Below are positions 1 to 64,000 of a stretch of DNA of 64,000 nt, piece by piece; within the stretch, counting starts at the first letter, position 1, and each line of letters starts with the position of its first letter. The DNA is taken from contig NZ_NPJZ01000001.1 of NCBI RefSeq assembly GCF_002245895.1, forward strand, positions 917,001-981,000, given 5' to 3'. Position numbers and translations under genes: made by a program. The DNA comes from Rhodococcus sp. OK302 (lineage in GTDB: Bacteria; Actinomycetota; Actinomycetes; Mycobacteriales; Mycobacteriaceae). The notes under the pieces are model-generated. The model worked only from the letters and a program-made list of their open reading frames with translations. It did not search any database and was not told the DNA's origin.

Positions 1-1540
1 CCATGGCTTCGACGACGCTACGCGCGCGGAACTGCGCGTCGGCGGGTGCCATCGTGGCGAGTTCGCCGAGTTGACGACGCACCTTGTCGAGGTGCTGATC
101 GAGGACGGGGTTGTTGCCGCGAGCGAGATTCACTTCGTGGTCGAAGGCTGCGACGGAATCGGATTCACGGGTCATGGCGCGCAAGACATCGAGCGCGATG
201 ACGTTGCCGGAGCCCTCCCAGACCGCCATGACGGGCTGTTCGCGGTAGCGGCGAGCCAGCGGGAAGTCTTCGGTGTATCCGTTGCCACCGAGGCATTCGA
301 GGGCCTCGTAGGAGTGGTGCGGTCCACGCTTGCAGACCCAGTACTTCGCGACAGCGGTCGCGAGACGGCGGAACGCTTTTTCCTGATCGTCGGCGTCGTT
401 GTCCTGAGCGCGCGCCAACCGAAGACCGGTGATGGTGGCGGCTTCGGACTCGAGTGACAGGTCTGCCAGGACGGACGTCATGGCCGGCTGATCGGCCAGT
501 ACGGCGCCGAATGCGCTGCGGTGGCGGGCATGCCACACGGCCTCGGCGACGGACTGGCGCATTCCGGCGGCGCTGCCGAGGATGCAGTCGAGTCGAGTCT
601 GCGACACCATTTCGATGATTGTTCGCACACCGCGACCGGGTTCACCGATCATGATGCCGACTGTGCCGTCGAGCTCGATCTCGGAGGACGCGTTGGACTT
701 GTTGCCCAGCTTGTTCTTCAACCGCTGGATACGGAAGACGTTACGGGTGCCGTCGGCCAGGATGCGGGGAAGAAGGAAGCAGGAAAGCCCTTCGCCGGCA
801 GCACCTTCGGCCTGGGCCAGAACGAGGAAGGCGTCGGACATCGGTGCGGAGCAGAACCACTTGTGGCCGGTGAGCAGGTAATCGGCACCCGGGCCACCGC
901 GACCCGCAGGCTTGGCGACCGTGGTGTTGGCCCGCACGTCGGAGCCGCCCTGCTTCTCCGTCATGGACATACCGAAAATCGCGGATGCCTTTCCGGGAGC
1001 ATCCAACTCGGGGGTGTAGCTACGAGAGAGGGCGCGAGGCTTCCAGATAGCGGCCACGTCGGGCTGCAGTTCCAGCGAAGGAATGACCGCGTGTGTCATG
1101 GAGATGGGGCACGAGTGACCCGGCTCGACCTGCGCGAACATCATGAAGGCCGCTGCGCGAGCAACATTGGCGCCCGGCTTCGGGTTTTCCCAGGCCGAGG
1201 TGTGCGCGCCGTGAGCTACTGCCGCCGAGATGATGCGGTGGTACGACGGGTGGTATTCCACCTCGTCGATGCGGTTGCCCCAACGGTCGAACGTATGAAG
1301 TTCGGGGATGACGGTGTTGGCCAGCTCGGCGTCGTGCTGGAATCCTGCACTGCCGACCAGTTCGCCGATATCGGTGAGTTCGTCTGCAGCCCAGGCGGCA
1401 TCGTGGCGGACTACGCCTTCGGCGAGCACCGGGTCGAGGAGGTACTCGTTGACGTCGGTGCGGGGCACGGACTGATTGAGCACAGCATGCGTGCGATGGG
1501 GAGCCGGATGCGTGACGGTCTTCTCGGTAATTTCAGTCAT
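1..1540 (-). CDS. AidB-like acyl-CoA dehydrogenase (3' end outside window)
   Basis: FAD-dependent acyl-CoA dehydrogenase family flavoprotein of the AidB/isovaleryl-CoA dehydrogenase branch. Translation from the ATG at 1540 begins MTEITEKTVTHPAPHRT and stays open to the window edge (513 codons; AidB proteins are about 540 residues, so only a short C-terminus is missing). The flavin-contact motif FGMSMTEKQGGSDVR and the C-terminal ECLGGNGYTEDF...YREQPVMAVWEGSGN are typical of AidB-like members. An AAAGG Shine-Dalgarno lies 6 nt before the ATG. It is the last visible gene of an operon after a TetR regulator and an acyl-CoA ligase (10-nt gap), so the substrate is probably an acyl-CoA made by the ligase. 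The family is clear; a role in alkylation response versus fatty or branched acyl catabolism cannot be decided from sequence. Confidence 0.88.
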   Translation of the reverse strand, partial: MTEITEKTVTHPAPHRTHAVLNQSVPRTDVNEYLLDPVLAEGVVRHDAAWAADELTDIGELVGSAGFQHDAELANTVIPELHTFDRWGNRIDEVEYHPSYHRIISAAVAHGAHTSAWENPKPGANVARAAAFMMFAQVEPGHSCPISMTHAVIPSLELQPDVAAIWKPRALSRSYTPELDAPGKASAIFGMSMTEKQGGSDVRANTTVAKPAGRGGPGADYLLTGHKWFCSAPMSDAFLVLAQAEGAAGEGLSCFLLPRILADGTRNVFRIQRLKNKLGNKSNASSEIELDGTVGIMIGEPGRGVRTIIEMVSQTRLDCILGSAAGMRQSVAEAVWHARHRSAFGAVLADQPAMTSVLADLSLESEAATITGLRLARAQDNDADDQEKAFRRLATAVAKYWVCKRGPHHSYEALECLGGNGYTEDFPLARRYREQPVMAVWEGSGNVIALDVLRAMTRESDSVAAFDHEVNLARGNNPVLDQHLDKVRRQLGELATMAPADAQFRARSVVEAM

Positions 1541-1550
1541 GATTGGCCTT

Positions 1551-3056
<1,506 letters not shown>

Positions 3057-3094
3057 CTGGAAGATCCTTAGAAGTTCTTGTCGGGAAAGGAGAT

Positions 3095-3730
3095 TCAACC
3101 CATTGAGCTGTTGAGTACGGCATCAGGGATCTGAAGGGTGGCGAAGATGACGGCAACCGCTTCCTCGAGCGAGTAGCCGAAACTCTCGCCGGTGGCCGTC
3201 TTCTGGATGACGAGGCCGAAGATCGCAGACCAGAAGGCCTTGGACTCGACGTCGATGCCCGCACGCAGTTGCCAACCGGTGCGGACCAAAGTGCGGAGCA
3301 AGGCGGTTTCGCCCGATGTATGCAGCGTCCGCAAGGTATCGGAGATGAGGGTGCGCAGTTCGCCGCGGCGGCCCGTCATGATCATGGCTTCGACAAAAAT
3401 TTCGACGCTCGGAGCTCCCGGACCGAGTAGGGAACCAACCAACTTCTCGGCGTAGTCCCCGACGGTATGGGCGTCGGCGGCATCAATCTCTGCTCGCTTT
3501 CCGACGCGCAGGACGGCGGAGCAGGCAACCTCGACAAAGAGCTTTTCTTTGGAGCCGTAGTAGTACGTCACCTGGTTGGGGTGGGCTCCGGCGGCCGCGC
3601 AGATCTGGGCAATGGACACGCACTCGCCGTGCTCGAGAAACAGTGCAGTGGCCGCGTCGAAAAGTGCCTGGCGGGTCTGCTTGCCGGATTCACGCGTCGC
3701 ACGCGCTGCCGGTACTGCCTCAGTAGCCAT
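3095..3730 (-). CDS. TetR-family transcriptional regulator
   Basis: Cytoplasmic one-component repressor, about 211 residues. The N-terminal HTH reads TRQALFDAATALFLEHG...SIAQICAAAGAHPNQVTYYYGSKEKLF, a canonical TetR DNA-binding domain; the C-terminal half is the variable ligand-binding domain. The ATG at 3730 is preceded by GGAG with 8 nt spacing; an upstream in-frame start at 3763 would sit inside an operator palindrome and is less likely. First gene of the operon with the FadD-like ligase and acyl-CoA dehydrogenase, so it probably senses an acyl-CoA and represses its own operon. Two matching 19-bp palindromes lie immediately upstream, in the gap shared with the divergent ABC importer. Confidence 0.9.
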   Translation of the reverse strand: MATEAVPAARATRESGKQTRQALFDAATALFLEHGECVSIAQICAAAGAHPNQVTYYYGSKEKLFVEVACSAVLRVGKRAEIDAADAHTVGDYAEKLVGSLLGPGAPSVEIFVEAMIMTGRRGELRTLISDTLRTLHTSGETALLRTLVRTGWQLRAGIDVESKAFWSAIFGLVIQKTATGESFGYSLEEAVAVIFATLQIPDAVLNSSMG

Positions 3731-3744
3731 CAACGCACTCCTAC

Positions 3745-3792
3745 TTGTTTGTATGACAAACAATAACTTGGCGTTGTTTGGATGGCAAGCAA
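3745..3792. promoter_or_regulatory. Tandem 19-bp palindromic operators, probable TetR sites
   Basis: TTGTTTGTATGACAAACAA (3745-3763) is a perfect 8-bp inverted repeat around ATG. A second, imperfect copy, TTGTTTGGATGGCAAGCAA, occupies 3774-3792, 29 bp further on. They lie directly upstream of the TetR gene and between it and the divergent ABC importer. TetR proteins commonly bind such palindromes as pairs of dimers; assignment to this TetR is inferred from position. Confidence 0.75.
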
Positions 3793-3920
3793 TTCCTTAC
3801 TCAGCGACATTTTCAATCAGGCGGATTCGAAGGCGTGACCGCAGCGCAAGCACACCAAGTCCGAATCGTGGCATCAGCTTCACACCCAGGTACAGCTACC
3901 TTTTGGACTACGCTTTTTGC

Positions 3921-5732
3921 ATGCTTTCCTCCGTCTCAGCGAAGATCCGCTCAGTGGCGGCACTGCTTCTCATCGTTTTGCTGGCACTGACCGTGTCTGC
4001 ATGCTCGAGTAGCTCCGATTCGCCCACAGCTTCGACAGATCACTGCTCACCACCCGGAGTGGGCGCGGCTACAGCGGCGCCCACCAACCTCGATGCTGCC
4101 GCCGGAGCCGGTGCCGAAGACCGGTACACCACGGCCACAGTTACCCCGCTCGATCAAATCGACACCGCGAAACTGAACCTGATCAAACCGGGAGTCATCA
4201 CCGTCGGCACTCTCGGCGACGCACCCCCGAGCATCTGCGTCAACTCCGAAAATCAGTACACCGGATACGACAACGAACTGCTCAAAGCCGTCGCCGACAA
4301 ACTGGGATTGAAGGTCGAGTTCGTCGGCACCGAATTTGCCGGTCTGCTCTCCCAGGTGGCCGGCCGACGCTTCGACGTCGGATCCTCCTCCATCACGACG
4401 ACCGACGAGCGTCGTAACACCGTCGGCTTCACCAACGGCTACGACTTCGGCTACTTCTCTCTTGTTGTTCCCAACGGAAGTCCCATCACCGGCTTCGGCG
4501 ATCTGAATGCGTCGACGCGCATCGGGGTTGTGCAGGGCACGGTTCAGGACGACTACGTCGTCAACACCTTGAAGCTCGATCCAGTGAAGTTCCCCGACTA
4601 CGCGACCGCCTACGCGAACCTCAAAACCGGCCAGATCGACGCCTGGATCGCGCCGTCGCAGCAAGCCGAAGGCACTATCGCACCCGGTGATCCCGCCTCG
4701 ATCGTCGAGAACACATTTTCCGTCAACAACTTTGTCGGCTGGGCTGTGAACAAGGAAAATCAGCCACTTATCGACGCTCTCAACTCGGGCCTGGACGCCG
4801 TCATCGACGACGGGACCTGGGCTCAGCTGTACTCCGAGTGGGTGCCGCGTGAGCTCCCCGAAGGTTGGAAGCCAGGATCCAAAGCTGCAGTTGCACCGGA
4901 GCTGCCTGACTTCGCGGCGATCGCTGCGGCAAATCCGGCCGATGGGACCGAGACTGCGACCTACCAGCCAAAATCGACACTCGAGCAGCTCAAAGACACG
5001 TTCTTCAACTGGGAGCTGTACAAGAAGGCGTTCCCCGATCTACTCAAGACCGGTCTTCCCAACACCCTTGTCCTGGCCCTCGCGTCGGGCGTGATCGGCA
5101 CTGCATTGGGCATGATGCTGGCCGTCGCCGGACTCTCACGAACTCGTTGGCTTCGTTGGCCGGCCCGCATCTACACCGATATTTTCCGCGGACTACCTGC
5201 CGTCGTCATCATCTTGATCATCGGCTTGGGCGTCGGCCCCATCGTCAAGGGCATCACCGGTAGCAATCCGTACTGGCTGGGAGTCGCGGCGCTGTCGCTA
5301 CTCGCGTCGGCATATATCGGTGAGATTTTTCGATCCGGCATCCAGAGCGTCGAGCCGGGTCAGCTCGAGGCTTCTCGTGCGTTGGGCTTCAGTTACCGCA
5401 AATCCATGTCGCTGGTGGTCATTCCGCAGGGCGTACGACGCGTTCTGCCCGCGCTGATGAATCAGTTCATCGCACTGATCAAGGATTCGTCGCTGATCTA
5501 CTTCCTCGGCTTGCTCGTCACTCAGCGTGAACTCTTTGCCGTCGGACGCGACCTCAATGCCCAAACCGGCAGCTTGTCCCCACTGGTTGCGGCCGGTCTT
5601 TTCTATCTCGCGCTGACGATTCCACTGACACACCTCGTCAACTACATCGACCATCGACTCCGAACGGGGCGCGCCGATACTTCCGGCACGTTGGACCCGC
5701 TCGAGCAGTCCATCGTCGTGGAAAGGGGCTGA
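3921..5732 (+). CDS. Polar amino-acid ABC transporter, fused substrate-binding protein and permease
   Basis: A 603-residue GlnP-type fusion. Residues 1-30 are a lipoprotein signal with lipobox LTVSAC. Residues about 85-310 form a family 3 periplasmic-binding domain ([54 protein letters not shown]). From about residue 365 there is an inner-membrane permease with the EAA-type loop ([33 protein letters not shown]). The ATG at 3921 places the lipoprotein signal at the N-terminus; there is no clear Shine-Dalgarno, but TACGCT sits 6 nt upstream, fitting a leaderless message. Followed after 4 nt by its ATPase. Substrate (Gln, Glu, Asn or another amino acid) cannot be assigned. Confidence 0.92.
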
Positions 5733-5736
5733 CGAC

Positions 5737-6480
5737 ATGACCAGCTCAGAACTGAAATCCGTATCCCTCACCGGCCAGGATCTGCACCTGTCCTTCGGCG
5801 CCAACAAGGTGCTTCGCGGCGTCAACCTGCACGTCGACGCCGGCAATACCGTCACCGTCATCGGTCCGTCGGGTTCGGGTAAATCGACGCTCCTCCGCGT
5901 ACTGAACCGTCTGCACGAACCCGAGAAGGGCGACGTCCTGCTCGGCGGAAAGTCTGTGCTGCAAGACAATCCGGATCATCTGCGCCAGCGCATCGGCATG
6001 GTGTTCCAACACTTCAATCTGTTCCCCCACAAGACCGTGGCCGAGAACATCTCCTTGGGACCGCGCAAACTCAAGGGACTGTCCAAGGAAGCCGCTCGCT
6101 CGTTGGCACTCGAACAACTCGAGTTGGTAGGCCTGCGAGAGAAGGCCGATTCGCGTCCGGGCAATCTGTCCGGCGGCCAGCAGCAGCGGGTGGCAATCGC
6201 CCGGGCATTGGCCATGAAACCCGAGGTCATGTTCTTCGACGAGGCCACCTCTGCTCTGGATCCCGAACTGGTCAAGGGAGTCCTGGCCCTGATGGCGGAT
6301 CTCGCGAAATCCGGCATGACCATGGTCGTCGTAACCCACGAAATGGGCTTCGCGCGTTCGGTTTCCGACAAGGTGCTGTTCATGGATCGCGGCGCGGTTG
6401 TCGAAACAGGAACGCCGGAGCAGCTTTTCGATGATCCGGCAACAGATCGCTTGCAGGCGTTCTTGTCGCAAGTCCTTTAG
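5737..6480 (+). CDS. Amino-acid ABC transporter ATP-binding protein
   Basis: 247-residue ATPase of the GlnQ/HisP type that powers the importer encoded 4 nt upstream. Walker [11 protein letters not shown]-loop FQHFNLFPH, signature LSGGQQQR, Walker [13 protein letters not shown] and the H-loop VVTHEMGFA are all intact. The ATG at 5737 has GAAAGGGG upstream. The pair together forms a complete import system (fused binding protein/permease plus ATPase). The gene ends in a bidirectional terminator-like hairpin before the convergent response-regulator gene. Confidence 0.95.
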
Positions 6481-6535
6481 GGCCTTCGGCCCTGTGCGCC
6501 TTTCTGGTAGTGCGCGCTACCAAAAAGGCGCACAG
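6479..6535. terminator. Two adjacent hairpins, probable bidirectional terminator
   Basis: A small hairpin AGGGCC-TTC-GGCCCT (6479-6493) is followed by a long one. Its left arm runs from 6492 to 6510 (CTGTGCGCC then TTTC then TGGTAG), the loop is TGCGCG, and its right arm 6517-6535 has one mismatch. It separates the convergent ABC ATPase and response-regulator genes. The same core (GTGCGCC...GGTAG...CTACC...GGCGCAC) recurs at 46138. Confidence 0.75.
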
Positions 6536-6543
6536 GCGGAGGC

Positions 6544-7158
6544 CTAAATCCAACCCTGACGGCGGGCGATCACCGCAGCTTCATGCCGATTTGCCGCACC
6601 GAGTTTGGTGACGGCCGAGGACAAGTAGTTGCGCGTGGTCCCGGCCGACAGGTGCGCGCGGGAAGCAATCTGCTCGATTGAGGCCCCATCGGCCGCATAC
6701 TCGAGCACGTCGGCTTCGCGCGGCGTGAGCGGCGAGTCACCCGCACCGATGGCCTCGGCGGCCAGCGACGGGTCGACGTACCGCCCCCCGGAATGAACGC
6801 TACGAACAACCTCGGCGAGAGTGGTTGCGGACGTTGTCTTGGGAAGAAATCCTCGAACCCCCGCTGCGAGTGCCTTTTTCAGATAACCCGGACGTCCGTG
6901 ACTGGTCACGATGATCGACCTACATCCCGGCACGGATTTTGCAATCTCCTGAGCTGTTTCGATGCCGTCGATACCGGCCATCTGCAGGTCCAGAACAGCC
7001 ACATCAGGCCGAAATTTTGTCGCGGCAACTACAGCCGCTTCACCCGATTCCGCCTCCACCACAACAACGATGTCGTCCTCGAGGGACAACATCATCGCGA
7101 GGGCAGAGCGGATGAGATTTTCGTCGTCGGCCAGCAGTACCTTGATCGGCTCGGTCAC
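6544..7158 (-). CDS. LuxR/NarL-family response regulator
   Basis: 204-residue response regulator. Receiver domain (about 1-120) with the acidic pocket LLADDEN, phospho-acceptor Asp57 in VAVLDLQMAG and the conserved Lys in LPKTTS. C-terminal LuxR HTH (about 140-204): LTPREADVLEYAADGASIEQIASRAHLSAGTTRNYLSSAVTKLGA. It overlaps the histidine-kinase stop by 4 nt, making it the last gene of a five-gene operon. Gene order (small membrane protein, ABC ATPase, ABC permease, kinase, regulator) resembles Gram-positive DesKR-like systems that control an adjacent exporter. A likely target is the direct-repeat region upstream of this operon. Confidence 0.93.
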   Translation of the reverse strand: MTEPIKVLLADDENLIRSALAMMLSLEDDIVVVVEAESGEAAVVAATKFRPDVAVLDLQMAGIDGIETAQEIAKSVPGCRSIIVTSHGRPGYLKKALAAGVRGFLPKTTSATTLAEVVRSVHSGGRYVDPSLAAEAIGAGDSPLTPREADVLEYAADGASIEQIASRAHLSAGTTRNYLSSAVTKLGAANRHEAAVIARRQGWI

Positions 7159-8297
7159 CGAGACTCCTTCGTCGGGTGTGAAAAGTATGCGGTGAGCGTG
7201 AAATCTTCGCCGCCACGCGTCACATCGAGCGTGCCACCTACCGCTTCGACGCGCTCACGCAGGCCGTTCAAACCTGTACCGTCGCTGTCCCGTTGTCGTC
7301 CGGCGCCGTCGTTGGTGATCGAGACCGATCCACCGGCCACTTCGATGACGGCACGCTGAGCGGACGAATGTCGCAGAATGTTGGTCACGCCTTCACGAAC
7401 GACCCAGGCTGCGGATTCGGCCAATTCGATCGGCAATGCATCTGCGGATCCACGAATATCTGTCGCGATTCCCGCAGCCTCGAGCAATGACCGGGCTCCC
7501 GCCAATTCAGACGCCAACGCAATGGATCGGTAGCCGCGCACCAATTCCCGCGCCTCGACGAGGGATTCCTGTGCCAGATCACGAACTTCGTCCATCTGCT
7601 GAGCTGCGCGATCGTCGCCGCGGCGCGACAATGTAGCTGCCAGATCACTTTTCACCGCGATTGCCGACAACGCGCGACCCACTACATCGTGGAGATCGCG
7701 CGAAAAGCGTAGACGCTCTTCGGCTACCGACAACGCCGCTGCCGCGCCTCGTGCCTCGTCGAGCTCGGTGACCATGCGCAGAAGCCACACGGACATCTGC
7801 ACGGTCACGGTCATGAATGCGACGGCGCTGCCTACGAAGACACCGATGTCTGCCCGCCCCGCAATCACGAATCCGACGGTTATCGCCGCTGCTGCCAGGA
7901 TCAGCCATCGCAGTTCGACTAACGCCGCGAATGGTACGGCGACAACGGCCGCGAGCCAGAAATAGGGGCCGGAATCGTCGCCGCGAACCAACGCAATTCC
8001 TGTCGCGGCGAGCGCGGCCACAGTCATCACCGCCAATGGAATCCGAACCGATTCCACTACAACGCCGCCCAAGTCTGGAATTCGAGCAATCGCAATGATG
8101 GCAGCCACCGCGCTGATTCCGAGGAAGATCGCCACCAGGTACTGATCCGCCATCACTTCGGTGCAAACCCCGAAACCACCGAAGAACAGACCGATGGCAA
8201 AAAATGACTGGCGCGTGTAGAGACGAACCTTGTCGACATTCGACGCAGTTCGCCATGCCCGGGTCGGATTCCAGCGTCCGAAGTTTTCCACAATCAT
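7155..8297 (-). CDS. DesK-type sensor histidine kinase
   Basis: 380-residue membrane sensor kinase. About five to six hydrophobic segments fill residues 30-175 with almost no extracellular domain, suggesting intramembrane sensing. The HisKA_3 dimerisation helix follows, with phospho-acceptor His203 in FSRDLHDVVG, then an HATPase domain with the N-box (WVVREGVTNILRHS) and G-box (GTGLNGLRERVEAVGG). It overlaps the response-regulator start (ATGA). Pairing with an ABC-2 exporter suggests a response to membrane or drug stress; the signal is unknown. Confidence 0.92.
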   Translation of the reverse strand: MIVENFGRWNPTRAWRTASNVDKVRLYTRQSFFAIGLFFGGFGVCTEVMADQYLVAIFLGISAVAAIIAIARIPDLGGVVVESVRIPLAVMTVAALAATGIALVRGDDSGPYFWLAAVVAVPFAALVELRWLILAAAAITVGFVIAGRADIGVFVGSAVAFMTVTVQMSVWLLRMVTELDEARGAAAALSVAEERLRFSRDLHDVVGRALSAIAVKSDLAATLSRRGDDRAAQQMDEVRDLAQESLVEARELVRGYRSIALASELAGARSLLEAAGIATDIRGSADALPIELAESAAWVVREGVTNILRHSSAQRAVIEVAGGSVSITNDGAGRQRDSDGTGLNGLRERVEAVGGTLDVTRGGEDFTLTAYFSHPTKESR

Positions 8298-8319
8298 GGC
8301 TACTACCTTCTCAGAGTTT

Positions 8320-9099
8320 CTACGAGCGCGGTTCCCAGCGGAAATGCACGTTGGCGATCAACACGGACCCGACGATCCATGCAACCATGACGAGCAGCGG
8401 TTGACCCGCTGCACCGAAGGTGTCCGCAAAACTTGCCGCAGCGCCGGCTTCGGTCAGCTCGGATGACGTGCGTCCCACCCATCCCAAATTTACGAGGTCC
8501 AGTACTGCTGCCATCGGTGTGAAATCGAGAATACGAGCGATGTTGTCCGGCACCATGTTTCTGATACTCGACATCCCGGCCGAAGCCAGGATCAGGATCG
8601 GCATGCACGTGATCTGTGCAGCTTCGGCATTGCGGGTCACTGCCGATGTGATGAGCGCCAATGCGGTGAACACTGCCGCACCGCCGATGAATGCCACAAA
8701 CACCAGGATGGGATTGACCGGGGTACGGCCACCCAGAACGACGACTGTGACGCCGACAAGCACCGTCAGCAACCCTGTCAAAACCCACGACGGGACAGCG
8801 GGGCCGGCCAGAATCTCGGCGTCGCTGCACTCGCCGGTCCGCAAACGCTTGAGCACCAATTCATCCCGCCGCGTCGAGTACACGGAAAGCAGGTTGTAGA
8901 AGACGACGAACACGAGTAGGAAGAGCGCAAAGATTTCCAGGCCCGACGCCACCGCCGCATCGGAGAGTCCGTCGTCACGCGAGAGGATCAGCATTCCGAC
9001 GGGGAAGATGAGCGGCAAGACGATTGCATTGAAGAGCAGCAGTCGATTTCGGCCGAGAAGAGTGAACTCTGCGCGGGAAAGTGTTGCTATGCGGTTCAT
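8320..9099 (-). CDS. ABC-2 type transporter permease
   Basis: 259-residue integral membrane protein of the ABC-2 exporter family. The N-terminus MNRIATLSRAEFTLLGRNRLLLFNAIVLPLIFP is the usual cytoplasmic helix plus TM1; about five further hydrophobic segments follow, and the PVGMLILSR and GMSSIRNMVPDNIARILDFTPM regions match ABC-2 permeases. The start overlaps the ATPase stop (ATGA), so the two subunits are translationally coupled. The transported compound is unknown; antibiotic or lipid export is usual for this arrangement. Confidence 0.88.
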   Translation of the reverse strand: MNRIATLSRAEFTLLGRNRLLLFNAIVLPLIFPVGMLILSRDDGLSDAAVASGLEIFALFLLVFVVFYNLLSVYSTRRDELVLKRLRTGECSDAEILAGPAVPSWVLTGLLTVLVGVTVVVLGGRTPVNPILVFVAFIGGAAVFTALALITSAVTRNAEAAQITCMPILILASAGMSSIRNMVPDNIARILDFTPMAAVLDLVNLGWVGRTSSELTEAGAAASFADTFGAAGQPLLVMVAWIVGSVLIANVHFRWEPRS

Positions 9100-10034
9100 A
9101 CCGACGCCCCTTCAAACTTCACGTGGTGATCGAATTGATCTGCAATGGAGAGAAATACGGTTTCCAGCGATGCTGCGCGAGCGTCCAACCCAGACAGTGT
9201 CACGTTGTTTCGCTGGGCCCAGACCAGGAGTTCGGTGAGTGTTTCCTGCACAGTGGCCGTCGTGATCACAACGCTGTCGCCTGCGGTATGCATATCGGCT
9301 CCCGGCAGTGTGGGAAGCGCAAGAGAAGGCCGGTTCACTTTGATCTGAGCCGGATGATCTGCGACCACCTCCGCAACCGTCCCACGCCGCACCACCGATC
9401 CCCGGTGCATGATCGCCAACTGATCACACAGAGACTCAGCCTCGTCGAGATAGTGCGTCGTCAACATGATCGTGACACCGGACGCCTTCAGATCGGCAAT
9501 CAATTGCCAGGTGTTACGGCGACTTTCGGGGTCGAGTCCCGTCGTCGGCTCGTCCAGGAACAGCACCAGTGGTTGACCGATGATCGCGCAAGCCAAGTCG
9601 AGACGACGCGCTTCGCCGCCAGAGAGGAACTTCACGCGGGTGTCGCCGCGATCACGCATGCCCACTCGCTCGAGCACTTCGTCGACGGGTAGTGCATTCG
9701 AGCACGTTCCCGCCCACATCGACAGACTCTCCCGTGCGGTGAGATCCTGTGGTAGACCGCCTTTTTGAAGCATGATGCCCAGACTCGGCCGAAGATCCCT
9801 ACGCTCGCGCACCGGATCCATACCCAGAACGCGTACTGTTCCCTCGGTTGCCCGCGAGAGCCCCTGAATCACTTCGAGGCTGGAAGTCTTTCCGGCACCG
9901 TTTGTTCCGAGGAGTCCGAACAGTTGACCTTCGTCGACTGAAAGGTCCAGATCACGGACTGCGTAAAACGCATCCTTCCCCGAACTGTAACGCCGGGACA
10001 TACCGTCCACTGTGATTACCGGATCACCCTTCAT
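9096..10034 (-). CDS. ABC-2 exporter ATP-binding protein
   Basis: About 312-residue ATPase of the DrrA/CcmA group that energises the permease downstream. Walker A LLGTNGAGKTS, signature LSGGEARRLDLA, Walker B LVLFLDEPTTGLD and H-loop TTHYLDEAE are present; residues beyond about 225 form the accessory domain typical of drug exporters. I prefer the ATG at 10034, which overlaps the stop of the preceding small membrane protein (ATGA); an in-frame ATG at 10058 would add eight residues. Confidence 0.92.
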   Translation of the reverse strand: MKGDPVITVDGMSRRYSSGKDAFYAVRDLDLSVDEGQLFGLLGTNGAGKTSSLEVIQGLSRATEGTVRVLGMDPVRERRDLRPSLGIMLQKGGLPQDLTARESLSMWAGTCSNALPVDEVLERVGMRDRGDTRVKFLSGGEARRLDLACAIIGQPLVLFLDEPTTGLDPESRRNTWQLIADLKASGVTIMLTTHYLDEAESLCDQLAIMHRGSVVRRGTVAEVVADHPAQIKVNRPSLALPTLPGADMHTAGDSVVITTATVQETLTELLVWAQRNNVTLSGLDARAASLETVFLSIADQFDHHVKFEGASV

Positions 10035-10267
10035 CGCTGTGCCGCCGCTCGGTTCCATCCGCGCAGCCCGATCAGGAATCGAACCCCCATGGCAACGCCG
10101 ACCACGGCTATCGCGATCCAGACCACCGGGGTCGGCCCGACAATCGCGAACAACACCGCCAAGACCGCAACGTTGAGCACGATCACCACGAGTTCGCGGC
10201 CCATCGTCGGTGCGGGGCCGAACTCCATCAGGTCGGTCAGGAAGGTTCCTTCGTGTGGTTCTCTCAT
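10031..10267 (-). CDS. Small two-helix membrane protein, operon leader gene
   Basis: About 78 residues (MREPHEGTFLTDLMEFGP...). Two hydrophobic segments, VVIVLNVAVLAVLFAIVG and VVWIAIAVVGVAMGVRFLIGL, are followed by a basic tail, so it is predicted to be an inner-membrane protein. It is the first gene of the ABC/two-component operon and overlaps the ATPase start. I do not recognise a family. It could be a regulatory or accessory subunit of the exporter or sensor. The start is uncertain: ATG 10267 has GGAAG very close upstream, and an upstream in-frame start at 10354 would run through the putative operator. Confidence 0.6.
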   Translation of the reverse strand: MREPHEGTFLTDLMEFGPAPTMGRELVVIVLNVAVLAVLFAIVGPTPVVWIAIAVVGVAMGVRFLIGLRGWNRAAAQR

Positions 10268-10313
10268 GCTTCCAAGCTTTGTCGGAGCACTCGATCGAAA
10301 ACAGTGCGTGGTG

Positions 10314-10367
10314 TCATCGGTTGAGGTGACACCCTCATGGGTGAGCGATGACAAATGTCATGGGTGA
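10314..10367. promoter_or_regulatory. Direct repeats, candidate response-regulator binding region
   Basis: TCATGGGTGA occurs twice in the same orientation (10335-10344 and 10358-10367), 23 bp apart, close to two helical turns. A degenerate third copy (TCATCGGTTGA) starts at 10314, and the palindrome ATGACAAATGTCAT overlaps the second repeat from the left. The region is immediately upstream of the ABC/two-component operon and also upstream of the divergent phoX gene. Use by the operon's LuxR regulator is inferred from position. Confidence 0.5.
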
Positions 10368-10478
10368 TTTACACGGTTAGGGTCACCTCGTTGTTCTCCC
10401 GTTCATTTTTTCGTTCCTTTACCCTCGCTTAAGGCTTCTACGGTTCCCGAGTCTGTACATCGAAACTCGGGAGTTCAC

Positions 10479-12563
10479 GTGGCTATCAAGCCTTTGGCTT
10501 TGTTCGTCAAACATGACGGCATGTCTTCACGCGCGTCGATCACGTGCCAGTACAAGTGCGGGAATGCCTGCTCGCACGAGGTACCCAACAACTCGCAGGG
10601 CGAGTACTTCCGCGATATCGCCCGCACAGCTCTGAGCCGACGCGGCATGCTCCGCGGAAGTGGCATGGCAGTTCTGGCAGTGGGCGCCGGTAGCGCACTC
10701 GTCGCCTGTTCCGACAGTGCAGAAGCAGCGCCGGGAACCGGCTCTGCGGGTAGTAGTGGTGGCAGCACGGGCAGCACGCCTGCCGGCACCAACTTCTCCG
10801 CCGTCGCCCCCAACAAAGCGGACGCAGTCACTGTCCCCACCGGCTACGAAGAGAGCGTCGTCATCCGCTGGGGCGACGCAGTACTCGCCGGAGCTCCCGC
10901 ATTCGACTTCGAAAAGCAAACTGCCGCAGCGCAGGAACTACAGTTCGGATTCAACAACGACTTCGCTGGGCTGCTTCCCGTCGACGGAGCACCCAACACC
11001 TACCTGCTGGTGGTCAATCACGAGTACTCCACCGAGCCGGCAATGTTCCGTGGATACGACGCCCAGAATCCCACCGAAGAGCAGGTCAAGATCGGCTGGG
11101 CCAGCCACGGACTTTCCGTCGTGCAGGTCAAGGGTGAATCCGGCAGCGGCAAGCTGGTTCCCGAGATCGGATCCAATAACCGACGCATCACCGCGACCAC
11201 AGAATTTGTTGTCACCGGGCCCGCCGCCGGCAGCGATTTCCTCAAGACCAGCGCAGATCCCACCGGCACCAAAGTCCTGGGTACCCTCAATAATTGCTCC
11301 GGCGGCGTAACCCCTTGGGGCACCGTTCTTTCCGGTGAAGAGAACTTCAACCAGTACTTCGCGAATGCCGAAGCCGTCACCGATCCTGTTGTCGCGGCCC
11401 GCTTGAAGCGCTACGGCCTCGCCGGTGGTGCTTCCGAGCGCAAGTGGGAACGGTTCGACAAGCGCTTCGATCTGGTGGCAGAACCCAACGAAGTGAATCG
11501 CTTCGGCTACGTCGTCGAGGTCGACCCGTGGGATCCGTCGTCAACCCCGATCAAGCACACCGCGCTCGGCCGCTTCAAGCACGAAGCCGCCACCATCTAC
11601 ATCACTTCCGACGGAACAGTTGTCGCCTACAGCGGCGACGACGAGCGCTTCGACTACATGTACAAGTTCGTCTCCAGCCGAAAGATGCAGGCCGGCAAGA
11701 GCCAGGCGGCCATGCGGCACAACATGACTCTGCTCGACGCCGGCACGCTGTACGTCGCCAAGCTCAGCGGAAATTCGACCGCCGAGATCGACGGAACCGG
11801 CAAGCTCCCCGCCGACGGTAAGTTCGACGGCAGCGGCGAATGGGTTGCCATCCTGCGCACCGGCGAAGACGGCAAGGGCGAATCGTTGGTCGACGGCATG
11901 AGCGCCGAAGAAGTCGCCGTATTCACACGTCAGGCCGGCGACAAGGTCGGGGCCACCAAGATGGACCGTCCCGAAGATTTCGAAGCAAACCCGAAGAGCG
12001 GCAAAGTGTATGTGGCACTGACCAACAACACCAAGCGTGGCGTCGACAGCGGTGCGGCCGCCGATGAGCCGAACCCCCGCAACAACAACAAGAACGGTCA
12101 AGTTCTCGAGATCACGGACAATCACGCCGGAACCACCTTCAACTGGAATCTCCTACTGGTGTGCGGAGATCCGGCTACCGCCGACACCTACTTCGGCGGC
12201 TTCGACAAGACCAAGGTCAGCCCCATCTCCTGCCCCGACAACCTTGCCTTCGATCCCCACGGCAACCTGTGGATCTCCACCGACGGCAATGCACTGAAAT
12301 CCAACGACGGACTGTTCAGCGTCGTCCTCGAAGGCGAAAACCGCGGTGAGACAAAGCAGTTCCTCACCGTCCCCATCGGAGCCGAGACCTGCGGCCCCAT
12401 CGTCGACGAGAAGCGCGTCATCGTGTGCGTCCAGCATCCCGGTGAGACCGATGGTGCAAGCGTCGAGAGCCCGGCATCGCATTGGCCCGACGGTGGGTCG
12501 TCGCAGCCTCGCCCGTCGGTGATTGCGGCGTGGAAGAAGGACGGCTCGCGGATCGGCTCCTAG
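10479..12563 (+). CDS. phoX: PhoX-family secreted alkaline phosphatase (DUF839)
   Basis: 694-residue exported phosphatase of the PhoX family, which releases phosphate from organic esters using calcium and iron. A twin-arginine signal lies at about residues 50-78 (LSRRGMLRGSGMAVLAVGAGSALVAC), after a 50-residue leader as is common in actinobacterial PhoX. The AC after the hydrophobic stretch suggests possible lipidation. The mature part has the family landmarks CSGGVTPWGTVLSGEEN, RFGYVVEVDPWDP, LGRFKHEAATI and the propeller segment CPDNLAFDPHGNLWISTDG. The GTG start at 10479 has GGGAG 5 nt upstream. A 13-bp hairpin follows the stop. The family suggests phosphate-starvation control, but I could not make out a convincing PHO box upstream. 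Confidence 0.88.
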   Translation: MAIKPLALFVKHDGMSSRASITCQYKCGNACSHEVPNNSQGEYFRDIARTALSRRGMLRGSGMAVLAVGAGSALVACSDSAEAAPGTGSAGSSGGSTGSTPAGTNFSAVAPNKADAVTVPTGYEESVVIRWGDAVLAGAPAFDFEKQTAAAQELQFGFNNDFAGLLPVDGAPNTYLLVVNHEYSTEPAMFRGYDAQNPTEEQVKIGWASHGLSVVQVKGESGSGKLVPEIGSNNRRITATTEFVVTGPAAGSDFLKTSADPTGTKVLGTLNNCSGGVTPWGTVLSGEENFNQYFANAEAVTDPVVAARLKRYGLAGGASERKWERFDKRFDLVAEPNEVNRFGYVVEVDPWDPSSTPIKHTALGRFKHEAATIYITSDGTVVAYSGDDERFDYMYKFVSSRKMQAGKSQAAMRHNMTLLDAGTLYVAKLSGNSTAEIDGTGKLPADGKFDGSGEWVAILRTGEDGKGESLVDGMSAEEVAVFTRQAGDKVGATKMDRPEDFEANPKSGKVYVALTNNTKRGVDSGAAADEPNPRNNNKNGQVLEITDNHAGTTFNWNLLLVCGDPATADTYFGGFDKTKVSPISCPDNLAFDPHGNLWISTDGNALKSNDGLFSVVLEGENRGETKQFLTVPIGAETCGPIVDEKRVIVCVQHPGETDGASVESPASHWPDGGSSQPRPSVIAAWKKDGSRIGS

Positions 12564-12582
12564 CACTGTCGCGGAAACGACT

Positions 12583-12619
12583 GTGGGGCAGATCGCCGAC
12601 GAACTGCGATCTGCCCCAC
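12583..12619. terminator. 13-bp perfect hairpin between convergent genes
   Basis: GTGGGGCAGATCG (12583-12595) pairs perfectly with CGATCTGCCCCAC (12607-12619) around an 11-nt loop, between the phoX stop and the lysozyme stop. It is a probable bidirectional terminator. The same sequence family reappears at 13483 and 22229, downstream of the two giant genes. Confidence 0.75.
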
Positions 12620-12645
12620 GTCATTTACTTCAAATCCTCACAGCA

Positions 12646-13392
12646 CTAGCTGCTTCCAACTCCCATGCTGTTGGAATAACGACCGAAATCGCCCTGAGTC
12701 CCGCTGTAGACATTGATGTCCGTGTTCCCCTCGATACCCGGGATACGTCCGGTGCTCGTGTACTGCCAAAACGTCCAGTTCGACCAACCACCCGGCAACG
12801 GTCCCGGAGCATTCTGCCCGTTGTAATCGGCAATCCACAGCGGGTAGTTGTTGAACTCCGTGGTGTTGGCCATCTGCGTACGCCAAAAATTCGGATACGT
12901 GTAAATGATCGGCTGACGCCCGGTTAATGCCTGAACCGTATTCAGGTAACGGTGCGTCCAGTCGATCACCTGGGAAGCCGGCAGACCTTTTCCGTCCTCG
13001 AGATCCAGCACCGGAGGCAGATCACCGGGGCCGTTGATACCCAGGACCATCGCTGAATAGAACGCCGCCTGGGCCTCCGGAGACTGAGTTACATCGGCGT
13101 AGTGATAGGCCCCGCGTGCAACGCCGGCCGTCCTCATACGCAGGCAATCTTGAATGAAATACGGATTCACGTAGTTCAACGACTCTGTGGCTTTGACCAT
13201 CGCGAACTCATGCCCCGATGCCCGGACCTGGAACCAGTCGATCCCCACACCGTTCACGTGCTGCCAGGACGACACATCGGGCCCTCGTGGAGCATCCGCG
13301 GCAGCGAGCCCCGGGGCGGTCAATGCGATGGCCGCAGCCATCATGATCGGTGTGAACTTGCTCAGTTTCCTGATGATCCGTCGCTTGGCCAT
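12646..13392 (-). CDS. GH25-family secreted lysozyme
   Basis: 248-residue exported muramidase. Signal peptide about 1-32 ending PGLAAADA. The GH25 fold is shown by the opening DVSSWQHVNG, the catalytic acidic motif PVLDLEDG, and the closing NYPLWIADY and WTFWQYTSTGRIPGIEGNTDINVY. The predicted activity is cleavage of the N-acetylmuramic acid beta-1,4 linkage of peptidoglycan. No Shine-Dalgarno is visible, but TACTCT lies exactly 6 nt before the ATG, consistent with a leaderless transcript. It sits just downstream of, and codirectional with, the giant surface-protein gene. A decayed copy of this same gene sits at the equivalent place beside the second giant gene, so lysozyme and adhesin look like one duplicated module. 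Confidence 0.92.
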   Translation of the reverse strand: MAKRRIIRKLSKFTPIMMAAAIALTAPGLAAADAPRGPDVSSWQHVNGVGIDWFQVRASGHEFAMVKATESLNYVNPYFIQDCLRMRTAGVARGAYHYADVTQSPEAQAAFYSAMVLGINGPGDLPPVLDLEDGKGLPASQVIDWTHRYLNTVQALTGRQPIIYTYPNFWRTQMANTTEFNNYPLWIADYNGQNAPGPLPGGWSNWTFWQYTSTGRIPGIEGNTDINVYSGTQGDFGRYSNSMGVGSS

Positions 13393-13482
13393 TCATCGAG
13401 AGTAAGAGCATTGAGTCTGTTTTGTCGGCTATTCGGTGAAGGTTCATACGCGAGTAACGGAATCGCTGCTTCGGAAATGACT

Positions 13483-13519
13483 GCGGGGCAGATCGCCTAC
13501 GAACTGCGACCTGCCCCAC
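13483..13519 (-). terminator. Hairpin downstream of giant gene 1
   Basis: An imperfect stem (GCGGGGCAGATCG at 13483, CGACCTGCCCCAC at 13507-13519) with the same 11-nt loop as the hairpin at 12583. It lies 28 nt beyond the stop of the 2480-codon gene and is a probable terminator. Confidence 0.65.
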
Positions 13520-13546
13520 GTCATCTACATCAGACCCTCATAAGGA

Positions 13547-16500
13547 TCAGTCCTCGCCCTCCTCACGACGCTTGCGCATCAGGAGAACAATTCCGGTACC
13601 CAGTCCCAACATCAGAACCAGTCCACCAGCGACCAGCAGGGTGCTATCAACTCCACTCTCACCAGCCCCGCCACCGGAGTTGATCGAACCGCCCTTGGGT
13701 GGTGCGGTCGTCGCCTTCGGCTGACCCGGCTGACCCGGATTACCCGGGTTGCTCGGGTTGCTCGGGTTGCCCGGCTGACCTGGTTGGCCCGGCTGGCCTG
13801 GCTGGCCTGGCTGGCCTGGCTGGCCTGGCTGACCCGGCTGACCCGGAACCGGCGGGATCACGATCGGAGGAATGACAATCGGCGGGACAATGATGATCGG
13901 GGGAATAACGATCGTCGTCACCGGCGACGTCGGCGGCGTCGTTGTCTCCGTCACACACGGATCCACAACTTTCTCCGAGGCCGCAGCTTCCAAAGCCTCA
14001 GACTCTTCCGCGGCTGCCCTCGCAGCCTCAGATTCTGCAGCCTCAGACTCTGCTGCCGCCTGTGCCGCTGCCGCTTCCTCGTCGGAAGTCGACGTCACCG
14101 AAGTCTCCGATGTCGACGTGTCCGATGTCGACGTGTCCGATGTCGACGTGTCCGATGTCGACGTGTCCGATGTCGACGTGTCCGATGTCGACGTGTCCGA
14201 TGTCGATGTTGACACCTCGGAGTCCGACTCTCCCTCGACCAGACCATTCTCCTTCTCAACCGATGGCGTACTCGACGTCGTTGTCGTTGTAGACGTTGTC
14301 GTCGTTGTGGCCTTGGCAGACGTCGTCGTTGTAGTCTTCGGCGTTGTTGAAGGCCTTGTCGTAGTCACAGCCCCAGCGCCCCGGGTGACCGTCGGAGTTA
14401 CACACGGATCCGTCGTCGGAACTACCGGATGCTCAGTACAAAGGGCAGTACCCGGAGCACACTCGGTCGGCGGAGTCTCGCCACCAACCACCAGGTAGTT
14501 CCTCAGTTTCCCGTTCCCAGCATCACCAATTGCCTTGACCTTGACCTTGACGGTGTATGTCACCGTCGCCGTCGCACCATCTGCCAATGTTCCTGTGACA
14601 GTGAACTTCTTGTTGTCGATCGCGGATACCACCAGCGTGGAATCCTCGGTCTTCGGCTGGATCAACATCGTCGCATCATCAAGGACGTCAGTCAGATCAT
14701 CGAAGAAGTCGATCTGACCATCTGCATTGCCCACATTCTTGAAGGTGAGCGTGTACTTGATCTCGTCGCCGGCCTTGACACTTGCCGTAGTGGCCGGTAC
14801 GGACGACTTCGAAACCTCGATTGCGGGTGAACCGACCACAGGATGGGTGGTGCACAACGTCGACGCCGCATCACACGGAGTGTCGATCGGCGGCTCCACC
14901 GGAGGCACCGTCGGCGTTCCCGCCACCACGAAGTTGTCGAGCTGACCGTCACCGGCCGGCACCACATCCTTCGCATTCACCGTCACCACATACGTCACCG
15001 TCACCGGAACATTCCCGGTCACCGTGCCGTGCACCCGGAACTTACCGCCCGCAATCGGATCCGCAATCAACGACCCGTTCGAGGACACCGGCGCCGTCTT
15101 GATCTGCGCATCGTCGAGAACACGAGAGAGGAAGTCCGTGTAATCGACCGCAGCCGTACCTGTTCCGGTGTTCGTGAACGTCAACGTATAGGTGACGTCC
15201 TGACCGGGCAGAACCTGCGAGCCGGAGGCCGGATCGGCGGTCTTGACGACCGTCAGATTCGGATCCCCCACCGGATGCGTGGTGCACAACGTGCTGGCCG
15301 CATCACACGGAGTGTCGATCGGCGGCTCGGTCGGAGGCACCGTCGGCGTGGTCGGATCCTGCTTGACCACGAAGTTGAGCAACTGACCGTCACCCTTCGG
15401 GGTGAAGTCCTTCGCATTGACCGTCACCACATACGTCACCGAAACCGGTGTCCCCGCAACCACATTGCCGTGCACCCGGAACTTGCCGCCCGCAATCGGA
15501 TCCGCAATCAACGACCCGTTCGAAGACACCGGCTGCGTCTTCACCGTTGCATCGTCGAGAACCCGAGCAAGGAAGTCCGTGTAATCAACCGCGGCACTGC
15601 CGGTTCCGGTGTTCGTGAACGTCAACGTGTACGTGACGTCCTGACCGGGCAGAACCTGCGAGCCGGAGGCCGGATCCGCAGTCTTGACGACCGTCAGATT
15701 CGGATCCCCCACCGGATGCGTCGTGCACAACGTCGACGCCGCATCACACGGAGTGTCGATCGGCGGCTCCACCGGAGGCACCGTCGGCGTACCCGCCACC
15801 ACGAAGTTGTCGAGCACATGGTCGCCGGCCGGAACAACCGAAGCAGCATTGACCGTCACCGTGTAGGTCACCGAAACCGGTGTCCCCGCAACCACATTGC
15901 CGGTCACCCGGAACGAACCGGCCGAGATCGGCGAGGCCGTGAGGCCGGTACCGATCACCGAAGGCTGATCCTTCACCGTTGCGTCGTCGAGAACCCGGGC
16001 AAGGAAGTCCGTGTAATCGACCGCAGCCGTACCTGTTCCGGTGTTCGTGAACGTCAACGTATAGGTGACGTCCTGACCGGGCAGAACCTGCGAGCCGGAG
16101 GCCGGATCGGCGGTCTTGACGACCGTCAGATTCGGATCCCCCACCGGATGCGTGGTGCACAACGTGCTGGCCGCATCACACGGAGTGTCGATCGGCGGCT
16201 CCACCGGAGGCACCGTCGGCGTGGTCGGATCCTGCTTGACCACGAAGTTGTCGAGGTGACCGTCACCGGCCGGAACAACCGAAGCAGCATTGACCGTCAC
16301 CACATACGTGACCGTGACCGCGGTGGCACCCACCGTGCCGTGCACCCGGAACTTGCCGCCCGCAATCGGATCCGCAATCAACGACCCGTTCGAGGACACC
16401 GGCTGCGTCTTCACCGTTGCATCGTCGAGAACCCGGGACAGGAAGTCCGTGTAATCGACCGCGGCACTGCCGGTTCCGGTGTTCGTGAACGTCAACGTGT

Positions 16501-19500
16501 ACGTGACGTCCTGACCGGGCAGAACCTGCGAGCCGGAGGCCGGATCCGCGGTCTTGACGACCGTCAGATTCGGATCCCCCACCGGATGCGTCGTGCACAA
16601 CGTCGACGCCGCATCACACGGAGTGTCGATCGGCGGCTCGGTCGGAGGCACCGTCGGCGTGGTCGGATCCTGCTTGACCACGAAGTTGAGCAACTGACCG
16701 TCACCCTTCGGGGTGAAGTCCTTCGCATTGACCGTCACCACATACGTCACCGAAACCGGTGTCCCCGCAACCACATTGCCGTGCACCCGGAACTTGCCGC
16801 CCGCAATCGGATCCGCAATCAACGACCCGTTCGAGGACACCGGACCGGTCTTGACGACCGCATCATCGAGAACCCGAGCAAGGAAGTCCGTGTAATCAAC
16901 CGCGGCACTGCCGGTTCCGGTGTTCGTGAACGTCAACGTGTACGTGACGTCCTGACCGGGCAGAACCTGCGAGCCGGAGGCCGGATCCGCAGTCTTGACG
17001 ACCGTCAGATTCGGATCCCCCACCGGATGCGTGGTGCACAACGTCGACGCCGGATCACACGGAGTGTCGATCGGCGGCTCGGTCGGAGGCACCGTCGGCG
17101 TGGTCGGATCCTGCTTGACCACGAAGTTGAGCAACTGACCGTCACCCTTCGGGGTGAAGTCCTTCGCATTGACCGTCACCACATACGTCACCGAAACCGG
17201 TGTCCCCGCAACCACATTGCCGTGCACCCGGAACTTGCCGCCCGCAATCGGATCCGCAATCAACGACCCGTTCGAGGACACCGGACCGGTCTTGACGACC
17301 GCATCATCGAGAACACGAGACAGGAAGTCCGTGTAATCAACCGCGGCACTGCCGGTTCCGGTGTTCGTGAACGTCAACGTGTACGTGACGTCGTGACCGG
17401 GCAGAACCTGCGAGCCGGAGGCCGGATCCGCGGTCTTGACGACCGTCAGATTCGGATCCCCCACCGGATGCGTCGTGCACAACGTCGACGCCGCATCACA
17501 CGGAGTGTCGATCGGCGGCTCGGTCGGAGGCACCGTCGGCGTGGTCGGATCCTGCTTGACCACGAAGTTGTCGAGGTGACCGTCACCGGCCGGAACAACA
17601 GAAGCAGCATTGACCGTCACCGTGTACGTCACCGTCACCGGAACATTCCCGGTCACCGTGCCGTGCACCCGGAACTTGCCGCCCGCAATCGGATCCGCAA
17701 TCAACGACCCGTTCGAGGACACCGGACCGGTCTTGACGACCGCATCATCGAGAACACGAGACAGGAAGTCCGTGTAATCAACCGCGGCACTGCCGGTTCC
17801 GGTGTTCGTGAACGTCAACGTGTACGTGACGTCCTGACCGGGCAGAACCTGACCACCGGAGGCCGGATCGGCGGTCTTGACGACCGTCAGATTCGGATCC
17901 CCCACCGGATGCGTCGTGCACAACGTGCTGGCCGCATCACACGGAGTGTCGATCGGCGGCTCCACCGGAGGCACCGTCGGCGTGGTCGGATCCTGCTTGA
18001 CCACGAAGTTGTCGAGCTGACCGTCACCGGCCGGCACCACATCCTTCGCATTCACGGTGACCACATACGTCACCGTCACCGGAACATTCCCGGTCACCGT
18101 GCCGTGCACCCGGAACTTACCGCCCGCAATCGGATCCGCAATCAACGACCCGTTCGAGGACACCGGCGCCGTCTTGATCTGTGCATCGTCGAGAACACGA
18201 GAGAGGAAGTCCGTGTAATCGACCGCAGCCGTACCTGTTCCGGTGTTCGTGAACGTCAACGTATAGGTGACGTCCTGACCGGGCAGAACCTGCGAGCCGG
18301 AGACCGGATTCGCGGTCTTGACGACCGTCAAATTCGGCGACACTACCGGATGTGTCGTGCACACGAGAGGCACAGCACCGACCCCTGGCTCAAGCGGCCT
18401 GATGCAGCTCTGCGGCGTCAGCTCCGTTACTGGAGGTATCGAGCCCGGAATGACATTGTTGACCACATAGTTGTCGGCACCCGCCGCCGCCCGATCGACA
18501 TCGGACTTCACCGTCGCCGTGTATGTGACGGTGCGTGTCTCATTGGCGCCCAACGAACCAGTCACCGTGAAACCGTTCACCACTGGCGGCGTCCCCACCG
18601 CATACGGTGTAGCCACCAGATTGGGCTGTGGCGCCAGATTGTTATTGAAGGTCGCATCGTCGATCAGACCACGCAGGTCGTCAAAGAAGGACACTTGACC
18701 GACACCGGAACCGGTGTTCGTGAACGTCAATGTGTATGTGATCGTGTCGCCGGCCTTGACCTGCGTAAGCTTATTCGGATTTGACGTCTTGGTGACAGCA
18801 ATAATCGACGTAAAGTGCTGGGTCGATACCTCAGGAGTCACGATCGGCGGACCTGTCGGAGGCGTCGCCACACCGAACGCCCTGTTGTTGATCACCGTGC
18901 CATCGGCAATATAGTCACTGACGGTAATCTCGTACGTGAGCACGACACTCTTACCGGCCGGCAACGGATTCGTCGCCGTCCACGTCAATCTTTTGTTCAC
19001 TAATGTCTGTGTACCCGGAACAACAGCATTGTCGACCTTCGCCGTCACCGGACCGGCCAGAGCCCCACCGGCAGCGTTAGCCAGCACATTCGTCAGATCA
19101 TCGGTGATCGTCACCGACGTCAAATCCGTCAAACCGGTATTGGTACCAGTCACCGTGTACTCGATCGTGTCCCCGGACTGAACCGACGAACCCGAGAGTG
19201 GCACAGCGCTCTTCGCAACGGTGAAACCGCGAATCGTATGGTTCGTCGACACCTCGGGAGTCGTGATCGGCGGACCGGTCGGAGGCGTCGCCTTACCCTT
19301 AGCCTTGTTGTTGATGACTGTCCCCACGGCAATGCCTGTCTTGACCTTAATCGAATACGTGAGCACCACACTCTTACCCGCTGGCAACAGATTCATCGCC
19401 GTCCACGTCAGAATGTTGCCCGCAAACGACTGCGTCCCCGGAACGACAACATTGTCGACCTTCGCCACCACCGGACCGGCCAGAACCCCACCGGCAGCGT

Positions 19501-20989
19501 TAGCCAGCACATTCGTCAGATCATCGGTGATCGTCACCGACGTTAAATCCGTCAAACCGGTATTGGTACCAGTCACCGTGTACTCGATCGTGTCCCCGGA
19601 CTGAACCGACGAACCCGAAGGCGGTACAGCAGTTTTCGCGATAAGGAAAGCAGGAACCGGCGTGTTTTTGACGCTGCAGTTGACGTTATCGCCGATCGCG
19701 ATCGGAACCTGAACAACTGTCCCTGTCGACGTCGTCGCAGTTCCACCGTTGACGATGCAGGACCACGTCGACAGATAGTCCGCTTGATTCGTTGCTGTGT
19801 CGGTGGGCTTCTCCCAGAACGTAATCGTATTGGACAAATTCACGTCGGAAAGCAGATACCGCCAACCGGTAGATGCAGTGGTGTCTGATGTACCAGTCTT
19901 GACACTCGAGATGATGCTTCCTGCAGCACTTGCCGCATCGGCGTACCGGCCGTCGCTCACGCCAACAGTGAAGTCATCATTGGGATTGACGCGGGTGAGG
20001 TCCTTATCAACCTTGACCTTGGAGAACACAATGCCGAAAGCCAAGCCCTGACTAGAAGTCTTGGCTTTGGTGTTGCCGAATGTTGCCTCGAAGGTGGTGG
20101 GAGCTGTCGCACCGACAACAAGGGCACCTGGCCATTTCGTGACCGCCCCTGGCTTGTAGGAATCGCATCGGACGTAGGTAGCGGGCATCGGTGTCAGTCC
20201 GCCGTCACACGCCTGAACCGACAAACCGCCCTGATTGGTCAGCCCCATTGTGCGATCGATCTGACGAAGAGGCTCATTCGATTGGAAGCTGAGGAACTCG
20301 AGGTCAGTCGCGTTATACGGATCCGTCGACTCGGCATCGGCTGCTACCAACCCGTAGTTGTTAACGGGGCCATTTGGACCGGTCATCACGATGTCCGTCA
20401 TCGAGATGGTTCCACCCGACTGTGTCGCGTCGTCCGCCAAGTCGAGTTCGGCAGGTGTTTGGTAAAGCGCCGGCATGATCGGGGCGGGGATCCCCCGGTA
20501 AGCAACTTGGCCCAGAGCTGAGCCGTACCATGTGGGAAGCGCCGATGCGACGACGCCTTGGTGCGGCAATCCACCGGCTGTGTTGTCGATCGAATTGAGC
20601 AGCTTCGCGTTGAAGCTGATCTTGTATGTCGGCGTCAGTTGGATCGTCATCTGTTGACCATCGACAGACGTTGCCTGCCCCTGATCGAACGACGACATGT
20701 CGATCCAGCAGATGTTCTGCGCAAAATTGCCGTTGTCCGGCTCGGACGACGCGAACCCACAGCCCGTCGGAGGCTGCTCGTCCGGAAGGACCTCAGCGCG
20801 AGCCGGCGCCTTGGCCTGAACCGGACCTCCCTGAGCGAGGAGTGGCTGCGCTGACGCAACCACTGCCGTCGCGCCGGAGATGCCCAAGATCATCGCGATG
20901 ATGGTCCACACCACCGTCCACGCCCGCGTCCAGGGCGGCAGCCCTGCAGTGAATATGGCCGACCTTGTTTGCGATGAGTCGTTAGGCAT
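13547..20989 (-). CDS. Giant DUF11-repeat cell-surface protein 1 (2480 aa)
   Basis: Exported, membrane-anchored surface protein. A long signal with hydrophobic core WTVVWTIIAMILGISGATAVVA is followed by a non-repetitive domain (about 70-330; PPTGCGFASSEPDNG, NICWIDMSSF). A linker domain with a Cys pair leads to about twelve DUF11/TIGR01451-type beta-sandwich repeats (about 450-2180), each beginning like LTVVKTADPASGSQVLPGQD; the central eight are nearly identical. The C-terminal stalk is low complexity (Thr runs, TSTSD repeats, Ala/Glu segment, GQP repeats), then one TM helix (LLVAGGLVLMLGLGTGIVLL) and a charged RKRREEGED tail. No LPXTG sorting motif is seen, so anchoring is probably by the helix. 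GGGAG precedes the ATG at 20989. The likely role is as an adhesin or cell-wall fibril; this is inferred from architecture only. Confidence 0.88.
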   Translation of the reverse strand: MPNDSSQTRSAIFTAGLPPWTRAWTVVWTIIAMILGISGATAVVASAQPLLAQGGPVQAKAPARAEVLPDEQPPTGCGFASSEPDNGNFAQNICWIDMSSFDQGQATSVDGQQMTIQLTPTYKISFNAKLLNSIDNTAGGLPHQGVVASALPTWYGSALGQVAYRGIPAPIMPALYQTPAELDLADDATQSGGTISMTDIVMTGPNGPVNNYGLVAADAESTDPYNATDLEFLSFQSNEPLRQIDRTMGLTNQGGLSVQACDGGLTPMPATYVRCDSYKPGAVTKWPGALVVGATAPTTFEATFGNTKAKTSSQGLAFGIVFSKVKVDKDLTRVNPNDDFTVGVSDGRYADAASAAGSIISSVKTGTSDTTASTGWRYLLSDVNLSNTITFWEKPTDTATNQADYLSTWSCIVNGGTATTSTGTVVQVPIAIGDNVNCSVKNTPVPAFLIAKTAVPPSGSSVQSGDTIEYTVTGTNTGLTDLTSVTITDDLTNVLANAAGGVLAGPVVAKVDNVVVPGTQSFAGNILTWTAMNLLPAGKSVVLTYSIKVKTGIAVGTVINNKAKGKATPPTGPPITTPEVSTNHTIRGFTVAKSAVPLSGSSVQSGDTIEYTVTGTNTGLTDLTSVTITDDLTNVLANAAGGALAGPVTAKVDNAVVPGTQTLVNKRLTWTATNPLPAGKSVVLTYEITVSDYIADGTVINNRAFGVATPPTGPPIVTPEVSTQHFTSIIAVTKTSNPNKLTQVKAGDTITYTLTFTNTGSGVGQVSFFDDLRGLIDDATFNNNLAPQPNLVATPYAVGTPPVVNGFTVTGSLGANETRTVTYTATVKSDVDRAAAGADNYVVNNVIPGSIPPVTELTPQSCIRPLEPGVGAVPLVCTTHPVVSPNLTVVKTANPVSGSQVLPGQDVTYTLTFTNTGTGTAAVDYTDFLSRVLDDAQIKTAPVSSNGSLIADPIAGGKFRVHGTVTGNVPVTVTYVVTVNAKDVVPAGDGQLDNFVVKQDPTTPTVPPVEPPIDTPCDAASTLCTTHPVGDPNLTVVKTADPASGGQVLPGQDVTYTLTFTNTGTGSAAVDYTDFLSRVLDDAVVKTGPVSSNGSLIADPIAGGKFRVHGTVTGNVPVTVTYTVTVNAASVVPAGDGHLDNFVVKQDPTTPTVPPTEPPIDTPCDAASTLCTTHPVGDPNLTVVKTADPASGSQVLPGHDVTYTLTFTNTGTGSAAVDYTDFLSRVLDDAVVKTGPVSSNGSLIADPIAGGKFRVHGNVVAGTPVSVTYVVTVNAKDFTPKGDGQLLNFVVKQDPTTPTVPPTEPPIDTPCDPASTLCTTHPVGDPNLTVVKTADPASGSQVLPGQDVTYTLTFTNTGTGSAAVDYTDFLARVLDDAVVKTGPVSSNGSLIADPIAGGKFRVHGNVVAGTPVSVTYVVTVNAKDFTPKGDGQLLNFVVKQDPTTPTVPPTEPPIDTPCDAASTLCTTHPVGDPNLTVVKTADPASGSQVLPGQDVTYTLTFTNTGTGSAAVDYTDFLSRVLDDATVKTQPVSSNGSLIADPIAGGKFRVHGTVGATAVTVTYVVTVNAASVVPAGDGHLDNFVVKQDPTTPTVPPVEPPIDTPCDAASTLCTTHPVGDPNLTVVKTADPASGSQVLPGQDVTYTLTFTNTGTGTAAVDYTDFLARVLDDATVKDQPSVIGTGLTASPISAGSFRVTGNVVAGTPVSVTYTVTVNAASVVPAGDHVLDNFVVAGTPTVPPVEPPIDTPCDAASTLCTTHPVGDPNLTVVKTADPASGSQVLPGQDVTYTLTFTNTGTGSAAVDYTDFLARVLDDATVKTQPVSSNGSLIADPIAGGKFRVHGNVVAGTPVSVTYVVTVNAKDFTPKGDGQLLNFVVKQDPTTPTVPPTEPPIDTPCDAASTLCTTHPVGDPNLTVVKTADPASGSQVLPGQDVTYTLTFTNTGTGTAAVDYTDFLSRVLDDAQIKTAPVSSNGSLIADPIAGGKFRVHGTVTGNVPVTVTYVVTVNAKDVVPAGDGQLDNFVVAGTPTVPPVEPPIDTPCDAASTLCTTHPVVGSPAIEVSKSSVPATTASVKAGDEIKYTLTFKNVGNADGQIDFFDDLTDVLDDATMLIQPKTEDSTLVVSAIDNKKFTVTGTLADGATATVTYTVKVKVKAIGDAGNGKLRNYLVVGGETPPTECAPGTALCTEHPVVPTTDPCVTPTVTRGAGAVTTTRPSTTPKTTTTTSAKATTTTTSTTTTTSSTPSVEKENGLVEGESDSEVSTSTSDTSTSDTSTSDTSTSDTSTSDTSTSDTSTSETSVTSTSDEEAAAAQAAAESEAAESEAARAAAEESEALEAAASEKVVDPCVTETTTPPTSPVTTIVIPPIIIVPPIVIPPIVIPPVPGQPGQPGQPGQPGQPGQPGQPGQPGNPSNPSNPGNPGQPGQPKATTAPPKGGSINSGGGAGESGVDSTLLVAGGLVLMLGLGTGIVLLMRKRREEGED
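13720..13848 (-). repeat. 9-bp tandem repeats encoding Gly-Gln-Pro/Asn-Pro stalk
   Basis: Multiple copies of a 9-bp unit (CTGGCCTGG and variants on the plus strand) encode a collagen-like GQPGQP and GNPSNP segment just before the C-terminal membrane helix of giant protein 1. In the paralogue this segment is reduced to two short GQP-type pieces, so copy number has changed since duplication. Confidence 0.85.
14106..14210 (-). repeat. 15-bp tandem repeat (seven units) encoding TSTSD
   Basis: TCCGATGTCGACGTG repeats seven times with period 15, the last unit degenerate. It encodes a Ser/Thr/Asp-rich stretch of the stalk of giant protein 1. Near-perfect identity makes it prone to slippage, changing stalk length in whole pentapeptides without breaking the frame. 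Confidence 0.9.
14835..18345 (-). repeat. Eight near-identical ~441-bp DUF11 units
   Basis: Inside giant gene 1, eight consecutive units of 441 bp (147 codons; some 9 bp shorter where KQDPTTP is replaced by AGTP) share long identical blocks. For example, the segments starting at 16713 and 17154 are identical over about 140 bp. Variation is confined to a few cassettes (VSSNGSLIADPIAGGKF versus VIGTGLTASPISAGSF; TGNVPVTV versus VAGTPVSV). This mosaic pattern is what recombination between units would give. Confidence 0.9.
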
Positions 20990-21890
20990 TGTGCGCTCCC
21001 AAGGGTGTGCCCGATCGAAGTTCAGGGAACTGCGATTCGAGACGAGGCAAAGCGTGAACCCGGGCTTCGGGAGTCAAACCGGGCCTGAACACCGGTGTGA
21101 AGCCGATCGGCCTTGAAGTTGCCGGTCCAAACATGCAGGGCTCCTGTTCAGGTAACACGACATACGCGTTGGAAGAGCCGTCCCATGAAGGACTTCCGCT
21201 CTCGGCACCCCGCCAACTGAGAGCAATCTTCCCGTTAATTCGATTAAGATAACAGATAACAGACAACTCGCCCAGTTAAATGGGCCAAAACAGACTGATT
21301 CCAGTTTTCTTGTGCGTATTGGACACATTGGGTCGGGGAGCGTCGTCCGAACGGACAGACCGCAACCGTCCCAGCCATCCGGTTCCATTCGAATGAGCTG
21401 GAACCCCTCCGGCACGCCGTCGAGCGCGTTCAACACGCGCATCGTCCACGACAGTTGAATCAATCAAAATTTCGATAGTGCCTGCTCAACAAACCACGAA
21501 GCATACGCATTGGCACCAGAAACGCGACCTTGATCTTCAAGCCCACTTCTACAGTTTCGCAAGAACAGAGCAAATCAGTCATTGGCACGCACTGTTTCGA
21601 CCCTCGCGACGGAAGCGCCGGAGGCGGAAAATCATGCAAATCAGTCCTCGAACCGATCAAAGGAGGTTGCAAACGGTCCGGACGAACGGTCCGGTATGTC
21701 TGATTGATCGCATATCAAACCGACACAAGCACAAAGACAGTTACCGCCATGTAATTCGCCGAATCAGTCAGATTTTCGCCGAAATTACAGCTGCCGTTCA
21801 GCTAATCCATTGTTAGCTGTCGGAATGCTTCCAGGCCAATCAGTCGGGAGCTGGCCGTGTGGCACTAGATGCTTCCCACTCTCACAACGA
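20990..21890. other. Non-coding stretch: upstream region of giant gene 1 plus unassigned DNA
   Basis: About 900 bp with no credible gene. The part next to giant gene 1 contains blocks shared with the upstream region of giant gene 2: GAGAGCAATCTTC (21219-21231), a near-palindrome TTAATTCGATTAA (21235-21247) and AGATAACAGATAACAGAC (21247-21264). The promoter is therefore probably near 21.2 kb, giving a long (about 250-nt) 5' leader. From about 21.3 to 21.89 kb I see nothing recognisable; base composition is lower in GC than the flanking genes. Confidence 0.6.
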
Positions 21891-22134
21891 ACTACGGATT
21901 CACGTAATTCAACGATTCCGTGGCCTTCACCATCGCGAACTCATACCCCGACCTGAAACCAGTCGATCCCCACACCGTTCACGCACTGCCGCTACGAAAC
22001 ATACTGTCCACATGGAGCATTCGTCCCTCGTGGAAGATCCGCCGCTGCGAGCCCCGGAGCCGCTAAAACGATTACCGCAGCCATCACGATCGGCGTGAAC
22101 TTGCTCGTGTCCTGACAATCCGTCGCTCAGCCAT
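21891..22134 (-). pseudogene. Decayed N-terminal fragment of a GH25 lysozyme gene
   Basis: The minus strand from the ATG at 22134 aligns with the start of the intact lysozyme gene (13392 downward) through about codon 77. ATGGCTGAGCGACGGATT corresponds to ATGGCCAAGCGACGGATC, followed by the same AAGTTCAC and CCGATC blocks and, at the far end, the TACGGATTCACGTA/ATTCAACGA block encoding NYVNPY. A one-base deletion near codon 9 and later indels destroy the frame, and everything after about codon 77 is missing. It is a relic of a segmental duplication that copied the lysozyme together with the giant gene. Confidence 0.85.
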
Positions 22135-22228
22135 ACATCGAAAGCGTGGTGGATTGGTCTGCATTGCCGTCTACACAGGAACGCTCATGCGTTGGTCCAA
22201 CGCTAGAAAATTTCCTCCGGAAATGACT

Positions 22229-22265
22229 GTGGGGCAAGTCGCCTACGAACTGCGACCTGCCCCAC
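22229..22265 (-). terminator. Hairpin downstream of giant gene 2
   Basis: GTGGGGCAAGTCG (22229-22241) and CGACCTGCCCCAC (22253-22265) form a 13-bp stem with one mismatch. It lies 27 nt past the stop of giant gene 2 and is a copy of the hairpin at 13483, including the flanking AAATGACTG and CATCTACATCAGACCCTCAT. Confidence 0.7.
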
Positions 22266-22292
22266 ATCATCTACATCAGACCCTCATAAGGA

Positions 22293-25200
22293 TCAGTCCT
22301 CGCCCTCCTCACGACGCTTGCGCATCAGGAGAACAATTCCGGTACCCAGTCCCAACATCAGAACCAGTCCACCAGCAACCAGCAAGGTGGTATCAACGCC
22401 ACTCTCACCAGCGCCACCACCGGAGTTGATCGTTCCACCCTTGGGCGGCGCGGTCGTCGGCTTCGGCTGACCCGGATTGCCCGGGTTAACCGTTGTCGGG
22501 TTCGGCTGACCCGGAACAGTCGGAACAACGACAACCGGCGGAACAACAACCGGCGGAACAATGACGATCGGCGGAACAATGATCGTCGGCGTAACCGGAA
22601 CCGTCGTCGTAACCGGCGGGACCGTCGTCGTCGGATCCGTCGTGACCGGCGGCGTGGTTGTCGTCGGGATGCACGGATCCACAGTTACCTCGGGGGTAGT
22701 TGTTGCCTCCGTGGTGGTCTCCACCGTGGTGCTGGTGGATTCAGTTGTCTCCGTGGACGTTGCGTCCGTGGAGGTTTCCGACGTCGTCGGTGTAGCGGAC
22801 GTGGTGGTCGTCGACGAAGACACCGCAGAGGTGGTCGTCGGGGCCACACACGGTTCGGTCGTTACCGGCGGAGTCGTGGTGGTCGTCGGCGGCACCGTAG
22901 TGGTGGTCGTCGGCGGATCCACCGGATGCTCGGTGCACAGAGCGTCACCCGGCTTGCACTCGGTCGGCGGGTTTTCGCCACCAACCACCAGGTAGTTAGT
23001 CAGAACACCGGGGTTGATTCCGGGGCCCGTCTCCGTACCGATCGCAGGGTTGACCTTGACGGTGTACGTCACCGTCGCGGTTGCGCCTGCTGCCAATTCA
23101 CCGGTGACAGTGAACTTGTTTTCCGTGATCGGGGAAACCACCAGGGTGGAATCCGCGGTCTTCGGAGCATCCTTGATTGCCGCGTCATCGAGGACATCAG
23201 TCAGATCGTCGAAGAAATCGATCTGGCCTGCTGCCGTGCCCACATTCTTGAAGGTGAGCGTGTACTTGATCTCGTCGCCGGCCTTGACATGCGTCGTGGT
23301 GGCCGGGTCGGAGGACTTCAGTACCTCGATAGCGGGTGTACCGACAACCGGGTGTTCGGTGCACAGAGCATCGCCGGCGACACACGGAGTCGTGGTCGGA
23401 GGCTCGGTCGGCGGCACCTCGGGTGTGGTCGGATCCTGCTTGACCACGAAGTTGTCGAGCTTGTTGTCACCAGCGGGAACGAAGTCCGCGGCATTGACCT
23501 TCACCGAATAGGTGACGGTCACCGTTGCGCCCGCAGCGAGATCGCCGTGGACACGGAACTGCTTGTTCACGATCTGATCAGCGGTCAACGCGGCATCGGA
23601 AGAGGCCGGCTGATCGGAGACCAGAGTTGCATCATCGAGAACGCGTGAGAGGAAGTCGGTGTAATCGACTACCGCAGAAGCGGTTCCGGTGTTGCGGAAG
23701 GTGAGCGTGTAGTCGATGTTCTGACCCGCGGTCACAGTTGTTCCGGTCGCCGGGTTCGCGGTCTTGACGACCTCGAGGTTCGGGGAAACAACCGGGTGTT
23801 CGGTGCACAGAGCATCGCCGGCGACACACGGAGTCGTGGTCGGAGGCTCGGTCGGCGGCACCTCGGGTGTGGTCGGATCCTGCTTGACCACGAAGTTGTC
23901 GAGCTTGTTGTCACCAGCGGGAACGAAGTCCGCGGCATTGACCTTCACCGAATAGGTGACGGTCACCGTTGCGCCCGCAGCGAGATCGCCGTGGACACGG
24001 AACTGCTTGTTCACGATCTGATCAGCGGTCAACGCGGCATCGGAAGAGGCCGGCTGATCGGAGACCAGAGTTGCATCATCGAGAACGCGTGAGAGGAAGT
24101 CGGTGTAATCGACTACCGCAGAAGCGGTTCCGGTGTTGCGGAAGGTGAGCGTGTAGTCGATGTTCTGACCCGCGGTCACAGTTGTTCCGGTCGCCGGGTT
24201 CGCGGTCTTGACGACCTCGAGGTTCGGGGAAACAACCGGGTTCTCCGTGCAGATCTGAGTTGCCGGATCACAGGTGACCGGAGGATCAACCGGAGGAGTA
24301 GTCCCCGGAATCACCACGTTGAGCACCTTGCTGTCGCCACGTGCGCCGTCAGCATTGACCGTCGCCGTGTACGTGACCGTGCGGCTGTCGCCGGCCTTGA
24401 TCGGACCCGAAACCGTGAAGCCGTCCAACGCTGCATTCGCAGTCGCCGTCAGGTCAGGCTGAGCCACCAGATCATTGTTGAAGACCGCATCGTCGACCAG
24501 ACCACGCAGATCATCGAAGTACGAGACGACACCGTCACCGGTTCCGTTGTTCGTGAACTTCAACGTGTACGTAATCGTGTTGCCGGCAACGACACTGGTA
24601 CCGGAAGCCGGGTTCGAGATCTTCTCGACCTTGATGTCCGGGGCCACCACCGGGTGAGTGGTCTCCACCGGAGGCGTCGTGATCGGAGTTACGGTGCCCG
24701 GAGGCGTCGCCGAACCCGTCACCGAGTTGTTCAAGATGGTGCCACCGGCAACATCCGCATTGACCTTCACCGCGTAGGTGAGAACAACACTCTTACCTGC
24801 CGGCACCGCACCGGACCACGTCAACGTGGTACCCGTCAGTGTCGGAACAGCCTGCGCCGCACCGTCGATCGTCGCCGACAAAGCGCCATCGATAACAGCA
24901 TTGTTGAGGACCTTCGACAGATCATCGGTCAGGACCATCGGATCCAACACGGTGTTACCGGTATTGGAACCGGTGACCGTGTAGGTGATGGTGTCGCCGG
25001 CCTTGACCGTCGAACCCGAAACGGGTGCAGCGGTCTTGGTGACTGCGAAACCGGGTGCAGCCGTCACCGGATGCTCGGTCTCCACCGGAGGCGTCGTGAT
25101 CGGAGTTACGGTGCCCGGAGGCGTCGCCGAACCCGTCACCGAGTTGTTCAAGATGGTGCCACCGGCAACATCCGCATTGACCTTCACCGCGTAGGTGAGA

Positions 25201-28200
25201 ACAACACTCTTACCTGCCGGCACCGCACCGGACCACGTCAACGTGGTACCCGTCAGTGTCGGAACAGCCTGCGTCGCACCGTCGATCGTCGCCGACAAAG
25301 CACCTTCGATCAGGGCATTGTTGAGGACCTTCGACAGATCATCGGTCAGGACCATCGGATCCAACACGGTGTTACCGGTATTGGAACCGGTGACCGTGTA
25401 GGTGATGGTGTCGCCGGCCTTGACCGTCGAACCCGAAACGGGTGCAGCGGTCTTGGTGACTGCGAAACCGGGTGCAGCCGTCACCGGATGCTCGGTCTCC
25501 ACCGGAGGCGTCGTGATCGGAGTTACGGTGCCCGGAGGCGTCGCCGAACCCGTCACCGAGTTGTTCAAGATGGTGCCACCGGCAACATCCGCATTGACCT
25601 TCACCGCGTAGGTGAGAACAACACTCTTACCTGCCGGCACCGCACCGGACCACGTCAACGTGGTACCCGTCAGTGTCGGAACAGCCTGCGTCGCACCGTC
25701 GATCGTCGCCGACAAAGCACCTTCGATCAGGGCGTTGCTCAGGACCTTCGACAGATCATCGGTCAGGACCATCGGATCCAACACGGTGTTACCGGTATTG
25801 GAACCGGTGACCGTGTAGGTGATGGTGTCGCCGGCCTTGACCGTCGAACCCGAAACGGGTGCAGCGGTCTTGGTGACTGCGAAACCGGGTGCAGCCGTCA
25901 CCGGATGCTCGGTCTCCACCGGAGGCGTCGTGATCGGAGTTACGGTGCCCGGAGGCGTCGCCGAACCCGTCACCGAGTTGTTCAAGATGGTGCCACCGGC
26001 AACATCCGCATTGACCTTCACCGCGTAGGTGAGAACAACACTCTTACCTGCCGGCACCGCACCGGACCACGTCAACGTGGTACCCGTCAGTGTCGGAACA
26101 GCCTGCGTCGCACCGTCGATCGTCGCCGACAAAGCACCTTCGATCAGGGCGTTGCTCAGGACCTTCGACAGATCATCGGTCAGGACCATCGGATCCAACA
26201 CGGTGTTACCGGTATTGGAACCGGTGACCGTGTAGGTGATGGTGTCGCCGGCCTTGACCGTCGAACCCGAAACGGGTGCAGCGGTCTTGGTGACTGCGAA
26301 ACCGGGTGCAGCCGTCACCGGATGCTCGGTCTCCACAGCGGGAGGAGTGATCTCCGGACCCGTCGGAGGCTTCGCGATACCCGTGACATGGTTCTTCAGA
26401 ACCGTGCCACCCGCAACACCGGCATCGACCTTCGCCGCGTAGGTGAGAACAACCGACTTACTCGCCGGCAGAACACCCGTCCACGTCAACGTATTGCCGT
26501 TGACAACGGGAGCTGTCGCAGGCTGACCGTCGATGGTCGCCGTCGGCACACCCTGCAACTTCGAGTGCAACAGAACAGCAGTGAGATCATCGGTGATCGT
26601 CACCGGATCCAACGCGGTGTTACCGGCATTGGAACCGGTGACCGTGTAAGTGATGGTGTCGTTGCCGTTGACGGAGGTAGTCGTCGGCGGCACAGCGGAC
26701 TTCGTGATCGTGAAACCGGGAACCGAGTGGTTTGTCTCCACAGCCGGGGGAGTGATCGCCGGACCTGTCGGAGGCTTCGCCGTACCGGCTACCTTGTTGT
26801 TCAGAACGGTGCCTGCAGCGACGCCGTCCTTGATCTTCACCTTGTAGGTGAGAACAACCGACTTGCCGGCCTCGAGCACACCCGTCCACGTCAACGTGGT
26901 GCCGCTCAGTGTCGGAGCAGCCGCAGGCGCACCGTCGATCGTCGCCGTCATCGGGCCGTCGATCGCAGCATTGTTGAGAACGGCAGACAGATCATCAGTG
27001 ATCGTCGCCGGATCGAGCGTCGTCTTACCGGTATTGGCGCCGGTCACGGTGTAGGTGATCGACTCGCCGGCCTGAACCGTCGAACCAGAAACCGGATTGG
27101 CGGTCTTCGCCAGAGTGAATCCGGGAACCGAATGGTTCGTCTCCACCGTCGGGGGAGTGATCTCCGGACCGATCGGAGGCTTGGCAGTACCGGTTACCTT
27201 GTTGTTCAGTACGGTGCCGGCAGCGACGCCGTCGTTGACCATCACCTTGTAGGTGAGAACAACCGACTGACCAACGGCCAAATCACCCGACCACGTCAGC
27301 GTGTTATTGGCGACCGTAGGGGTCGAACCAACGCTGGAAGTCAGGGAGTTCGCCACGATGGCGGAATTGTTGAGAACTGCCGACAGATCATCAGTGATCG
27401 TGGCCGGAGTCAATGCGGTTTTACCGGTATTCGTTCCGGTGACCGTGTACGTGATCGACTCGCCGGCCTGAACCGTCGAACCAGAAGCCGGATCGGCAGT
27501 CTTCGTCAGCTCGAAAGCCGGAATCGGATGCGTCGTACAGAGATTGGTGCTGGGATCACAAGTCGTCGGAGGAGCTGTGGTCCCCGGCGCCAAGTAGTTG
27601 TTGAGGACCTTGTCCCCGAGAGTCTTGACCGTTGCGGTGTATGTGACCGTTCCGGTCGTGTTAGCAGCGAGTGTGCCGCCGATCTTGATCGTCTGCCCGA
27701 TCGGCGTAGCCGTGAGGCCGTTTGTTGCCTGAACCCCGGTGATGTCCGCGTTGTCCATCACATCAGCCAAGTAATCGGTGTAGTCGATTGCCGCGTCAGC
27801 TGCGCCGGGATTCTCGAAATTCAAAGTGTAAGTGACTACGTCACCAATATTGACGAGATCGCCACTAGGTGGTGAAGACGATTTCTTTACCAAAACCGGA
27901 GTATTGATGACCTTGCAGAAGATGTTGTCGCCCGGTGCGAGTTCCGCCTGTGCAACGCCGCCTACTTGGATAGGCGTCGCCACACCATTTACCTCGCACT
28001 GCCAAGAGGTCGCGTAGTTCGCAGTCTTGGTTGCAGAGGTTGTGGGCTTCTCCCAGAACGTGACCGGCGTAGGCGACACGTCGGCGAGCAGCGTCCGCCA
28101 ACCGGTAGATGCTGTGGTGTCCGTAGCGCCGGTATTGGTGCTCTTCAATTCGCTTGCAGCCGCATCAGCGGCGTTGGCGAAGGTACCGGTGCTCATTCCG

Positions 28201-29210
28201 ATGGTGAAATCGTCACCGGGCGTGACGCGGGTGAGGTCCTTGTCGATCTTGACCTTGGACACCAGAATGCCGAATGCCAAGCCCTGACGAGATGTTTCGA
28301 CGTCGGTATTGCCGAATGTTGCCTCGAAGGTCGTCGGAGCAGTCGCACCGACAACGAGGGCACCTGCCCAGATCGCGGCATCCGTGGACGCATCGCATCG
28401 GACGTAGGTAGCGGGCATCGGCGTCAGTCCGCCGTCACACGCGGGAACCGTCGGATTTTGCACGCCCAGTGTGCGATCGATCTGACGAAGAGGCTGATTC
28501 GATTGGAAGCTGAGGAACTCGCGGTCCGTTGGGGTGGACGGGTCCGTCGATTCGGCATCTGCGGCTACCAGCCCGTAGTTGTTAACGGGGCCATTTGGAC
28601 CGGTCATCACGATGTTCGTCATCGCGATGGTTCCACCGGACTGTGTCGCGTCGTCGTTACTGTCAAGCTCAGCAGAAGTTTGGTAAAGCGCCGGCATGAT
28701 CGGGGCGGGGATCCCCCGGTAAGCAACTTGGCCCAGAGCCGAGCCGTACCAGGTGGGAAGCGCCGACGCGACGACGCCCTGGTGCGGCAATCCGCCGGCA
28801 GTGTTGTCGACCGAATTGAGCAGCTTCGCATTGAAGCTGATCTTGTATGTCGGCGTCAGTTGGATCGTCATCGTCTGCCCGGCCGGAGAAGTCGCGGCCG
28901 TCTGATCGAACGAAGACATGTCGATCCAGCAGATGTTCTGCGCAAAGTTTCCGTTGTCCGGCTCGGACGACGCGAACCCACAGCCCGTCGGAGGCTGCTC
29001 GTCCGGAAGGACGGCAGCGCGAGCCGGAGCCTTGGCCTGAACCGGACCGCCCTGAGTGAGGAGTGGCTGCGCTGACGCAACCACTGCCGTGGCGCCGGAG
29101 ATGCCGAGGATCATCGCGATGGCGGTCCACACCACCGTCCAGGCTCGCACCCAGGGCGGCAGCCCTGCGGTGAATATGGCCGACCTTGTCGGCGGTAAGT
29201 CGTTTGGCAT
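22293..29210 (-). CDS. Giant DUF11-repeat cell-surface protein 2 (2305 aa)
   Basis: Paralogue of giant protein 1. The signal region, the non-repetitive N-terminal domain (PPTGCGFASSEPDNG...) and the last 60 residues including the anchor helix are nearly identical. The repeat region also has about twelve DUF11 domains but of different subtypes: four nearly identical units beginning FAVTKTAAPVSGSTV, two beginning LEVVKTANPATGTTV, the rest divergent. The stalk is Thr/Pro-rich (TTTTVPPTTTTTPP, VIVPPVVVPPVVVVP) instead of TSTSD/GQP. I chose the ATG at 29210 (MPNDLPPTRS), which matches the paralogue start and has GGAGAG 7 nt upstream; a longer in-frame extension to 29414 lacks support. No LPXTG motif. 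Probably a surface fibril or adhesin with a binding profile different from protein 1. Confidence 0.88.
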   Translation of the reverse strand: MPNDLPPTRSAIFTAGLPPWVRAWTVVWTAIAMILGISGATAVVASAQPLLTQGGPVQAKAPARAAVLPDEQPPTGCGFASSEPDNGNFAQNICWIDMSSFDQTAATSPAGQTMTIQLTPTYKISFNAKLLNSVDNTAGGLPHQGVVASALPTWYGSALGQVAYRGIPAPIMPALYQTSAELDSNDDATQSGGTIAMTNIVMTGPNGPVNNYGLVAADAESTDPSTPTDREFLSFQSNQPLRQIDRTLGVQNPTVPACDGGLTPMPATYVRCDASTDAAIWAGALVVGATAPTTFEATFGNTDVETSRQGLAFGILVSKVKIDKDLTRVTPGDDFTIGMSTGTFANAADAAASELKSTNTGATDTTASTGWRTLLADVSPTPVTFWEKPTTSATKTANYATSWQCEVNGVATPIQVGGVAQAELAPGDNIFCKVINTPVLVKKSSSPPSGDLVNIGDVVTYTLNFENPGAADAAIDYTDYLADVMDNADITGVQATNGLTATPIGQTIKIGGTLAANTTGTVTYTATVKTLGDKVLNNYLAPGTTAPPTTCDPSTNLCTTHPIPAFELTKTADPASGSTVQAGESITYTVTGTNTGKTALTPATITDDLSAVLNNSAIVANSLTSSVGSTPTVANNTLTWSGDLAVGQSVVLTYKVMVNDGVAAGTVLNNKVTGTAKPPIGPEITPPTVETNHSVPGFTLAKTANPVSGSTVQAGESITYTVTGANTGKTTLDPATITDDLSAVLNNAAIDGPMTATIDGAPAAAPTLSGTTLTWTGVLEAGKSVVLTYKVKIKDGVAAGTVLNNKVAGTAKPPTGPAITPPAVETNHSVPGFTITKSAVPPTTTSVNGNDTITYTVTGSNAGNTALDPVTITDDLTAVLLHSKLQGVPTATIDGQPATAPVVNGNTLTWTGVLPASKSVVLTYAAKVDAGVAGGTVLKNHVTGIAKPPTGPEITPPAVETEHPVTAAPGFAVTKTAAPVSGSTVKAGDTITYTVTGSNTGNTVLDPMVLTDDLSKVLSNALIEGALSATIDGATQAVPTLTGTTLTWSGAVPAGKSVVLTYAVKVNADVAGGTILNNSVTGSATPPGTVTPITTPPVETEHPVTAAPGFAVTKTAAPVSGSTVKAGDTITYTVTGSNTGNTVLDPMVLTDDLSKVLSNALIEGALSATIDGATQAVPTLTGTTLTWSGAVPAGKSVVLTYAVKVNADVAGGTILNNSVTGSATPPGTVTPITTPPVETEHPVTAAPGFAVTKTAAPVSGSTVKAGDTITYTVTGSNTGNTVLDPMVLTDDLSKVLNNALIEGALSATIDGATQAVPTLTGTTLTWSGAVPAGKSVVLTYAVKVNADVAGGTILNNSVTGSATPPGTVTPITTPPVETEHPVTAAPGFAVTKTAAPVSGSTVKAGDTITYTVTGSNTGNTVLDPMVLTDDLSKVLNNAVIDGALSATIDGAAQAVPTLTGTTLTWSGAVPAGKSVVLTYAVKVNADVAGGTILNNSVTGSATPPGTVTPITTPPVETTHPVVAPDIKVEKISNPASGTSVVAGNTITYTLKFTNNGTGDGVVSYFDDLRGLVDDAVFNNDLVAQPDLTATANAALDGFTVSGPIKAGDSRTVTYTATVNADGARGDSKVLNVVIPGTTPPVDPPVTCDPATQICTENPVVSPNLEVVKTANPATGTTVTAGQNIDYTLTFRNTGTASAVVDYTDFLSRVLDDATLVSDQPASSDAALTADQIVNKQFRVHGDLAAGATVTVTYSVKVNAADFVPAGDNKLDNFVVKQDPTTPEVPPTEPPTTTPCVAGDALCTEHPVVSPNLEVVKTANPATGTTVTAGQNIDYTLTFRNTGTASAVVDYTDFLSRVLDDATLVSDQPASSDAALTADQIVNKQFRVHGDLAAGATVTVTYSVKVNAADFVPAGDNKLDNFVVKQDPTTPEVPPTEPPTTTPCVAGDALCTEHPVVGTPAIEVLKSSDPATTTHVKAGDEIKYTLTFKNVGTAAGQIDFFDDLTDVLDDAAIKDAPKTADSTLVVSPITENKFTVTGELAAGATATVTYTVKVNPAIGTETGPGINPGVLTNYLVVGGENPPTECKPGDALCTEHPVDPPTTTTTVPPTTTTTPPVTTEPCVAPTTTSAVSSSTTTTSATPTTSETSTDATSTETTESTSTTVETTTEATTTPEVTVDPCIPTTTTPPVTTDPTTTVPPVTTTVPVTPTIIVPPIVIVPPVVVPPVVVVPTVPGQPNPTTVNPGNPGQPKPTTAPPKGGTINSGGGAGESGVDTTLLVAGGLVLMLGLGTGIVLLMRKRREEGED
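23346..24236 (-). repeat. Two near-identical 435-bp DUF11 units
   Basis: Two tandem 435-bp units in giant gene 2 encode identical LEVVKTANPATGTTV domains; long stretches match base for base (for example those beginning at 23347 and 23782). Confidence 0.9.
24656..26326 (-). repeat. Four near-identical 417-bp DUF11 units
   Basis: Four tandem 417-bp units (139 codons) in giant gene 2, recurring at 24778, 25195, 25612 and 26029 in register. They differ only at a handful of positions (ALIEGAL versus AVIDGAL, SNALIE versus NNALIE). Such identity indicates recent amplification or ongoing homogenisation. Confidence 0.92.
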
Positions 29211-29930
29211 TACTTTCTCTCCAGGATCGTCTGGGTGTGTCGAATGGTGATGTCTGTTGGAATCCGGCGTGAGCAGGCATTTCCTGAACCAGCGCTGTTG
29301 CCCAATAGGTCTCCTTTTCGAGGTCACATGTACGTAGCGGCAGAAGTTGTCCGTTGCGGACGTGCACCCCGAATCCCCGCGAACCGAGAGCAATCTTCTA
29401 GTTACTTTGTACAAAGTAGCAGATAACAGACTCGTTGCTGGTTTATGTGCCCAAATTGGGTGAATAATCTTGTTTAGGGGGATAAATCAGACGAATCGAT
29501 ACAATTTCTCGAACTCGCCACAGCGACTGCCACTAGGCCAAACCGGCCGATGTTGCTCAGATATGTCAGACCGCCGAACAGGTCGTCAGAAGATCCCCAC
29601 CCGAGCAACTAGGAATGAATTGGGGAAACATCACGCAATTGGCCTATATACATGCAGGTAAAAGGCATATTCTGCCAAAATGAAAGGTCGACAAGGAGAC
29701 TCGCCATTCCACTCCGGCGAGCGCGCGGACTCGTCGCACCCACCCGCGACCTAGCTGCTGACTACACCCAATGAAGCCGACCAAGCAAGGATGTACCGAA
29801 AGGGCGCCAATCCGCTGGCTCACGCCGAACAATCACCAGCATTCAATGTGACCAACGACACGTCGACTAGCAACTAATTGGCTAGGAGAGTCGGTAGCTA
29901 AGGATCCGACCTCATCTCAATGAGAGTCAG
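29211..29930. other. Non-coding stretch: upstream region of giant gene 2 and 3' end of ggh
   Basis: About 720 bp without a credible gene. It holds the presumed promoter of giant gene 2 near 29.38-29.43 kb (blocks shared with the giant gene 1 upstream region) and a roughly 200-nt leader. At its right end, GGTAGCT (29893-29899) and AGCTACC (29929-29935) can pair around an inner CTCAT/ATGAG hairpin, a weak terminator-like structure overlapping the ggh stop. Nothing recognised between 29.45 and 29.88 kb. Confidence 0.55.
29403..29418. promoter_or_regulatory. Perfect 16-bp palindrome in the giant gene 2 upstream region
   Basis: TACTTTGTACAAAGTA is a perfect palindrome. It lies between GAGAGCAATCTTC (29386-29398) and CAGATAACAGAC (29420-29431), two blocks that also flank a different near-palindrome upstream of giant gene 1. 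Probably a regulator-binding site; the regulator is unknown. Confidence 0.5.
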
Positions 29931-31268
29931 CTACCCCAACCAGTCGAGAACCGCAGCGGCCGTCCACGACTGCTGCATGCTGCCCAACGGCTCCCCGGTG
30001 AAGGGTTCGTAATATTCGGCAAAACTGCCGTCGCTGGCCTGGCGCAAACCTTCCGAACGAAGAAGGTGCGAACGCTCAGCCCAACCACGACGCGCGAAGG
30101 CCCACGAGAACAGCCAGGTGATCACCGGCCACACCGGACCACGCCAATACTCACGCGGACGGAAATCACCCGACACCGGAGACGTCGACGGCGGAACGGC
30201 GAACCTCATGTCCGGATGCCCACAAAACTTCGGACCCTCAAAAGTACGCAAGAGCGCACGCTCGGCATCACGGCTCAGCCCACCGCACAACAGCGGCGCG
30301 AACATCGCAATGGTCTCGGTATTCACCCAACGACCGGTACGCAGATCAAAATCCTTGGCAGCGCCCGAACGCTCGTCGGTGGTACTGATAACGCCTTGCC
30401 GGAAACGGTCCGCCCACCCCCGCAAATCCCGCACATCGGAATTCGGTCGCGAATGCTCCTCACCGATCGTGGCCAACACATCACACGCCATCGAAAACAC
30501 GGCTGAGACAAATACATCCTCGACAGCAAAACTCATTGCCGTCGAAAGCTGTTGGTCGTCGTAGCGCACCGACTTCATTTCCTCGAGCAGCCACAGATAG
30601 CGGTCGTACTCATGATTCTTGGGACGCTGAGAAAGGTCCGTCACGACGGCTAGGTCAGCACGCTGATACGCCGGGATATGCCCCGCAACAACATTCGCGT
30701 ACGCAGCGTCCCAGCGTGGGGAATTATCCATCCCCGACTCCCACCCGTGGTACAGCGCGATGCGGCCATTGCCCTCGAGATCACGGGCTTCGGCAAGCCA
30801 ACGATGCCACCGCACCAGGTCATTCCACCGTCGATCCAAGAACTCCTCGGCCACGGCCCGCGTCGTACGTCCGTGGCGGCGCGAATGATCGAGGATTCGT
30901 TGCACCGCGATCGCGTGAACTGGAGGCTGGGTGATTCCCGACGTAGCAACCCCAACCGGCGCGTGCGCCGCCAAAGCATTGACGTCCCAACGGGTCGGGC
31001 CGGGAAAATAGCCGTCGACGCCGTTCGCGAAGACGATGTGGGGGATCATTCCGTTCTTCCACTGCGCAGACAGCAAGGTATCGAGTTCGACGACCGCCCG
31101 CTCAACACTCAACGGCGCCAACCCCACCGCCACGAACGCCGCGTCCCAACTCCACATGTGTGGATAAAGCTTGGGAGCAGCACTGGTCATGGTGCCCAGA
31201 TCATTTCCACGCAACAGATACGCGGCTCGGGCAGCGAGCTGAGTCGGGGTGAATCCGCGGTCGGCCAT
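29931..31268 (-). CDS. ggh: Glucosylglycerate hydrolase (GH63 family)
   Basis: 445-residue cytoplasmic (alpha/alpha)6-barrel glycosidase, the length and layout of the mycobacterial glucosylglycerate hydrolase, which splits alpha-glucosylglycerate (a nitrogen-starvation compatible solute) into glucose and glycerate. Landmarks: YPHMWSWDAAF near the N-terminus, the general-acid region HGWESGMDNSPRWD with Asp181, and the C-terminal base region FAEYYEPFTGEPLG with Glu418. These match the positions of the catalytic Asp182/Glu419 reported for the Mycobacterium hassiacum enzyme as I recall it. No glucosylglycerate synthesis gene is adjacent. Alternatives within the clan are mannosylglycerate hydrolase or a trehalase-like enzyme; both fit less well. 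Confidence 0.8.
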   Translation of the reverse strand: MADRGFTPTQLAARAAYLLRGNDLGTMTSAAPKLYPHMWSWDAAFVAVGLAPLSVERAVVELDTLLSAQWKNGMIPHIVFANGVDGYFPGPTRWDVNALAAHAPVGVATSGITQPPVHAIAVQRILDHSRRHGRTTRAVAEEFLDRRWNDLVRWHRWLAEARDLEGNGRIALYHGWESGMDNSPRWDAAYANVVAGHIPAYQRADLAVVTDLSQRPKNHEYDRYLWLLEEMKSVRYDDQQLSTAMSFAVEDVFVSAVFSMACDVLATIGEEHSRPNSDVRDLRGWADRFRQGVISTTDERSGAAKDFDLRTGRWVNTETIAMFAPLLCGGLSRDAERALLRTFEGPKFCGHPDMRFAVPPSTSPVSGDFRPREYWRGPVWPVITWLFSWAFARRGWAERSHLLRSEGLRQASDGSFAEYYEPFTGEPLGSMQQSWTAAAVLDWLG

Positions 31269-31390
31269 AGACGTCCATTTTGCGTCGAGTACGGCGTCTG
31301 CGCGATCCGACAGGCTCGGTGATTCACCCCTGTGCCCGTTTTGCTGGTATTCCTACCTACGAGGTATCAAAACAAACAAGGCCGCGACTT

Positions 31391-32301
31391 ATGGGCATCA
31401 AAGAAGAGTCAGTGGAGCGGGAACGCAGAGCCCTGCGGTATTCGATGGTCATCGCGGCCGCGTTGGCGGTTATGGCGGCGGTCTGGGGTTGGATCTCACA
31501 GTCGCAGGTAATCCTGCTCGACGGCGTGTACGCCCGATCGGGATGATCCTGACTTGGCTGTCCCTACGCGTCTCACGGATCGCAGAGTCCGGACCCACTG
31601 CGCGCTTCCCATTCGGGAAGCAAGCCTTGACTCCCGTGGTTATCGCGGTGCAGGGCATGGCGCTTCTGGCAACACTGGTCTATGCAGCGGCTGAGGCAAT
31701 CCGTGTCATTCTGGCCGGGGGAGCCGACGTCGCGGCCGGCTCGCTAGCCGCCTACGGAGCTATCAGTGCCGTCATATCGGTGATCATCTGGCAGTACATC
31801 GGCAAGCTCGACCGCACATCCGACCTGCTGGTCGCCGAGGCCAAGCAGTGGGGTGCATCAGCGGCGTTGAGCGCACTGGTCGCCGCAGGAGCTGGCGTCA
31901 CAATGATCCTGGGCCGAACCAGCTTCTCGGGCGCGGATCGGTATGTCGACTCGGCATTGGTCCTTGTCGGTTGCGCGATGCTGGCCCCGCAGGTCGCGGC
32001 TCTACTCCGAACTGCAATGGTAGAACTTCTCGAAGGCGCACCCAACGCACAAGTCCAAGCGCATGTCCACGACGTGATAGCGGAAGTTCGTGACGAATTC
32101 GGTTTAGACGAACCAGCTCTCACCATGAGCAAGGTACGTCGAAAGGTGTACATCGAAGCAATGTTCCTGGTGTGGCCGGACACCTGGGCGATCGCCGACG
32201 AAGACTCGGTACGACGCTCATTCGCCAAGCACCTCGGCGACCTACCCTACGAACCCTGGCTCAACATCGGACTGACCACCGACCCAGGACTGATGTTGTA
32301 G
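31391..32301 (+). pseudogene. Cation diffusion facilitator family transporter, single-base frameshift
   Basis: From the ATG at 31391 the reading frame gives MGIKEESVERERRALRYSMVIAAALAVMAAVWGW...ILLDGVYA, the start of a CDF-type metal efflux protein, then runs into a stop at 31544. The rest of the protein (IGMILTWLSLRVSRIAESGP... to GLTTDPGLML) continues in another frame to 32301. It contains further TM helices and the cytoplasmic dimerisation domain. The break is at 31530-31536, where GCC-CGATCGGG would read GCC-CTG-ATC-GGG (A-L-I-G) with one added T. The total length of 911 nt is exactly one short of a whole number of codons, so the event is a one-base loss. It is either a recent inactivation or a sequencing error; the remainder is well preserved. 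Confidence 0.8.
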
Positions 32302-32353
32302 CTCCTACTCACGCCTCGAAAGTCCACTTCTGTTCCCCCATCGAAACTTTCAC

Positions 32354-32381
32354 TTGACTCGAACGCGCATTCGAGTACAAT
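32354..32381 (+). promoter_or_regulatory. SigA-type promoter with embedded LexA (SOS) box
   Basis: -35 TTGACT (32354-32359) and -10 TACAAT (32376-32381) are separated by 16 bp. The spacer carries TCGAACGCGCATTCGA (32359-32374), which differs at one base from the mycobacterial/actinobacterial LexA consensus TCGAACNNNNGTTCGA and forms a 7-bp inverted repeat. A repressor bound there would block RNA polymerase. It drives the DUF222/HNH gene at 32419. Confidence 0.8.
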
Positions 32382-32418
32382 TCAGGGCGAGGATCGGGGG
32401 ATCCGATGGGGGTGTTCA

Positions 32419-33780
32419 ATGAGTGTCGACAGCATCAATAACATGACCGACGACGCAGCCGCAGGCCTGCTCGCCGGATCCGCAGCCGACCTACGCAGCC
32501 GGACCTGGCAACTACGCCCCACAGACCTACGCGAAATCGCCGTCACCGCCTCCGCGGAAATCCTTCGCCTCGAAGCCATTCGGGTTGTCGCCGTCGACGC
32601 ACTAGCCTTGAACCCCGACCAACAGGTGCTCTGCTACCGCGGTGCCGGACGCTGGCTCGCAGCCAACACCATGCTGCAAATCCCCACCGGCAACAGAATC
32701 GCCGCCCTCGGACTCGCACTACGCGCCTTCCCAACGGTCGCCGCCCAATTCGAAGCCGGCAACCTCACCTTCGACCACACCGCCCTCATCGTCACCTTCT
32801 GCGAAACACCACCAAAAGGCATGCCGGAGACAGCATTACCACACTGCATCAACACCCTCCTCGCCGCAGCCTCCGGCATCGAAGCCACCACCGCCAAACT
32901 CCGCTACGCCATCGCAGTGTTGGAGCGGATCTTCGAATCCGACGACACCCCACCCGGCGAAGACGACGACCGCAACCAACTACGCATCTCCCCGACACTG
33001 AACGGGAGAGTCGCAATCAAAGGCGATTTCGACTCGCTGACCGGCGAAATGTTGTTGTCGGCCCTTTCGGGGTTGTCGATGCCCACCCCAGCCGCAGACG
33101 GCACCCCGGACGCGCGGTCCGCCGCCAAACGCACCGCCGACGCCTTCACCGAACTCATCCGCCGCTACCTCGACAACGCTGCCACCGGCGTCGACGGAGG
33201 CCAGCGCCCACACGTGAACGTGCACGTCAACGCGAAAGACCTTGCCGAGCACCGCACATGCGCCAGCACGCGCAGAAATGATTCCAACGACACCGACGAT
33301 GAACCGGCTCTCGATTTCGACGGTCTCGACGGTCTCGACGACCTTGATGTCGGGCACATGCCCTGGATGGGACCACTGAGCATCACCCGCACCCGCATGC
33401 TGGCATGTGACTGCTTGCTCTCCACCATCCTGCTCGACGAAAACGGCGCACCCCTCGACGTCAGCCCCCTGAAAAGGCTCGTCTCAGCCGCGCAACGGAC
33501 CGCACTGATCGCCCGAGACAAAGGCTGCGCCTTCCCCGGCTGCGATTGCGTCCCCGCCTGGACAGACGCACACCACATCACACCGTGGTCCCAGAACGGC
33601 CCGACAGTGATGGACAACCTTGTCCTGCTTTGCCGTTCACACCACACCTTGATGCACCGCAAAGCCGGGTTCGCCGGCCAGTGGGAAATCAAGATGGGCA
33701 GCGACCACAAACCGTGGTTCATACCGCCGCCGGCAATCGACCCCGAGCAGAAACCGCGTCGCTCGACCCAGCGGTGTTGA
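32419..33780 (+). CDS. DUF222 / HNH endonuclease protein (REP13E12-like)
   Basis: 453-residue protein of the actinobacterial 13E12 family. The N-terminal two thirds is DUF222, a helical domain (AAGLLAGSAADLRSRTWQLRPTDLREIAV...GNLTFDHTALIV). The C-terminus is an HNH nuclease: AFPGCDCVPAWTDAHHITPWSQNGPTVMDNLVLLCRSHHTLMH, with the zinc-type cysteines and catalytic His residues intact. Members in Mycobacterium tuberculosis belong to the DNA-damage regulon, and this gene carries a LexA-like box in its promoter. No Shine-Dalgarno is strong before the ATG at 32419 (GGGGG about 9 nt upstream). The cellular role of the family is not established; mobility or DNA repair have been suggested. Confidence 0.88.
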   Translation: MSVDSINNMTDDAAAGLLAGSAADLRSRTWQLRPTDLREIAVTASAEILRLEAIRVVAVDALALNPDQQVLCYRGAGRWLAANTMLQIPTGNRIAALGLALRAFPTVAAQFEAGNLTFDHTALIVTFCETPPKGMPETALPHCINTLLAAASGIEATTAKLRYAIAVLERIFESDDTPPGEDDDRNQLRISPTLNGRVAIKGDFDSLTGEMLLSALSGLSMPTPAADGTPDARSAAKRTADAFTELIRRYLDNAATGVDGGQRPHVNVHVNAKDLAEHRTCASTRRNDSNDTDDEPALDFDGLDGLDDLDVGHMPWMGPLSITRTRMLACDCLLSTILLDENGAPLDVSPLKRLVSAAQRTALIARDKGCAFPGCDCVPAWTDAHHITPWSQNGPTVMDNLVLLCRSHHTLMHRKAGFAGQWEIKMGSDHKPWFIPPPAIDPEQKPRRSTQRC

Positions 33781-33878
33781 TGCTGCAGCACAACAACATA
33801 CGCGTCAGACTCCACACCGGATAGAGCCCGGCGTGGAGTCCGCACGTCGTCAATGCGCCTTCACGGCCGAAACGCCGG

Positions 33879-34856
33879 TCATTTCGAAAGTATTGCAGTT
33901 GCCGATTCCGGTACCGATCGAAATACAGAACCGATACGCATGCGTCGGCACCCGTCGAGTTCCAGAGTCACCGATGTACCGCCTGAACCATCGGCACGCA
34001 TCAGAGTTGTCGATGCCATCCGGTTAGCTTTCATATCGCAGGGCGGCGCCACCGGCGCGGTTGCCAACATTCGAGTGAAGTCGCTACTTTCATTCTGCGT
34101 CAACCTCACTGCAGATTCGAATACGCCATCCGACCCTTCATGTCGACAAATGTTCAGCCGACCGACGTCATCACGGGGAGTAGCGATCGCGCTTCCAAAT
34201 TTTGCATGCGCATCCTCGACGCGGGTTGTGTCTCGCTCGACATCATCGACGGTTCTCGCCTCGAATGTTTCGCTGACGGCCCGACAAACACCGGGACTAC
34301 CCGGGGGATTCAATACCACCGGAACCTGCTCCCGCCCCACCTCGCGCAGAGCCTGGATCGACTCCAGCGGTCCGTCCTGCAACCCGCATGGCCGCAATGG
34401 CCAGGCCGGAAGAATCACCAGCCCCGAATTGTTCACCAGCCAGAGCCTGGCCGGCGCAAGTTCACGGATCGCGCAGTCCGCCTGAACATTGTCGGGGAAG
34501 CGTTTCGAGTCGACTCTGAAGTCGTCTTTGACCGCAGCAAGATTTCCTTCCAGCCTAACGGTGTCGAGAGTCGTTGCACCCGAAGAGTCTTCGCCGAGCT
34601 CGCAACGCACCAGAGCCACTGGATCGAATGACCGAGGTGGATAGCCAGGTTTCCAGGTAGCCTGCTCGACACTGGAGAACTCCACACCGGCGAGCTGTTC
34701 GAGGACTTCACTGCCAGAGCAGTCAGCTTTCTCGAGCACAGTTGCATCCGGCGGCGTGAAGGACACCGTCTCGGTCAAGTAGGGATAGGCCGTACAGGCC
34801 CACGCCACACCTGCGACAGCCAGCAAGGGCACCAACAATATTCGGACTTTCGGCAC
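33879..34856 (-). CDS. Secreted or membrane-anchored protein of unknown function
   Basis: About 325 residues. The N-terminus VPKVRILLVPLLAVAGVAWAC is a signal peptide or anchor; the rest is hydrophilic with six or more cysteines (DCSGSEV, RCELGED, ADCAIREL, RPCGLQDG, GVCRAVSE, NICRHEG, PPCDMKA) that could form disulfides, fitting an exported protein. I do not recognise a family. I prefer the GTG at 34856, which puts the hydrophobic segment at the N-terminus and begins 2 nt after the stop of the PHP gene; a longer in-frame start exists at 34931. Probably cotranscribed with the PHP gene. Confidence 0.65.
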   Translation of the reverse strand: MPKVRILLVPLLAVAGVAWACTAYPYLTETVSFTPPDATVLEKADCSGSEVLEQLAGVEFSSVEQATWKPGYPPRSFDPVALVRCELGEDSSGATTLDTVRLEGNLAAVKDDFRVDSKRFPDNVQADCAIRELAPARLWLVNNSGLVILPAWPLRPCGLQDGPLESIQALREVGREQVPVVLNPPGSPGVCRAVSETFEARTVDDVERDTTRVEDAHAKFGSAIATPRDDVGRLNICRHEGSDGVFESAVRLTQNESSDFTRMLATAPVAPPCDMKANRMASTTLMRADGSGGTSVTLELDGCRRMRIGSVFRSVPESATAILSK

Positions 34857-34858
34857 TC

Positions 34859-35860
34859 TCAGTTGCCCGCCCAGTCGAGAAGCACGTCGACAGTCCAGGA
34901 ATTGACCACCCGATTGGCGTCGACGCCGCATTTCTCGGCCCGCTCACAACCGTAGCCCTGCCACGCCAACTGACCGGGCGCGTGAGCGTCGGTGTCAATG
35001 GAGAAGAGGCAATCCAGTTCGAGCGCCAACTCGATCAGCCGCGATGGCGGGTCACGACGCTCGGGCCTCGAGTTGATCTCGACGGCAGTACCAGATTCAC
35101 GGCACGCCTCGAAGACCTTTTCTGCATCGAACTGCGATTCCGGGCGCGTGCCGCGAGCACCTTCCACGAGACGCCCGGTGCAATGGCCGAGAATATCGAC
35201 GCGCGGATTACGCACTGCAGCAAGCATTCTGCGCGTCATAGCTTCGCGTTCGGATCTGAGCTTGGAATGCACACTCGCAACAACGATATCGAGCTCGTCG
35301 AGAAGATCCGGGTCTTGGTCCAACGAGCCGTCCTCGAGGATGTCTACTTCAATTCCGGTGAGAATGCGGAACGGCGCCAGCTCCGCATTGAGCCCGGCAA
35401 TGACGTCGAGTTGTGCGCGAAGACGATCTGCCGAGAGCCCGTTGGCAACCGTCAAACGCGGCGAGTGGTCCGTGAGCGCGCAGTAATCGTGGCCCAACGC
35501 TGCCGCTCGTCGCATCATTTCCTCGATCGGACTACCGCCGTCCGACCAATCGGAGTGCGTGTGAAGATCACCGCGCAATGCCTGACGCAGCGGGCCGTCA
35601 CCAATCGGCTGAGCCTCCCCTCGCAACTCCGCCAGATAGTCGGGCACCCCGTCGTAAGACTGCGCGATGATGGTGGCTGTCTTGGGGCCGATCCCGGTGA
35701 GCGCCTTCCAACTATCGGCTTTGCGACGCGATTCCTTCTCGTCGTCCGACAGCCCCGCAAAAACCTCCGCTGCCCGGCGGTAGGCCTTCACCCGGTGCGT
35801 TTCGGCACGCGATCGTTCGAGCCAGTATGCGATCTCACGAAGCGCTTCACCCGGTTCCAT
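34859..35860 (-). CDS. PHP-domain metal-dependent phosphoesterase with helix-hairpin-helix
   Basis: 333-residue cytoplasmic protein that resembles the C-terminal half of PolX-family DNA polymerases without the polymerase domain. Residues 1-80 are a helical HhH region (WKALTGIGPKTATIIAQ) likely to contact DNA. The PHP domain follows, with metal-binding motifs DLHTHSDWSDGG, LTDHS, GIEVDI, VASVHS, DILGHCTG, VEINS and DTDAHAPGQL all present, so it should be an active trinuclear phosphoesterase. Substrate is unknown; a DNA 3'-end or nucleotide phosphoesterase is the family-based guess. Confidence 0.88.
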   Translation of the reverse strand: MEPGEALREIAYWLERSRAETHRVKAYRRAAEVFAGLSDDEKESRRKADSWKALTGIGPKTATIIAQSYDGVPDYLAELRGEAQPIGDGPLRQALRGDLHTHSDWSDGGSPIEEMMRRAAALGHDYCALTDHSPRLTVANGLSADRLRAQLDVIAGLNAELAPFRILTGIEVDILEDGSLDQDPDLLDELDIVVASVHSKLRSEREAMTRRMLAAVRNPRVDILGHCTGRLVEGARGTRPESQFDAEKVFEACRESGTAVEINSRPERRDPPSRLIELALELDCLFSIDTDAHAPGQLAWQGYGCERAEKCGVDANRVVNSWTVDVLLDWAGN

Positions 35861-35920
35861 GAGTCCACTGTTCCGTCACCAGGCTCTTGCGGCAACCCTT
35901 GATGGCTTTACGCTGTGGTT

Positions 35921-37045
35921 ATGGACGATCCGAGAGCACGATTCGCCGCAGCGCGGGTGGCAAGTCTGGCCACTGCCGACGCCGATGGAGTTCCGCACAT
36001 CGTGCCGCTCGTGTTCGTGGTGGTCGGAGACACCCTCTATTCCTGTGTGGACCACAAACCGAAAACCACCACAGCGCTTCGTCGGCTCCGAAATATCTCA
36101 CAGAACCCGCGAGTCAGTCTCTTGGTCGATCGTTACGACGACGACTGGTCTCAGCTCTGGTGGGTACGGGCGGATGGGGAGGCAGAGATACTCGAGCCAC
36201 AAACGCCCGAGGCAGAAAAAGCGATCGATGCATTGGCCCGGAAATACTCGCAGTACGTCGACACCCGTCCCGACGGCCAGGTGATCGCCGTCCGAAACCT
36301 ACGATGGTCGTCGTGGGAGTCTGTGCCCGGCAACATCATCAGAGAGACCCAGAACATCGTTTCTCTATCGCACGTCAACGACCCCGCGACTACGCCGATC
36401 TTTCCCGGCGATCCGGAATTTACACTGGAGATCGCTGCAACCATCGAAGCCGACGGCTACTACCTGCAGCACGTGAGGCAGGGTGAACACACCGGAACAC
36501 ATTGGGGCGCACCGGCACACTTCGAAATTGGCGGACTCACCGCAGATCAACTGGATCCGGCAGACCTGTATCTTCCGGCAGTGAAGATCGACGTACGAGG
36601 GCAGGCGGGCAACGACGCCGACTACATCCTCACTGTCGCCGATCTGGAAAAGTGGGAATCGCAGTACGGACGCATACCGAACGGGTCGGCGGTTATCGCG
36701 TGGACCGGCTGGGAGTCACATTGGGGCACAGATAGTTACGCCAACAATGATGATTCCGGCGTGTGCCATCAGCCAGGCTTCAGCATCGAAGCTGTTCAGT
36801 GGCTCCTCACCTCCGGCCGGCTGGGCAGACAGGGCGCACTGGGTATCGATACCTTCGGTCCGGACCCCGGCAATGACAGCAGCTACGCAGTCTCGAAACT
36901 TCTGTACGGTGAGCGTCGAATCAGCCTGGAAAATCTGGCCAACCTGAGCGCGCTACCCACCACCGGAGCTCACATACTGGTGGGTGGCACCGTTAATCGG
37001 GGCGGTTCGGGATCGCCGGCCACGATCTACGCGCTGATTGGCTAG
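35921..37045 (+). CDS. Fusion: F420/FMN-binding PPOX-class domain + cyclase-family domain
   Basis: 374 residues made of two unrelated folds. Residues 1-135 are a split-barrel flavin/F420-binding domain of the TIGR03668 (Rv1155-like) type (ARFAAARVASLATADADGVPHIVPLVF, NPRVSLLVDRYDDDW...LWWVRADG). Residues about 145-374 are a cyclase/kynurenine-formamidase-like domain (IVSLSHVNDP, PIFPGDPEF, EHTGTHWGAPAHF). In active members the motif is HxGTHxDxPxH; here the metal-ligand Asp is Gly196 (His190, His194 and His200 are kept), so hydrolase activity is doubtful. The ATG at 35921 lacks a Shine-Dalgarno but has TACGCT 6 nt upstream and TTGCGG 16 bp before that, fitting a leaderless start. Confidence 0.8.
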   Translation: MDDPRARFAAARVASLATADADGVPHIVPLVFVVVGDTLYSCVDHKPKTTTALRRLRNISQNPRVSLLVDRYDDDWSQLWWVRADGEAEILEPQTPEAEKAIDALARKYSQYVDTRPDGQVIAVRNLRWSSWESVPGNIIRETQNIVSLSHVNDPATTPIFPGDPEFTLEIAATIEADGYYLQHVRQGEHTGTHWGAPAHFEIGGLTADQLDPADLYLPAVKIDVRGQAGNDADYILTVADLEKWESQYGRIPNGSAVIAWTGWESHWGTDSYANNDDSGVCHQPGFSIEAVQWLLTSGRLGRQGALGIDTFGPDPGNDSSYAVSKLLYGERRISLENLANLSALPTTGAHILVGGTVNRGGSGSPATIYALIG

Positions 37046-37071
37046 GACGTCTACTTAGCTAGGCTGGGCGA

Positions 37072-37752
37072 ATGCGCCCTACTGCCTTGATCACCGGTTC
37101 CAGCCGCGGCCTCGGAGCTGCCATTGCACGCGAACTGGCACCCACCCACAACCTGCTGCTGGGTGCACGGTCCGCACGCTCTCTCGAGTCGATAACGGCT
37201 GAACTGTCCGGATCGACGCCGTGGCCCGTCGACCTCACCGATTACGACGCCGTAGCTGCCGCTGCCCGCTCGATCGATCATCTGAACGTCTTGGTTCACA
37301 ACGCCGGTATCGCAGACCTCGGCACCATCGAAGAATCCTCCGTCGACCAGTGGCGCCGCACCTTCGAAGCCAACGTCATTGCCGTCGCCGAACTGACGCG
37401 GGTACTCCTGCCCGCATTGCGCGCCGCGAACGGCCATGTCGTTCTCATCAACTCCGGTGCCGGACTACGCGCCAACGCCGGGTGGGCGTCGTATGCCGCC
37501 AGTAAGTTCGCGCTCCGCGCCTTCGGAGACGCCCTGCGACTCGAGGAGCCGTCGTTGCGCGTGACGTCCATCCACCCCGGACGCATCGATACCGACATGC
37601 AGCGCACCATAGTGGCCGGCGAGGGTGGGGATTACGATCCGACACTCTTCCTCGAGGCATCCACTGTCGCGCGAGCAGTGCGCACGGCCGTCGAAACGCC
37701 GGCCGACGCCCATCCGACGGAGATAGTCCTCCGGCCTACGGGGACCCGATGA
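37072..37752 (+). CDS. Short-chain dehydrogenase/reductase
   Basis: 226-residue SDR oxidoreductase. Rossmann glycine motif TGSSRGLGAAIA, NNAG-equivalent VHNAGIAD, catalytic Ser in INSGAG, and YAASK (Tyr/Lys) are all intact; the cofactor is probably NADP(H). TAGGCT lies 6 nt before the ATG, so the transcript is probably leaderless. Its stop overlaps the start of the TIGR04222 gene (ATGA), making it the first gene of a four-gene coupled operon with a DUF692 enzyme. Whether it acts on the same product is inference from coupling only. Confidence 0.9.
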   Translation: MRPTALITGSSRGLGAAIARELAPTHNLLLGARSARSLESITAELSGSTPWPVDLTDYDAVAAAARSIDHLNVLVHNAGIADLGTIEESSVDQWRRTFEANVIAVAELTRVLLPALRAANGHVVLINSGAGLRANAGWASYAASKFALRAFGDALRLEEPSLRVTSIHPGRIDTDMQRTIVAGEGGDYDPTLFLEASTVARAVRTAVETPADAHPTEIVLRPTGTR

Positions 37753-38642
37753 AGAGCGACACTTGGGGAATCCCGAGTCAGACGTTTCTGCTCTGGTACC
37801 TCGTGGGAGCAACTGTCGCCGTTGCCCTCTCGTTGACGCTTCGGATGCGCGCCCGGGAATCTCCCGGCAGAGCAACGCGCCCACTGACCCCTCCGGAAGT
37901 CGGTGCCTTAACCAGTGATTTTCAGGCGATTCTCGCGTCGGTAACCATCCTCCGCAGTGCTGAAATGATCACGACCGGAGGGAAGATCAAGCGCGCACTG
38001 TTCGCGCAAGACAAGCAGCACCTCGACTGGTTCACCCGGACGGTCCACGAACAGCTCGGCAAAGGCTCGGTACCGCTCCGCCATGTTCGCCTGGTAAAGA
38101 GGCTGAATACCCCACTAGCTCAACTACGTTCAACGCTGACGGACGAGGGCTATCTTCTGCGCCCACAAAGCGGTGTCGAGGCTGCCATACGGATCGCCCC
38201 GATCCTGGCTGTGATTGCTGTCGGCGTCATTCGACTCGTCGCAGGTGCCGCCGGTGGTCACCCTGTCGGCTTTTTACTCGCAACCATGGCCGTCTTGGTG
38301 GCACTGATCATCTACCTACGCACCGACACTCGACGAACCAGATTCGGAGATGCAGAACTCGAGCGCCTCAAACAAGAGAACTCATACCTCTCACCGCGTT
38401 TACGGCCCTCGTTCGCAAGCTACGGACCTTCATATGCGGGCCTGTCTGCTGCCCTCTTCGGGACCGGGGCACTGGTTCTCATCGATCCATCCCTGGCCAG
38501 TGCCGTATCGGCTAGCCCCGGAGCCGGCACTGGCAGCGGCGGGAGTTCGAGCGGATCCGACGGCGGTGGCGGTGGCGGTGGCGGTGACAGCAGTTGTGGT
38601 AGCTCCGACAGCGGCGGTGGTTCCAGCGGATGCGGCGGGTGA
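37749..38642 (+). CDS. TIGR04222-type membrane protein with Gly/Ser/Cys-rich tail
   Basis: 297 residues. A TM helix at about 12-32 (FLLWYLVGATVAVALSLTLRM) is followed by a conserved cytoplasmic region (LTSDFQAILASVTILRSAEMITTGGKIKRALF...LDWFTRTVHEQL). TM helices at about 145-165 and 170-190 and a hydrophobic segment near 235 follow. The last about 45 residues are almost pure Gly/Ser, ending in DSSCGSSDSGGGSSGCGG with Cys283 and Cys295. As I recall, actinobacterial TIGR04222 proteins often sit beside DUF692 genes and end in Cys/Gly repeats. The next gene here is DUF692, overlapping by 13 nt. The tail looks like a modification substrate, which is inference. Confidence 0.8.
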   Translation: MKSDTWGIPSQTFLLWYLVGATVAVALSLTLRMRARESPGRATRPLTPPEVGALTSDFQAILASVTILRSAEMITTGGKIKRALFAQDKQHLDWFTRTVHEQLGKGSVPLRHVRLVKRLNTPLAQLRSTLTDEGYLLRPQSGVEAAIRIAPILAVIAVGVIRLVAGAAGGHPVGFLLATMAVLVALIIYLRTDTRRTRFGDAELERLKQENSYLSPRLRPSFASYGPSYAGLSAALFGTGALVLIDPSLASAVSASPGAGTGSGGSSSGSDGGGGGGGGDSSCGSSDSGGGSSGCGG

Positions 38643-39463
38643 TCCTGCAAGGGTTGGGTATCGGCTGGCGCCCTGAAATTGCCGGGATAATCGCGCAACT
38701 CGACAACCTCGCATTCTGTGAGGTGATTGCAGAATCCATCGGTAGCGCCGCGCCTCCCGAACTGGAACGATTGGCCGTTCCGGTTATCCCTCATGGCATC
38801 TCACTGTCGCTGGGCGGCGCCGAGATGCTGGACCCTCGCCGCATCGATCACCTGGCGCGGGTGGCTGAGTTGCTCGACGCTCCGATGGTCAGTGAGCACA
38901 TCGCATTTGTCCGGGCCGGCGGCATCGAGGCCGGGCACCTGCTCCCGGTACCCCGCTCCTATGAAGCTCTGGATGCACTCACCCGCAACATCACCCGAAC
39001 CCAGGACTCCTTACCGGCACCACTGGCGGTGGAGAACATTGCGGCGCTCTTCGACTGGCCCGACAACGAGCTGACGGAAGCAGAATTCCTGTCCGAGCTG
39101 ATCGAACGTACCGGCGTGCATCTCGTTCTGGACATTGCCAATGTGTACGCCAATGTTCTTAATCGACAACGTGATCCGTGGACGGAATTGAGCCGGCTAC
39201 CGCTCGATCACATTGCCTACTGCCACATCGCGGGCGGCAGTTTTCGCAACGGTAGATATCACGACACTCACACCGATCCCGTACCCGAACCGGTCTTGGA
39301 AATGCTCACCCGTCTCACCGCGGAAGGGCATCACCCGGCAGTCATGCTCGAGCGAGACGGCAACTATCCGCCGGCGTTGGAACTGCTTGACGAACTTGAT
39401 GCCATCGCCGATGCAGCCGGCCTCAGCCGCATCACCGCCGGAACCCACTGGTCACGCGCATGA
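38630..39463 (+). CDS. DUF692 family enzyme (MNIO, multinuclear iron oxidase-type)
   Basis: 277-residue TIM-barrel protein of DUF692, the family of MbnB and TglH, which use a di/tri-iron centre to remodel cysteines in ribosomal peptides. Family signatures are present: GLGIGWRPEI, FCEVIAES, PVIPHGISLSLGG (His55), MVSEHIAF, LAVENIAALF, LVLDIANVYAN, IAYCHIAGG and DTHTDPVPEPV, so the His/Asp/Glu metal sphere appears complete. It overlaps the TIGR04222 gene by 13 nt and the following 59-codon gene by 4 nt. The coupled neighbour has a Cys-containing tail, so cysteine modification of a membrane protein is the leading hypothesis. The reaction is unproven. Confidence 0.88.
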   Translation: MRRVILQGLGIGWRPEIAGIIAQLDNLAFCEVIAESIGSAAPPELERLAVPVIPHGISLSLGGAEMLDPRRIDHLARVAELLDAPMVSEHIAFVRAGGIEAGHLLPVPRSYEALDALTRNITRTQDSLPAPLAVENIAALFDWPDNELTEAEFLSELIERTGVHLVLDIANVYANVLNRQRDPWTELSRLPLDHIAYCHIAGGSFRNGRYHDTHTDPVPEPVLEMLTRLTAEGHHPAVMLERDGNYPPALELLDELDAIADAAGLSRITAGTHWSRA

Positions 39464-39639
39464 GCAGTCTCGAGAATCGCCAGGCCGCCCTGGTTCGCGC
39501 CCTTGTCGACGGCACCCAGCCACCTCCGGGATTCGACCGCGATGCCCTCGCCGCGGCATCGGAAGTACTGGCTCGCAAACGCTCACGGAAGACGCCTCCA
39601 GTTCGTCGCCGGTGGTATCAGAGTCTATTACGTAAGTGA
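39460..39639 (+). CDS. 59-residue protein after DUF692, possible MNIO partner
   Basis: ATGA overlap with the DUF692 stop. The product begins MSSLENRQAALVRALVDGTQ and continues PPPGFDRDALAAASEVLARK, then a basic C-terminus (KRSRKTPPVRRRWYQSLLRK). The helical LVRALV...PPGFD pattern resembles the small partner proteins that accompany DUF692 enzymes, which help bind substrate; this likeness is by eye only. Its last 12 nt overlap the 3' end of the convergent encapsulin gene. Too short for most ORF cut-offs, but coding is supported by the overlap, an unbroken frame and codon use like its neighbours. Confidence 0.72.
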   Translation: MSSLENRQAALVRALVDGTQPPPGFDRDALAAASEVLARKRSRKTPPVRRRWYQSLLRK

Positions 39640-40422
39640 GACAACAGCTTCACTCGTGTACATCAGGAAGGTCATCGACTCCTGGAAGTACAGTTCCACC
39701 GAGTTTGCGTCATGAGACAGGTAACCAATCGACAGGTCTTGCCCGATATGCAGCTCGTAATCCCCACCGCGAGTAGACATCAGGAATGCACCGTCGATAG
39801 CCGGCGCCCAGATGATGTCGCCGTCGAGTACGCGTCGGATGTGCTCGCGAATGGGGTAGCCGTGATCGGAGGTCTCGTTGATCTGGGTGAAAGCTTCGGC
39901 GTTGAGCAGCAACGAGTACGGCCCGTTGACGCCAGCCAAACGCAAGGACGTGAGGGCCTGGCTGATGGCCTCCGGGTAGTCCTTGGCGTCGGCGGGCAGC
40001 GCCAGTTCAGGGTTGGATCCGCTAGCGCGAACACCCGTGATGTTCGCGGCCGGGTATCCCTCGAACACGGCGCGGTCCTCGGCAAACGCGATCTTCTTCG
40101 CGGCATCTTTCACCGGCTGCCAATCGGAATCCTTTGCGCCACGCTCGACGTCGTCGATTGCCTGACGACTGACCGTGAACGGCACCCGCAGCTCGATGAT
40201 CGGCTGCGACTGGCGGGCGTGGGCGATCACACCGTCCGCGAGTGAGCTGATGGGAACCTGATGGCCCAACGCAACGCAGGCTAGATCAACACCCGCCGGA
40301 CCTTCGACGTCGACGACGCGTCGGCCGGCCACGTGACGCTTGAAGGTGCGGCTGGCTTCTTCCTCGATCTCGGCCCACGCTGCTGCCGAAACGGGTGCTA
40401 GATCGCGGTGCAGATTTGTCAT
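39628..40422 (-). CDS. Family 1 encapsulin shell protein
   Basis: 264-residue HK97-fold protein that self-assembles into an icosahedral nanocompartment (linocin M18-like). Recognised by MTNLHRDLAPVSAAAWAEIEEEA, the GRRVVDVEGPAGVDLACVALGH segment, the PFTVSRQAIDDVERGAKDSDW region, and the C-terminal DLSIGYLSHDANSVELYFQESMTFLMYTSEAVV. It is translationally coupled to the upstream DyP peroxidase (TAATG overlap), whose C-terminal peptide is the encapsulation signal. Rhodococcal encapsulins of this size are experimentally known. The 3' end overlaps the convergent 59-codon gene by 12 bp, leaving no room for a conventional terminator. Confidence 0.96.
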   Translation of the reverse strand: MTNLHRDLAPVSAAAWAEIEEEASRTFKRHVAGRRVVDVEGPAGVDLACVALGHQVPISSLADGVIAHARQSQPIIELRVPFTVSRQAIDDVERGAKDSDWQPVKDAAKKIAFAEDRAVFEGYPAANITGVRASGSNPELALPADAKDYPEAISQALTSLRLAGVNGPYSLLLNAEAFTQINETSDHGYPIREHIRRVLDGDIIWAPAIDGAFLMSTRGGDYELHIGQDLSIGYLSHDANSVELYFQESMTFLMYTSEAVVSLT

Positions 40423-41492
40423 TACCAGTCACTCCTTTTGAGGCTGCCGATTCCGAGAGAACCGTCGGAGTTCGGCGCTGTGGACTTCGATGCGGGCACA
40501 AGACGAGTCGGTAGATCCGGGGGGTCGTCCAGAAAATCTGCCGTCGGAACAAAGAAGTTGATTCCGGTTACAGCAGTGGAGAATTCGAGAATCCGGTCGG
40601 TGTTTCCGGGTGGGTTCCCGATGAACATGTTGGTCAGCATCTGCTCGGTCACGGTCGGCGACGCCGAATACCCGATGAAGTACGTGCCCATCTCAGACGA
40701 TCCGACGTGGCCGAACGGCATGTTGTCACGCAGGATCTGAATCTGCTGCCCGGACTCGTCCTCGATGACCGTGAGCGCAGTGTGCGCGTTGGGCGGCTTA
40801 GTCTCGTCGTCCATCTCGAGGTCTTCGAGTTTTGAACGCCCGATGACGTTTTCCTGTTCGGAGGTAGGCAGAGTGTTCCACCCGGACATGTCGTGGAGGT
40901 ACTTCTGCACAATGACGTAGCTACTGCCCGCAAACTCGGGATCTTCGTCACCGATCGTAACGGCAACGAATGCTGCTTGCCCCGAAGGATTTTCGGTCCC
41001 GTCGACAAAGCCCATCAGATCCCGTTGCTCAAAGTACTTGAACCCGTGGACCTCGTCGATCACCGTCGCCGCCCCAGCCAATCGGTTCGTCACAACAGTC
41101 GCGTACTCGAAACACAGGTCCATCTGCCGGGCACGGATGTGAAACAGCAGATCACCCGACGTTCGGGGTGCGTGATGAGTGTCGCCGGTCAATTCGATAA
41201 ACGGATGTAATTCCGCTGGTCTCGGCCCCTCGAACAGTCGATCCCAGGCATCGGAGCCGATTCCGACGACGGTAGCCAACCCGCCCGCCGGCACCCGGAA
41301 TCCGATGGATCGCTGCAGGCCGGAGAGGTCCGCCAGGATGTCGTGAACAGCCTGATCACCGCCCTCGTCGATGGTGAAGACGAGGAAGATCGCGGCTTCG
41401 GTGAGAGGAGTCAGCAGAGGCTGCGGTATCGGCGGCAGTGACGTTCCAGGCAGGGTTGTCTGGGCCTCATCGATTGCACTCGTTTCCGCCAT
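40422..41492 (-). CDS. dypB: DyP-type peroxidase, encapsulin cargo
   Basis: 356-residue haem peroxidase of the DyP family (B-type). The distal-site motif GFVDGTENP, the QKYLHDMSGW region likely to include the haem ligand, and the conserved Arg in ILRDNMPFG are visible. The C-terminus, after a flexible Pro/Ser linker, is DGSLGIGSLKRSDW, matching the conserved peptide that directs cargo into encapsulin shells. I chose the ATG at 41492 (MAETSAIDEA) with GAGG just upstream; a 46-residue upstream extension in frame has no support. It forms a two-gene operon with encapsulin. In Rhodococcus jostii the homologous DypB acts on lignin-related phenols and is packaged in encapsulin. Confidence 0.95.
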   Translation of the reverse strand: MAETSAIDEAQTTLPGTSLPPIPQPLLTPLTEAAIFLVFTIDEGGDQAVHDILADLSGLQRSIGFRVPAGGLATVVGIGSDAWDRLFEGPRPAELHPFIELTGDTHHAPRTSGDLLFHIRARQMDLCFEYATVVTNRLAGAATVIDEVHGFKYFEQRDLMGFVDGTENPSGQAAFVAVTIGDEDPEFAGSSYVIVQKYLHDMSGWNTLPTSEQENVIGRSKLEDLEMDDETKPPNAHTALTVIEDESGQQIQILRDNMPFGHVGSSEMGTYFIGYSASPTVTEQMLTNMFIGNPPGNTDRILEFSTAVTGINFFVPTADFLDDPPDLPTRLVPASKSTAPNSDGSLGIGSLKRSDW

Positions 41493-41535
41493 GCACCTCA
41501 GTATGGACGATTCGGACACTAGATGCAGCGGACGA

Positions 41536-42492
41536 TCAAGGCGTCGCAGCGTGCGCCCCCGGATCGAAGCCGGCGGGAATCTCGTAGATCCGGCCGTCGA
41601 ACCCGGCGCGGTAGAGATGGCCGGCCGCAAAACCTGAGGTGCCGCGGCCGTATGTCAGCACACTCGATGCTTGCAGTCCGCTGGTAAGCGCGCAGTACTG
41701 GCCGGGCCCGTCGATGCGCCACACCTCGCCACTGATATCCGTCGGGACGATCGGACGATCGTAGGAGTCGAGCGTCAAACCGTCAGGTGCAGCAAAGGTT
41801 TCAAGCCCACCGAGATCGACCAACGATTCGGAGTATCCCGGATTGTCGACAGAGATACGGCTGACTCCGGGATTGGCGAACGTACGCGAGACGTACAGCC
41901 AGCGATTGTCCGAACTCAGCGCCGCACCGTTTGCGCTCGGAAGATTCGCCCACGCCGGGTCGACGGCACCGTTCGGACTCACTTTGCCGATCAGCGACCC
42001 GAAATCATTGGTAGCGAAGATTGTTCCGTCGTGTGCCACTGCCAAGCCGTTTGCGGCGCTCAAACCGCCCGCAAACGGCGTAACCGCGCCGGTATTGACA
42101 TCGACCCGGGCTACGGACGCCTGCCGCGTCAGATCGCCGATCAGAACCCCCGCATTGGTTCCGGTTCCCACCAGCAGTGAACCGTCGGGACTCCACGCGA
42201 GCGCGCCGGCGCCACCGGGCACCGTCGCTATCGGAACTGCGGCCTGACCCGGGGCGTCGACGCGGAAGATTTGTCGGCTCACCAGGTCCGTCGCATACAG
42301 ACGGCCCTGCCCGTCGACGGTGACTCCCTCGAGGGCGGCACCGGGAATCTGTGCGCTGAGAATTGCCGGCGACGACCCCGGGCAAAGCTGCGCCGCACTG
42401 GCGCCGGAAACACCCAGCGCGAGAATCGAACCGGCAACAAGTACTCCGGTGATACCAACACGAATACCGCGATCGACGATTCTGGTTCGCAT
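41536..42492 (-). CDS. Secreted SMP-30/NHL-like beta-propeller protein
   Basis: 318 residues. Signal peptide about 1-34 (GVLVAGSILALGVSGASA). The mature protein consists of propeller blades: LEGVTVDGQGRLYATDL, GALAWSPDGSLLVGTG, ANGLAVAHDGTIFATNDF, GAALSSDNRWLYVSRTF and APDGLTLDSYDRPIVPTDI. This resembles SMP-30/gluconolactonase-like lactonases. TACGGT lies 7 nt upstream of the ATG, consistent with a leaderless message. Whether it is an enzyme (lactonase) or a binding protein is unresolved; it stands alone, 43 bp upstream of the DyP gene on the same strand. Confidence 0.78.
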   Translation of the reverse strand: MRTRIVDRGIRVGITGVLVAGSILALGVSGASAAQLCPGSSPAILSAQIPGAALEGVTVDGQGRLYATDLVSRQIFRVDAPGQAAVPIATVPGGAGALAWSPDGSLLVGTGTNAGVLIGDLTRQASVARVDVNTGAVTPFAGGLSAANGLAVAHDGTIFATNDFGSLIGKVSPNGAVDPAWANLPSANGAALSSDNRWLYVSRTFANPGVSRISVDNPGYSESLVDLGGLETFAAPDGLTLDSYDRPIVPTDISGEVWRIDGPGQYCALTSGLQASSVLTYGRGTSGFAAGHLYRAGFDGRIYEIPAGFDPGAHAATP

Positions 42493-42525
42493 CTGCGCAA
42501 CCGTAGACCTTTTGCGAGGATTCGA

Positions 42526-43482
42526 CTAGAGACTGCGCACGAACTCCACCAGAAGTTCACTGACCTCGTCGGCGCGCTCCTGCTGAACGAAGTGCCCCGC
42601 ACCGTCAAGGAGATGGACTCCGCGCAGGTCCGGCACGGTTTCCTTCATACGCACCAACGCCTTCGGGCCGCTCATTGCGATCACCGGGTCTTCGGCACCC
42701 GCGACGAAGAGCGTCGGAACCGCAATGTGGGCGCCGTTCAAATCCTCGCTGCGTTCCCAGTTCGCGTCGTACGCGCGATACCAGTTCAAACCACCAGTGA
42801 AACCTGTTGCAGTAAAGGTCTTTACATAGACATCGAAGTCTTCCTCGGTGAGCCACCACCACGGCAACGGCGGAGCCTCCGGAAGTACGTCCAGGTAGCC
42901 GTTGCCTTCGGACGGATTCTTCCAGACGTCGAGGTACCGATATCCACCGGAAAGTGCGAAGAAGAGTCGGTGCAAGAACTCGCGAGGGTGAGCGTCGAGT
43001 TCTCGCTCGGCCACACCCGGTTCCTGAAAATAGTGAATGTGTAGAAAGTGTTTGGCCGCCATCGACGCGTAGATCACGGAAGGCCGGGCCGGAAATCGAT
43101 CCGGCGCATACGGCACGGCCAAGGAAACCAGTCCAGCAACACGTTCCGGGTATCGCAACGCCGTAGTCCAGGCAGCAGGAGCTCCGAAATCGTGGCCGAC
43201 AAACACGGCCTTGTCGATCTCCAACGCGTCGAGAAGCGCAATCATGCGCTCTGCCACAGCATCATTGGTGTAGTCGACGATGTCACTCGGCCGCGTCGTT
43301 CCACCGTAGCCAGGCATGTCCAGGGCAATCGCCCGGAACCCGGCATTCGCAAGCGCCGCGGACTGATGCCGGTAGCTGTACCCGAGACCGGGGAAGCCGT
43401 GGCACATCACCACAGCTTGCCCCGAACCCGAATCGTCCAGCTGCCAACGGAATCCGTCGACGTCAATCGCCTTCAGGGTCAT
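42526..43482 (-). CDS. Alpha/beta hydrolase, epoxide-hydrolase-like
   Basis: 318-residue alpha/beta hydrolase. The oxyanion motif HGFPG (residues 29-33), nucleophile elbow VGHDFGAP with Asp98, and C-terminal His in LDGAGHFVQQE identify the Asp-nucleophile branch (epoxide hydrolases and relatives). It starts 1 nt after the stop of the ketosteroid isomerase gene, so the two are one transcript controlled by the KstR operator upstream. A role in steroid or sterol degradation, for example opening an epoxide or cleaving a ring intermediate, is inferred from that context. Confidence 0.85.
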   Translation of the reverse strand: MTLKAIDVDGFRWQLDDSGSGQAVVMCHGFPGLGYSYRHQSAALANAGFRAIALDMPGYGGTTRPSDIVDYTNDAVAERMIALLDALEIDKAVFVGHDFGAPAAWTTALRYPERVAGLVSLAVPYAPDRFPARPSVIYASMAAKHFLHIHYFQEPGVAERELDAHPREFLHRLFFALSGGYRYLDVWKNPSEGNGYLDVLPEAPPLPWWWLTEEDFDVYVKTFTATGFTGGLNWYRAYDANWERSEDLNGAHIAVPTLFVAGAEDPVIAMSGPKALVRMKETVPDLRGVHLLDGAGHFVQQERADEVSELLVEFVRSL

Positions 43483-43483
43483 A

Positions 43484-43858
43484 TCAGCTCTGGATCATGT
43501 CTTCCTGGCCCCAGAAGGCGCGCATCGACGTGATCTTCGCGTCGTCGTCGAAAGTCATGACATCAATGGGTGTGATGGTCAGCCGCTTGTCACCCATCTT
43601 GGTGATGAGCGAGAAGTGGAAGGCCGCTTCATTTCCCGCGATACGCAGAGCCTCGAGGTGAGCTTCCTGATCAAAATTCTCGATCACGGAATAGAACTCG
43701 TGGATCGACTCGCGGGTTGTACGCACATCGGTGCCCACCGGGTCTTCGACCGTGGCACCCTCGGCATACAGGGCGACAACCTCGTCGGCAGTGCCAGTGG
43801 CAACCGCGTTCATGTATGCCTCGACGGTCTTACGAATTGCTTCTGCGGACGGTGCCAT
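43484..43858 (-). CDS. ksi: Ketosteroid delta5-3-isomerase
   Basis: 124-residue NTF2-fold enzyme closely resembling the classical Comamonas/Pseudomonas KSI. It moves the double bond of delta5-3-ketosteroids to the delta4 position. The catalytic triad is present at homologous positions: Tyr15 (EAYMNAV), Asp39 (ATVEDPVG) and Asp99 (TPIDVMTF); the NEAAFHF and SMRAFWG segments also match. GAGGGG lies about 6 nt before the ATG. A perfect KstR operator sits 17 bp upstream of the start, so expression should be de-repressed by cholesterol-type intermediates. It forms an operon with the alpha/beta hydrolase. Confidence 0.9.
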   Translation of the reverse strand: MAPSAEAIRKTVEAYMNAVATGTADEVVALYAEGATVEDPVGTDVRTTRESIHEFYSVIENFDQEAHLEALRIAGNEAAFHFSLITKMGDKRLTITPIDVMTFDDDAKITSMRAFWGQEDMIQS

Positions 43859-43875
43859 GAAATACCCCTCGTAGT

Positions 43876-43889
43876 TAGAACAGGTTCTA
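43876..43889. promoter_or_regulatory. KstR operator (TAGAACAGGTTCTA)
   Basis: A perfect 14-bp palindrome that meets the KstR consensus TNNAACNNGTTNNA, the operator of the TetR-family regulator of sterol catabolism in mycobacteria and rhodococci. It lies 17 bp upstream of the ketosteroid isomerase start, in the gap shared with the DUF1579 gene. Confidence 0.88.
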
Positions 43890-44043
43890 TTCGTGAGGAT
43901 AGCGCAGGGGCCACGCCCCTGTGCGCCGTTCAGAGATGCTGATGTGCACGCCTGGCAGGACCGATTACTTCGCGGGCCCGGGCCGGTCTATATATGCAAC
44001 GCGCCCCGCCCTGGCCTACAACAAGATCAACGAGAGGATCGCC

Positions 44044-44493
44044 ATGACAGCCGCACCGGACACCATGCAACCATTCGACTCCATCATCGGGCGGTGGAGG
44101 ACATCGGGCACGGTATTGGACGAACACGGACAGCCAGTCGCAGAAATAGACGGCACCGACGAGTACGAGTGGATGCCAGGCGGAATGTGGGTCATCCACA
44201 GGGTCGACGTCACGATTGGCGACGATCATGTTCATGCGCTGGAACTCATCGGCGAGCACATCCCGGAGACCAACACGTATGTCATGCGGGCCTTCGACGG
44301 ATCGGGCTCATTCGGGGCGATGACTGCGCACCCGAACACGGATGGATCATGGACCTTCCTCGGCGATCGCATGCGTAGCACCCTGTGGCCGTCCGAAGAC
44401 AGGTCATCCATGACGGCACGGTGGGAGCGGCAGATCGACTCGGGAACCTGGCTCCACTGGATGGACATGGGTTTCGCGGCGATTGCCTACTGA
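44044..44493 (+). CDS. DUF1579 family protein
   Basis: 149 residues. FDSIIGRWRTSGTVL at the start, EYEWMPGGMWVIHRVD and FDGSGSFGAMTAHPNTDGSWTF suggest a lipocalin-like beta-barrel of the DUF1579 type. The ATG at 44044 has GAGAGGA 5 nt upstream. No signal peptide, so cytoplasmic. Divergent from the KstR-controlled operon; function unknown. Confidence 0.75.
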   Translation: MTAAPDTMQPFDSIIGRWRTSGTVLDEHGQPVAEIDGTDEYEWMPGGMWVIHRVDVTIGDDHVHALELIGEHIPETNTYVMRAFDGSGSFGAMTAHPNTDGSWTFLGDRMRSTLWPSEDRSSMTARWERQIDSGTWLHWMDMGFAAIAY

Positions 44494-44655
44494 GTGCCTC
44501 CTGACTGCCTATTGACGTACGGACTGCGACGGTGAAAACTGACCACAAACGTTGTCACTCCAGCATCCTGACGAGATCGACTGACCGATAATAATTTTGG
44601 ACAAATTGCCCCTGGTCAGGCGATTGCTGCTGCGCTGGAAACCTAGGGAGATCCA

Positions 44656-45933
44656 GTGCTCACTACGTTCAACAGGTTCAGGTTCAACAGCTTTCGCATT
44701 CTCCTAGCCGTTCTGGCTGCCGCCATCGTTGCGACAACGGCCATTACGACTACGGTTGTTACACCGGCTCACGCAGTGCCCACGGGGTCCCAATACCTCG
44801 ACCTTCCCGAGATCAATCAAGACGGAACCGACGCCGGCGGATTGAATCCCGCACTGCCGCTTGATCGTTCCGAGCTCGAGTCCGCACTGTCGTCAGCCCG
44901 TAATTCCGGAGTCGACCCCAGCCGCTATGCAACCCTGCTGCGCCAATACTGGCTTGTCGTCGGGGCGGAGAATGCGAATATCGAACTGGCGAACTGGGAT
45001 CCCCAGCGCGGACTGGCAGCCAACCGAACCACGATCGACGACGTCTATGTCAACTATCTGCGGATGACCAACGCCCACCCCGAACTGTATTGGGCCGGAA
45101 TGGCCGGCCTGGCCGGCGTGTCATTCGCTTCCGGTTTCTACGATCTGGGCGATGCGTCCACCATCCTGAGCGTCAACGGCGTCCACCAACTTGCCGACGC
45201 GGCCGCCGAGGTAGTCGCAGCCTTCCCTCCGGGAACAACCGGCCCACTGCCATCCGACCTCCAACTCCTGATCACGCAAGGTCCACACACCGATTCCGGA
45301 GATATCGATTGGTACGTCAAACGACTCCTCACCATGCAGAAGCACATCTTCATGGATCTGGTTCCGATGCATGAGGCCTATATTGCACTGGGCAGCAAGG
45401 GAATCGAGGAGTTCGAACGAGCCGGACTATTCGACGACAACATTTCCCAAGCCTGGAAGAGCATCTCCGAGGGCACTCCGGACAGTCTCGCCGACGCCCT
45501 GGTCCGAATGGCATCACGCGAGCAAAATCAGGTGATCGCAGATCAATGGGATGCCACGACACAGGGGCGCGGCAGCATGGGAAGGGTTCTCACCTACGTC
45601 ACGACCGTCGCCGGAAAGCCTGCCGTGCCAGGAACTCCCGCACCCGGGACCTACGCGCCGATTGAGGTGACCGTCCAGGCGGCGGGAGTGAAGACAGCGG
45701 TGACGGCCCCGCTTCCGGCCTTCAACTGGGCGGATCGGGAAGCGCGATGGTCGTTCATTGCCGACGAGTTGGCACCCAGCTATATCACTGCAGTACAACA
45801 ACATTCACAAGAGACACACGCGATACTCGCGAATCCGTTCACAGAAATGTCGGCGCGGGGACGGCTGATTCCCCGATTGCCTGATCTCCTACATGACCTC
45901 ACAAGCGGGTGGACGTTGCAGCCGACGGGATAA
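44656..45933 (+). CDS. Secreted protein of unknown function (425 aa)
   Basis: The GTG start at 44656 has GGGAGA 5 nt upstream. The product has a clear signal peptide (about 1-40, ILLAVLAAAIVATTAITTTVVTPAHA). The mature part is mostly helical, rich in acidic and aromatic residues, with no cysteine-rich or repeat pattern (RYATLLRQYWLVVGAENANIELANWDPQRGLAANRTTIDDVY; MQKHIFMDLVPMHEAYIALG). I do not recognise a family. It stands alone between the DUF1579 gene and a short open frame. Confidence 0.75.
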   Translation: MLTTFNRFRFNSFRILLAVLAAAIVATTAITTTVVTPAHAVPTGSQYLDLPEINQDGTDAGGLNPALPLDRSELESALSSARNSGVDPSRYATLLRQYWLVVGAENANIELANWDPQRGLAANRTTIDDVYVNYLRMTNAHPELYWAGMAGLAGVSFASGFYDLGDASTILSVNGVHQLADAAAEVVAAFPPGTTGPLPSDLQLLITQGPHTDSGDIDWYVKRLLTMQKHIFMDLVPMHEAYIALGSKGIEEFERAGLFDDNISQAWKSISEGTPDSLADALVRMASREQNQVIADQWDATTQGRGSMGRVLTYVTTVAGKPAVPGTPAPGTYAPIEVTVQAAGVKTAVTAPLPAFNWADREARWSFIADELAPSYITAVQQHSQETHAILANPFTEMSARGRLIPRLPDLLHDLTSGWTLQPTG

Positions 45934-45993
45934 GCACAGCGCGCCAACCCCGGCGCCGCGTGAAAGGATGCAGGCAAAACGGGGGGACAAAAT

Positions 45994-46080
45994 ATGGCCA
46001 AGGTAGACAAGTTATGGGAACTCGCACGTCCGCATCACCGCGTCGGGAAACGACGTACTACTCAAGTCGATCACCGATGA
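45994..46080 (+). CDS. Short reading frame, possibly a frameshifted small gene
   Basis: The ATG at 45994 has a strong GGGGGGA Shine-Dalgarno 6 nt upstream and opens MAKVDKLWEL, but ends after 28 codons. A second frame entered around 46028 reads VRITASGNDVLLKSITDERAF and then KEFVSAVRARMR to a stop at 46129. That looks like the natural continuation, so a small (about 45-residue) gene may have been broken by a one-base change. No family recognised. Confidence 0.35.
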   Translation: MAKVDKLWELARPHHRVGKRRTTQVDHR

Positions 46081-46137
46081 GCGAGCCTTCAAGGAATTCG
46101 TCTCCGCTGTCCGGGCAAGGATGCGCTAGATACGACT

Positions 46138-46191
46138 GTGCGCCGTTTCGGTAGTGGGTACTACCGAAACGGCGCACGGGGGCTTTGCCCC
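46138..46191. terminator. 18-bp perfect hairpin plus short hairpin, bidirectional terminator
   Basis: GTGCGCCGTTTCGGTAGT (46138-46155) pairs perfectly with 46160-46177 around a 4-nt loop, followed by GGGGC-TTT-GCCCC (46179-46191), which reaches the leuS stop. It separates leuS from the convergent short frame. Related in sequence to the hairpin at 6492. Confidence 0.82.
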
Positions 46192-49037
46192 TACAGGACG
46201 ATATTCACCATCTTGCCGGGAACAACGATCACCTTGCGGGGAGCGTTGCCCTCGAGCAGAGCGACGATCTTCTCGTCTGCCAGAGCGATTTCCTCGACAG
46301 CCTTGCGATCGGCATCAGCCGGGACGCTGATGCGGCTACGCACCTTGCCGTTGACCTGGATCGGGTACTCGACGGTGTCCTCGACAAGCCACTTCTCTTC
46401 GACGGCCGGGAAGGGGCCGTGTGCAAGGGATTCCGCATGTCCGAGGCGCGACCACAGCTCTTCCGCGAGGTGCGGAGCCAGGGGAGCGAGCATCAGCACC
46501 AGCGGCTCCACAGCAGCGCGGGGAGCGCCACCCGGGAAGGCCTTGGTGAGGTGGTTGTTGTACTCGATCAACTTGGCAGCAGCCGTGTTGTCGCGCAGCG
46601 CCGTGTAATCCTCACTGACACCGGCGATTGCCTTGTTGAGTGCACGCAACGTTGCCTCGTCGGGCGCTTCGTCGGTGACGCGGGCTTTGCCGGTCTCCTC
46701 GTCGATGACGACGCGCCACACACGCTGCAGGAAGCGCGCAGCGCCGACGACGTCCTTGGTCGCCCACGGACGCGAGGTGTCCAGCGGACCCATCGACATC
46801 TCGTAGACGCGCAGGGTATCGGCACCGTATTCGGCGCAAATCTCGTCCGGCGCAACGGCATTCTTGAGGCTCTTGCCCATCTTGCCGTACTCGCGATTGA
46901 CCTCGGCGCCCTCGTAGAAGTACTTTCCGTCGCGCTCGACGACCTCTTCGGCCGGCACGTAGACGCCACGGGCATCGGTGTACGCGTAGGCCTGGATGTA
47001 GCCCTGGTTGTACAGGCGGCGGTACGGCTCGCTCGAGCTGACGTAGCCCAGATCGAAGAGCACCTTGTGCCAGAAACGCGAGTACAGCAGGTGCAGCACT
47101 GCATGCTCGACGCCACCGACGTAGAGATCGACTCCGCCGGGATCATTGGGGCCGTGCAGTTCCGGACGCGGACCGGTCCAGTACGCCTCGTTCTGCGGAT
47201 CGCAGAACGTGTCCTGGTTGGTGGGGTCGATGTAGCGCAGCTGGTACCACGAGCTGCCGGCCCACTGCGGCATGACGTTGGTGTCGCGGTGGTAGGTCTG
47301 CAGTCCGTCGCCGAGATCGAGTTCGACGTTGACCCACTCGGTGGCCTTGTTCAGCGGGGGAGAAGGCTCGGAGTTGGCGTCATCCGCATCGAAGGACACG
47401 GGTGCGTAGTCCTCGACCTCCGGAAGCACCACGGGCAGAGCCGAATCCGGCAGGGCGTGCGCATTTCCGGCTGCGTCGTAGACGATCGGGAAAGGCTCGC
47501 CCCAGTAACGCTGACGCGCGAAGAGCCAGTCGCGCAGCTTGTACTGGATGGTGCCCTTGCCGTGTCCGGCTTCTTCGAGCTTGCTGATGATGGTTGCCTT
47601 GGCCTCGGCAACATCCAGTCCGTCGAGGTAGTCGGAGTTCACCAGAGCGCCGTCGCCTGTGTACGCAGCCTCCGAAACATTGCCACCGGCAATAACTTCG
47701 AGAATATCGAGGCCGAATGCCGTCGCAAATTCCCAGTCGCGGTGATCGTGTCCGGGGACAGCCATGATGGCGCCGGTGCCGTAGCCGGTCAGCACATAGT
47801 CCGCGATGAAGACGGGCACCTTGTGGCCGTTGACGGGGTTGACCGCGTACGTACCCAGGAAGACGCCGGTCTTTTCCTTGTTTTCCTGACGCTCCAGATC
47901 CGTCTTGGCAGCGATGGACTTACGGTATGCAGCAACCGCTTCCACCGGGGTTGCCGCGCCGTTGGTCCAGCGAGCGTCGACACCTTCGGGCCACTCTGCA
48001 GTGACCAACTGATCGACCAACTCATGCTCGGGGGCCAGTGTCACGTAGCTCGCACCGAACAGAGTGTCGGGACGCGTCGTGAAGACGTCGATGCCGAATT
48101 CACCGGCAGCGAATGTAACTTCGGCACCATAGGAGCGGCCGATCCAGTTGCGCTGCATGGCCTTGACCTTGTCCGGCCAATCCAGGTACTCGAGGTCGTC
48201 GACCAGGCGGTCGGAGTAGGCGGTGATCCGCATCATCCACTGCTGGAGGTGCTTGCGGAAGACGGGGAAGTTGCCACGCTCACTGCGGCCGTCACCCGTT
48301 ACCTCTTCATTGGCCAGCACCGTACCCAGACCAGGGCACCAGTTCACCATCGAATCAGACTGGTAGACAAGGCGGTACGAGTCCAGAACCTTGCCGCGTT
48401 CCGCAACGGTCAACGCTGCCCAATCGCGGCCGTCTTCCAAAGCTCGTTCACCCGAAGAGAATTCAGCTTCCAGCTCCGAGATGCGACGTGCCTTACCGGC
48501 AGCCTTGTCGTACCAAGCGCCATGGATCTGCAGGAAGATCCACTGCGTCCAATGGTAGAAATCGACATCCGTCGTCGCGAGGCTACGACGCTCGTCGTGC
48601 CCCAGACCCAGGCGTCGCAGCTGGCGCTGCATGTTGGCGATGTTCGCTTCGGTCGTCGTACGCGGGTGGGTGCCCGTCTGCACGGCGTACTGCTCGGCCG
48701 GCAACCCGAAGGCGTCGTAGCCGAGAGTGTGGAGCACGTTGTGGCCCTGCATGCGGTGGTAGCGCGCGAAGACGTCCGTCGCGATATATCCGAGCGGGTG
48801 GCCGACGTGCAGACCCGAACCCGAGGGGTACGGGAACATGTCCTGGACGAAGAGCTTGTCGGCGGGCACGCCCTCGGGGGAGGACAGCGGACCGACCGGA
48901 TTGGGCGCGTTGAACGTGCCCTCCTCGCTCCAGCGGTCCTGCCAGCGCTGCTCGATCTGGCCGGCAAGCTCCGCGGAGTAGCGGTGCTGCGGGGTGGCGT
49001 CGACTGGTGAATCGGGGGACTGCGAAGACTCGGTCAC
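46191..49037 (-). CDS. leuS: Leucyl-tRNA synthetase
   Basis: 948-residue class I aminoacyl-tRNA synthetase that charges tRNA-Leu. HIGH motif as [17 protein letters not shown] motif as [11 protein letters not shown], the CP1 editing domain ([33 protein letters not shown]) and the anticodon-binding C-terminus ([21 protein letters not shown]) are all present; length is normal for actinobacteria. Start taken as the GTG at 49037 ([21 protein letters not shown]). Ends at a strong bidirectional hairpin. Essential housekeeping gene, near the origin in related genera. Confidence 0.97.
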
Positions 49038-49139
49038 TGTGGTCGCTATCTACTTGGCTGACGTTAAATACCGTTAACCAGGGTAGAGCCTTCACCACCC
49101 GGGCATACGGGCAACTCCACACGCACCTATCCTGTATGG

Positions 49140-49640
49140 GTGGTCATTGTTGCTGTAGTGCTGTTCGTGCTCGCTCTTGCCGTCGGCGGAGTCGCTGTCG
49201 CCGGCCTGATCGGCAAGCTCCCGCGTAACCGCTGGGCCGGTGTCCGTACCCCGGACACCCTGCGAAGCGAAGAATCGTTTGCCCTGGCCAACAAGGTCGC
49301 CGGCCCCACGATGGCCGCCGCAGCCGGACTGCTCGTCATCGGCGGCATCGCTGCTCTCACGATGAACGTGGCCATGGGTCTCGGCATCGCCCTCGTCGCG
49401 GTTGTCGCAGCATTGTTCACTGCCGGTTCCGGTGGAGCCATCGGTGCCCGCGCCGCCGCTGCAATGCCCGAGCCGAGCGGCTGTGGCAACGACTGCAACT
49501 GTGGACACACTGACTCTGCCACCGCCGATCAAACGCCAGTAGCCAAGGCGGAAGCGTCTGCCAAGGAAGCTGCATCGGAGTGCGGAGAGTCCTCCTGCGG
49601 CGCCTGCTCACTCAAGGGCGCCTGCCTCCCGGCAAAGTGA
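49140..49640 (+). CDS. SdpI-family membrane protein with Cys-rich tail
   Basis: 166 residues. An N-terminal TM helix is followed by the SdpI-type motif IGKLPRNRWAGVRTPDTLRSEESFALANKVAGP, then two more TM helices. The last about 55 residues are soluble and carry seven cysteines (GCGNDCNCGH, SECGESSCGACSLKGAC), which could bind a metal. SdpI proteins confer immunity to the SdpC toxin in Bacillus, but the family is broad and no toxin gene is adjacent. TATCCT lies exactly 6 nt before the GTG at 49140, consistent with a leaderless transcript. Confidence 0.82.
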   Translation: MVIVAVVLFVLALAVGGVAVAGLIGKLPRNRWAGVRTPDTLRSEESFALANKVAGPTMAAAAGLLVIGGIAALTMNVAMGLGIALVAVVAALFTAGSGGAIGARAAAAMPEPSGCGNDCNCGHTDSATADQTPVAKAEASAKEAASECGESSCGACSLKGACLPAK

Positions 49641-49642
49641 AT

Positions 49643-49658
49643 TGATTCACGTGAAACA
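49643..49658. promoter_or_regulatory. parS-like ParB-binding site
   Basis: TGATTCACGTGAAACA differs at one base from the conserved bacterial parS sequence TGTTTCACGTGAAACA. It sits across the start of the DUF1648 gene. parS sites cluster near oriC, and the flanking pcnA-murJ block is origin-proximal in relatives, so a functional chromosome-segregation site is likely. Confidence 0.8.
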
Positions 49659-50610
49659 TCGCGTGGTCGACCCCGCCGGAGCAATCTTCGGCATCCTGAT
49701 TCCCGCGTTGTGCGCGTTCGGTGGCGTCGTACTCACAAAAATGTGGGAACACCGCCTACCTGAGAAAATCGCCACGCACTGGACCACCACGTCGCCCGAC
49801 GGCTTTTCGACGCCCACCGCCAACGCTTGGACCGTCGCACTTCTGACGCTGCTCTTCGGTGGCGGACTCAGCGCAGTTGCGGCTCTGGCGCCGGCGATGC
49901 TGATGATGCGGCGCTTCATGCTGGTGACCGGACTCGGCGTCGTCGGATTGATCACCACCGTCAACGTTGCGCTTCTGTACAACCAACTGGACGTCGTTGA
50001 TCCGTCCACGACCTCACTGCCGTATTGGTCCATCGGTGTGGGCGCATTGATCGGCGGCGCGCTCGGCTACCTGGGCGCCCTCACGCTGCGCGACTACCGC
50101 GTCCACGAGCAAGCTTCCGGAAATCCCTCACCTGATCTCCCACGCAGCGATGCTGCACTACCGATCTCCGACGACGTGGGCTTCACCACCAAGGGCTCGG
50201 CCATCCTCGCGCTGATCACCCTCGTACCCGGAGTTCTCCTAACCCTGTCCCTGGGTTCGTACTGGTCGCTGTTCATGTTCGCCGCGCTCGCGCTGCTCCT
50301 TGTCAGCCTCGTGCGCTTTCGCGCCACGGTGGACGAGAGCGGCATCTCCGTCGTGAACATGGGTATGCGCGCGATGGAGTACGCCGCCGACGAGGTTGTG
50401 GACGCCAAAGTCGCGGAGATCAAACCGTTCACCGATTTCGGTGGCTGGGGCCTCAAGAAAAAAGGGCGACGCAACTACGGCATCGTCACCCGCACCGGAC
50501 CCGCTGTGGTCATCAGCTTCGCAAGTGGCGATCGGCTCACCATCACCACACCGAGAGCCGAGGAGATGGCCGGGGCGCTGAACCGCCTGGCCGACGCCCG
50601 AGTTCCCTGA
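49651..50610 (+). CDS. DUF1648-domain membrane protein
   Basis: About 319 residues with DUF1648 at the N-terminus (LPEKIATHWTTTSPDGFSTP) and about six TM helices; the C-terminal soluble part (DEVVDAKVAEIKPFTDFGGWGLKKKGRRNYGIVTRTGPAVVISFASGD) resembles a PH-like domain. DUF1648 and SdpI domains often occur together, and the SdpI-like gene ends 10 nt upstream, so the two are probably one operon. I place the start at GTG 49651; a TTG at 49642 in frame is possible. The start lies inside the parS-like site. Function unknown. Confidence 0.8.
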   Translation: MKHRVVDPAGAIFGILIPALCAFGGVVLTKMWEHRLPEKIATHWTTTSPDGFSTPTANAWTVALLTLLFGGGLSAVAALAPAMLMMRRFMLVTGLGVVGLITTVNVALLYNQLDVVDPSTTSLPYWSIGVGALIGGALGYLGALTLRDYRVHEQASGNPSPDLPRSDAALPISDDVGFTTKGSAILALITLVPGVLLTLSLGSYWSLFMFAALALLLVSLVRFRATVDESGISVVNMGMRAMEYAADEVVDAKVAEIKPFTDFGGWGLKKKGRRNYGIVTRTGPAVVISFASGDRLTITTPRAEEMAGALNRLADARVP

Positions 50611-50677
50611 CCAACTGGCGGGCTCACGTCATGTTCGACGACGGGCAACATGCGTCGCGACGGGCTTAATTCCTCAC

Positions 50678-50977
50678 GTGACACCACAATTGTCTTTCAT
50701 GACGACTCTGTCGGTAGCCAGCGCCCGCGCTAACTTCTCGCGCCTCGTCGAAGAAGCCGAACACACCCACGAACGCTTCGAGATCACCAGCAACGGCCGT
50801 CGCGCCGCCGAACTTCTCGGCGCCGACGACTACGACGCACTCACGGAAACGATTGCCGTCCTCTCCGATGCGCATCTCATGCGCGAACACCAAGACGGTG
50901 CCGACGAGATCGCCGCCGGTCACACAGTCGACGGCAAGGACCTAGCGGCCCTCAGGCGCGACGCCTACCGCACCTGA
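50678..50977 (+). CDS. Phd/YefM-family antitoxin, no adjacent toxin
   Basis: About 99 residues (92 if the ATG at 50699 is used). TLSVASARANFSRLVEEAEHTHERFEITSNGRRAAELLGADDYDALTETIAVL is a typical Phd/YefM DNA-binding and dimerisation domain. The toxin usually follows within a few bases, but the next gene, only 49 bp away, is a symporter. No RelE/ParE/Doc-like frame is visible on either side, so this is an orphan antitoxin or a stand-alone regulator. Confidence 0.85.
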   Translation: MTPQLSFMTTLSVASARANFSRLVEEAEHTHERFEITSNGRRAAELLGADDYDALTETIAVLSDAHLMREHQDGADEIAAGHTVDGKDLAALRRDAYRT

Positions 50978-51026
50978 TGACGCTTGGGCTTCAATGCCCG
51001 AACAGCACCTCGTTATCCTTAGCCAG

Positions 51027-52007
51027 GTGAAGTTTCTCAGCAGGTTCTACATCGACGGGTTCATCCTCGGGATCATCGCGGCCGCAGTGCTCGGCAGTGT
51101 GTTCCCGGCATCCGGCTCTGCTGAGACAGTGCTCGACTGGGCCACCAAAATCGCCATCGGCTTCCTGTTCCTGCTCTACGGCGCCCGACTCTCCCCGCAG
51201 GAAGCGTGGAAGGGCGTCAAACATTGGCGACTGCACAGCGTTGTTCTGGCGTCGACGTTCCTTCTGTTCCCGCTGATCGGCCTCGCGCTGCGGATTCTGA
51301 CGCCGACGTTGATCAGCGACGAGTTGTACACCGGCATCCTCTACCTGTGCCTGGTTCCGTCGACGGTCCAATCGTCGATCGCCTTCACCTCCATCGCCAA
51401 GGGCAACGTGGCGGGCGCGATTGTGAGTGCGTCGTTCTCCAACCTGATCGGTGTTTTCATCACCCCATTGCTGGTGGTTCTACTGATGAACACCACCGGG
51501 CAGGCGACGGTCGATTTCTCTTCGATTCTCGACATCGTCGCGCAGCTGTTGGTCCCGTTCATCGTCGGCCAATTGATCCGCCCGCTGGTGATCGGTTGGC
51601 TCCAGAAGTACGCGGAGCCGACCAAGATCGTCGACCGCGGATCCATCCTTCTGGTTGTTTTTGCCGCATTCAGCGAAAGCATGAAGGACGGGATCTGGAG
51701 CACCATCACGATCTGGCAGATCCTGACTCTGGTGGTGGTGTGCTGCGTGATCCTGGCGGCGGTGTTGGGGGCAACCACCCTTGCCGGCAAGAAGCTCGGC
51801 TTCGATCAGGCCGATCGGATAGTCATCATCTTCTGCGGATCGAAGAAATCCTTGGCGACGGGTTTGCCGATGGCTGCGGTGCTCTTTGCCGGGCAGCCAG
51901 TGGGCCTGATCGTGTTGCCGCTGATGATCTTCCATCAGATCCAGCTGATCGTGTGTGCCGCGCTGGCGCAACGCTTCGCGAAACGAGATCCGGTCAGCGT
52001 CTCCTAG
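51027..52007 (+). CDS. Bile acid:sodium symporter family protein (SBF-like)
   Basis: About 326 residues with ten predicted TM segments of the BASS/SBF-like type (FYIDGFILGIIAAAVLGSVFP, IAIGFLFLLYGARLSPQEAWKGVKHWRLH, PSTVQSSIAFTSIAKGNVAGAIVSASFSNLIGVFITPLL, GSKKSLATGLPMAAVLF). The family moves organic anions with sodium; the bacterial substrate is unknown. I prefer the GTG at 51027, with TATCCT 7 nt upstream as a leaderless promoter; an ATG at 50994 would add 11 residues. The stop directly abuts the convergent YqgE stop. Confidence 0.87.
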   Translation: MKFLSRFYIDGFILGIIAAAVLGSVFPASGSAETVLDWATKIAIGFLFLLYGARLSPQEAWKGVKHWRLHSVVLASTFLLFPLIGLALRILTPTLISDELYTGILYLCLVPSTVQSSIAFTSIAKGNVAGAIVSASFSNLIGVFITPLLVVLLMNTTGQATVDFSSILDIVAQLLVPFIVGQLIRPLVIGWLQKYAEPTKIVDRGSILLVVFAAFSESMKDGIWSTITIWQILTLVVVCCVILAAVLGATTLAGKKLGFDQADRIVIIFCGSKKSLATGLPMAAVLFAGQPVGLIVLPLMIFHQIQLIVCAALAQRFAKRDPVSVS

Positions 52008-52625
52008 TCAGTTCCGCTCGAGCTCGATGGGGTGACTCGCCAGCATCGCGAACGGCAGCGGTTGGCGTCGCAGCACTCGGGCCCAGACGTCGACGCGCGG
52101 GACCGTCAGCACATCCGAGGGCAATGAACTGGTGACCATCCAGTCATTGCGCTCGAGCTCCGAATCAAGCTGTCCCAGAGTCCAACCCGAATATCCGGCA
52201 AAGATTCGAATCCCCTCGACCAGAGGAGCAATGACGTCGGGATCGGAGTCAAGATCCACCATGACAACTTTGCCGTCCACGCGGCGCAACCCTTCGATGC
52301 CGTCGATCATGGCGCCGTTGCGAGCGGTTCCGAGACAGAGCGCGGAATCCTGCTTGACCGGCCCGCCCACGTACAGCGAAGAAGGGTTAGCGGTGAGCGG
52401 CGCCCACTGCGGGAGGACGTTCTGCACGGCCGTCTCACTCGGCCGATTGATCACGACGCCAAGGCTTCCGGCGTCGTTGTGTTCGATCATGTAGATGACG
52501 GTGCGACGAAACGCAGGTTCGGTGAGATCGGTGGACGACACCAGCAAACTACCCGGACGAACCTCCGGTTCTATCCAGGCCATTCGATCATCGGGTCCTT
52601 CTGCGTGCGGCACAGAAGACATCAT
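52008..52625 (-). CDS. YqgE/AlgH family (UPF0301) protein
   Basis: 205-residue soluble protein of the AlgH/YqgE family. Motifs PGSLLVSSTDLTEPAFRRTVIYMIEHNDAGSLGVVINRPSE, LYVGGPVKQDSALCLG, RIFAGYSGWTLGQLDSELERNDWMV are diagnostic. Function is not settled. Starts 1 nt after the TetR stop (52627), so it is translated from the same message. Ends abutting the convergent symporter gene. Confidence 0.93.
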   Translation of the reverse strand: MMSSVPHAEGPDDRMAWIEPEVRPGSLLVSSTDLTEPAFRRTVIYMIEHNDAGSLGVVINRPSETAVQNVLPQWAPLTANPSSLYVGGPVKQDSALCLGTARNGAMIDGIEGLRRVDGKVVMVDLDSDPDVIAPLVEGIRIFAGYSGWTLGQLDSELERNDWMVTSSLPSDVLTVPRVDVWARVLRRQPLPFAMLASHPIELERN

Positions 52626-52626
52626 C

Positions 52627-53355
52627 TCACTTCAGCCCGGCGATCTCCGCGAGCAACGTCAGGTGCCGCTCGAAAAGCTCGCCAGGCTCGGCAAACGTGT
52701 CGGATCCGTACTGACCGAACACCTCGAAGTTGACGGAACCGAACAGCGCAACCCACACCAGAGTTCCCCGGGCAACTGCATCCAGCGATAGCTCGACGTC
52801 CATTTCGATACGAACGCGTTCGAGATCCAACGTCAAGGGTTCTCCGAGTTCGGCGTCCTGCTGCTGCGCCAGAGCCCCCGCCCGATACGCCCCGTCGATG
52901 ATCGCGATCAATCGAGTGACCACACGGGTACCCGGCCCGGTGGTCTCTTCACCGGGCGCGTTGTAGCCGGGGACCGGACTGCCGAACAGCAACCCGTATC
53001 GTGCCGGCTCGCGCACCGCCCAGGCACGCAAAGCTCGACCCAAGGCGAAGAACTGGCCCCGATGATCCTCCGCTGCAACGGCATTCACCGCTGCGTCTAC
53101 TTCGCTACCAAGCTCGTTGTAGCCGTCCACCACCAGCAACGTCAGCAGTTCGTCGCGACTGGCGACGTACCGGTAGACCGCCGAAGATACGACGCCCAGA
53201 TCGCGCGCCACTGCCCGTAGCGACAGGGCGGCAGCACCTACCGACGCCAGATGTTCGCGCCCGATCCGAGTGATGTCCTGCAATGTCTGTTCGCGTGCAC
53301 GCATCCGTGGAGTAGTGGCCTGCTCGCGCGCTCGCATCCGTGGAGTTCCAACCAT
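52627..53355 (-). CDS. TetR-family regulator with WHG-type C-terminal domain
   Basis: About 242 residues. HTH: LQDITRIGREHLASVGAAALSLRAVARDLGVVSSAVYRYVASRDELL. The C-terminal part (RALRAWAVREPARYGLLFGSPVPGYNAP) is the WHG domain of a TetR subgroup. The ATG at 53355 is preceded at 6 nt by CATGAT, itself 18 bp after TTGATT, consistent with a leaderless start. The N-terminus contains an 11-residue tandem duplication (TPRMRAREQAT, TPRMRAREQTL). Two identical palindromes between it and the divergent epimerase gene are its likely operators. Confidence 0.92.
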   Translation of the reverse strand: MVGTPRMRAREQATTPRMRAREQTLQDITRIGREHLASVGAAALSLRAVARDLGVVSSAVYRYVASRDELLTLLVVDGYNELGSEVDAAVNAVAAEDHRGQFFALGRALRAWAVREPARYGLLFGSPVPGYNAPGEETTGPGTRVVTRLIAIIDGAYRAGALAQQQDAELGEPLTLDLERVRIEMDVELSLDAVARGTLVWVALFGSVNFEVFGQYGSDTFAEPGELFERHLTLLAEIAGLK

Positions 53356-53397
53356 GAGGACATCATGCCTCAATTCCGAGAGCAGAATCAACAAAAG

Positions 53398-53460
53398 AGA
53401 GCAGTGCTCTTGACATGATTGAAAAGTGGGTCCATCCTTGAAATCGAGAGCAGTGCTCTC
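53398..53460. promoter_or_regulatory. Two AGAGCAGTGCTCT palindromes, TetR operators
   Basis: AGAGCAGTGCTCT occurs at 53398-53410 and, extended to GAGAGCAGTGCTCTC, at 53446-53460. The copies are 49 bp apart, in the divergent promoter region of the TetR gene and the epimerase gene. A half site (GAGAGCAG) is present near 53368. The arrangement suits coordinated repression of both genes by the adjacent TetR. Confidence 0.78.
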
Positions 53461-53489
53461 ACATTCGAAACCCTACTGAGGAGCGCGCC

Positions 53490-54431
53490 ATGACCAGCCT
53501 CGAAATCGTTACCGGAGCAGGCCCCGTCGGATCCACCGTCGCACTACAACTCGCTGGTCAGGGCGTCAATGTCCGCCTGCTGACCAGGTCTGGAAGCGGA
53601 CCCGAGCACCCCCGGATCGAGCGTCGTCGCGTCGACGTCTCGGATCCCGAAGCCCTGTGCACCGCCACAGAAGGCGCCACCGCGATCTACCACTGCATCC
53701 ACGCCGCCTACAACGCCGCGGACTGGGAACGCGAACTCCCGGCGGCAGAAAAGATCGTTCTCGACGTGGCTGCATCCATCGGCGCTGTGGTCGTGTTCCC
53801 GGAAAGCCTCTACTCCTACAACTCGGACACCGTGATGACGGAAGCTGATCCCCGTAGCGCAAACGGAGGCAAGCGCGGAGTCCGCACAGCATTGCTACGC
53901 GGCCGGGCAGCGTCGCCGACACCGACAGTGAGTGTGGTCGCCTCCGACTTCTTCGGCCCCTTCGTACGCACCGCCCACGCGGGTGAACGCATGGTTCCAA
54001 AAGTCATGGCCGGTAAGAAGATTCGCGTCATAGCGTCCGCCGATCAGCCACATTCCTTCACCTACGTTCCCGATCTTGCGGCCGCGATGATTGCCGCAGC
54101 CCACAATCCGGCGCTCTGGAACTCCGTCCTGCATGCACCCACCGGCCACGCGCTCACTCAGCGCACAATTGCCGAGGCCTTTGCACACGCTGCCGGAGCC
54201 CCTCCCGCCAAGGTTGGCGTCCTGCCGGCCTGGGTCCTCGACGCCGTCGGCAAAGTCCATACCGACACCCGCGAACTCGCCGAGATGAACTACCAGTTCG
54301 CAAAGCCGTTTGTCATGGATTCAAGTGCCAGCGAGGCACTCTTGGGTCTGGAACCGACTCCGCTCGATCAAGCGGCGGGGGAGACCGTCGACTGGTGGCA
54401 CGCCGAGCAGGCCCGCACTGCAGCAGCCTGA
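53490..54431 (+). CDS. NAD(P)-dependent epimerase/dehydratase-like protein
   Basis: 313-residue Rossmann protein of the extended SDR/NmrA type. The N-terminal nucleotide motif is VTGAGPVGSTVA; the usual catalytic YxxxK is not evident (SLYSYNSDTVM occurs instead), so it may bind NAD(P) without classical epimerase chemistry. HSFTYVPDLAAAM and the C-terminal substrate half fit the family. GAGGAG precedes the ATG. Divergent from a TetR regulator with shared operators, so probably induced by that regulator's ligand. Confidence 0.85.
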   Translation: MTSLEIVTGAGPVGSTVALQLAGQGVNVRLLTRSGSGPEHPRIERRRVDVSDPEALCTATEGATAIYHCIHAAYNAADWERELPAAEKIVLDVAASIGAVVVFPESLYSYNSDTVMTEADPRSANGGKRGVRTALLRGRAASPTPTVSVVASDFFGPFVRTAHAGERMVPKVMAGKKIRVIASADQPHSFTYVPDLAAAMIAAAHNPALWNSVLHAPTGHALTQRTIAEAFAHAAGAPPAKVGVLPAWVLDAVGKVHTDTRELAEMNYQFAKPFVMDSSASEALLGLEPTPLDQAAGETVDWWHAEQARTAAA

Positions 54432-54551
54432 GGGCACGAACTGATCATTCAATGTTCCAAGAGATGGGACTTTCGTTCCCACACGCTGCACAAATCCCTA
54501 GTGTCCACGTCACACCAAACAAATCTGACACAAGCGCACTGAGGGGTACCG

Positions 54552-54986
54552 ATGGCCATGCTTCTACGAACAATCACCCTGCCTACCGATCCGGACCAGA
54601 TCTGGTCTGTGATCAAAGGATTCGACAAACTCGCCTCCTGGCACCCACGCATTCCACCCTCCGAAATGGAGGGAAATACAGACCCGAACACCCCCGGTTC
54701 CGTACGTCGATTCATCGTCGACGGCAACGTCGTGGCACGTGAAAAGTTGATCGAGCATGATGATCAGGGTCGAACCTACAGCTACGAGGTACTCGACAAA
54801 CCAATTCCGGTCGACAATTACATTGCACGCATCGAAGTAGTACCTACCCCTGACGGCTGTGAAGTTCGATGGACCGCTACCTACGACGGAGCCGACGAGA
54901 TCATCCCGGTCGTGGAAACCGCCTTCGGCGACGGCGTGTACTCGGTTGGCCTCGATGCACTGCGAGACCGGTTCGACCGCCGATAA
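54552..54986 (+). CDS. SRPBCC (START/polyketide-cyclase-like) protein
   Basis: 144 residues of the SRPBCC helix-grip fold: LPTDPDQIWSVIKGFDKLASWHPRIPPSEMEGN, GSVRRFIVDGNVVAREKLIEHDDQGRTYSYEVLDKPIPVDNY and a C-terminal helix. Such proteins bind hydrophobic ligands in a central cavity. GAGGGG lies about 6 nt before the ATG. Ligand and role unknown. Confidence 0.88.
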   Translation: MAMLLRTITLPTDPDQIWSVIKGFDKLASWHPRIPPSEMEGNTDPNTPGSVRRFIVDGNVVAREKLIEHDDQGRTYSYEVLDKPIPVDNYIARIEVVPTPDGCEVRWTATYDGADEIIPVVETAFGDGVYSVGLDALRDRFDRR

Positions 54987-55012
54987 CTCGGTTCCCGCTA
55001 GAGTTTCCCTCC

Positions 55013-56338
55013 ATGACCCCAGCCTCGAACCGCCGCGAGGCTTGGCGCCGGACGCTCCACACTCTTCGTGAATCCCCGGGTCTCGGACGGTTGGCTCTCG
55101 TCCGCTTCTCGAGTCAGTTCGGCGACGGTTTGTTCCAGGCCGCATTGGGTGGTGCGATCCTGTTCAATCCGGAGCGGGAAACCGATCCGGTGGCCATCGC
55201 TGCGGGCTTTGCCGTACTGCTGCTGCCGTATTCGATCATCGGCCCGTTTGCCGGCGCACTTCTGGACCGTTGGGATCGACGACTCGTCCTCCTGTGGGCG
55301 AGTGTTCTGCGTGGACTGCTGATTCTGACCGCCGCCGTCCTCCTTGCAACCAGTGGTGGGGAATCTGCACTGTTGTTGTGCGCGTTGGCAGCCATCGGAG
55401 TCAGCAGATTTGTCGGCGCCGGTGTCTCGGCAGCCTTACCCAAGGTTGTCCGGCAATCCTGGCTGGTGGCCACCAATTCCGTTCTCACTACAGCAGGTTC
55501 AGTGGTGTCAGCACTGGGAGCGGCGACGGCCGTCACCATCATCGGCTTGGTCGGTGCCGGTGATCGGGCCTCGGCAATCGCCGTCGCCTGCGCGGCGGTG
55601 GGATCAATCATTGCGGCTTTGGCAGCAGCAAGATTCAGCGCCAGATCACTCGGCCCCACACCATCTGAAACCACAGCATCGGAAACCACAGCATCGGAAA
55701 CCTCGAACAGTAGCGCCGCCCTCTCGGTCCTGAGCGGCCTGAAAACCGGTGCCACCGCAGTGTGGCAAGCCCCCGGCGTCACCACCACGATGATCGGAAT
55801 CGGCGCGCACAGAATCTGTTTCGGCATCAACACCCTCATCATGGTGCTGGTATTGCGGGACACATCGAACGGCTCCGGATTGCCCGGCGGGATGGCAGGA
55901 TTCGGCGTTGCCGTCGGTGCAACCGCCATCGGGATGCTGCTCGCCGCGCTGATCACGCCATTCCTGATACCGCGCATCGGGCGCTCCCGCACCGTGACCT
56001 ACGCCCTGGCTGCGGCCGCCACGATCCAGCTCGTCTTTGTCACGAGCCTGACGCAGGGATCGCTCCTGATCGCCGCATTCCTGCTCGGCATCGCCGGGCA
56101 GTCCGTCAAACTCGCGGGCGATGCCGCCATGCAGATAGACGTCGACGACGACCGTCGTGGTCAGGTATTCGCCTTGCAGGACACCGTCTTCAACATCGCA
56201 TTCATCGGCGCGATCGCGGCCGGATCGACGGTGATAGCGCCCGACGGCAAGAGCGTCGGATTGGCTGTGGCCGGTGCCGGAATCTATGCCGCGGCGCTGT
56301 CAGCCGTCCTGGTCAACCGGCGCGTCCGCGGGGGTTGA
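55013..56338 (+). CDS. MFS transporter
   Basis: 441 residues with about eleven to twelve TM helices; the loop GALLDRWDRRLVLLWASVLRG is the MFS A-motif (G-x-x-x-D-R-x-x-R-R). The central cytoplasmic loop contains a short SETTA tandem repeat. Similar to the group of putative drug or siderophore exporters, but no substrate can be named. TAGAGT lies 8 nt before the ATG, with no Shine-Dalgarno. The last 39 bp overlap the 3' end of the convergent pcnA gene. Confidence 0.88.
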   Translation: MTPASNRREAWRRTLHTLRESPGLGRLALVRFSSQFGDGLFQAALGGAILFNPERETDPVAIAAGFAVLLLPYSIIGPFAGALLDRWDRRLVLLWASVLRGLLILTAAVLLATSGGESALLLCALAAIGVSRFVGAGVSAALPKVVRQSWLVATNSVLTTAGSVVSALGAATAVTIIGLVGAGDRASAIAVACAAVGSIIAALAAARFSARSLGPTPSETTASETTASETSNSSAALSVLSGLKTGATAVWQAPGVTTTMIGIGAHRICFGINTLIMVLVLRDTSNGSGLPGGMAGFGVAVGATAIGMLLAALITPFLIPRIGRSRTVTYALAAAATIQLVFVTSLTQGSLLIAAFLLGIAGQSVKLAGDAAMQIDVDDDRRGQVFALQDTVFNIAFIGAIAAGSTVIAPDGKSVGLAVAGAGIYAAALSAVLVNRRVRGG

Positions 56339-57817
56339 CGGAGCGGGGGCTGATTCAGCAGGCTCCGACTGCGCAGCCCACCACTTCAACAACTCGGCCT
56401 CGGCCACGTCGCGCTCGAGCGGACCGCGGTCCAGACGCAGTTCCTTGAGGAAGCTCCACGCCTTGCCCACCTGCGGGCCGGCCGGGATGTTCAGCAACTC
56501 CATGATGGCGTTGCCGTCCAGGTCCGGGCGCACGCGCGCCAAGTCTTCCTGCTCGGCGATGCGGGCGATCCGCTCTTCGATGTCGTCGTAGGTGGCCTGC
56601 AACTGGGCGGCCCGACGCTTGTTGCGGGTGGTGCAGTCCGCGCGCACGAGTTTATGCAACTGCTGAATCTGTTCACCGGCATCGGTGACGTAACGCCGCA
56701 CAGCAGAATCCGTCCACTGCCCCTTGCCGTAGCCATGAAAACGCAAGTGCAGGAACACAAGATGCGAGATGTCGTCGACCATCTGCTTGGAGAATTTGAG
56801 TGCACGCAGACGCTTGCGAACCAGCTTGGCGCCGACAACCTCGTGGTGATGGAAGCTGACGCCGCCGGCAGGCTCGTTGCGCTTGGTGTCGGGCTTGCCG
56901 ATGTCGTGAAGCAGTGCAGCCCAACGCAATACGAGGTCCGGATCACCCTCTTCGAGATCGATCGCTTGCTGCAACACGGTCAGCGAGTGCTGGTAGACGT
57001 CCTTGTGCTGGTGGTGCTCGTCGATCTCGAGCTTCATCTGCGGAACCTCAGGCAACACAAACGCAGCCAAACCGGAATCGACCATCACGTTGATTCCGTC
57101 CACCGGGTACATGCCCAGCATCAGCTTGTTCAGCTCAGCCTGGACCCGCTCGGCGGTGATCCGCTCGATCTGCGACGCCATTTCCTTGATGGCTTCGAGA
57201 ACACGATTGTTTAACGTGAAACCAAGCTGCGAGACGAACCGCGCGGCGCGCAGCATCCGCAGCGGATCATCGTTGAACGAGTTCTCGGGAGCCGACGGCG
57301 TATCGAGCTCGCCGGCCAGCAGCGCGTCCATACCGTTCAGCGGATCGACGAACGTGAAGGAACCGTCCGCGCCGATCTGCATTGCCATCGCATTGACCGT
57401 GAAATCGCGGCGCACCAGATCGTCGGCGAGCGTGCTGCCGTATTGGACGATCGGATTACGCGAGACGCGATCGTAGGCATCCGCCCGGAAGGTCGTGATT
57501 TCGATCTCCTGGCCATCCTTGATGGCGCTGATCGTCCCGAAGTCGATTCCGGTGTCCCACTGCTTGTCGACCCAGCCCTTGAGCAGAGCCTGCACCTTCT
57601 CCGGGCGCGCATCCGTCGTGAAATCGAGATCACCGCTGAAGCGGCCCAGGATCGTGTCACGAACGCTGCCACCCACCAGATACAGCTCGTGACCGGCGGC
57701 GGCGAAGCGCTCGCCCAGCGGATTCAACACATCTGAGAGCGTGCGCAATGTGTCGGAAGCGTCGGCAAGCAGTCGCAGGCGGCGATCGGCATCGGAGGTA
57801 GGGGCAGTCACGTCCAT
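56300..57817 (-). CDS. pcnA: CCA tRNA nucleotidyltransferase / poly(A) polymerase family
   Basis: 505-residue class II nucleotidyltransferase that adds or repairs the 3' CCA of tRNAs. The nucleotidyltransferase domain has [25 protein letters not shown] with the two catalytic Asp residues; [11 protein letters not shown] and the [17 protein letters not shown] motif follow. An HD domain ([16 protein letters not shown]...HHHEVVGA) lies near residue 300. Orthologue position matches M. tuberculosis Rv3907c, next to a NUDIX gene and murJ, near oriC. Confidence 0.95.
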
Positions 57818-57922
57818 GGAGCTTACTTAAGGTGCGCAAATAGAAGAACGCGCATACGAACGCGAGTGGCCGCTTTGCGCGGGTTACCGGTCAACTCATC
57901 GATGCCAACTAGTATCGATGAG

Positions 57923-58528
57923 GTGTCCGGTGCCGAACGAACGAACAGGAGCCGTCGCAACTCGCGACGTCGCCCTGCCGTCGGCAACCCCGAAAGATCT
58001 GCGATGCGCACGGTCCGCGAAACTTCGGCCGGCGGATTGGTCGTCGACGGCTGGGGTGGCCCGCCCGAACGCCTGTGCGCTGCACTGATCGGCCGAACCG
58101 ACCGCCGCGGACGCCTTCTGTGGTCGCTCCCCAAGGGCCACATCGAGCAAGGTGAGACGGCCGAGCAGACGGCCATGCGCGAGGTCGAAGAAGAAACGGG
58201 CATTCAGGGAACCGTCCTGGCGCCGTTGGGCAGCATCGACTACTGGTTTGTCACCGAAGGCCGACGCGTCCACAAAACAGTGCACCACTACCTCCTGCGT
58301 TTCCTCGGCGGCGAACTTTCCGACGAGGACATCGAGGTCACCGAGGTCGCGTGGGTTCCGCTGTCCGAGCTGCATTCCCGCCTCGCTTATGCGGATGAAC
58401 GGAAACTGGCCGAGCTCGCCTCGCAGATGATCGCAGAAATGCCCCGACCTGCTGGAATGCCGCTCACCACCGACACTCCCCGCACCGCCGCGATACCAAC
58501 GCACCCGAAGGAACCGGACGCCGGATGA
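57923..58528 (+). CDS. NUDIX hydrolase (MutT4-like)
   Basis: About 201 residues. The NUDIX box is [23 protein letters not shown] (G-x5-E-x7-REUXEEXGU) with neighbouring LLWSLPKGH and [29 protein letters not shown]; it closely resembles mycobacterial Rv3908 (MutT4) in both sequence and place. An Arg-rich N-terminus ([16 protein letters not shown]) precedes the domain. I take the GTG at 57923, 7 nt after a TAGTAT -10; ATG 57902 or an upstream start at 57866 are alternatives. Probably hydrolyses a nucleotide diphosphate derivative; substrate not fixed. Overlaps the DUF6049 start (ATGA). Confidence 0.88.
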
Positions 58529-60894
58529 GAATGGCTTTACGGCGAGCGGGTGTTGCCGCTCTGGTGATGGCCGCTGTTGGTTTGACGGGCAGTGCCGGTG
58601 TGGGTCCCGCAACCCCCGCCCCGGCCGGTGCGCTTCCAATAGAGACCGGCTCGCACACCAAAGCTCCCCGTACCAGCACCGACGGCAAGTTCCTGGAACT
58701 CTCCATCCAGTCCACCTCGCCCAGCACCATCACCACGACCAGTGCTCCCACTGTGGTCGTGCGGGGCACCGTCAAGAATGTCGGCGACCGGCCCGTCGAA
58801 GATGTCGGCGTCCGATTGCAACGTGCGCCGGCCATCGACAATGCAGCCGACGTGCGCGGCGCACTCGAATTCGATCAGGCCATCTTCGATACGGTCGGCG
58901 AATTCGATACCGTCGCCACCAGCCTCGACAAGGGTGAATCCCGGCCGTTCACGCTGTCACTCCCGCTACGCTCCGCCACGGAACTCTCCCTCGACATCAC
59001 CGAACCCGGCGTCTACCCGATGCTCGTCAACGTCAACGGCACCCCCGAATACGGCGGCGCGGCCAGGCTCGACGACGCACGATTCCTCCTCCCGGTTCTC
59101 GGAGTACCGGCTGTGTCCGGCGCAACGACAACATCCGAATCGACCAGCGCTTCCACCGCAGTTGTCCCTCCCGACACCTCGGCCCCGGTCGGCGTGACGA
59201 TGATGTGGCCTCTCGCCGACGCACCGAAACTCGTCGGCGGAATCCCCGGATCGATCAACGACCCCATCCGTCTCATCGACGACGACCTTGCCACCGAACT
59301 TTCCGACGGCGGACGCCTCGACGCGCTTGTCGACGCCGTCGAATCTGCGACCAAACCCGAAAACGACGCCGACGGCAAGGTCACGGATTCCCTCTGCCTC
59401 GCCATCGATCCCGACCTGCTGATCACCGTCGAGAACATGACGCGCGGATACCTCGTCGTCGACAATGCCGGAATCCCCGCCGGTGATACCCATGAAGGCC
59501 GCGGACGGGATGCGGCCGGCAACTGGCTGCAAAGAGTCAAGACTTTGGCAGCGTCGATGTGCACGACGTCCGTTCCTTTTGCGCAGGCCGATCTCGCCGC
59601 GGTCGGTACCGTCGCAAATCCTGAATTGACGGCGACGGCCATCGATCGCCCCGCCGACATCCTCGACAACATCCTCGGTGTGACCTCGGTTCGGAACTTC
59701 GTGTGGCCGGATTCGGGAGTCCTCGATTCCGTCACCGTCGACACTCTCAACGCCCACCCCACCACCGCCCTGGTGGCAGCGTCATCTGTGGATTCGAGCC
59801 GCGCACAACTCTCCTCACGCATCACCGAGACCGTCAGCGCACTCGCTTTCGACACCGGAGCGGCCGCAGCCCTCGCCGCGACCGGATCCAACCCGTCGAC
59901 GCCGTCGTACATCGACCAGGACACGGCGCCGCAACTCGCATCCGAATCCCGGGTTGCCCGACGTCAGGATGCGCTGGGCGCACTAGCCTGGTCCGCATTG
60001 ACTCCCACCGCCCGGCCGCGCAATCAGATCCTGGCGCCGCCGCAGCTCTGGAGCGCCGACGCCGACGACGCCACCGCAGTGCTGTCGATGCTGTCGACAC
60101 TCATCCGTTCAGGCCTGGCCACACCGCAGTCCCTGCCCGCGCTGCTCGGACGGCAACCCGGCACCACCGATGCCGCGACGCTCGAATACCCGGAACGGGC
60201 AACCGAGGACGGTCCGCAGACATCGGTCATCGACACTGCGCGGACACAATTGCCCCGCATCGACGCTCTCGAATCGACCCTCGTGGACGATCCCGGACTT
60301 CCGTTGACGCCGCGGCGGTTCACGGCGCCGCTTCGTGAGGATCTGCTGCGCGCGATGAGTTCGGCCAATCGACGCGACGCCAGTGCCACCGCCGTCCGAA
60401 ATGCCGAACGAGCAGCGAGCATCCGCGCAGCCAACGTGACGGGCACCGTCGACAACCTCTACCGAGCAGTCACCGTCGTATCTCCGGGAGGCGTCTACAC
60501 ACTGGCGTCCGGTCAAGCTCCGTTGCTGCTCGTAGCTCGCAACGAACTGCCGATCGCGATCAACGTCAACCTCCGAGTGGATGCTCCGCCGGAGATGAAA
60601 ATCAGTGATATCGGTCCCAAACAGTTGCCGCCACGCGGTAGCCGACAATTGACTGTGCCTGCGGAAATGAACGATTCCCGCAAGTTGGTCGTCAACTTCT
60701 CCCTCACGACAACTGACGGACGCCAATTGGGTGTGCCGACCAGCGTGACCGTACGGTCGAATGCGTACGGTCGTCCGCTGGCCGCTCTGACCGCAACTGC
60801 GGGGGGTTTGCTGTTGTTTTTGGCGGGTAGGCGGCTGTGGCATCGATTCAGGGGTCAGCCGGACCCAGCAGATGAAGGGTACGAACAGCGATGA
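58525..60894 (+). CDS. DUF6049 family exported membrane protein (Rv3909-like)
   Basis: 789 residues. Signal peptide about 1-36 ([27 protein letters not shown]), a large extracytoplasmic region with Ig-like beta segments at both ends ([44 protein letters not shown]), and one C-terminal TM helix ([17 protein letters not shown]) with a short basic tail. It lies between the NUDIX gene and murJ with 4-nt overlaps on both sides, the conserved actinobacterial order, and is therefore likely to work with MurJ in cell-wall synthesis. No catalytic motif is visible. Confidence 0.88.
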
Positions 60895-63800
60895 CCGGGA
60901 ATCCGCCGCAAGGCCCTCGGTCCGGGATCACGCGCAAGAGCGCCGCGACCGGATCGCATCCACGCATGCCACCGTGGGAACGCGGCTACCCGATTCAGCC
61001 GGTCAACCCGGACGCTCGTTTCGACGACGCGCCCACCATGACCATTCCGGTGATTCGCGACTATCCGCGTTATCGCGAAGCGGAAATGGAGCTGGCGAAT
61101 CGGCCCGTCTCGGAATCCGGTGACGTCGATCCCGACTCGCACGTGATGGCCGGCGACCGCAAGGAAACCAACTCCCGACTCCTTGCCGCAACCGGTTCGA
61201 TTGCCATCGCAACGTTGACGAGCCGAATCACCGGCTTCGCGAAACAGCTCATGGTCCTGATGGTTCTGGGGCCGGCGATCGCCAGCTCCTTCACCATCGC
61301 CAGCCAGATTCCGAACATGATCGCGGAACTGGTTCTCGGCGCCGTCCTGACCGCGATCGTCGTACCCGTGCTGGTCCGCGCAGAACGTGAAGACCCGGAC
61401 AACGGCGAAGCATTTGTTCGACGACTCTTCACCGCGGCACTGGTGCTGCTCGGCGTTGCCGCGCTCCTCGCCACCCTCGCAGCACCGATACTCACGAGAT
61501 ACGTCTTCCTGTCTCCGGACGGCAAGGTCAATACCGATCTGACGACAGCTCTGTCGTACCTCTTGTTGCCGGCGATTCTGTTCTACGGACTGTCCGCGCT
61601 GTTCACAGCGTTCCTGAACACCCGTCAGATCTTCAAACCCGGCGCCTGGGCGCCAGTGCTCAACAATGTGATCGTCCTTGTCGTGTTCGTGGTCTTCTAC
61701 CTGACCCCCGGCGAGATCTCGCTGAACCCGGTCTCGATGAGCGACCCCAAGCTGCTGACCCTGGGCCTCGGTATCACCGCCGGTGTCATCGCTCAGGCCG
61801 CCAGCCTGATCCCCGCGCTACGACGCGAGAAGATCTCCCTCAAGCCACTCTGGGGACTCGACGATCGCCTCCGCCAGTTCGGCGGCATGGCAGTCGCCAT
61901 CATCTTGTACGTGCTGATCAGCCAGATGGGCATGATCTTCGCGACCCGCATCTCCTCACACGTCGACGAGGCCGGCCCGGCCATCTACAGCCAGGCGTGG
62001 TTGTTGCTCCAGCTTCCGTACGGCGTCCTCGGCGTGACGGTGCTGACGGCGATCATGCCCCGGCTGAGCCGCAACGCCGCAGCCGACGACACCCCCGCAG
62101 TTGTCGACGATCTTTCCGTCGCGACGCGACTGACCATGATCACGCTGGTCCCGATCATCATGTTCCTGACGTTCATGGGACCGCAGGTCGGTGAAGCCCT
62201 CTACGGTTACGGCCGGTTCGGTACCGAGCAGGCCGAGCGTCTCGGCACCGCCGTGAGCTGGTCGGCCTTCACCCTCATTCCCTACGCACTGGTGCTGATC
62301 CAGCTTCGCGTCTTCTACGCCCGGGAACAGGCGTGGACACCGACGTGGATCGTTCTCGGCATCACCGCCGTCAAGGTCGCACTCTCCGCCCTCGTCCCGC
62401 TGGTCGCGTCCAACACCGACCAGGTCGTGATCCTGCTCGGCGCCGCCAACGGAATCGGATACATCACCGGAGCCGCCATCGGTGGCTACCTGCTGCACCG
62501 CAGCCTCGGCGACCTGAAGATGGCCAACGTCGGTAAAACCGTGTGGTCCGTCGTACTCGCTTCATTGGCCGGCTCCCTGACGATGCTGGCCGTCGACCGG
62601 GTACTCGGATTCGACAAACTCACCGAACGATTCGGCGGACCCGGATCGTTTGTTCGCGTAGCTGTCGGCGGCATCCTCATGCTCGCCATCACCTTCACGA
62701 TTCTGTACTTCAAGAAAATCCCGGAAGTTCTTTCCGTAACGGTTGCCGTCTCCCGGAAGATTCGTTCTGTGTTGGGTCGCCCCGAACCGACACAGAAATC
62801 GCACGCAATTCCGGACGAAGACAACTCGGGCAAAAATTTCGACGACGCCGCAACCGTTCTGATTCCTGCAATCAGAACGGAATCAAACGCGTACGAACAG
62901 CCAGGTGCGCTGCCGTACCCTGGTGCTGGAACCACCCCTGGACCTGGAATAACAGGGTCACGACCCACAGAACGCCGGGGATGGTCAACCGAAAGTGAAG
63001 GAGCGAGGGTGAGCAACGACAAGGTCTCCGACGACAAGAGCGCCGGAACTTCTGCCGTGAAGGCGTCCAAGCCGGCCTCGGCTGCAGAACCCAAGGCAGC
63101 TAAACCTGAGACGGCTGCGCCAAATGCAGTGGCACCTCGGGCTGCGGCTCCTCGGACGGCTGCGCCAAAGGGGGACCCTTCCAAGGCGGCAGCATCTCAG
63201 GCTGTGCCACCGAAAGCTGTGCCGGCTTCCGCGTCCCCTTCTTCGACACCCCCGGCCAACGTGCCCCCGGCCAACGTGCCCCCGGCCTCGGCACCCCGGT
63301 CGATGCCGCGCGGACCGAAACTCATTCCCGGTGCCTCTGTCGCGGGCGGACGCTACCGACTACTGGCACCCCACGGCGGAACCCGTGGACTGCAGTTCTG
63401 GGAAGCCCTCGACGTCAAACTCGATCGCGAAGTAGCACTGACGTTCGTCGACGCGGAACAACGCGGCGACGACAACCCTCAGTCGGGTCCGCAGGCCGTG
63501 CTCTCGCGCACATTGCGCCTGGGCCGCATCAATTCTCCGGGTCTCGCGCGAGTCCTCGACGTCGTCCGCGGAAGCTCGGGAGGCATCGTCGTCGCTGAAT
63601 GGACGCCGGGCCGATCACTACGCGAAATGGCCGAAACGACGCCGTCGCCGATCGGTGCCGCACGCGCAGTTCGCAGCCTCGCATCCGCCGCCGAGGCAGC
63701 TCACCGCACCGGTGGCGCACTGTCCATCGATCACCCTGATCGGGTGCGCATCAGCATCAACGGCGACGCCGTACTCGCTTTCCCCGCAACGCTTGCCGAA

Positions 63801-64000
63801 GCAGATTCCACCAGCGACGTTCGCGGTCTCGGAGCCATGCTCTACGCCCTGATCACAGCTCGCTGGCCCCTCGCGGAACCGTCGGCCGGGCCTGTCGGCG
63901 GGTTGCTGCCGGCTGGTCGCGATGCTGCCGGACGCCCGATCGAGGTACGCGTCATCCGCCCCGAGGTGCCGTTCGACATCTCGGCTGTCGCAACGCGGGC
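60891..64000 (+). CDS. murJ: Lipid II flippase MurJ (MviN) with C-terminal pseudokinase (3' end outside window)
   Basis: Open from the ATG at 60891 to the window edge (over 1036 codons). Residues about 95-620 carry the fourteen-helix MurJ domain (TLTSRITGFAKQLMVLMVLGP, IASQIPNMIAELVLGAVLTAIVVPVLVRA, GVTVLTAIMPRLSRNA). It flips lipid II across the membrane for peptidoglycan synthesis. A Pro/Ala/Lys-rich cytoplasmic linker (about 700-810) leads to a kinase-like domain (GGRYRLLAPHGG) in which the VAxK lysine is replaced (VALTFVD), i.e. a pseudokinase, as in M. tuberculosis Rv3910, where it binds the FHA protein FhaA. A GTG at 63009 in the same frame has AAGGAG 5 nt upstream, so the pseudokinase might also be made separately. 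Confidence 0.93.
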   Translation, partial: MTGNPPQGPRSGITRKSAATGSHPRMPPWERGYPIQPVNPDARFDDAPTMTIPVIRDYPRYREAEMELANRPVSESGDVDPDSHVMAGDRKETNSRLLAATGSIAIATLTSRITGFAKQLMVLMVLGPAIASSFTIASQIPNMIAELVLGAVLTAIVVPVLVRAEREDPDNGEAFVRRLFTAALVLLGVAALLATLAAPILTRYVFLSPDGKVNTDLTTALSYLLLPAILFYGLSALFTAFLNTRQIFKPGAWAPVLNNVIVLVVFVVFYLTPGEISLNPVSMSDPKLLTLGLGITAGVIAQAASLIPALRREKISLKPLWGLDDRLRQFGGMAVAIILYVLISQMGMIFATRISSHVDEAGPAIYSQAWLLLQLPYGVLGVTVLTAIMPRLSRNAAADDTPAVVDDLSVATRLTMITLVPIIMFLTFMGPQVGEALYGYGRFGTEQAERLGTAVSWSAFTLIPYALVLIQLRVFYAREQAWTPTWIVLGITAVKVALSALVPLVASNTDQVVILLGAANGIGYITGAAIGGYLLHRSLGDLKMANVGKTVWSVVLASLAGSLTMLAVDRVLGFDKLTERFGGPGSFVRVAVGGILMLAITFTILYFKKIPEVLSVTVAVSRKIRSVLGRPEPTQKSHAIPDEDNSGKNFDDAATVLIPAIRTESNAYEQPGALPYPGAGTTPGPGITGSRPTERRGWSTESEGARVSNDKVSDDKSAGTSAVKASKPASAAEPKAAKPETAAPNAVAPRAAAPRTAAPKGDPSKAAASQAVPPKAVPASASPSSTPPANVPPANVPPASAPRSMPRGPKLIPGASVAGGRYRLLAPHGGTRGLQFWEALDVKLDREVALTFVDAEQRGDDNPQSGPQAVLSRTLRLGRINSPGLARVLDVVRGSSGGIVVAEWTPGRSLREMAETTPSPIGAARAVRSLASAAEAAHRTGGALSIDHPDRVRISINGDAVLAFPATLAEADSTSDVRGLGAMLYALITARWPLAEPSAGPVGGLLPAGRDAAGRPIEVRVIRPEVPFDISAVATR

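Follow-up and report, generated by a model that had tools for sequence, protein, structure and literature searches.

We identified a three-gene cassette in the soil actinobacterium Rhodococcus sp. OK302 that encodes a TIGR04222 membrane protein with a cysteine-bearing C-terminal tail, an MNIO (DUF692) enzyme, and a 59-residue protein which, judged by alignment, is a shortened MNIO partner. TIGR04222, MNIO, and partner genes recur jointly across actinobacteria, and the cassette is therefore more than a chance arrangement. We consider it fairly probable that the MNIO and its minimal partner oxidize the tail cysteines of the membrane protein, and that the tail is then displayed outside.

The window, by which we mean the whole 64,000-nucleotide stretch of DNA analyzed (contig NZ_NPJZ01000001.1, positions 917,001 to 981,000), contains four overlapping ORFs (SDR, TIGR04222, DUF692, and the 59-aa gene) laid out as the preliminary description had given them, with annotated overlaps of 4, 13, and 4 nt. 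That description did not mention that the 59-aa gene runs 12 nt into a convergent encapsulin gene. The features are as follows:

37072..37752, + strand: SDR family oxidoreductase, PRK08219-like, 226 aa (NF006073, 326.8 bits, cut-off 218); neighbor, probably outside the core
37749..38642, + strand: TIGR04222 membrane protein, 297 aa (115.9 bits, cut-off 43); proposed MNIO substrate
38511..38639, + strand: low-complexity C-terminal tail of the membrane protein, residues 255-297, with Cys283 and Cys295, ending in -CGG
38630..39463, + strand: MNIO/DUF692 enzyme, 277 aa (PF05114, 254.7 bits, cut-off 25)
39460..39639, + strand: putative minimal MNIO partner (PF26136), 59 aa; an N-terminal module joined to a basic C-terminus, without the middle part
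39628..40422, - strand: family-1 encapsulin shell gene, convergent (NF041155, 351.7 bits); neighbor only

Results

The core genes travel together

Among 301 genomes of the host's family, 65 carry both TIGR04222 and MNIO genes, 3 carry TIGR04222 alone, and 3 have only an MNIO (counted from 230 bits upward); in the family of genome G482 (131 genomes; stretches were fetched from 15 of its 88 MNIO-bearing genomes), both genes occur in 88, and one alone in 4 and 1. Co-occurrence is looser class-wide, where 45 of 246 genomes have both, 19 TIGR04222 alone, and 6 MNIO alone. All these counts come from profile scoring of part of the first-look candidates in each genome (9 in the host's family, 11 in the class, 20 in the family of G482), so that a TIGR04222 gene may have escaped the count. 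In the same vein, Antoine et al. (PMC12452194, drawn on here in part) found no MNIO in 490 of 1372 TIGR04222 genomes. The small gene, whose conservation the preliminary description had proposed to check, is indeed a regular companion, present or fused in 63/64, 65/68, and 32/35 MNIO loci of three sets. Gene families other than TIGR04222 and the partner were found in at most 18 of 64 genome_contigs loci, and those of larger size look bound to particular lineages (clustering of ORFs of at least 100 aa passing a codon filter, with the 28 largest clusters considered at six locus names each). Throughout the analysis start codons were assigned automatically, and some lengths are approximate.

The SDR had been suggested as a possible tailoring enzyme. 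A close homologue (89-95% identity) lies within 6 kb in just 3 of 64 loci, all Rhodococcus, and also at L128, a split locus of the R. erythropolis type. Because close homologues accompany the set in Rhodococcus relatives alone, a tailoring role is unsupported; we rejected the SDR as a core part and regard it as probably a neighbor peculiar to the Rhodococcus clade. Encapsulin/DyP was likewise rejected as part of the system, since encapsulin lies downstream of the set in Rhodococcus loci only (7/64). Against the rejection of the SDR, weak SDR matches (25-30% identity) occur downstream in seven Actinoplanes-type loci, and the clustering of 64 loci contains an SDR cluster of 8 loci; both were presumed unrelated.

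The membrane protein ends in a conserved cysteine motif

As previously described, the membrane protein has just two cysteines, Cys283 and Cys295, both in the tail and none before residue 283, and the window cassette combines a C-proximal Cys tail, a TIGR04222 profile match, and an MNIO neighbor. Across 92 Cys-tailed ORFs from MNIO genomes of the host's family, -CGG forms the exact C-terminal end in 85, and the last Cys lies three residues from the C-terminus in 86, so the C-terminus itself seems to be read. Most tails (81/92) have 3-8 Cys in their last 60 residues; the window tail is among the sparser kind with two (11/92). The -CGG terminus is a new observation; the term 'CGG' is absent from the main text of PMC12452194.

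Four TM stretches are predicted, by eye at about 13-32, 150-168, 174-191, and 228-247. Hydropathy and charge averaged over 93 aligned TIGR04222 proteins gave 0.1 Lys+Arg per protein in the tail, 7.5 in the loop after TM3, and 11.4 in domain 60-145, and by the charge rule this pattern favors an N-out/C-out arrangement, in which the large domain (about 32-148) would be cytosolic and the tail outside the membrane. Searches of TIGR04222 and of the partner against solved structures returned low-complexity or chance-level matches only; MarR-type structures matched the putative cytosolic domain weakly (E 0.28 and 0.73).

The MNIO retains its iron ligands

The 13-nt overlap between the TIGR04222 and MNIO genes depends on an ATG at 38630. 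In relatives L018 and L022 the MNIO start is an ATGA with a 4-nt overlap at the stop; it aligns with GTGA at 38639, so GTG 38639 is the likelier start, giving 274 aa and a 4-nt overlap. Numbered from ATG 38630, the iron ligands are H55, H90, E135, D168, N171, H199, D212, H214, and E241. Alignment mapping found all eight alignable TglH ligands identical in the window MNIO, while the ninth, TglH His71, was assigned to H55 by motif only.

Profile search placed the enzyme below every NCBIfam equivalog cut-off; its best equivalog profiles were BufB (177.8 bits, cut-off 310) and HvfB (153.7 bits, cut-off 360), and MbnB gave only 25.8 bits. BufB and HvfB enzymes form thiooxazoles on cysteines (PMC12452194, PMC13419390, and PMC13097082, each drawn on in part). 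That the tail is an MNIO substrate and yet receives something else, such as a terminal-Cys change, an oxazolone/thioamide, or backbone cleavage, would fit the sub-threshold scores and the position of the last Cys, three residues before the C-terminus. Of these, a terminal-Cys change would resemble the action of TglH, whose target is a C-terminal cysteine. We nevertheless find a product other than a thiooxazole doubtful, as BufB and HvfB are the profiles that score best, and most tails hold 3-8 cysteines and not one terminal Cys.

Tail cysteines largely follow the MNIO

The preliminary description proposed the Cys tail as a possible target of the MNIO. In the host's family, Cys occurs after the profile end in 93 of 95 TIGR04222 ORFs from MNIO genomes versus 0 of 3 from MNIO-less ones (the 93 include a merged frame, G184 2351637, and G298 3360933, which has one Cys outside Gly/Ser context and is probably a frameshift). 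Over family and class together, a Cys motif was present in the last 40 residues of 124/151 ORFs from MNIO genomes versus 2/23 from MNIO-less ones; with every Cys in a low-complexity tail counted, the wider measure gave 127/129 versus 6/12. Five MNIO-less ORFs of one family, f20 (G339, G356, G397, G407, and G426) keep Gly/Asp-rich tails without Cys, and the MNIO-less G599 has one tail Cys (in a sample where one G546 copy was unreadable through internal stops). Where the MNIO is distant or on another contig in the host's family, the TIGR04222 Cys tails are kept (6/6, some of which may be assembly breaks).

After correction for phylogeny, the association of tail Cys with MNIO is not significant: supported branches yielded 3-4 independent pairs, of which about 2 are concordant and essentially none discordant (median p 0.5 by sign test). 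These tests omitted duplicates and bodies shorter than 170 aa, and one also omitted G375, whose contig ends at the MNIO site. Moreover, tail Cys is lacking in 12 of 18 TIGR04222 ORFs downstream of the MNIO in genus g49, which we took to be Streptomyces, and no Cys-tailed frame was present in the fetched stretch of ten g49 genomes. These tail-less Streptomyces copies beside MNIO argue against a universal rule. Thus MNIO-adjacent tails routinely lack Cys in g49 but not in the host's family, and the proposed target has comparative backing that falls short of significance once relatedness is considered. Antoine et al. (PMC12452194, as far as drawn on here) likewise report C-proximal Cys to be missing from over a quarter of TIGR04222 proteins.

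The tail-less Streptomyces-type copies adjoining MNIO also suit the view that the tail is unmodified, its free thiols binding metal or delivering iron, with the membrane protein serving to scaffold or anchor MNIO and partner, whose substrate would be another one. We regard this as unlikely: Cys motifs are rare without MNIO even where Gly-rich tails persist, and the locus survey revealed no broadly recurrent further gene family.

A partner reduced nearly to its N-terminal module

The 59-aa protein had been cast as a recognition partner, of which the second word stands and the first is doubtful. It matched nothing in two profile libraries, among them a Pfam copy; however, PF26136.1 is precomputed for P0207, a 59-aa protein 97% identical to it, and for each of the 120 listed matches (of 6346) to an MNIO-partner fusion. 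By alignment it is homologous to PF26136 partners, and its gene follows the MNIO, as theirs do when not fused to it. Partners elsewhere measure about 100-175 aa or are fused to the MNIO. Alignment thus identifies the 59-aa protein as a shortened MNIO partner of the PF26136 family.

Invariant residues in the alignment of 22 partner sequences all fall in the kept N-terminal module. Short forms appear in 18 of 69 MNIO rows at four places on the MNIO tree (built without three long-branch rows), where the short state needs four changes; shortening seems to have arisen independently on several occasions. The closest long form, L018, has 107 aa, 48 residues more than the window partner. An origin of the short form at the encapsulin junction was rejected, as L018 has the same C-terminal 'RRxWYQxLLRK' and a similar encapsulin overlap; because this motif is shared, the loss was internal. 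In TglI, a C-terminal RRE domain binds the substrate and N-terminal helices bind the enzyme (PMC10880893, drawn on in part). Most of what lies beyond the N-terminal module is missing from the 59-aa form, and since substrate binding in TglI resides in the C-terminal RRE, a recognition role is doubtful; by length, it could hardly hold even a truncated RRE fold.

It is very unlikely, in our estimation, that the 59-aa gene is a partner gene in decay and the window MNIO inactive or partner-free. The missing 48 residues, the lack of any second partner copy found in the host genome, and a dN/dS of about 0.7 in the last 17 codons would agree with decay. Set against these are the dN/dS of 0.20 for the whole gene and 0.13 for its first 42 codons, beside 0.20 for the MNIO (all from few changes), the separate, 97% identical 59-aa protein, and the recurrence of short forms across the tree. 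From these values, the short partner looks constrained.

Discussion

We infer a mechanism in which the TIGR04222 protein has a large cytosolic domain and in which its last TM stretch, of moderate hydrophobicity, leads into a Gly/Ser/Cys tail. The cytosolic MNIO, activated by a partner pared down to an enzyme-docking module, would oxidize the tail cysteines, that of the -CGG end included, with 5-thiooxazoles as the most likely product. The modified tail would then cross the membrane and be displayed outside, where it would probably bind copper or another metal. A bolder version of this mechanism, which we rate as less probable, leaves the partner a module of about 40 residues (L4, Q8, L11, A14, P22, G24, K40, and R41 in L018 numbering) whose sole task is activation. 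Recognition would have moved into the substrate, whose own cytosolic domain would present the tail; the MNIO would read -CGG, and the modified tail would be flipped out. This self-recognition, if true, would unite a recognition element, a membrane anchor, and a metal-binding prosthetic tail in one chain.

If tail oxidation by MNIO and minimal partner holds, common soil actinobacteria have anchored membrane proteins into which MNIO enzymes introduce metal-binding heterocycles, and 59 residues can suffice for an MNIO partner. Short partners would then give direct experimental access to the question of how the partner serves the enzyme; its reduction to roughly the N-terminal module in separate lineages would set activating the enzyme apart from recognizing the substrate.

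A membrane protein as MNIO substrate has already been suggested in print: Antoine et al. 2025 (PMC12452194, from which we take the following in part) proposed subsets of TIGR04222 tails as MNIO substrates. Their TIGR04222-MNIO clusters share with ours a C-proximal Ser/Gly/Cys tail, an adjoining MNIO, a substrate apparently lacking a signal peptide, and a non-DUF2063 partner. New here are the minimal 59-aa partner with repeated shortening, the -CGG tail end, and a charge-based topology. The four PME-type 2 models named in that paper span 115-276 residues, whereas the window partner has 59; separate shortenings were counted and the -CGG terminus found in the present work; and the paper describes large periplasmic domain(s), whereas our charge rule favors a cytosolic one. 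It also lists adjamnio-V, which groups 'very small proteins' of no predicted function whose genes follow those of MNIOs; the short partner forms may belong among them.

Bufferins (BufABC) and oxazolin (HvfABC) resemble the window set in having a related MNIO and, as proposed for the window tail, Cys targets and an exported product, but their precursors carry Sec signal peptides, where ours is a polytopic membrane protein, and their partners contain a DUF2063 domain, where ours is of PF26136; profile search found no DUF2063 match in the 59-aa protein, and the MNIO neighbors in the window are TIGR04222 and that protein. TglI differs in its substrate-binding RRE domain, for which the window partner is probably too short, yet TglHI (3-thiaglutamate) and MbnBC (methanobactin) share with the window set the conserved iron ligands and the pairing of enzyme with partner.

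A conserved cassette of a published kind

Four overlapping reading frames, at the positions assigned to them in the preliminary description, return the expected families in profile searches.

Genes of the set and its flanks (positions in the window, strand, description)
35915–37045, +, fusion of a TIGR03668-type F420-dependent PPOX domain and a PF04199 cyclase domain, by profiles
37072–37752, +, SDR
37749–38642, +, TIGR04222 membrane protein
38630–39463, +, MNIO (DUF692/PF05114)
39460–39639, +, 59-aa protein
39628–41630, −, family-1 encapsulin and DyP peroxidase genes, convergent with the set

The membrane protein (297 residues) has two cysteines, Cys283 and Cys295, both within the last 15 residues. 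Comparison with loci L018 and L022 makes GTG 38639 the probable start of the MNIO in place of the annotated one, which would make all three gene overlaps 4 nt. The 6.79-Mb genome holds one MNIO match and one TIGR04222 match.

The TIGR04222–MNIO–partner set is a real, conserved cassette of an already published kind. In the sections consulted, PMC12452194 puts forward subsets of the TIGR04222 membrane proteins as substrates of MNIO via a C-terminal Ser/Gly/Cys segment, with PME-type 2 proteins as the partners; the preliminary description's main inference, that the Gly/Ser-rich tail may be the MNIO substrate, is therefore not new. The same sections report that a C-proximal Cys is absent from more than a quarter of TIGR04222 proteins, that MNIO is absent from about one third of TIGR04222 genomes (490/1372), and that the partner gene is apparently missing from many TIGR04222–MNIO clusters; we found in them no test of whether tail cysteines track MNIO presence. 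A literature search, judged by titles and the beginnings of abstracts, yielded no study recognised as experimental work on TIGR04222 proteins. What appears new here is the repeated evolution of MNIO partners cut down to a minimal form, together with a fixed -CGG terminus, in a cassette of putative function.

When neighbours were clustered across 64 loci, TIGR04222 was found at 56 and every other family at 18 or fewer, the partner being undercounted owing to a length filter. The commonest other families look lineage-bound; ABC-transporter-like and response-regulator-like clusters occurred at 10 loci each, across genera. In R. erythropolis-type genomes (L128:2964-9447), a block of ~6.6 kb that, named by eye and not by profile, reads like a bkd operon with its regulator parts a TIGR04222 pair from the MNIO. 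Two neighbours were considered as core parts and rejected: the SDR, previously offered as a possible tailoring enzyme, was seen at Rhodococcus loci only, and the encapsulin/DyP pair, conserved downstream of the set at 7 of the 64 loci, all Rhodococcus, showed no sign of a functional link. At Actinoplanes-type loci (L036, L040, L042, L045, L048, L057, L064), distant SDR-family genes follow the set at 1–3 kb; we treated them as having no relation to the SDR of the window.

Co-occurrence of TIGR04222, MNIO and tail cysteines

Across 28 genomes of the genus, TIGR04222 exceeds its cut-off in 15, exactly those with a window-like MNIO; the sixteenth MNIO genome (G019) has a divergent enzyme (33% identity) and no TIGR04222. 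Among the 301 genomes of the family, TIGR04222 above cut-off and an MNIO of at least 230 bits each occur in 68 and coincide in 65 (Fisher p = 2.7e-58, kinship uncorrected), and TIGR04222 above cut-off is absent from all 17 genomes in which every MNIO scores lower than this. The family of genome G482 (131 genomes) gave 92 with TIGR04222 above cut-off, 89 with MNIO and 88 with both, and TIGR04222 occurs there without MNIO in G546, G599, G602 and G608. The link is looser in a class sample of 246 genomes, where 45 have both, 19 TIGR04222 alone and 6 MNIO alone.

In MNIO genomes of the family, 93 of 95 TIGR04222 ORFs (two of the 93 in doubtful frames) carry at least one Cys beyond the profile end, and each of the two Cys-less ORFs has a Cys-tailed paralogue in its own genome; none of three ORFs from MNIO-less genomes, in two genera, has a tail Cys. 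Scored over family and class as [GSDNC]C[GSC] within the last 40 residues, the motif is present in 124/151 ORFs of MNIO genomes versus 2/23 of MNIO-less ones. Of these two carriers, one (G375) is on a contig that stops at the place expected for the MNIO, and the other (G470) is seemingly in the wrong frame. A broader measure, which accepts a Cys anywhere in a low-complexity tail no shorter than 14 residues, gave 127/129 versus 6/12, with the Cys N-terminal to the last 40 residues in several of the six; several MNIO-less ORFs, mostly from one family (f20), have Gly/Asp-rich, Cys-free tails. In a sample of G482's family, the motif is present in 15/16 ORFs of MNIO genomes, and the five ORFs of the four MNIO-less genomes comprise one unreadable, three without the motif and one, from G599, with a single Cys.

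There is a counter-result from one genus (g49), which is Streptomyces judging by the names of homologues: of its 18 TIGR04222 ORFs that follow an MNIO, 12 have no tail Cys. For ten of these genomes, no Cys-tailed frame turned up in the stretch examined (three of them, G354, G369 and G443, were gone through one gene at a time as well), and four of the ten (G369, G396, G416, G425) encode an unlinked TIGR04222 protein with one Cys close to its end. At Streptomyces-type MNIO loci such as L212, L217 and L242, tail-less TIGR04222 genes lie downstream. The TIGR04222 tree offers three to four supported independent pairs, of which about two agree with the association and essentially none oppose it. The association is strong in raw counts and consistent in direction, and non-significant once corrected for phylogeny. 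As a separate observation, loci L018, L022, L024, L053 and L079 carry tandem TIGR04222 paralogues differing in tail Cys number alongside a single MNIO.

A shortened partner

Residues 1–42 of the 59-aa protein match the product of the gene after MNIO at most loci. Relative to the closest long form (107 aa), 48 middle residues are missing and both ends are kept.

Partner state in three sets of loci (64 from genome contigs / 68 of the family / 35 of the class that have an MNIO within the stretch)
Long: 41 / 48 / 9
Short: 21 / 17 / 0
Fused: 1 / 0 / 23
None: 1 / 3 / 3

PF26136, which we take to be the 'SCO6045-like' family, accompanies PF05114 in the matches listed (120 of 6346) for a Streptomyces-type fusion, and is also assigned to a 59-aa protein 97% identical to ours; our local Pfam copy gave no match for the 59-aa protein. 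MNIO–partner fusions occur at L242:1268-2656 and other class loci (PF26136 in relatives), and in a Polyangiaceae MAG (L077) the partner domain joined to MNIO is a short form alone. In genus g6 (L178, L187, L190, L195), the partner is the N-terminal portion of a longer membrane-protein-like frame; the one tested matched no NCBIfam family.

The MNIO tree has 69 rows (18 short, 48 long, 3 partner-less), and on it the short state requires four changes, each forced by well supported branches. We read these as four shortenings, since regain of a lost homologous middle seems implausible. Trees that group all short forms (p-AU 2e-9), or that unite the window pair and the largest short clade (p-AU 6e-4), were rejected. 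Compared with the nearest short relative, the window's partner gene has a dN/dS of 0.20 (0.13 over the first 42 codons, about 0.7 over the last 17) and its MNIO likewise 0.20, all estimated from few changes. A search of the genome gave no second partner gene.

The invariant residues of 22 partners fall within the retained N-terminal module. In the portions consulted, deleting the first helix or helix 3 of TglI abolishes TglH binding, substrate binding is lost without its C-terminal domain (PMC10880893), and the active mixed-valent iron state requires HvfC (PMC13419390). By analogy with TglI and HvfC, we infer that the short partner would activate MNIO without itself recognising the substrate, the role first suggested for it. 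Short partners may be among the adjamnio-V proteins of PMC12452194, very small proteins after MNIO genes for which its consulted sections predict no function.

A fixed -CGG terminus

An exact -CGG end is found in 85/92 Cys-tailed ORFs of MNIO genomes in the family, 14/15 in the G482 family sample and 10/32 in the rest of the class. The overlapping MNIO start codon could partly account for this where the genes adjoin, but the six family copies distant from MNIO or on a separate contig end in -CGG as well. The last Cys lies at a fixed distance from the C-terminus while spacing elsewhere varies, which suggests that a protein reads the end of the tail.

Enzyme chemistry and membrane topology

The window MNIO matches TglH at eight iron ligands, and a ninth fits by motif. 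Its best equivalog profiles, BufB and HvfB, both score under cut-off, so that thiooxazole formation would be assigned by proximity.

Averaged over 93 TIGR04222 proteins, Lys+Arg is low at the N-terminus (0.25), the TM2–TM3 hairpin (0.65) and the tail (0.1), and high after TM1 (4.2), in the domain at 60–145 (11.4) and after TM3 (7.5). This distribution favours an N-terminus outside, a cytosolic main domain and a tail outside; hydropathy in the last TM stretch is no more than moderate (about 1.3). An MNIO in the cytosol would then need to act on the tail ahead of membrane crossing. The consulted sections of PMC12452194 likewise place the Ser/Gly/Cys segment in the periplasm, but describe 'large periplasmic domain(s)', whereas the main domain here is predicted to be cytosolic.
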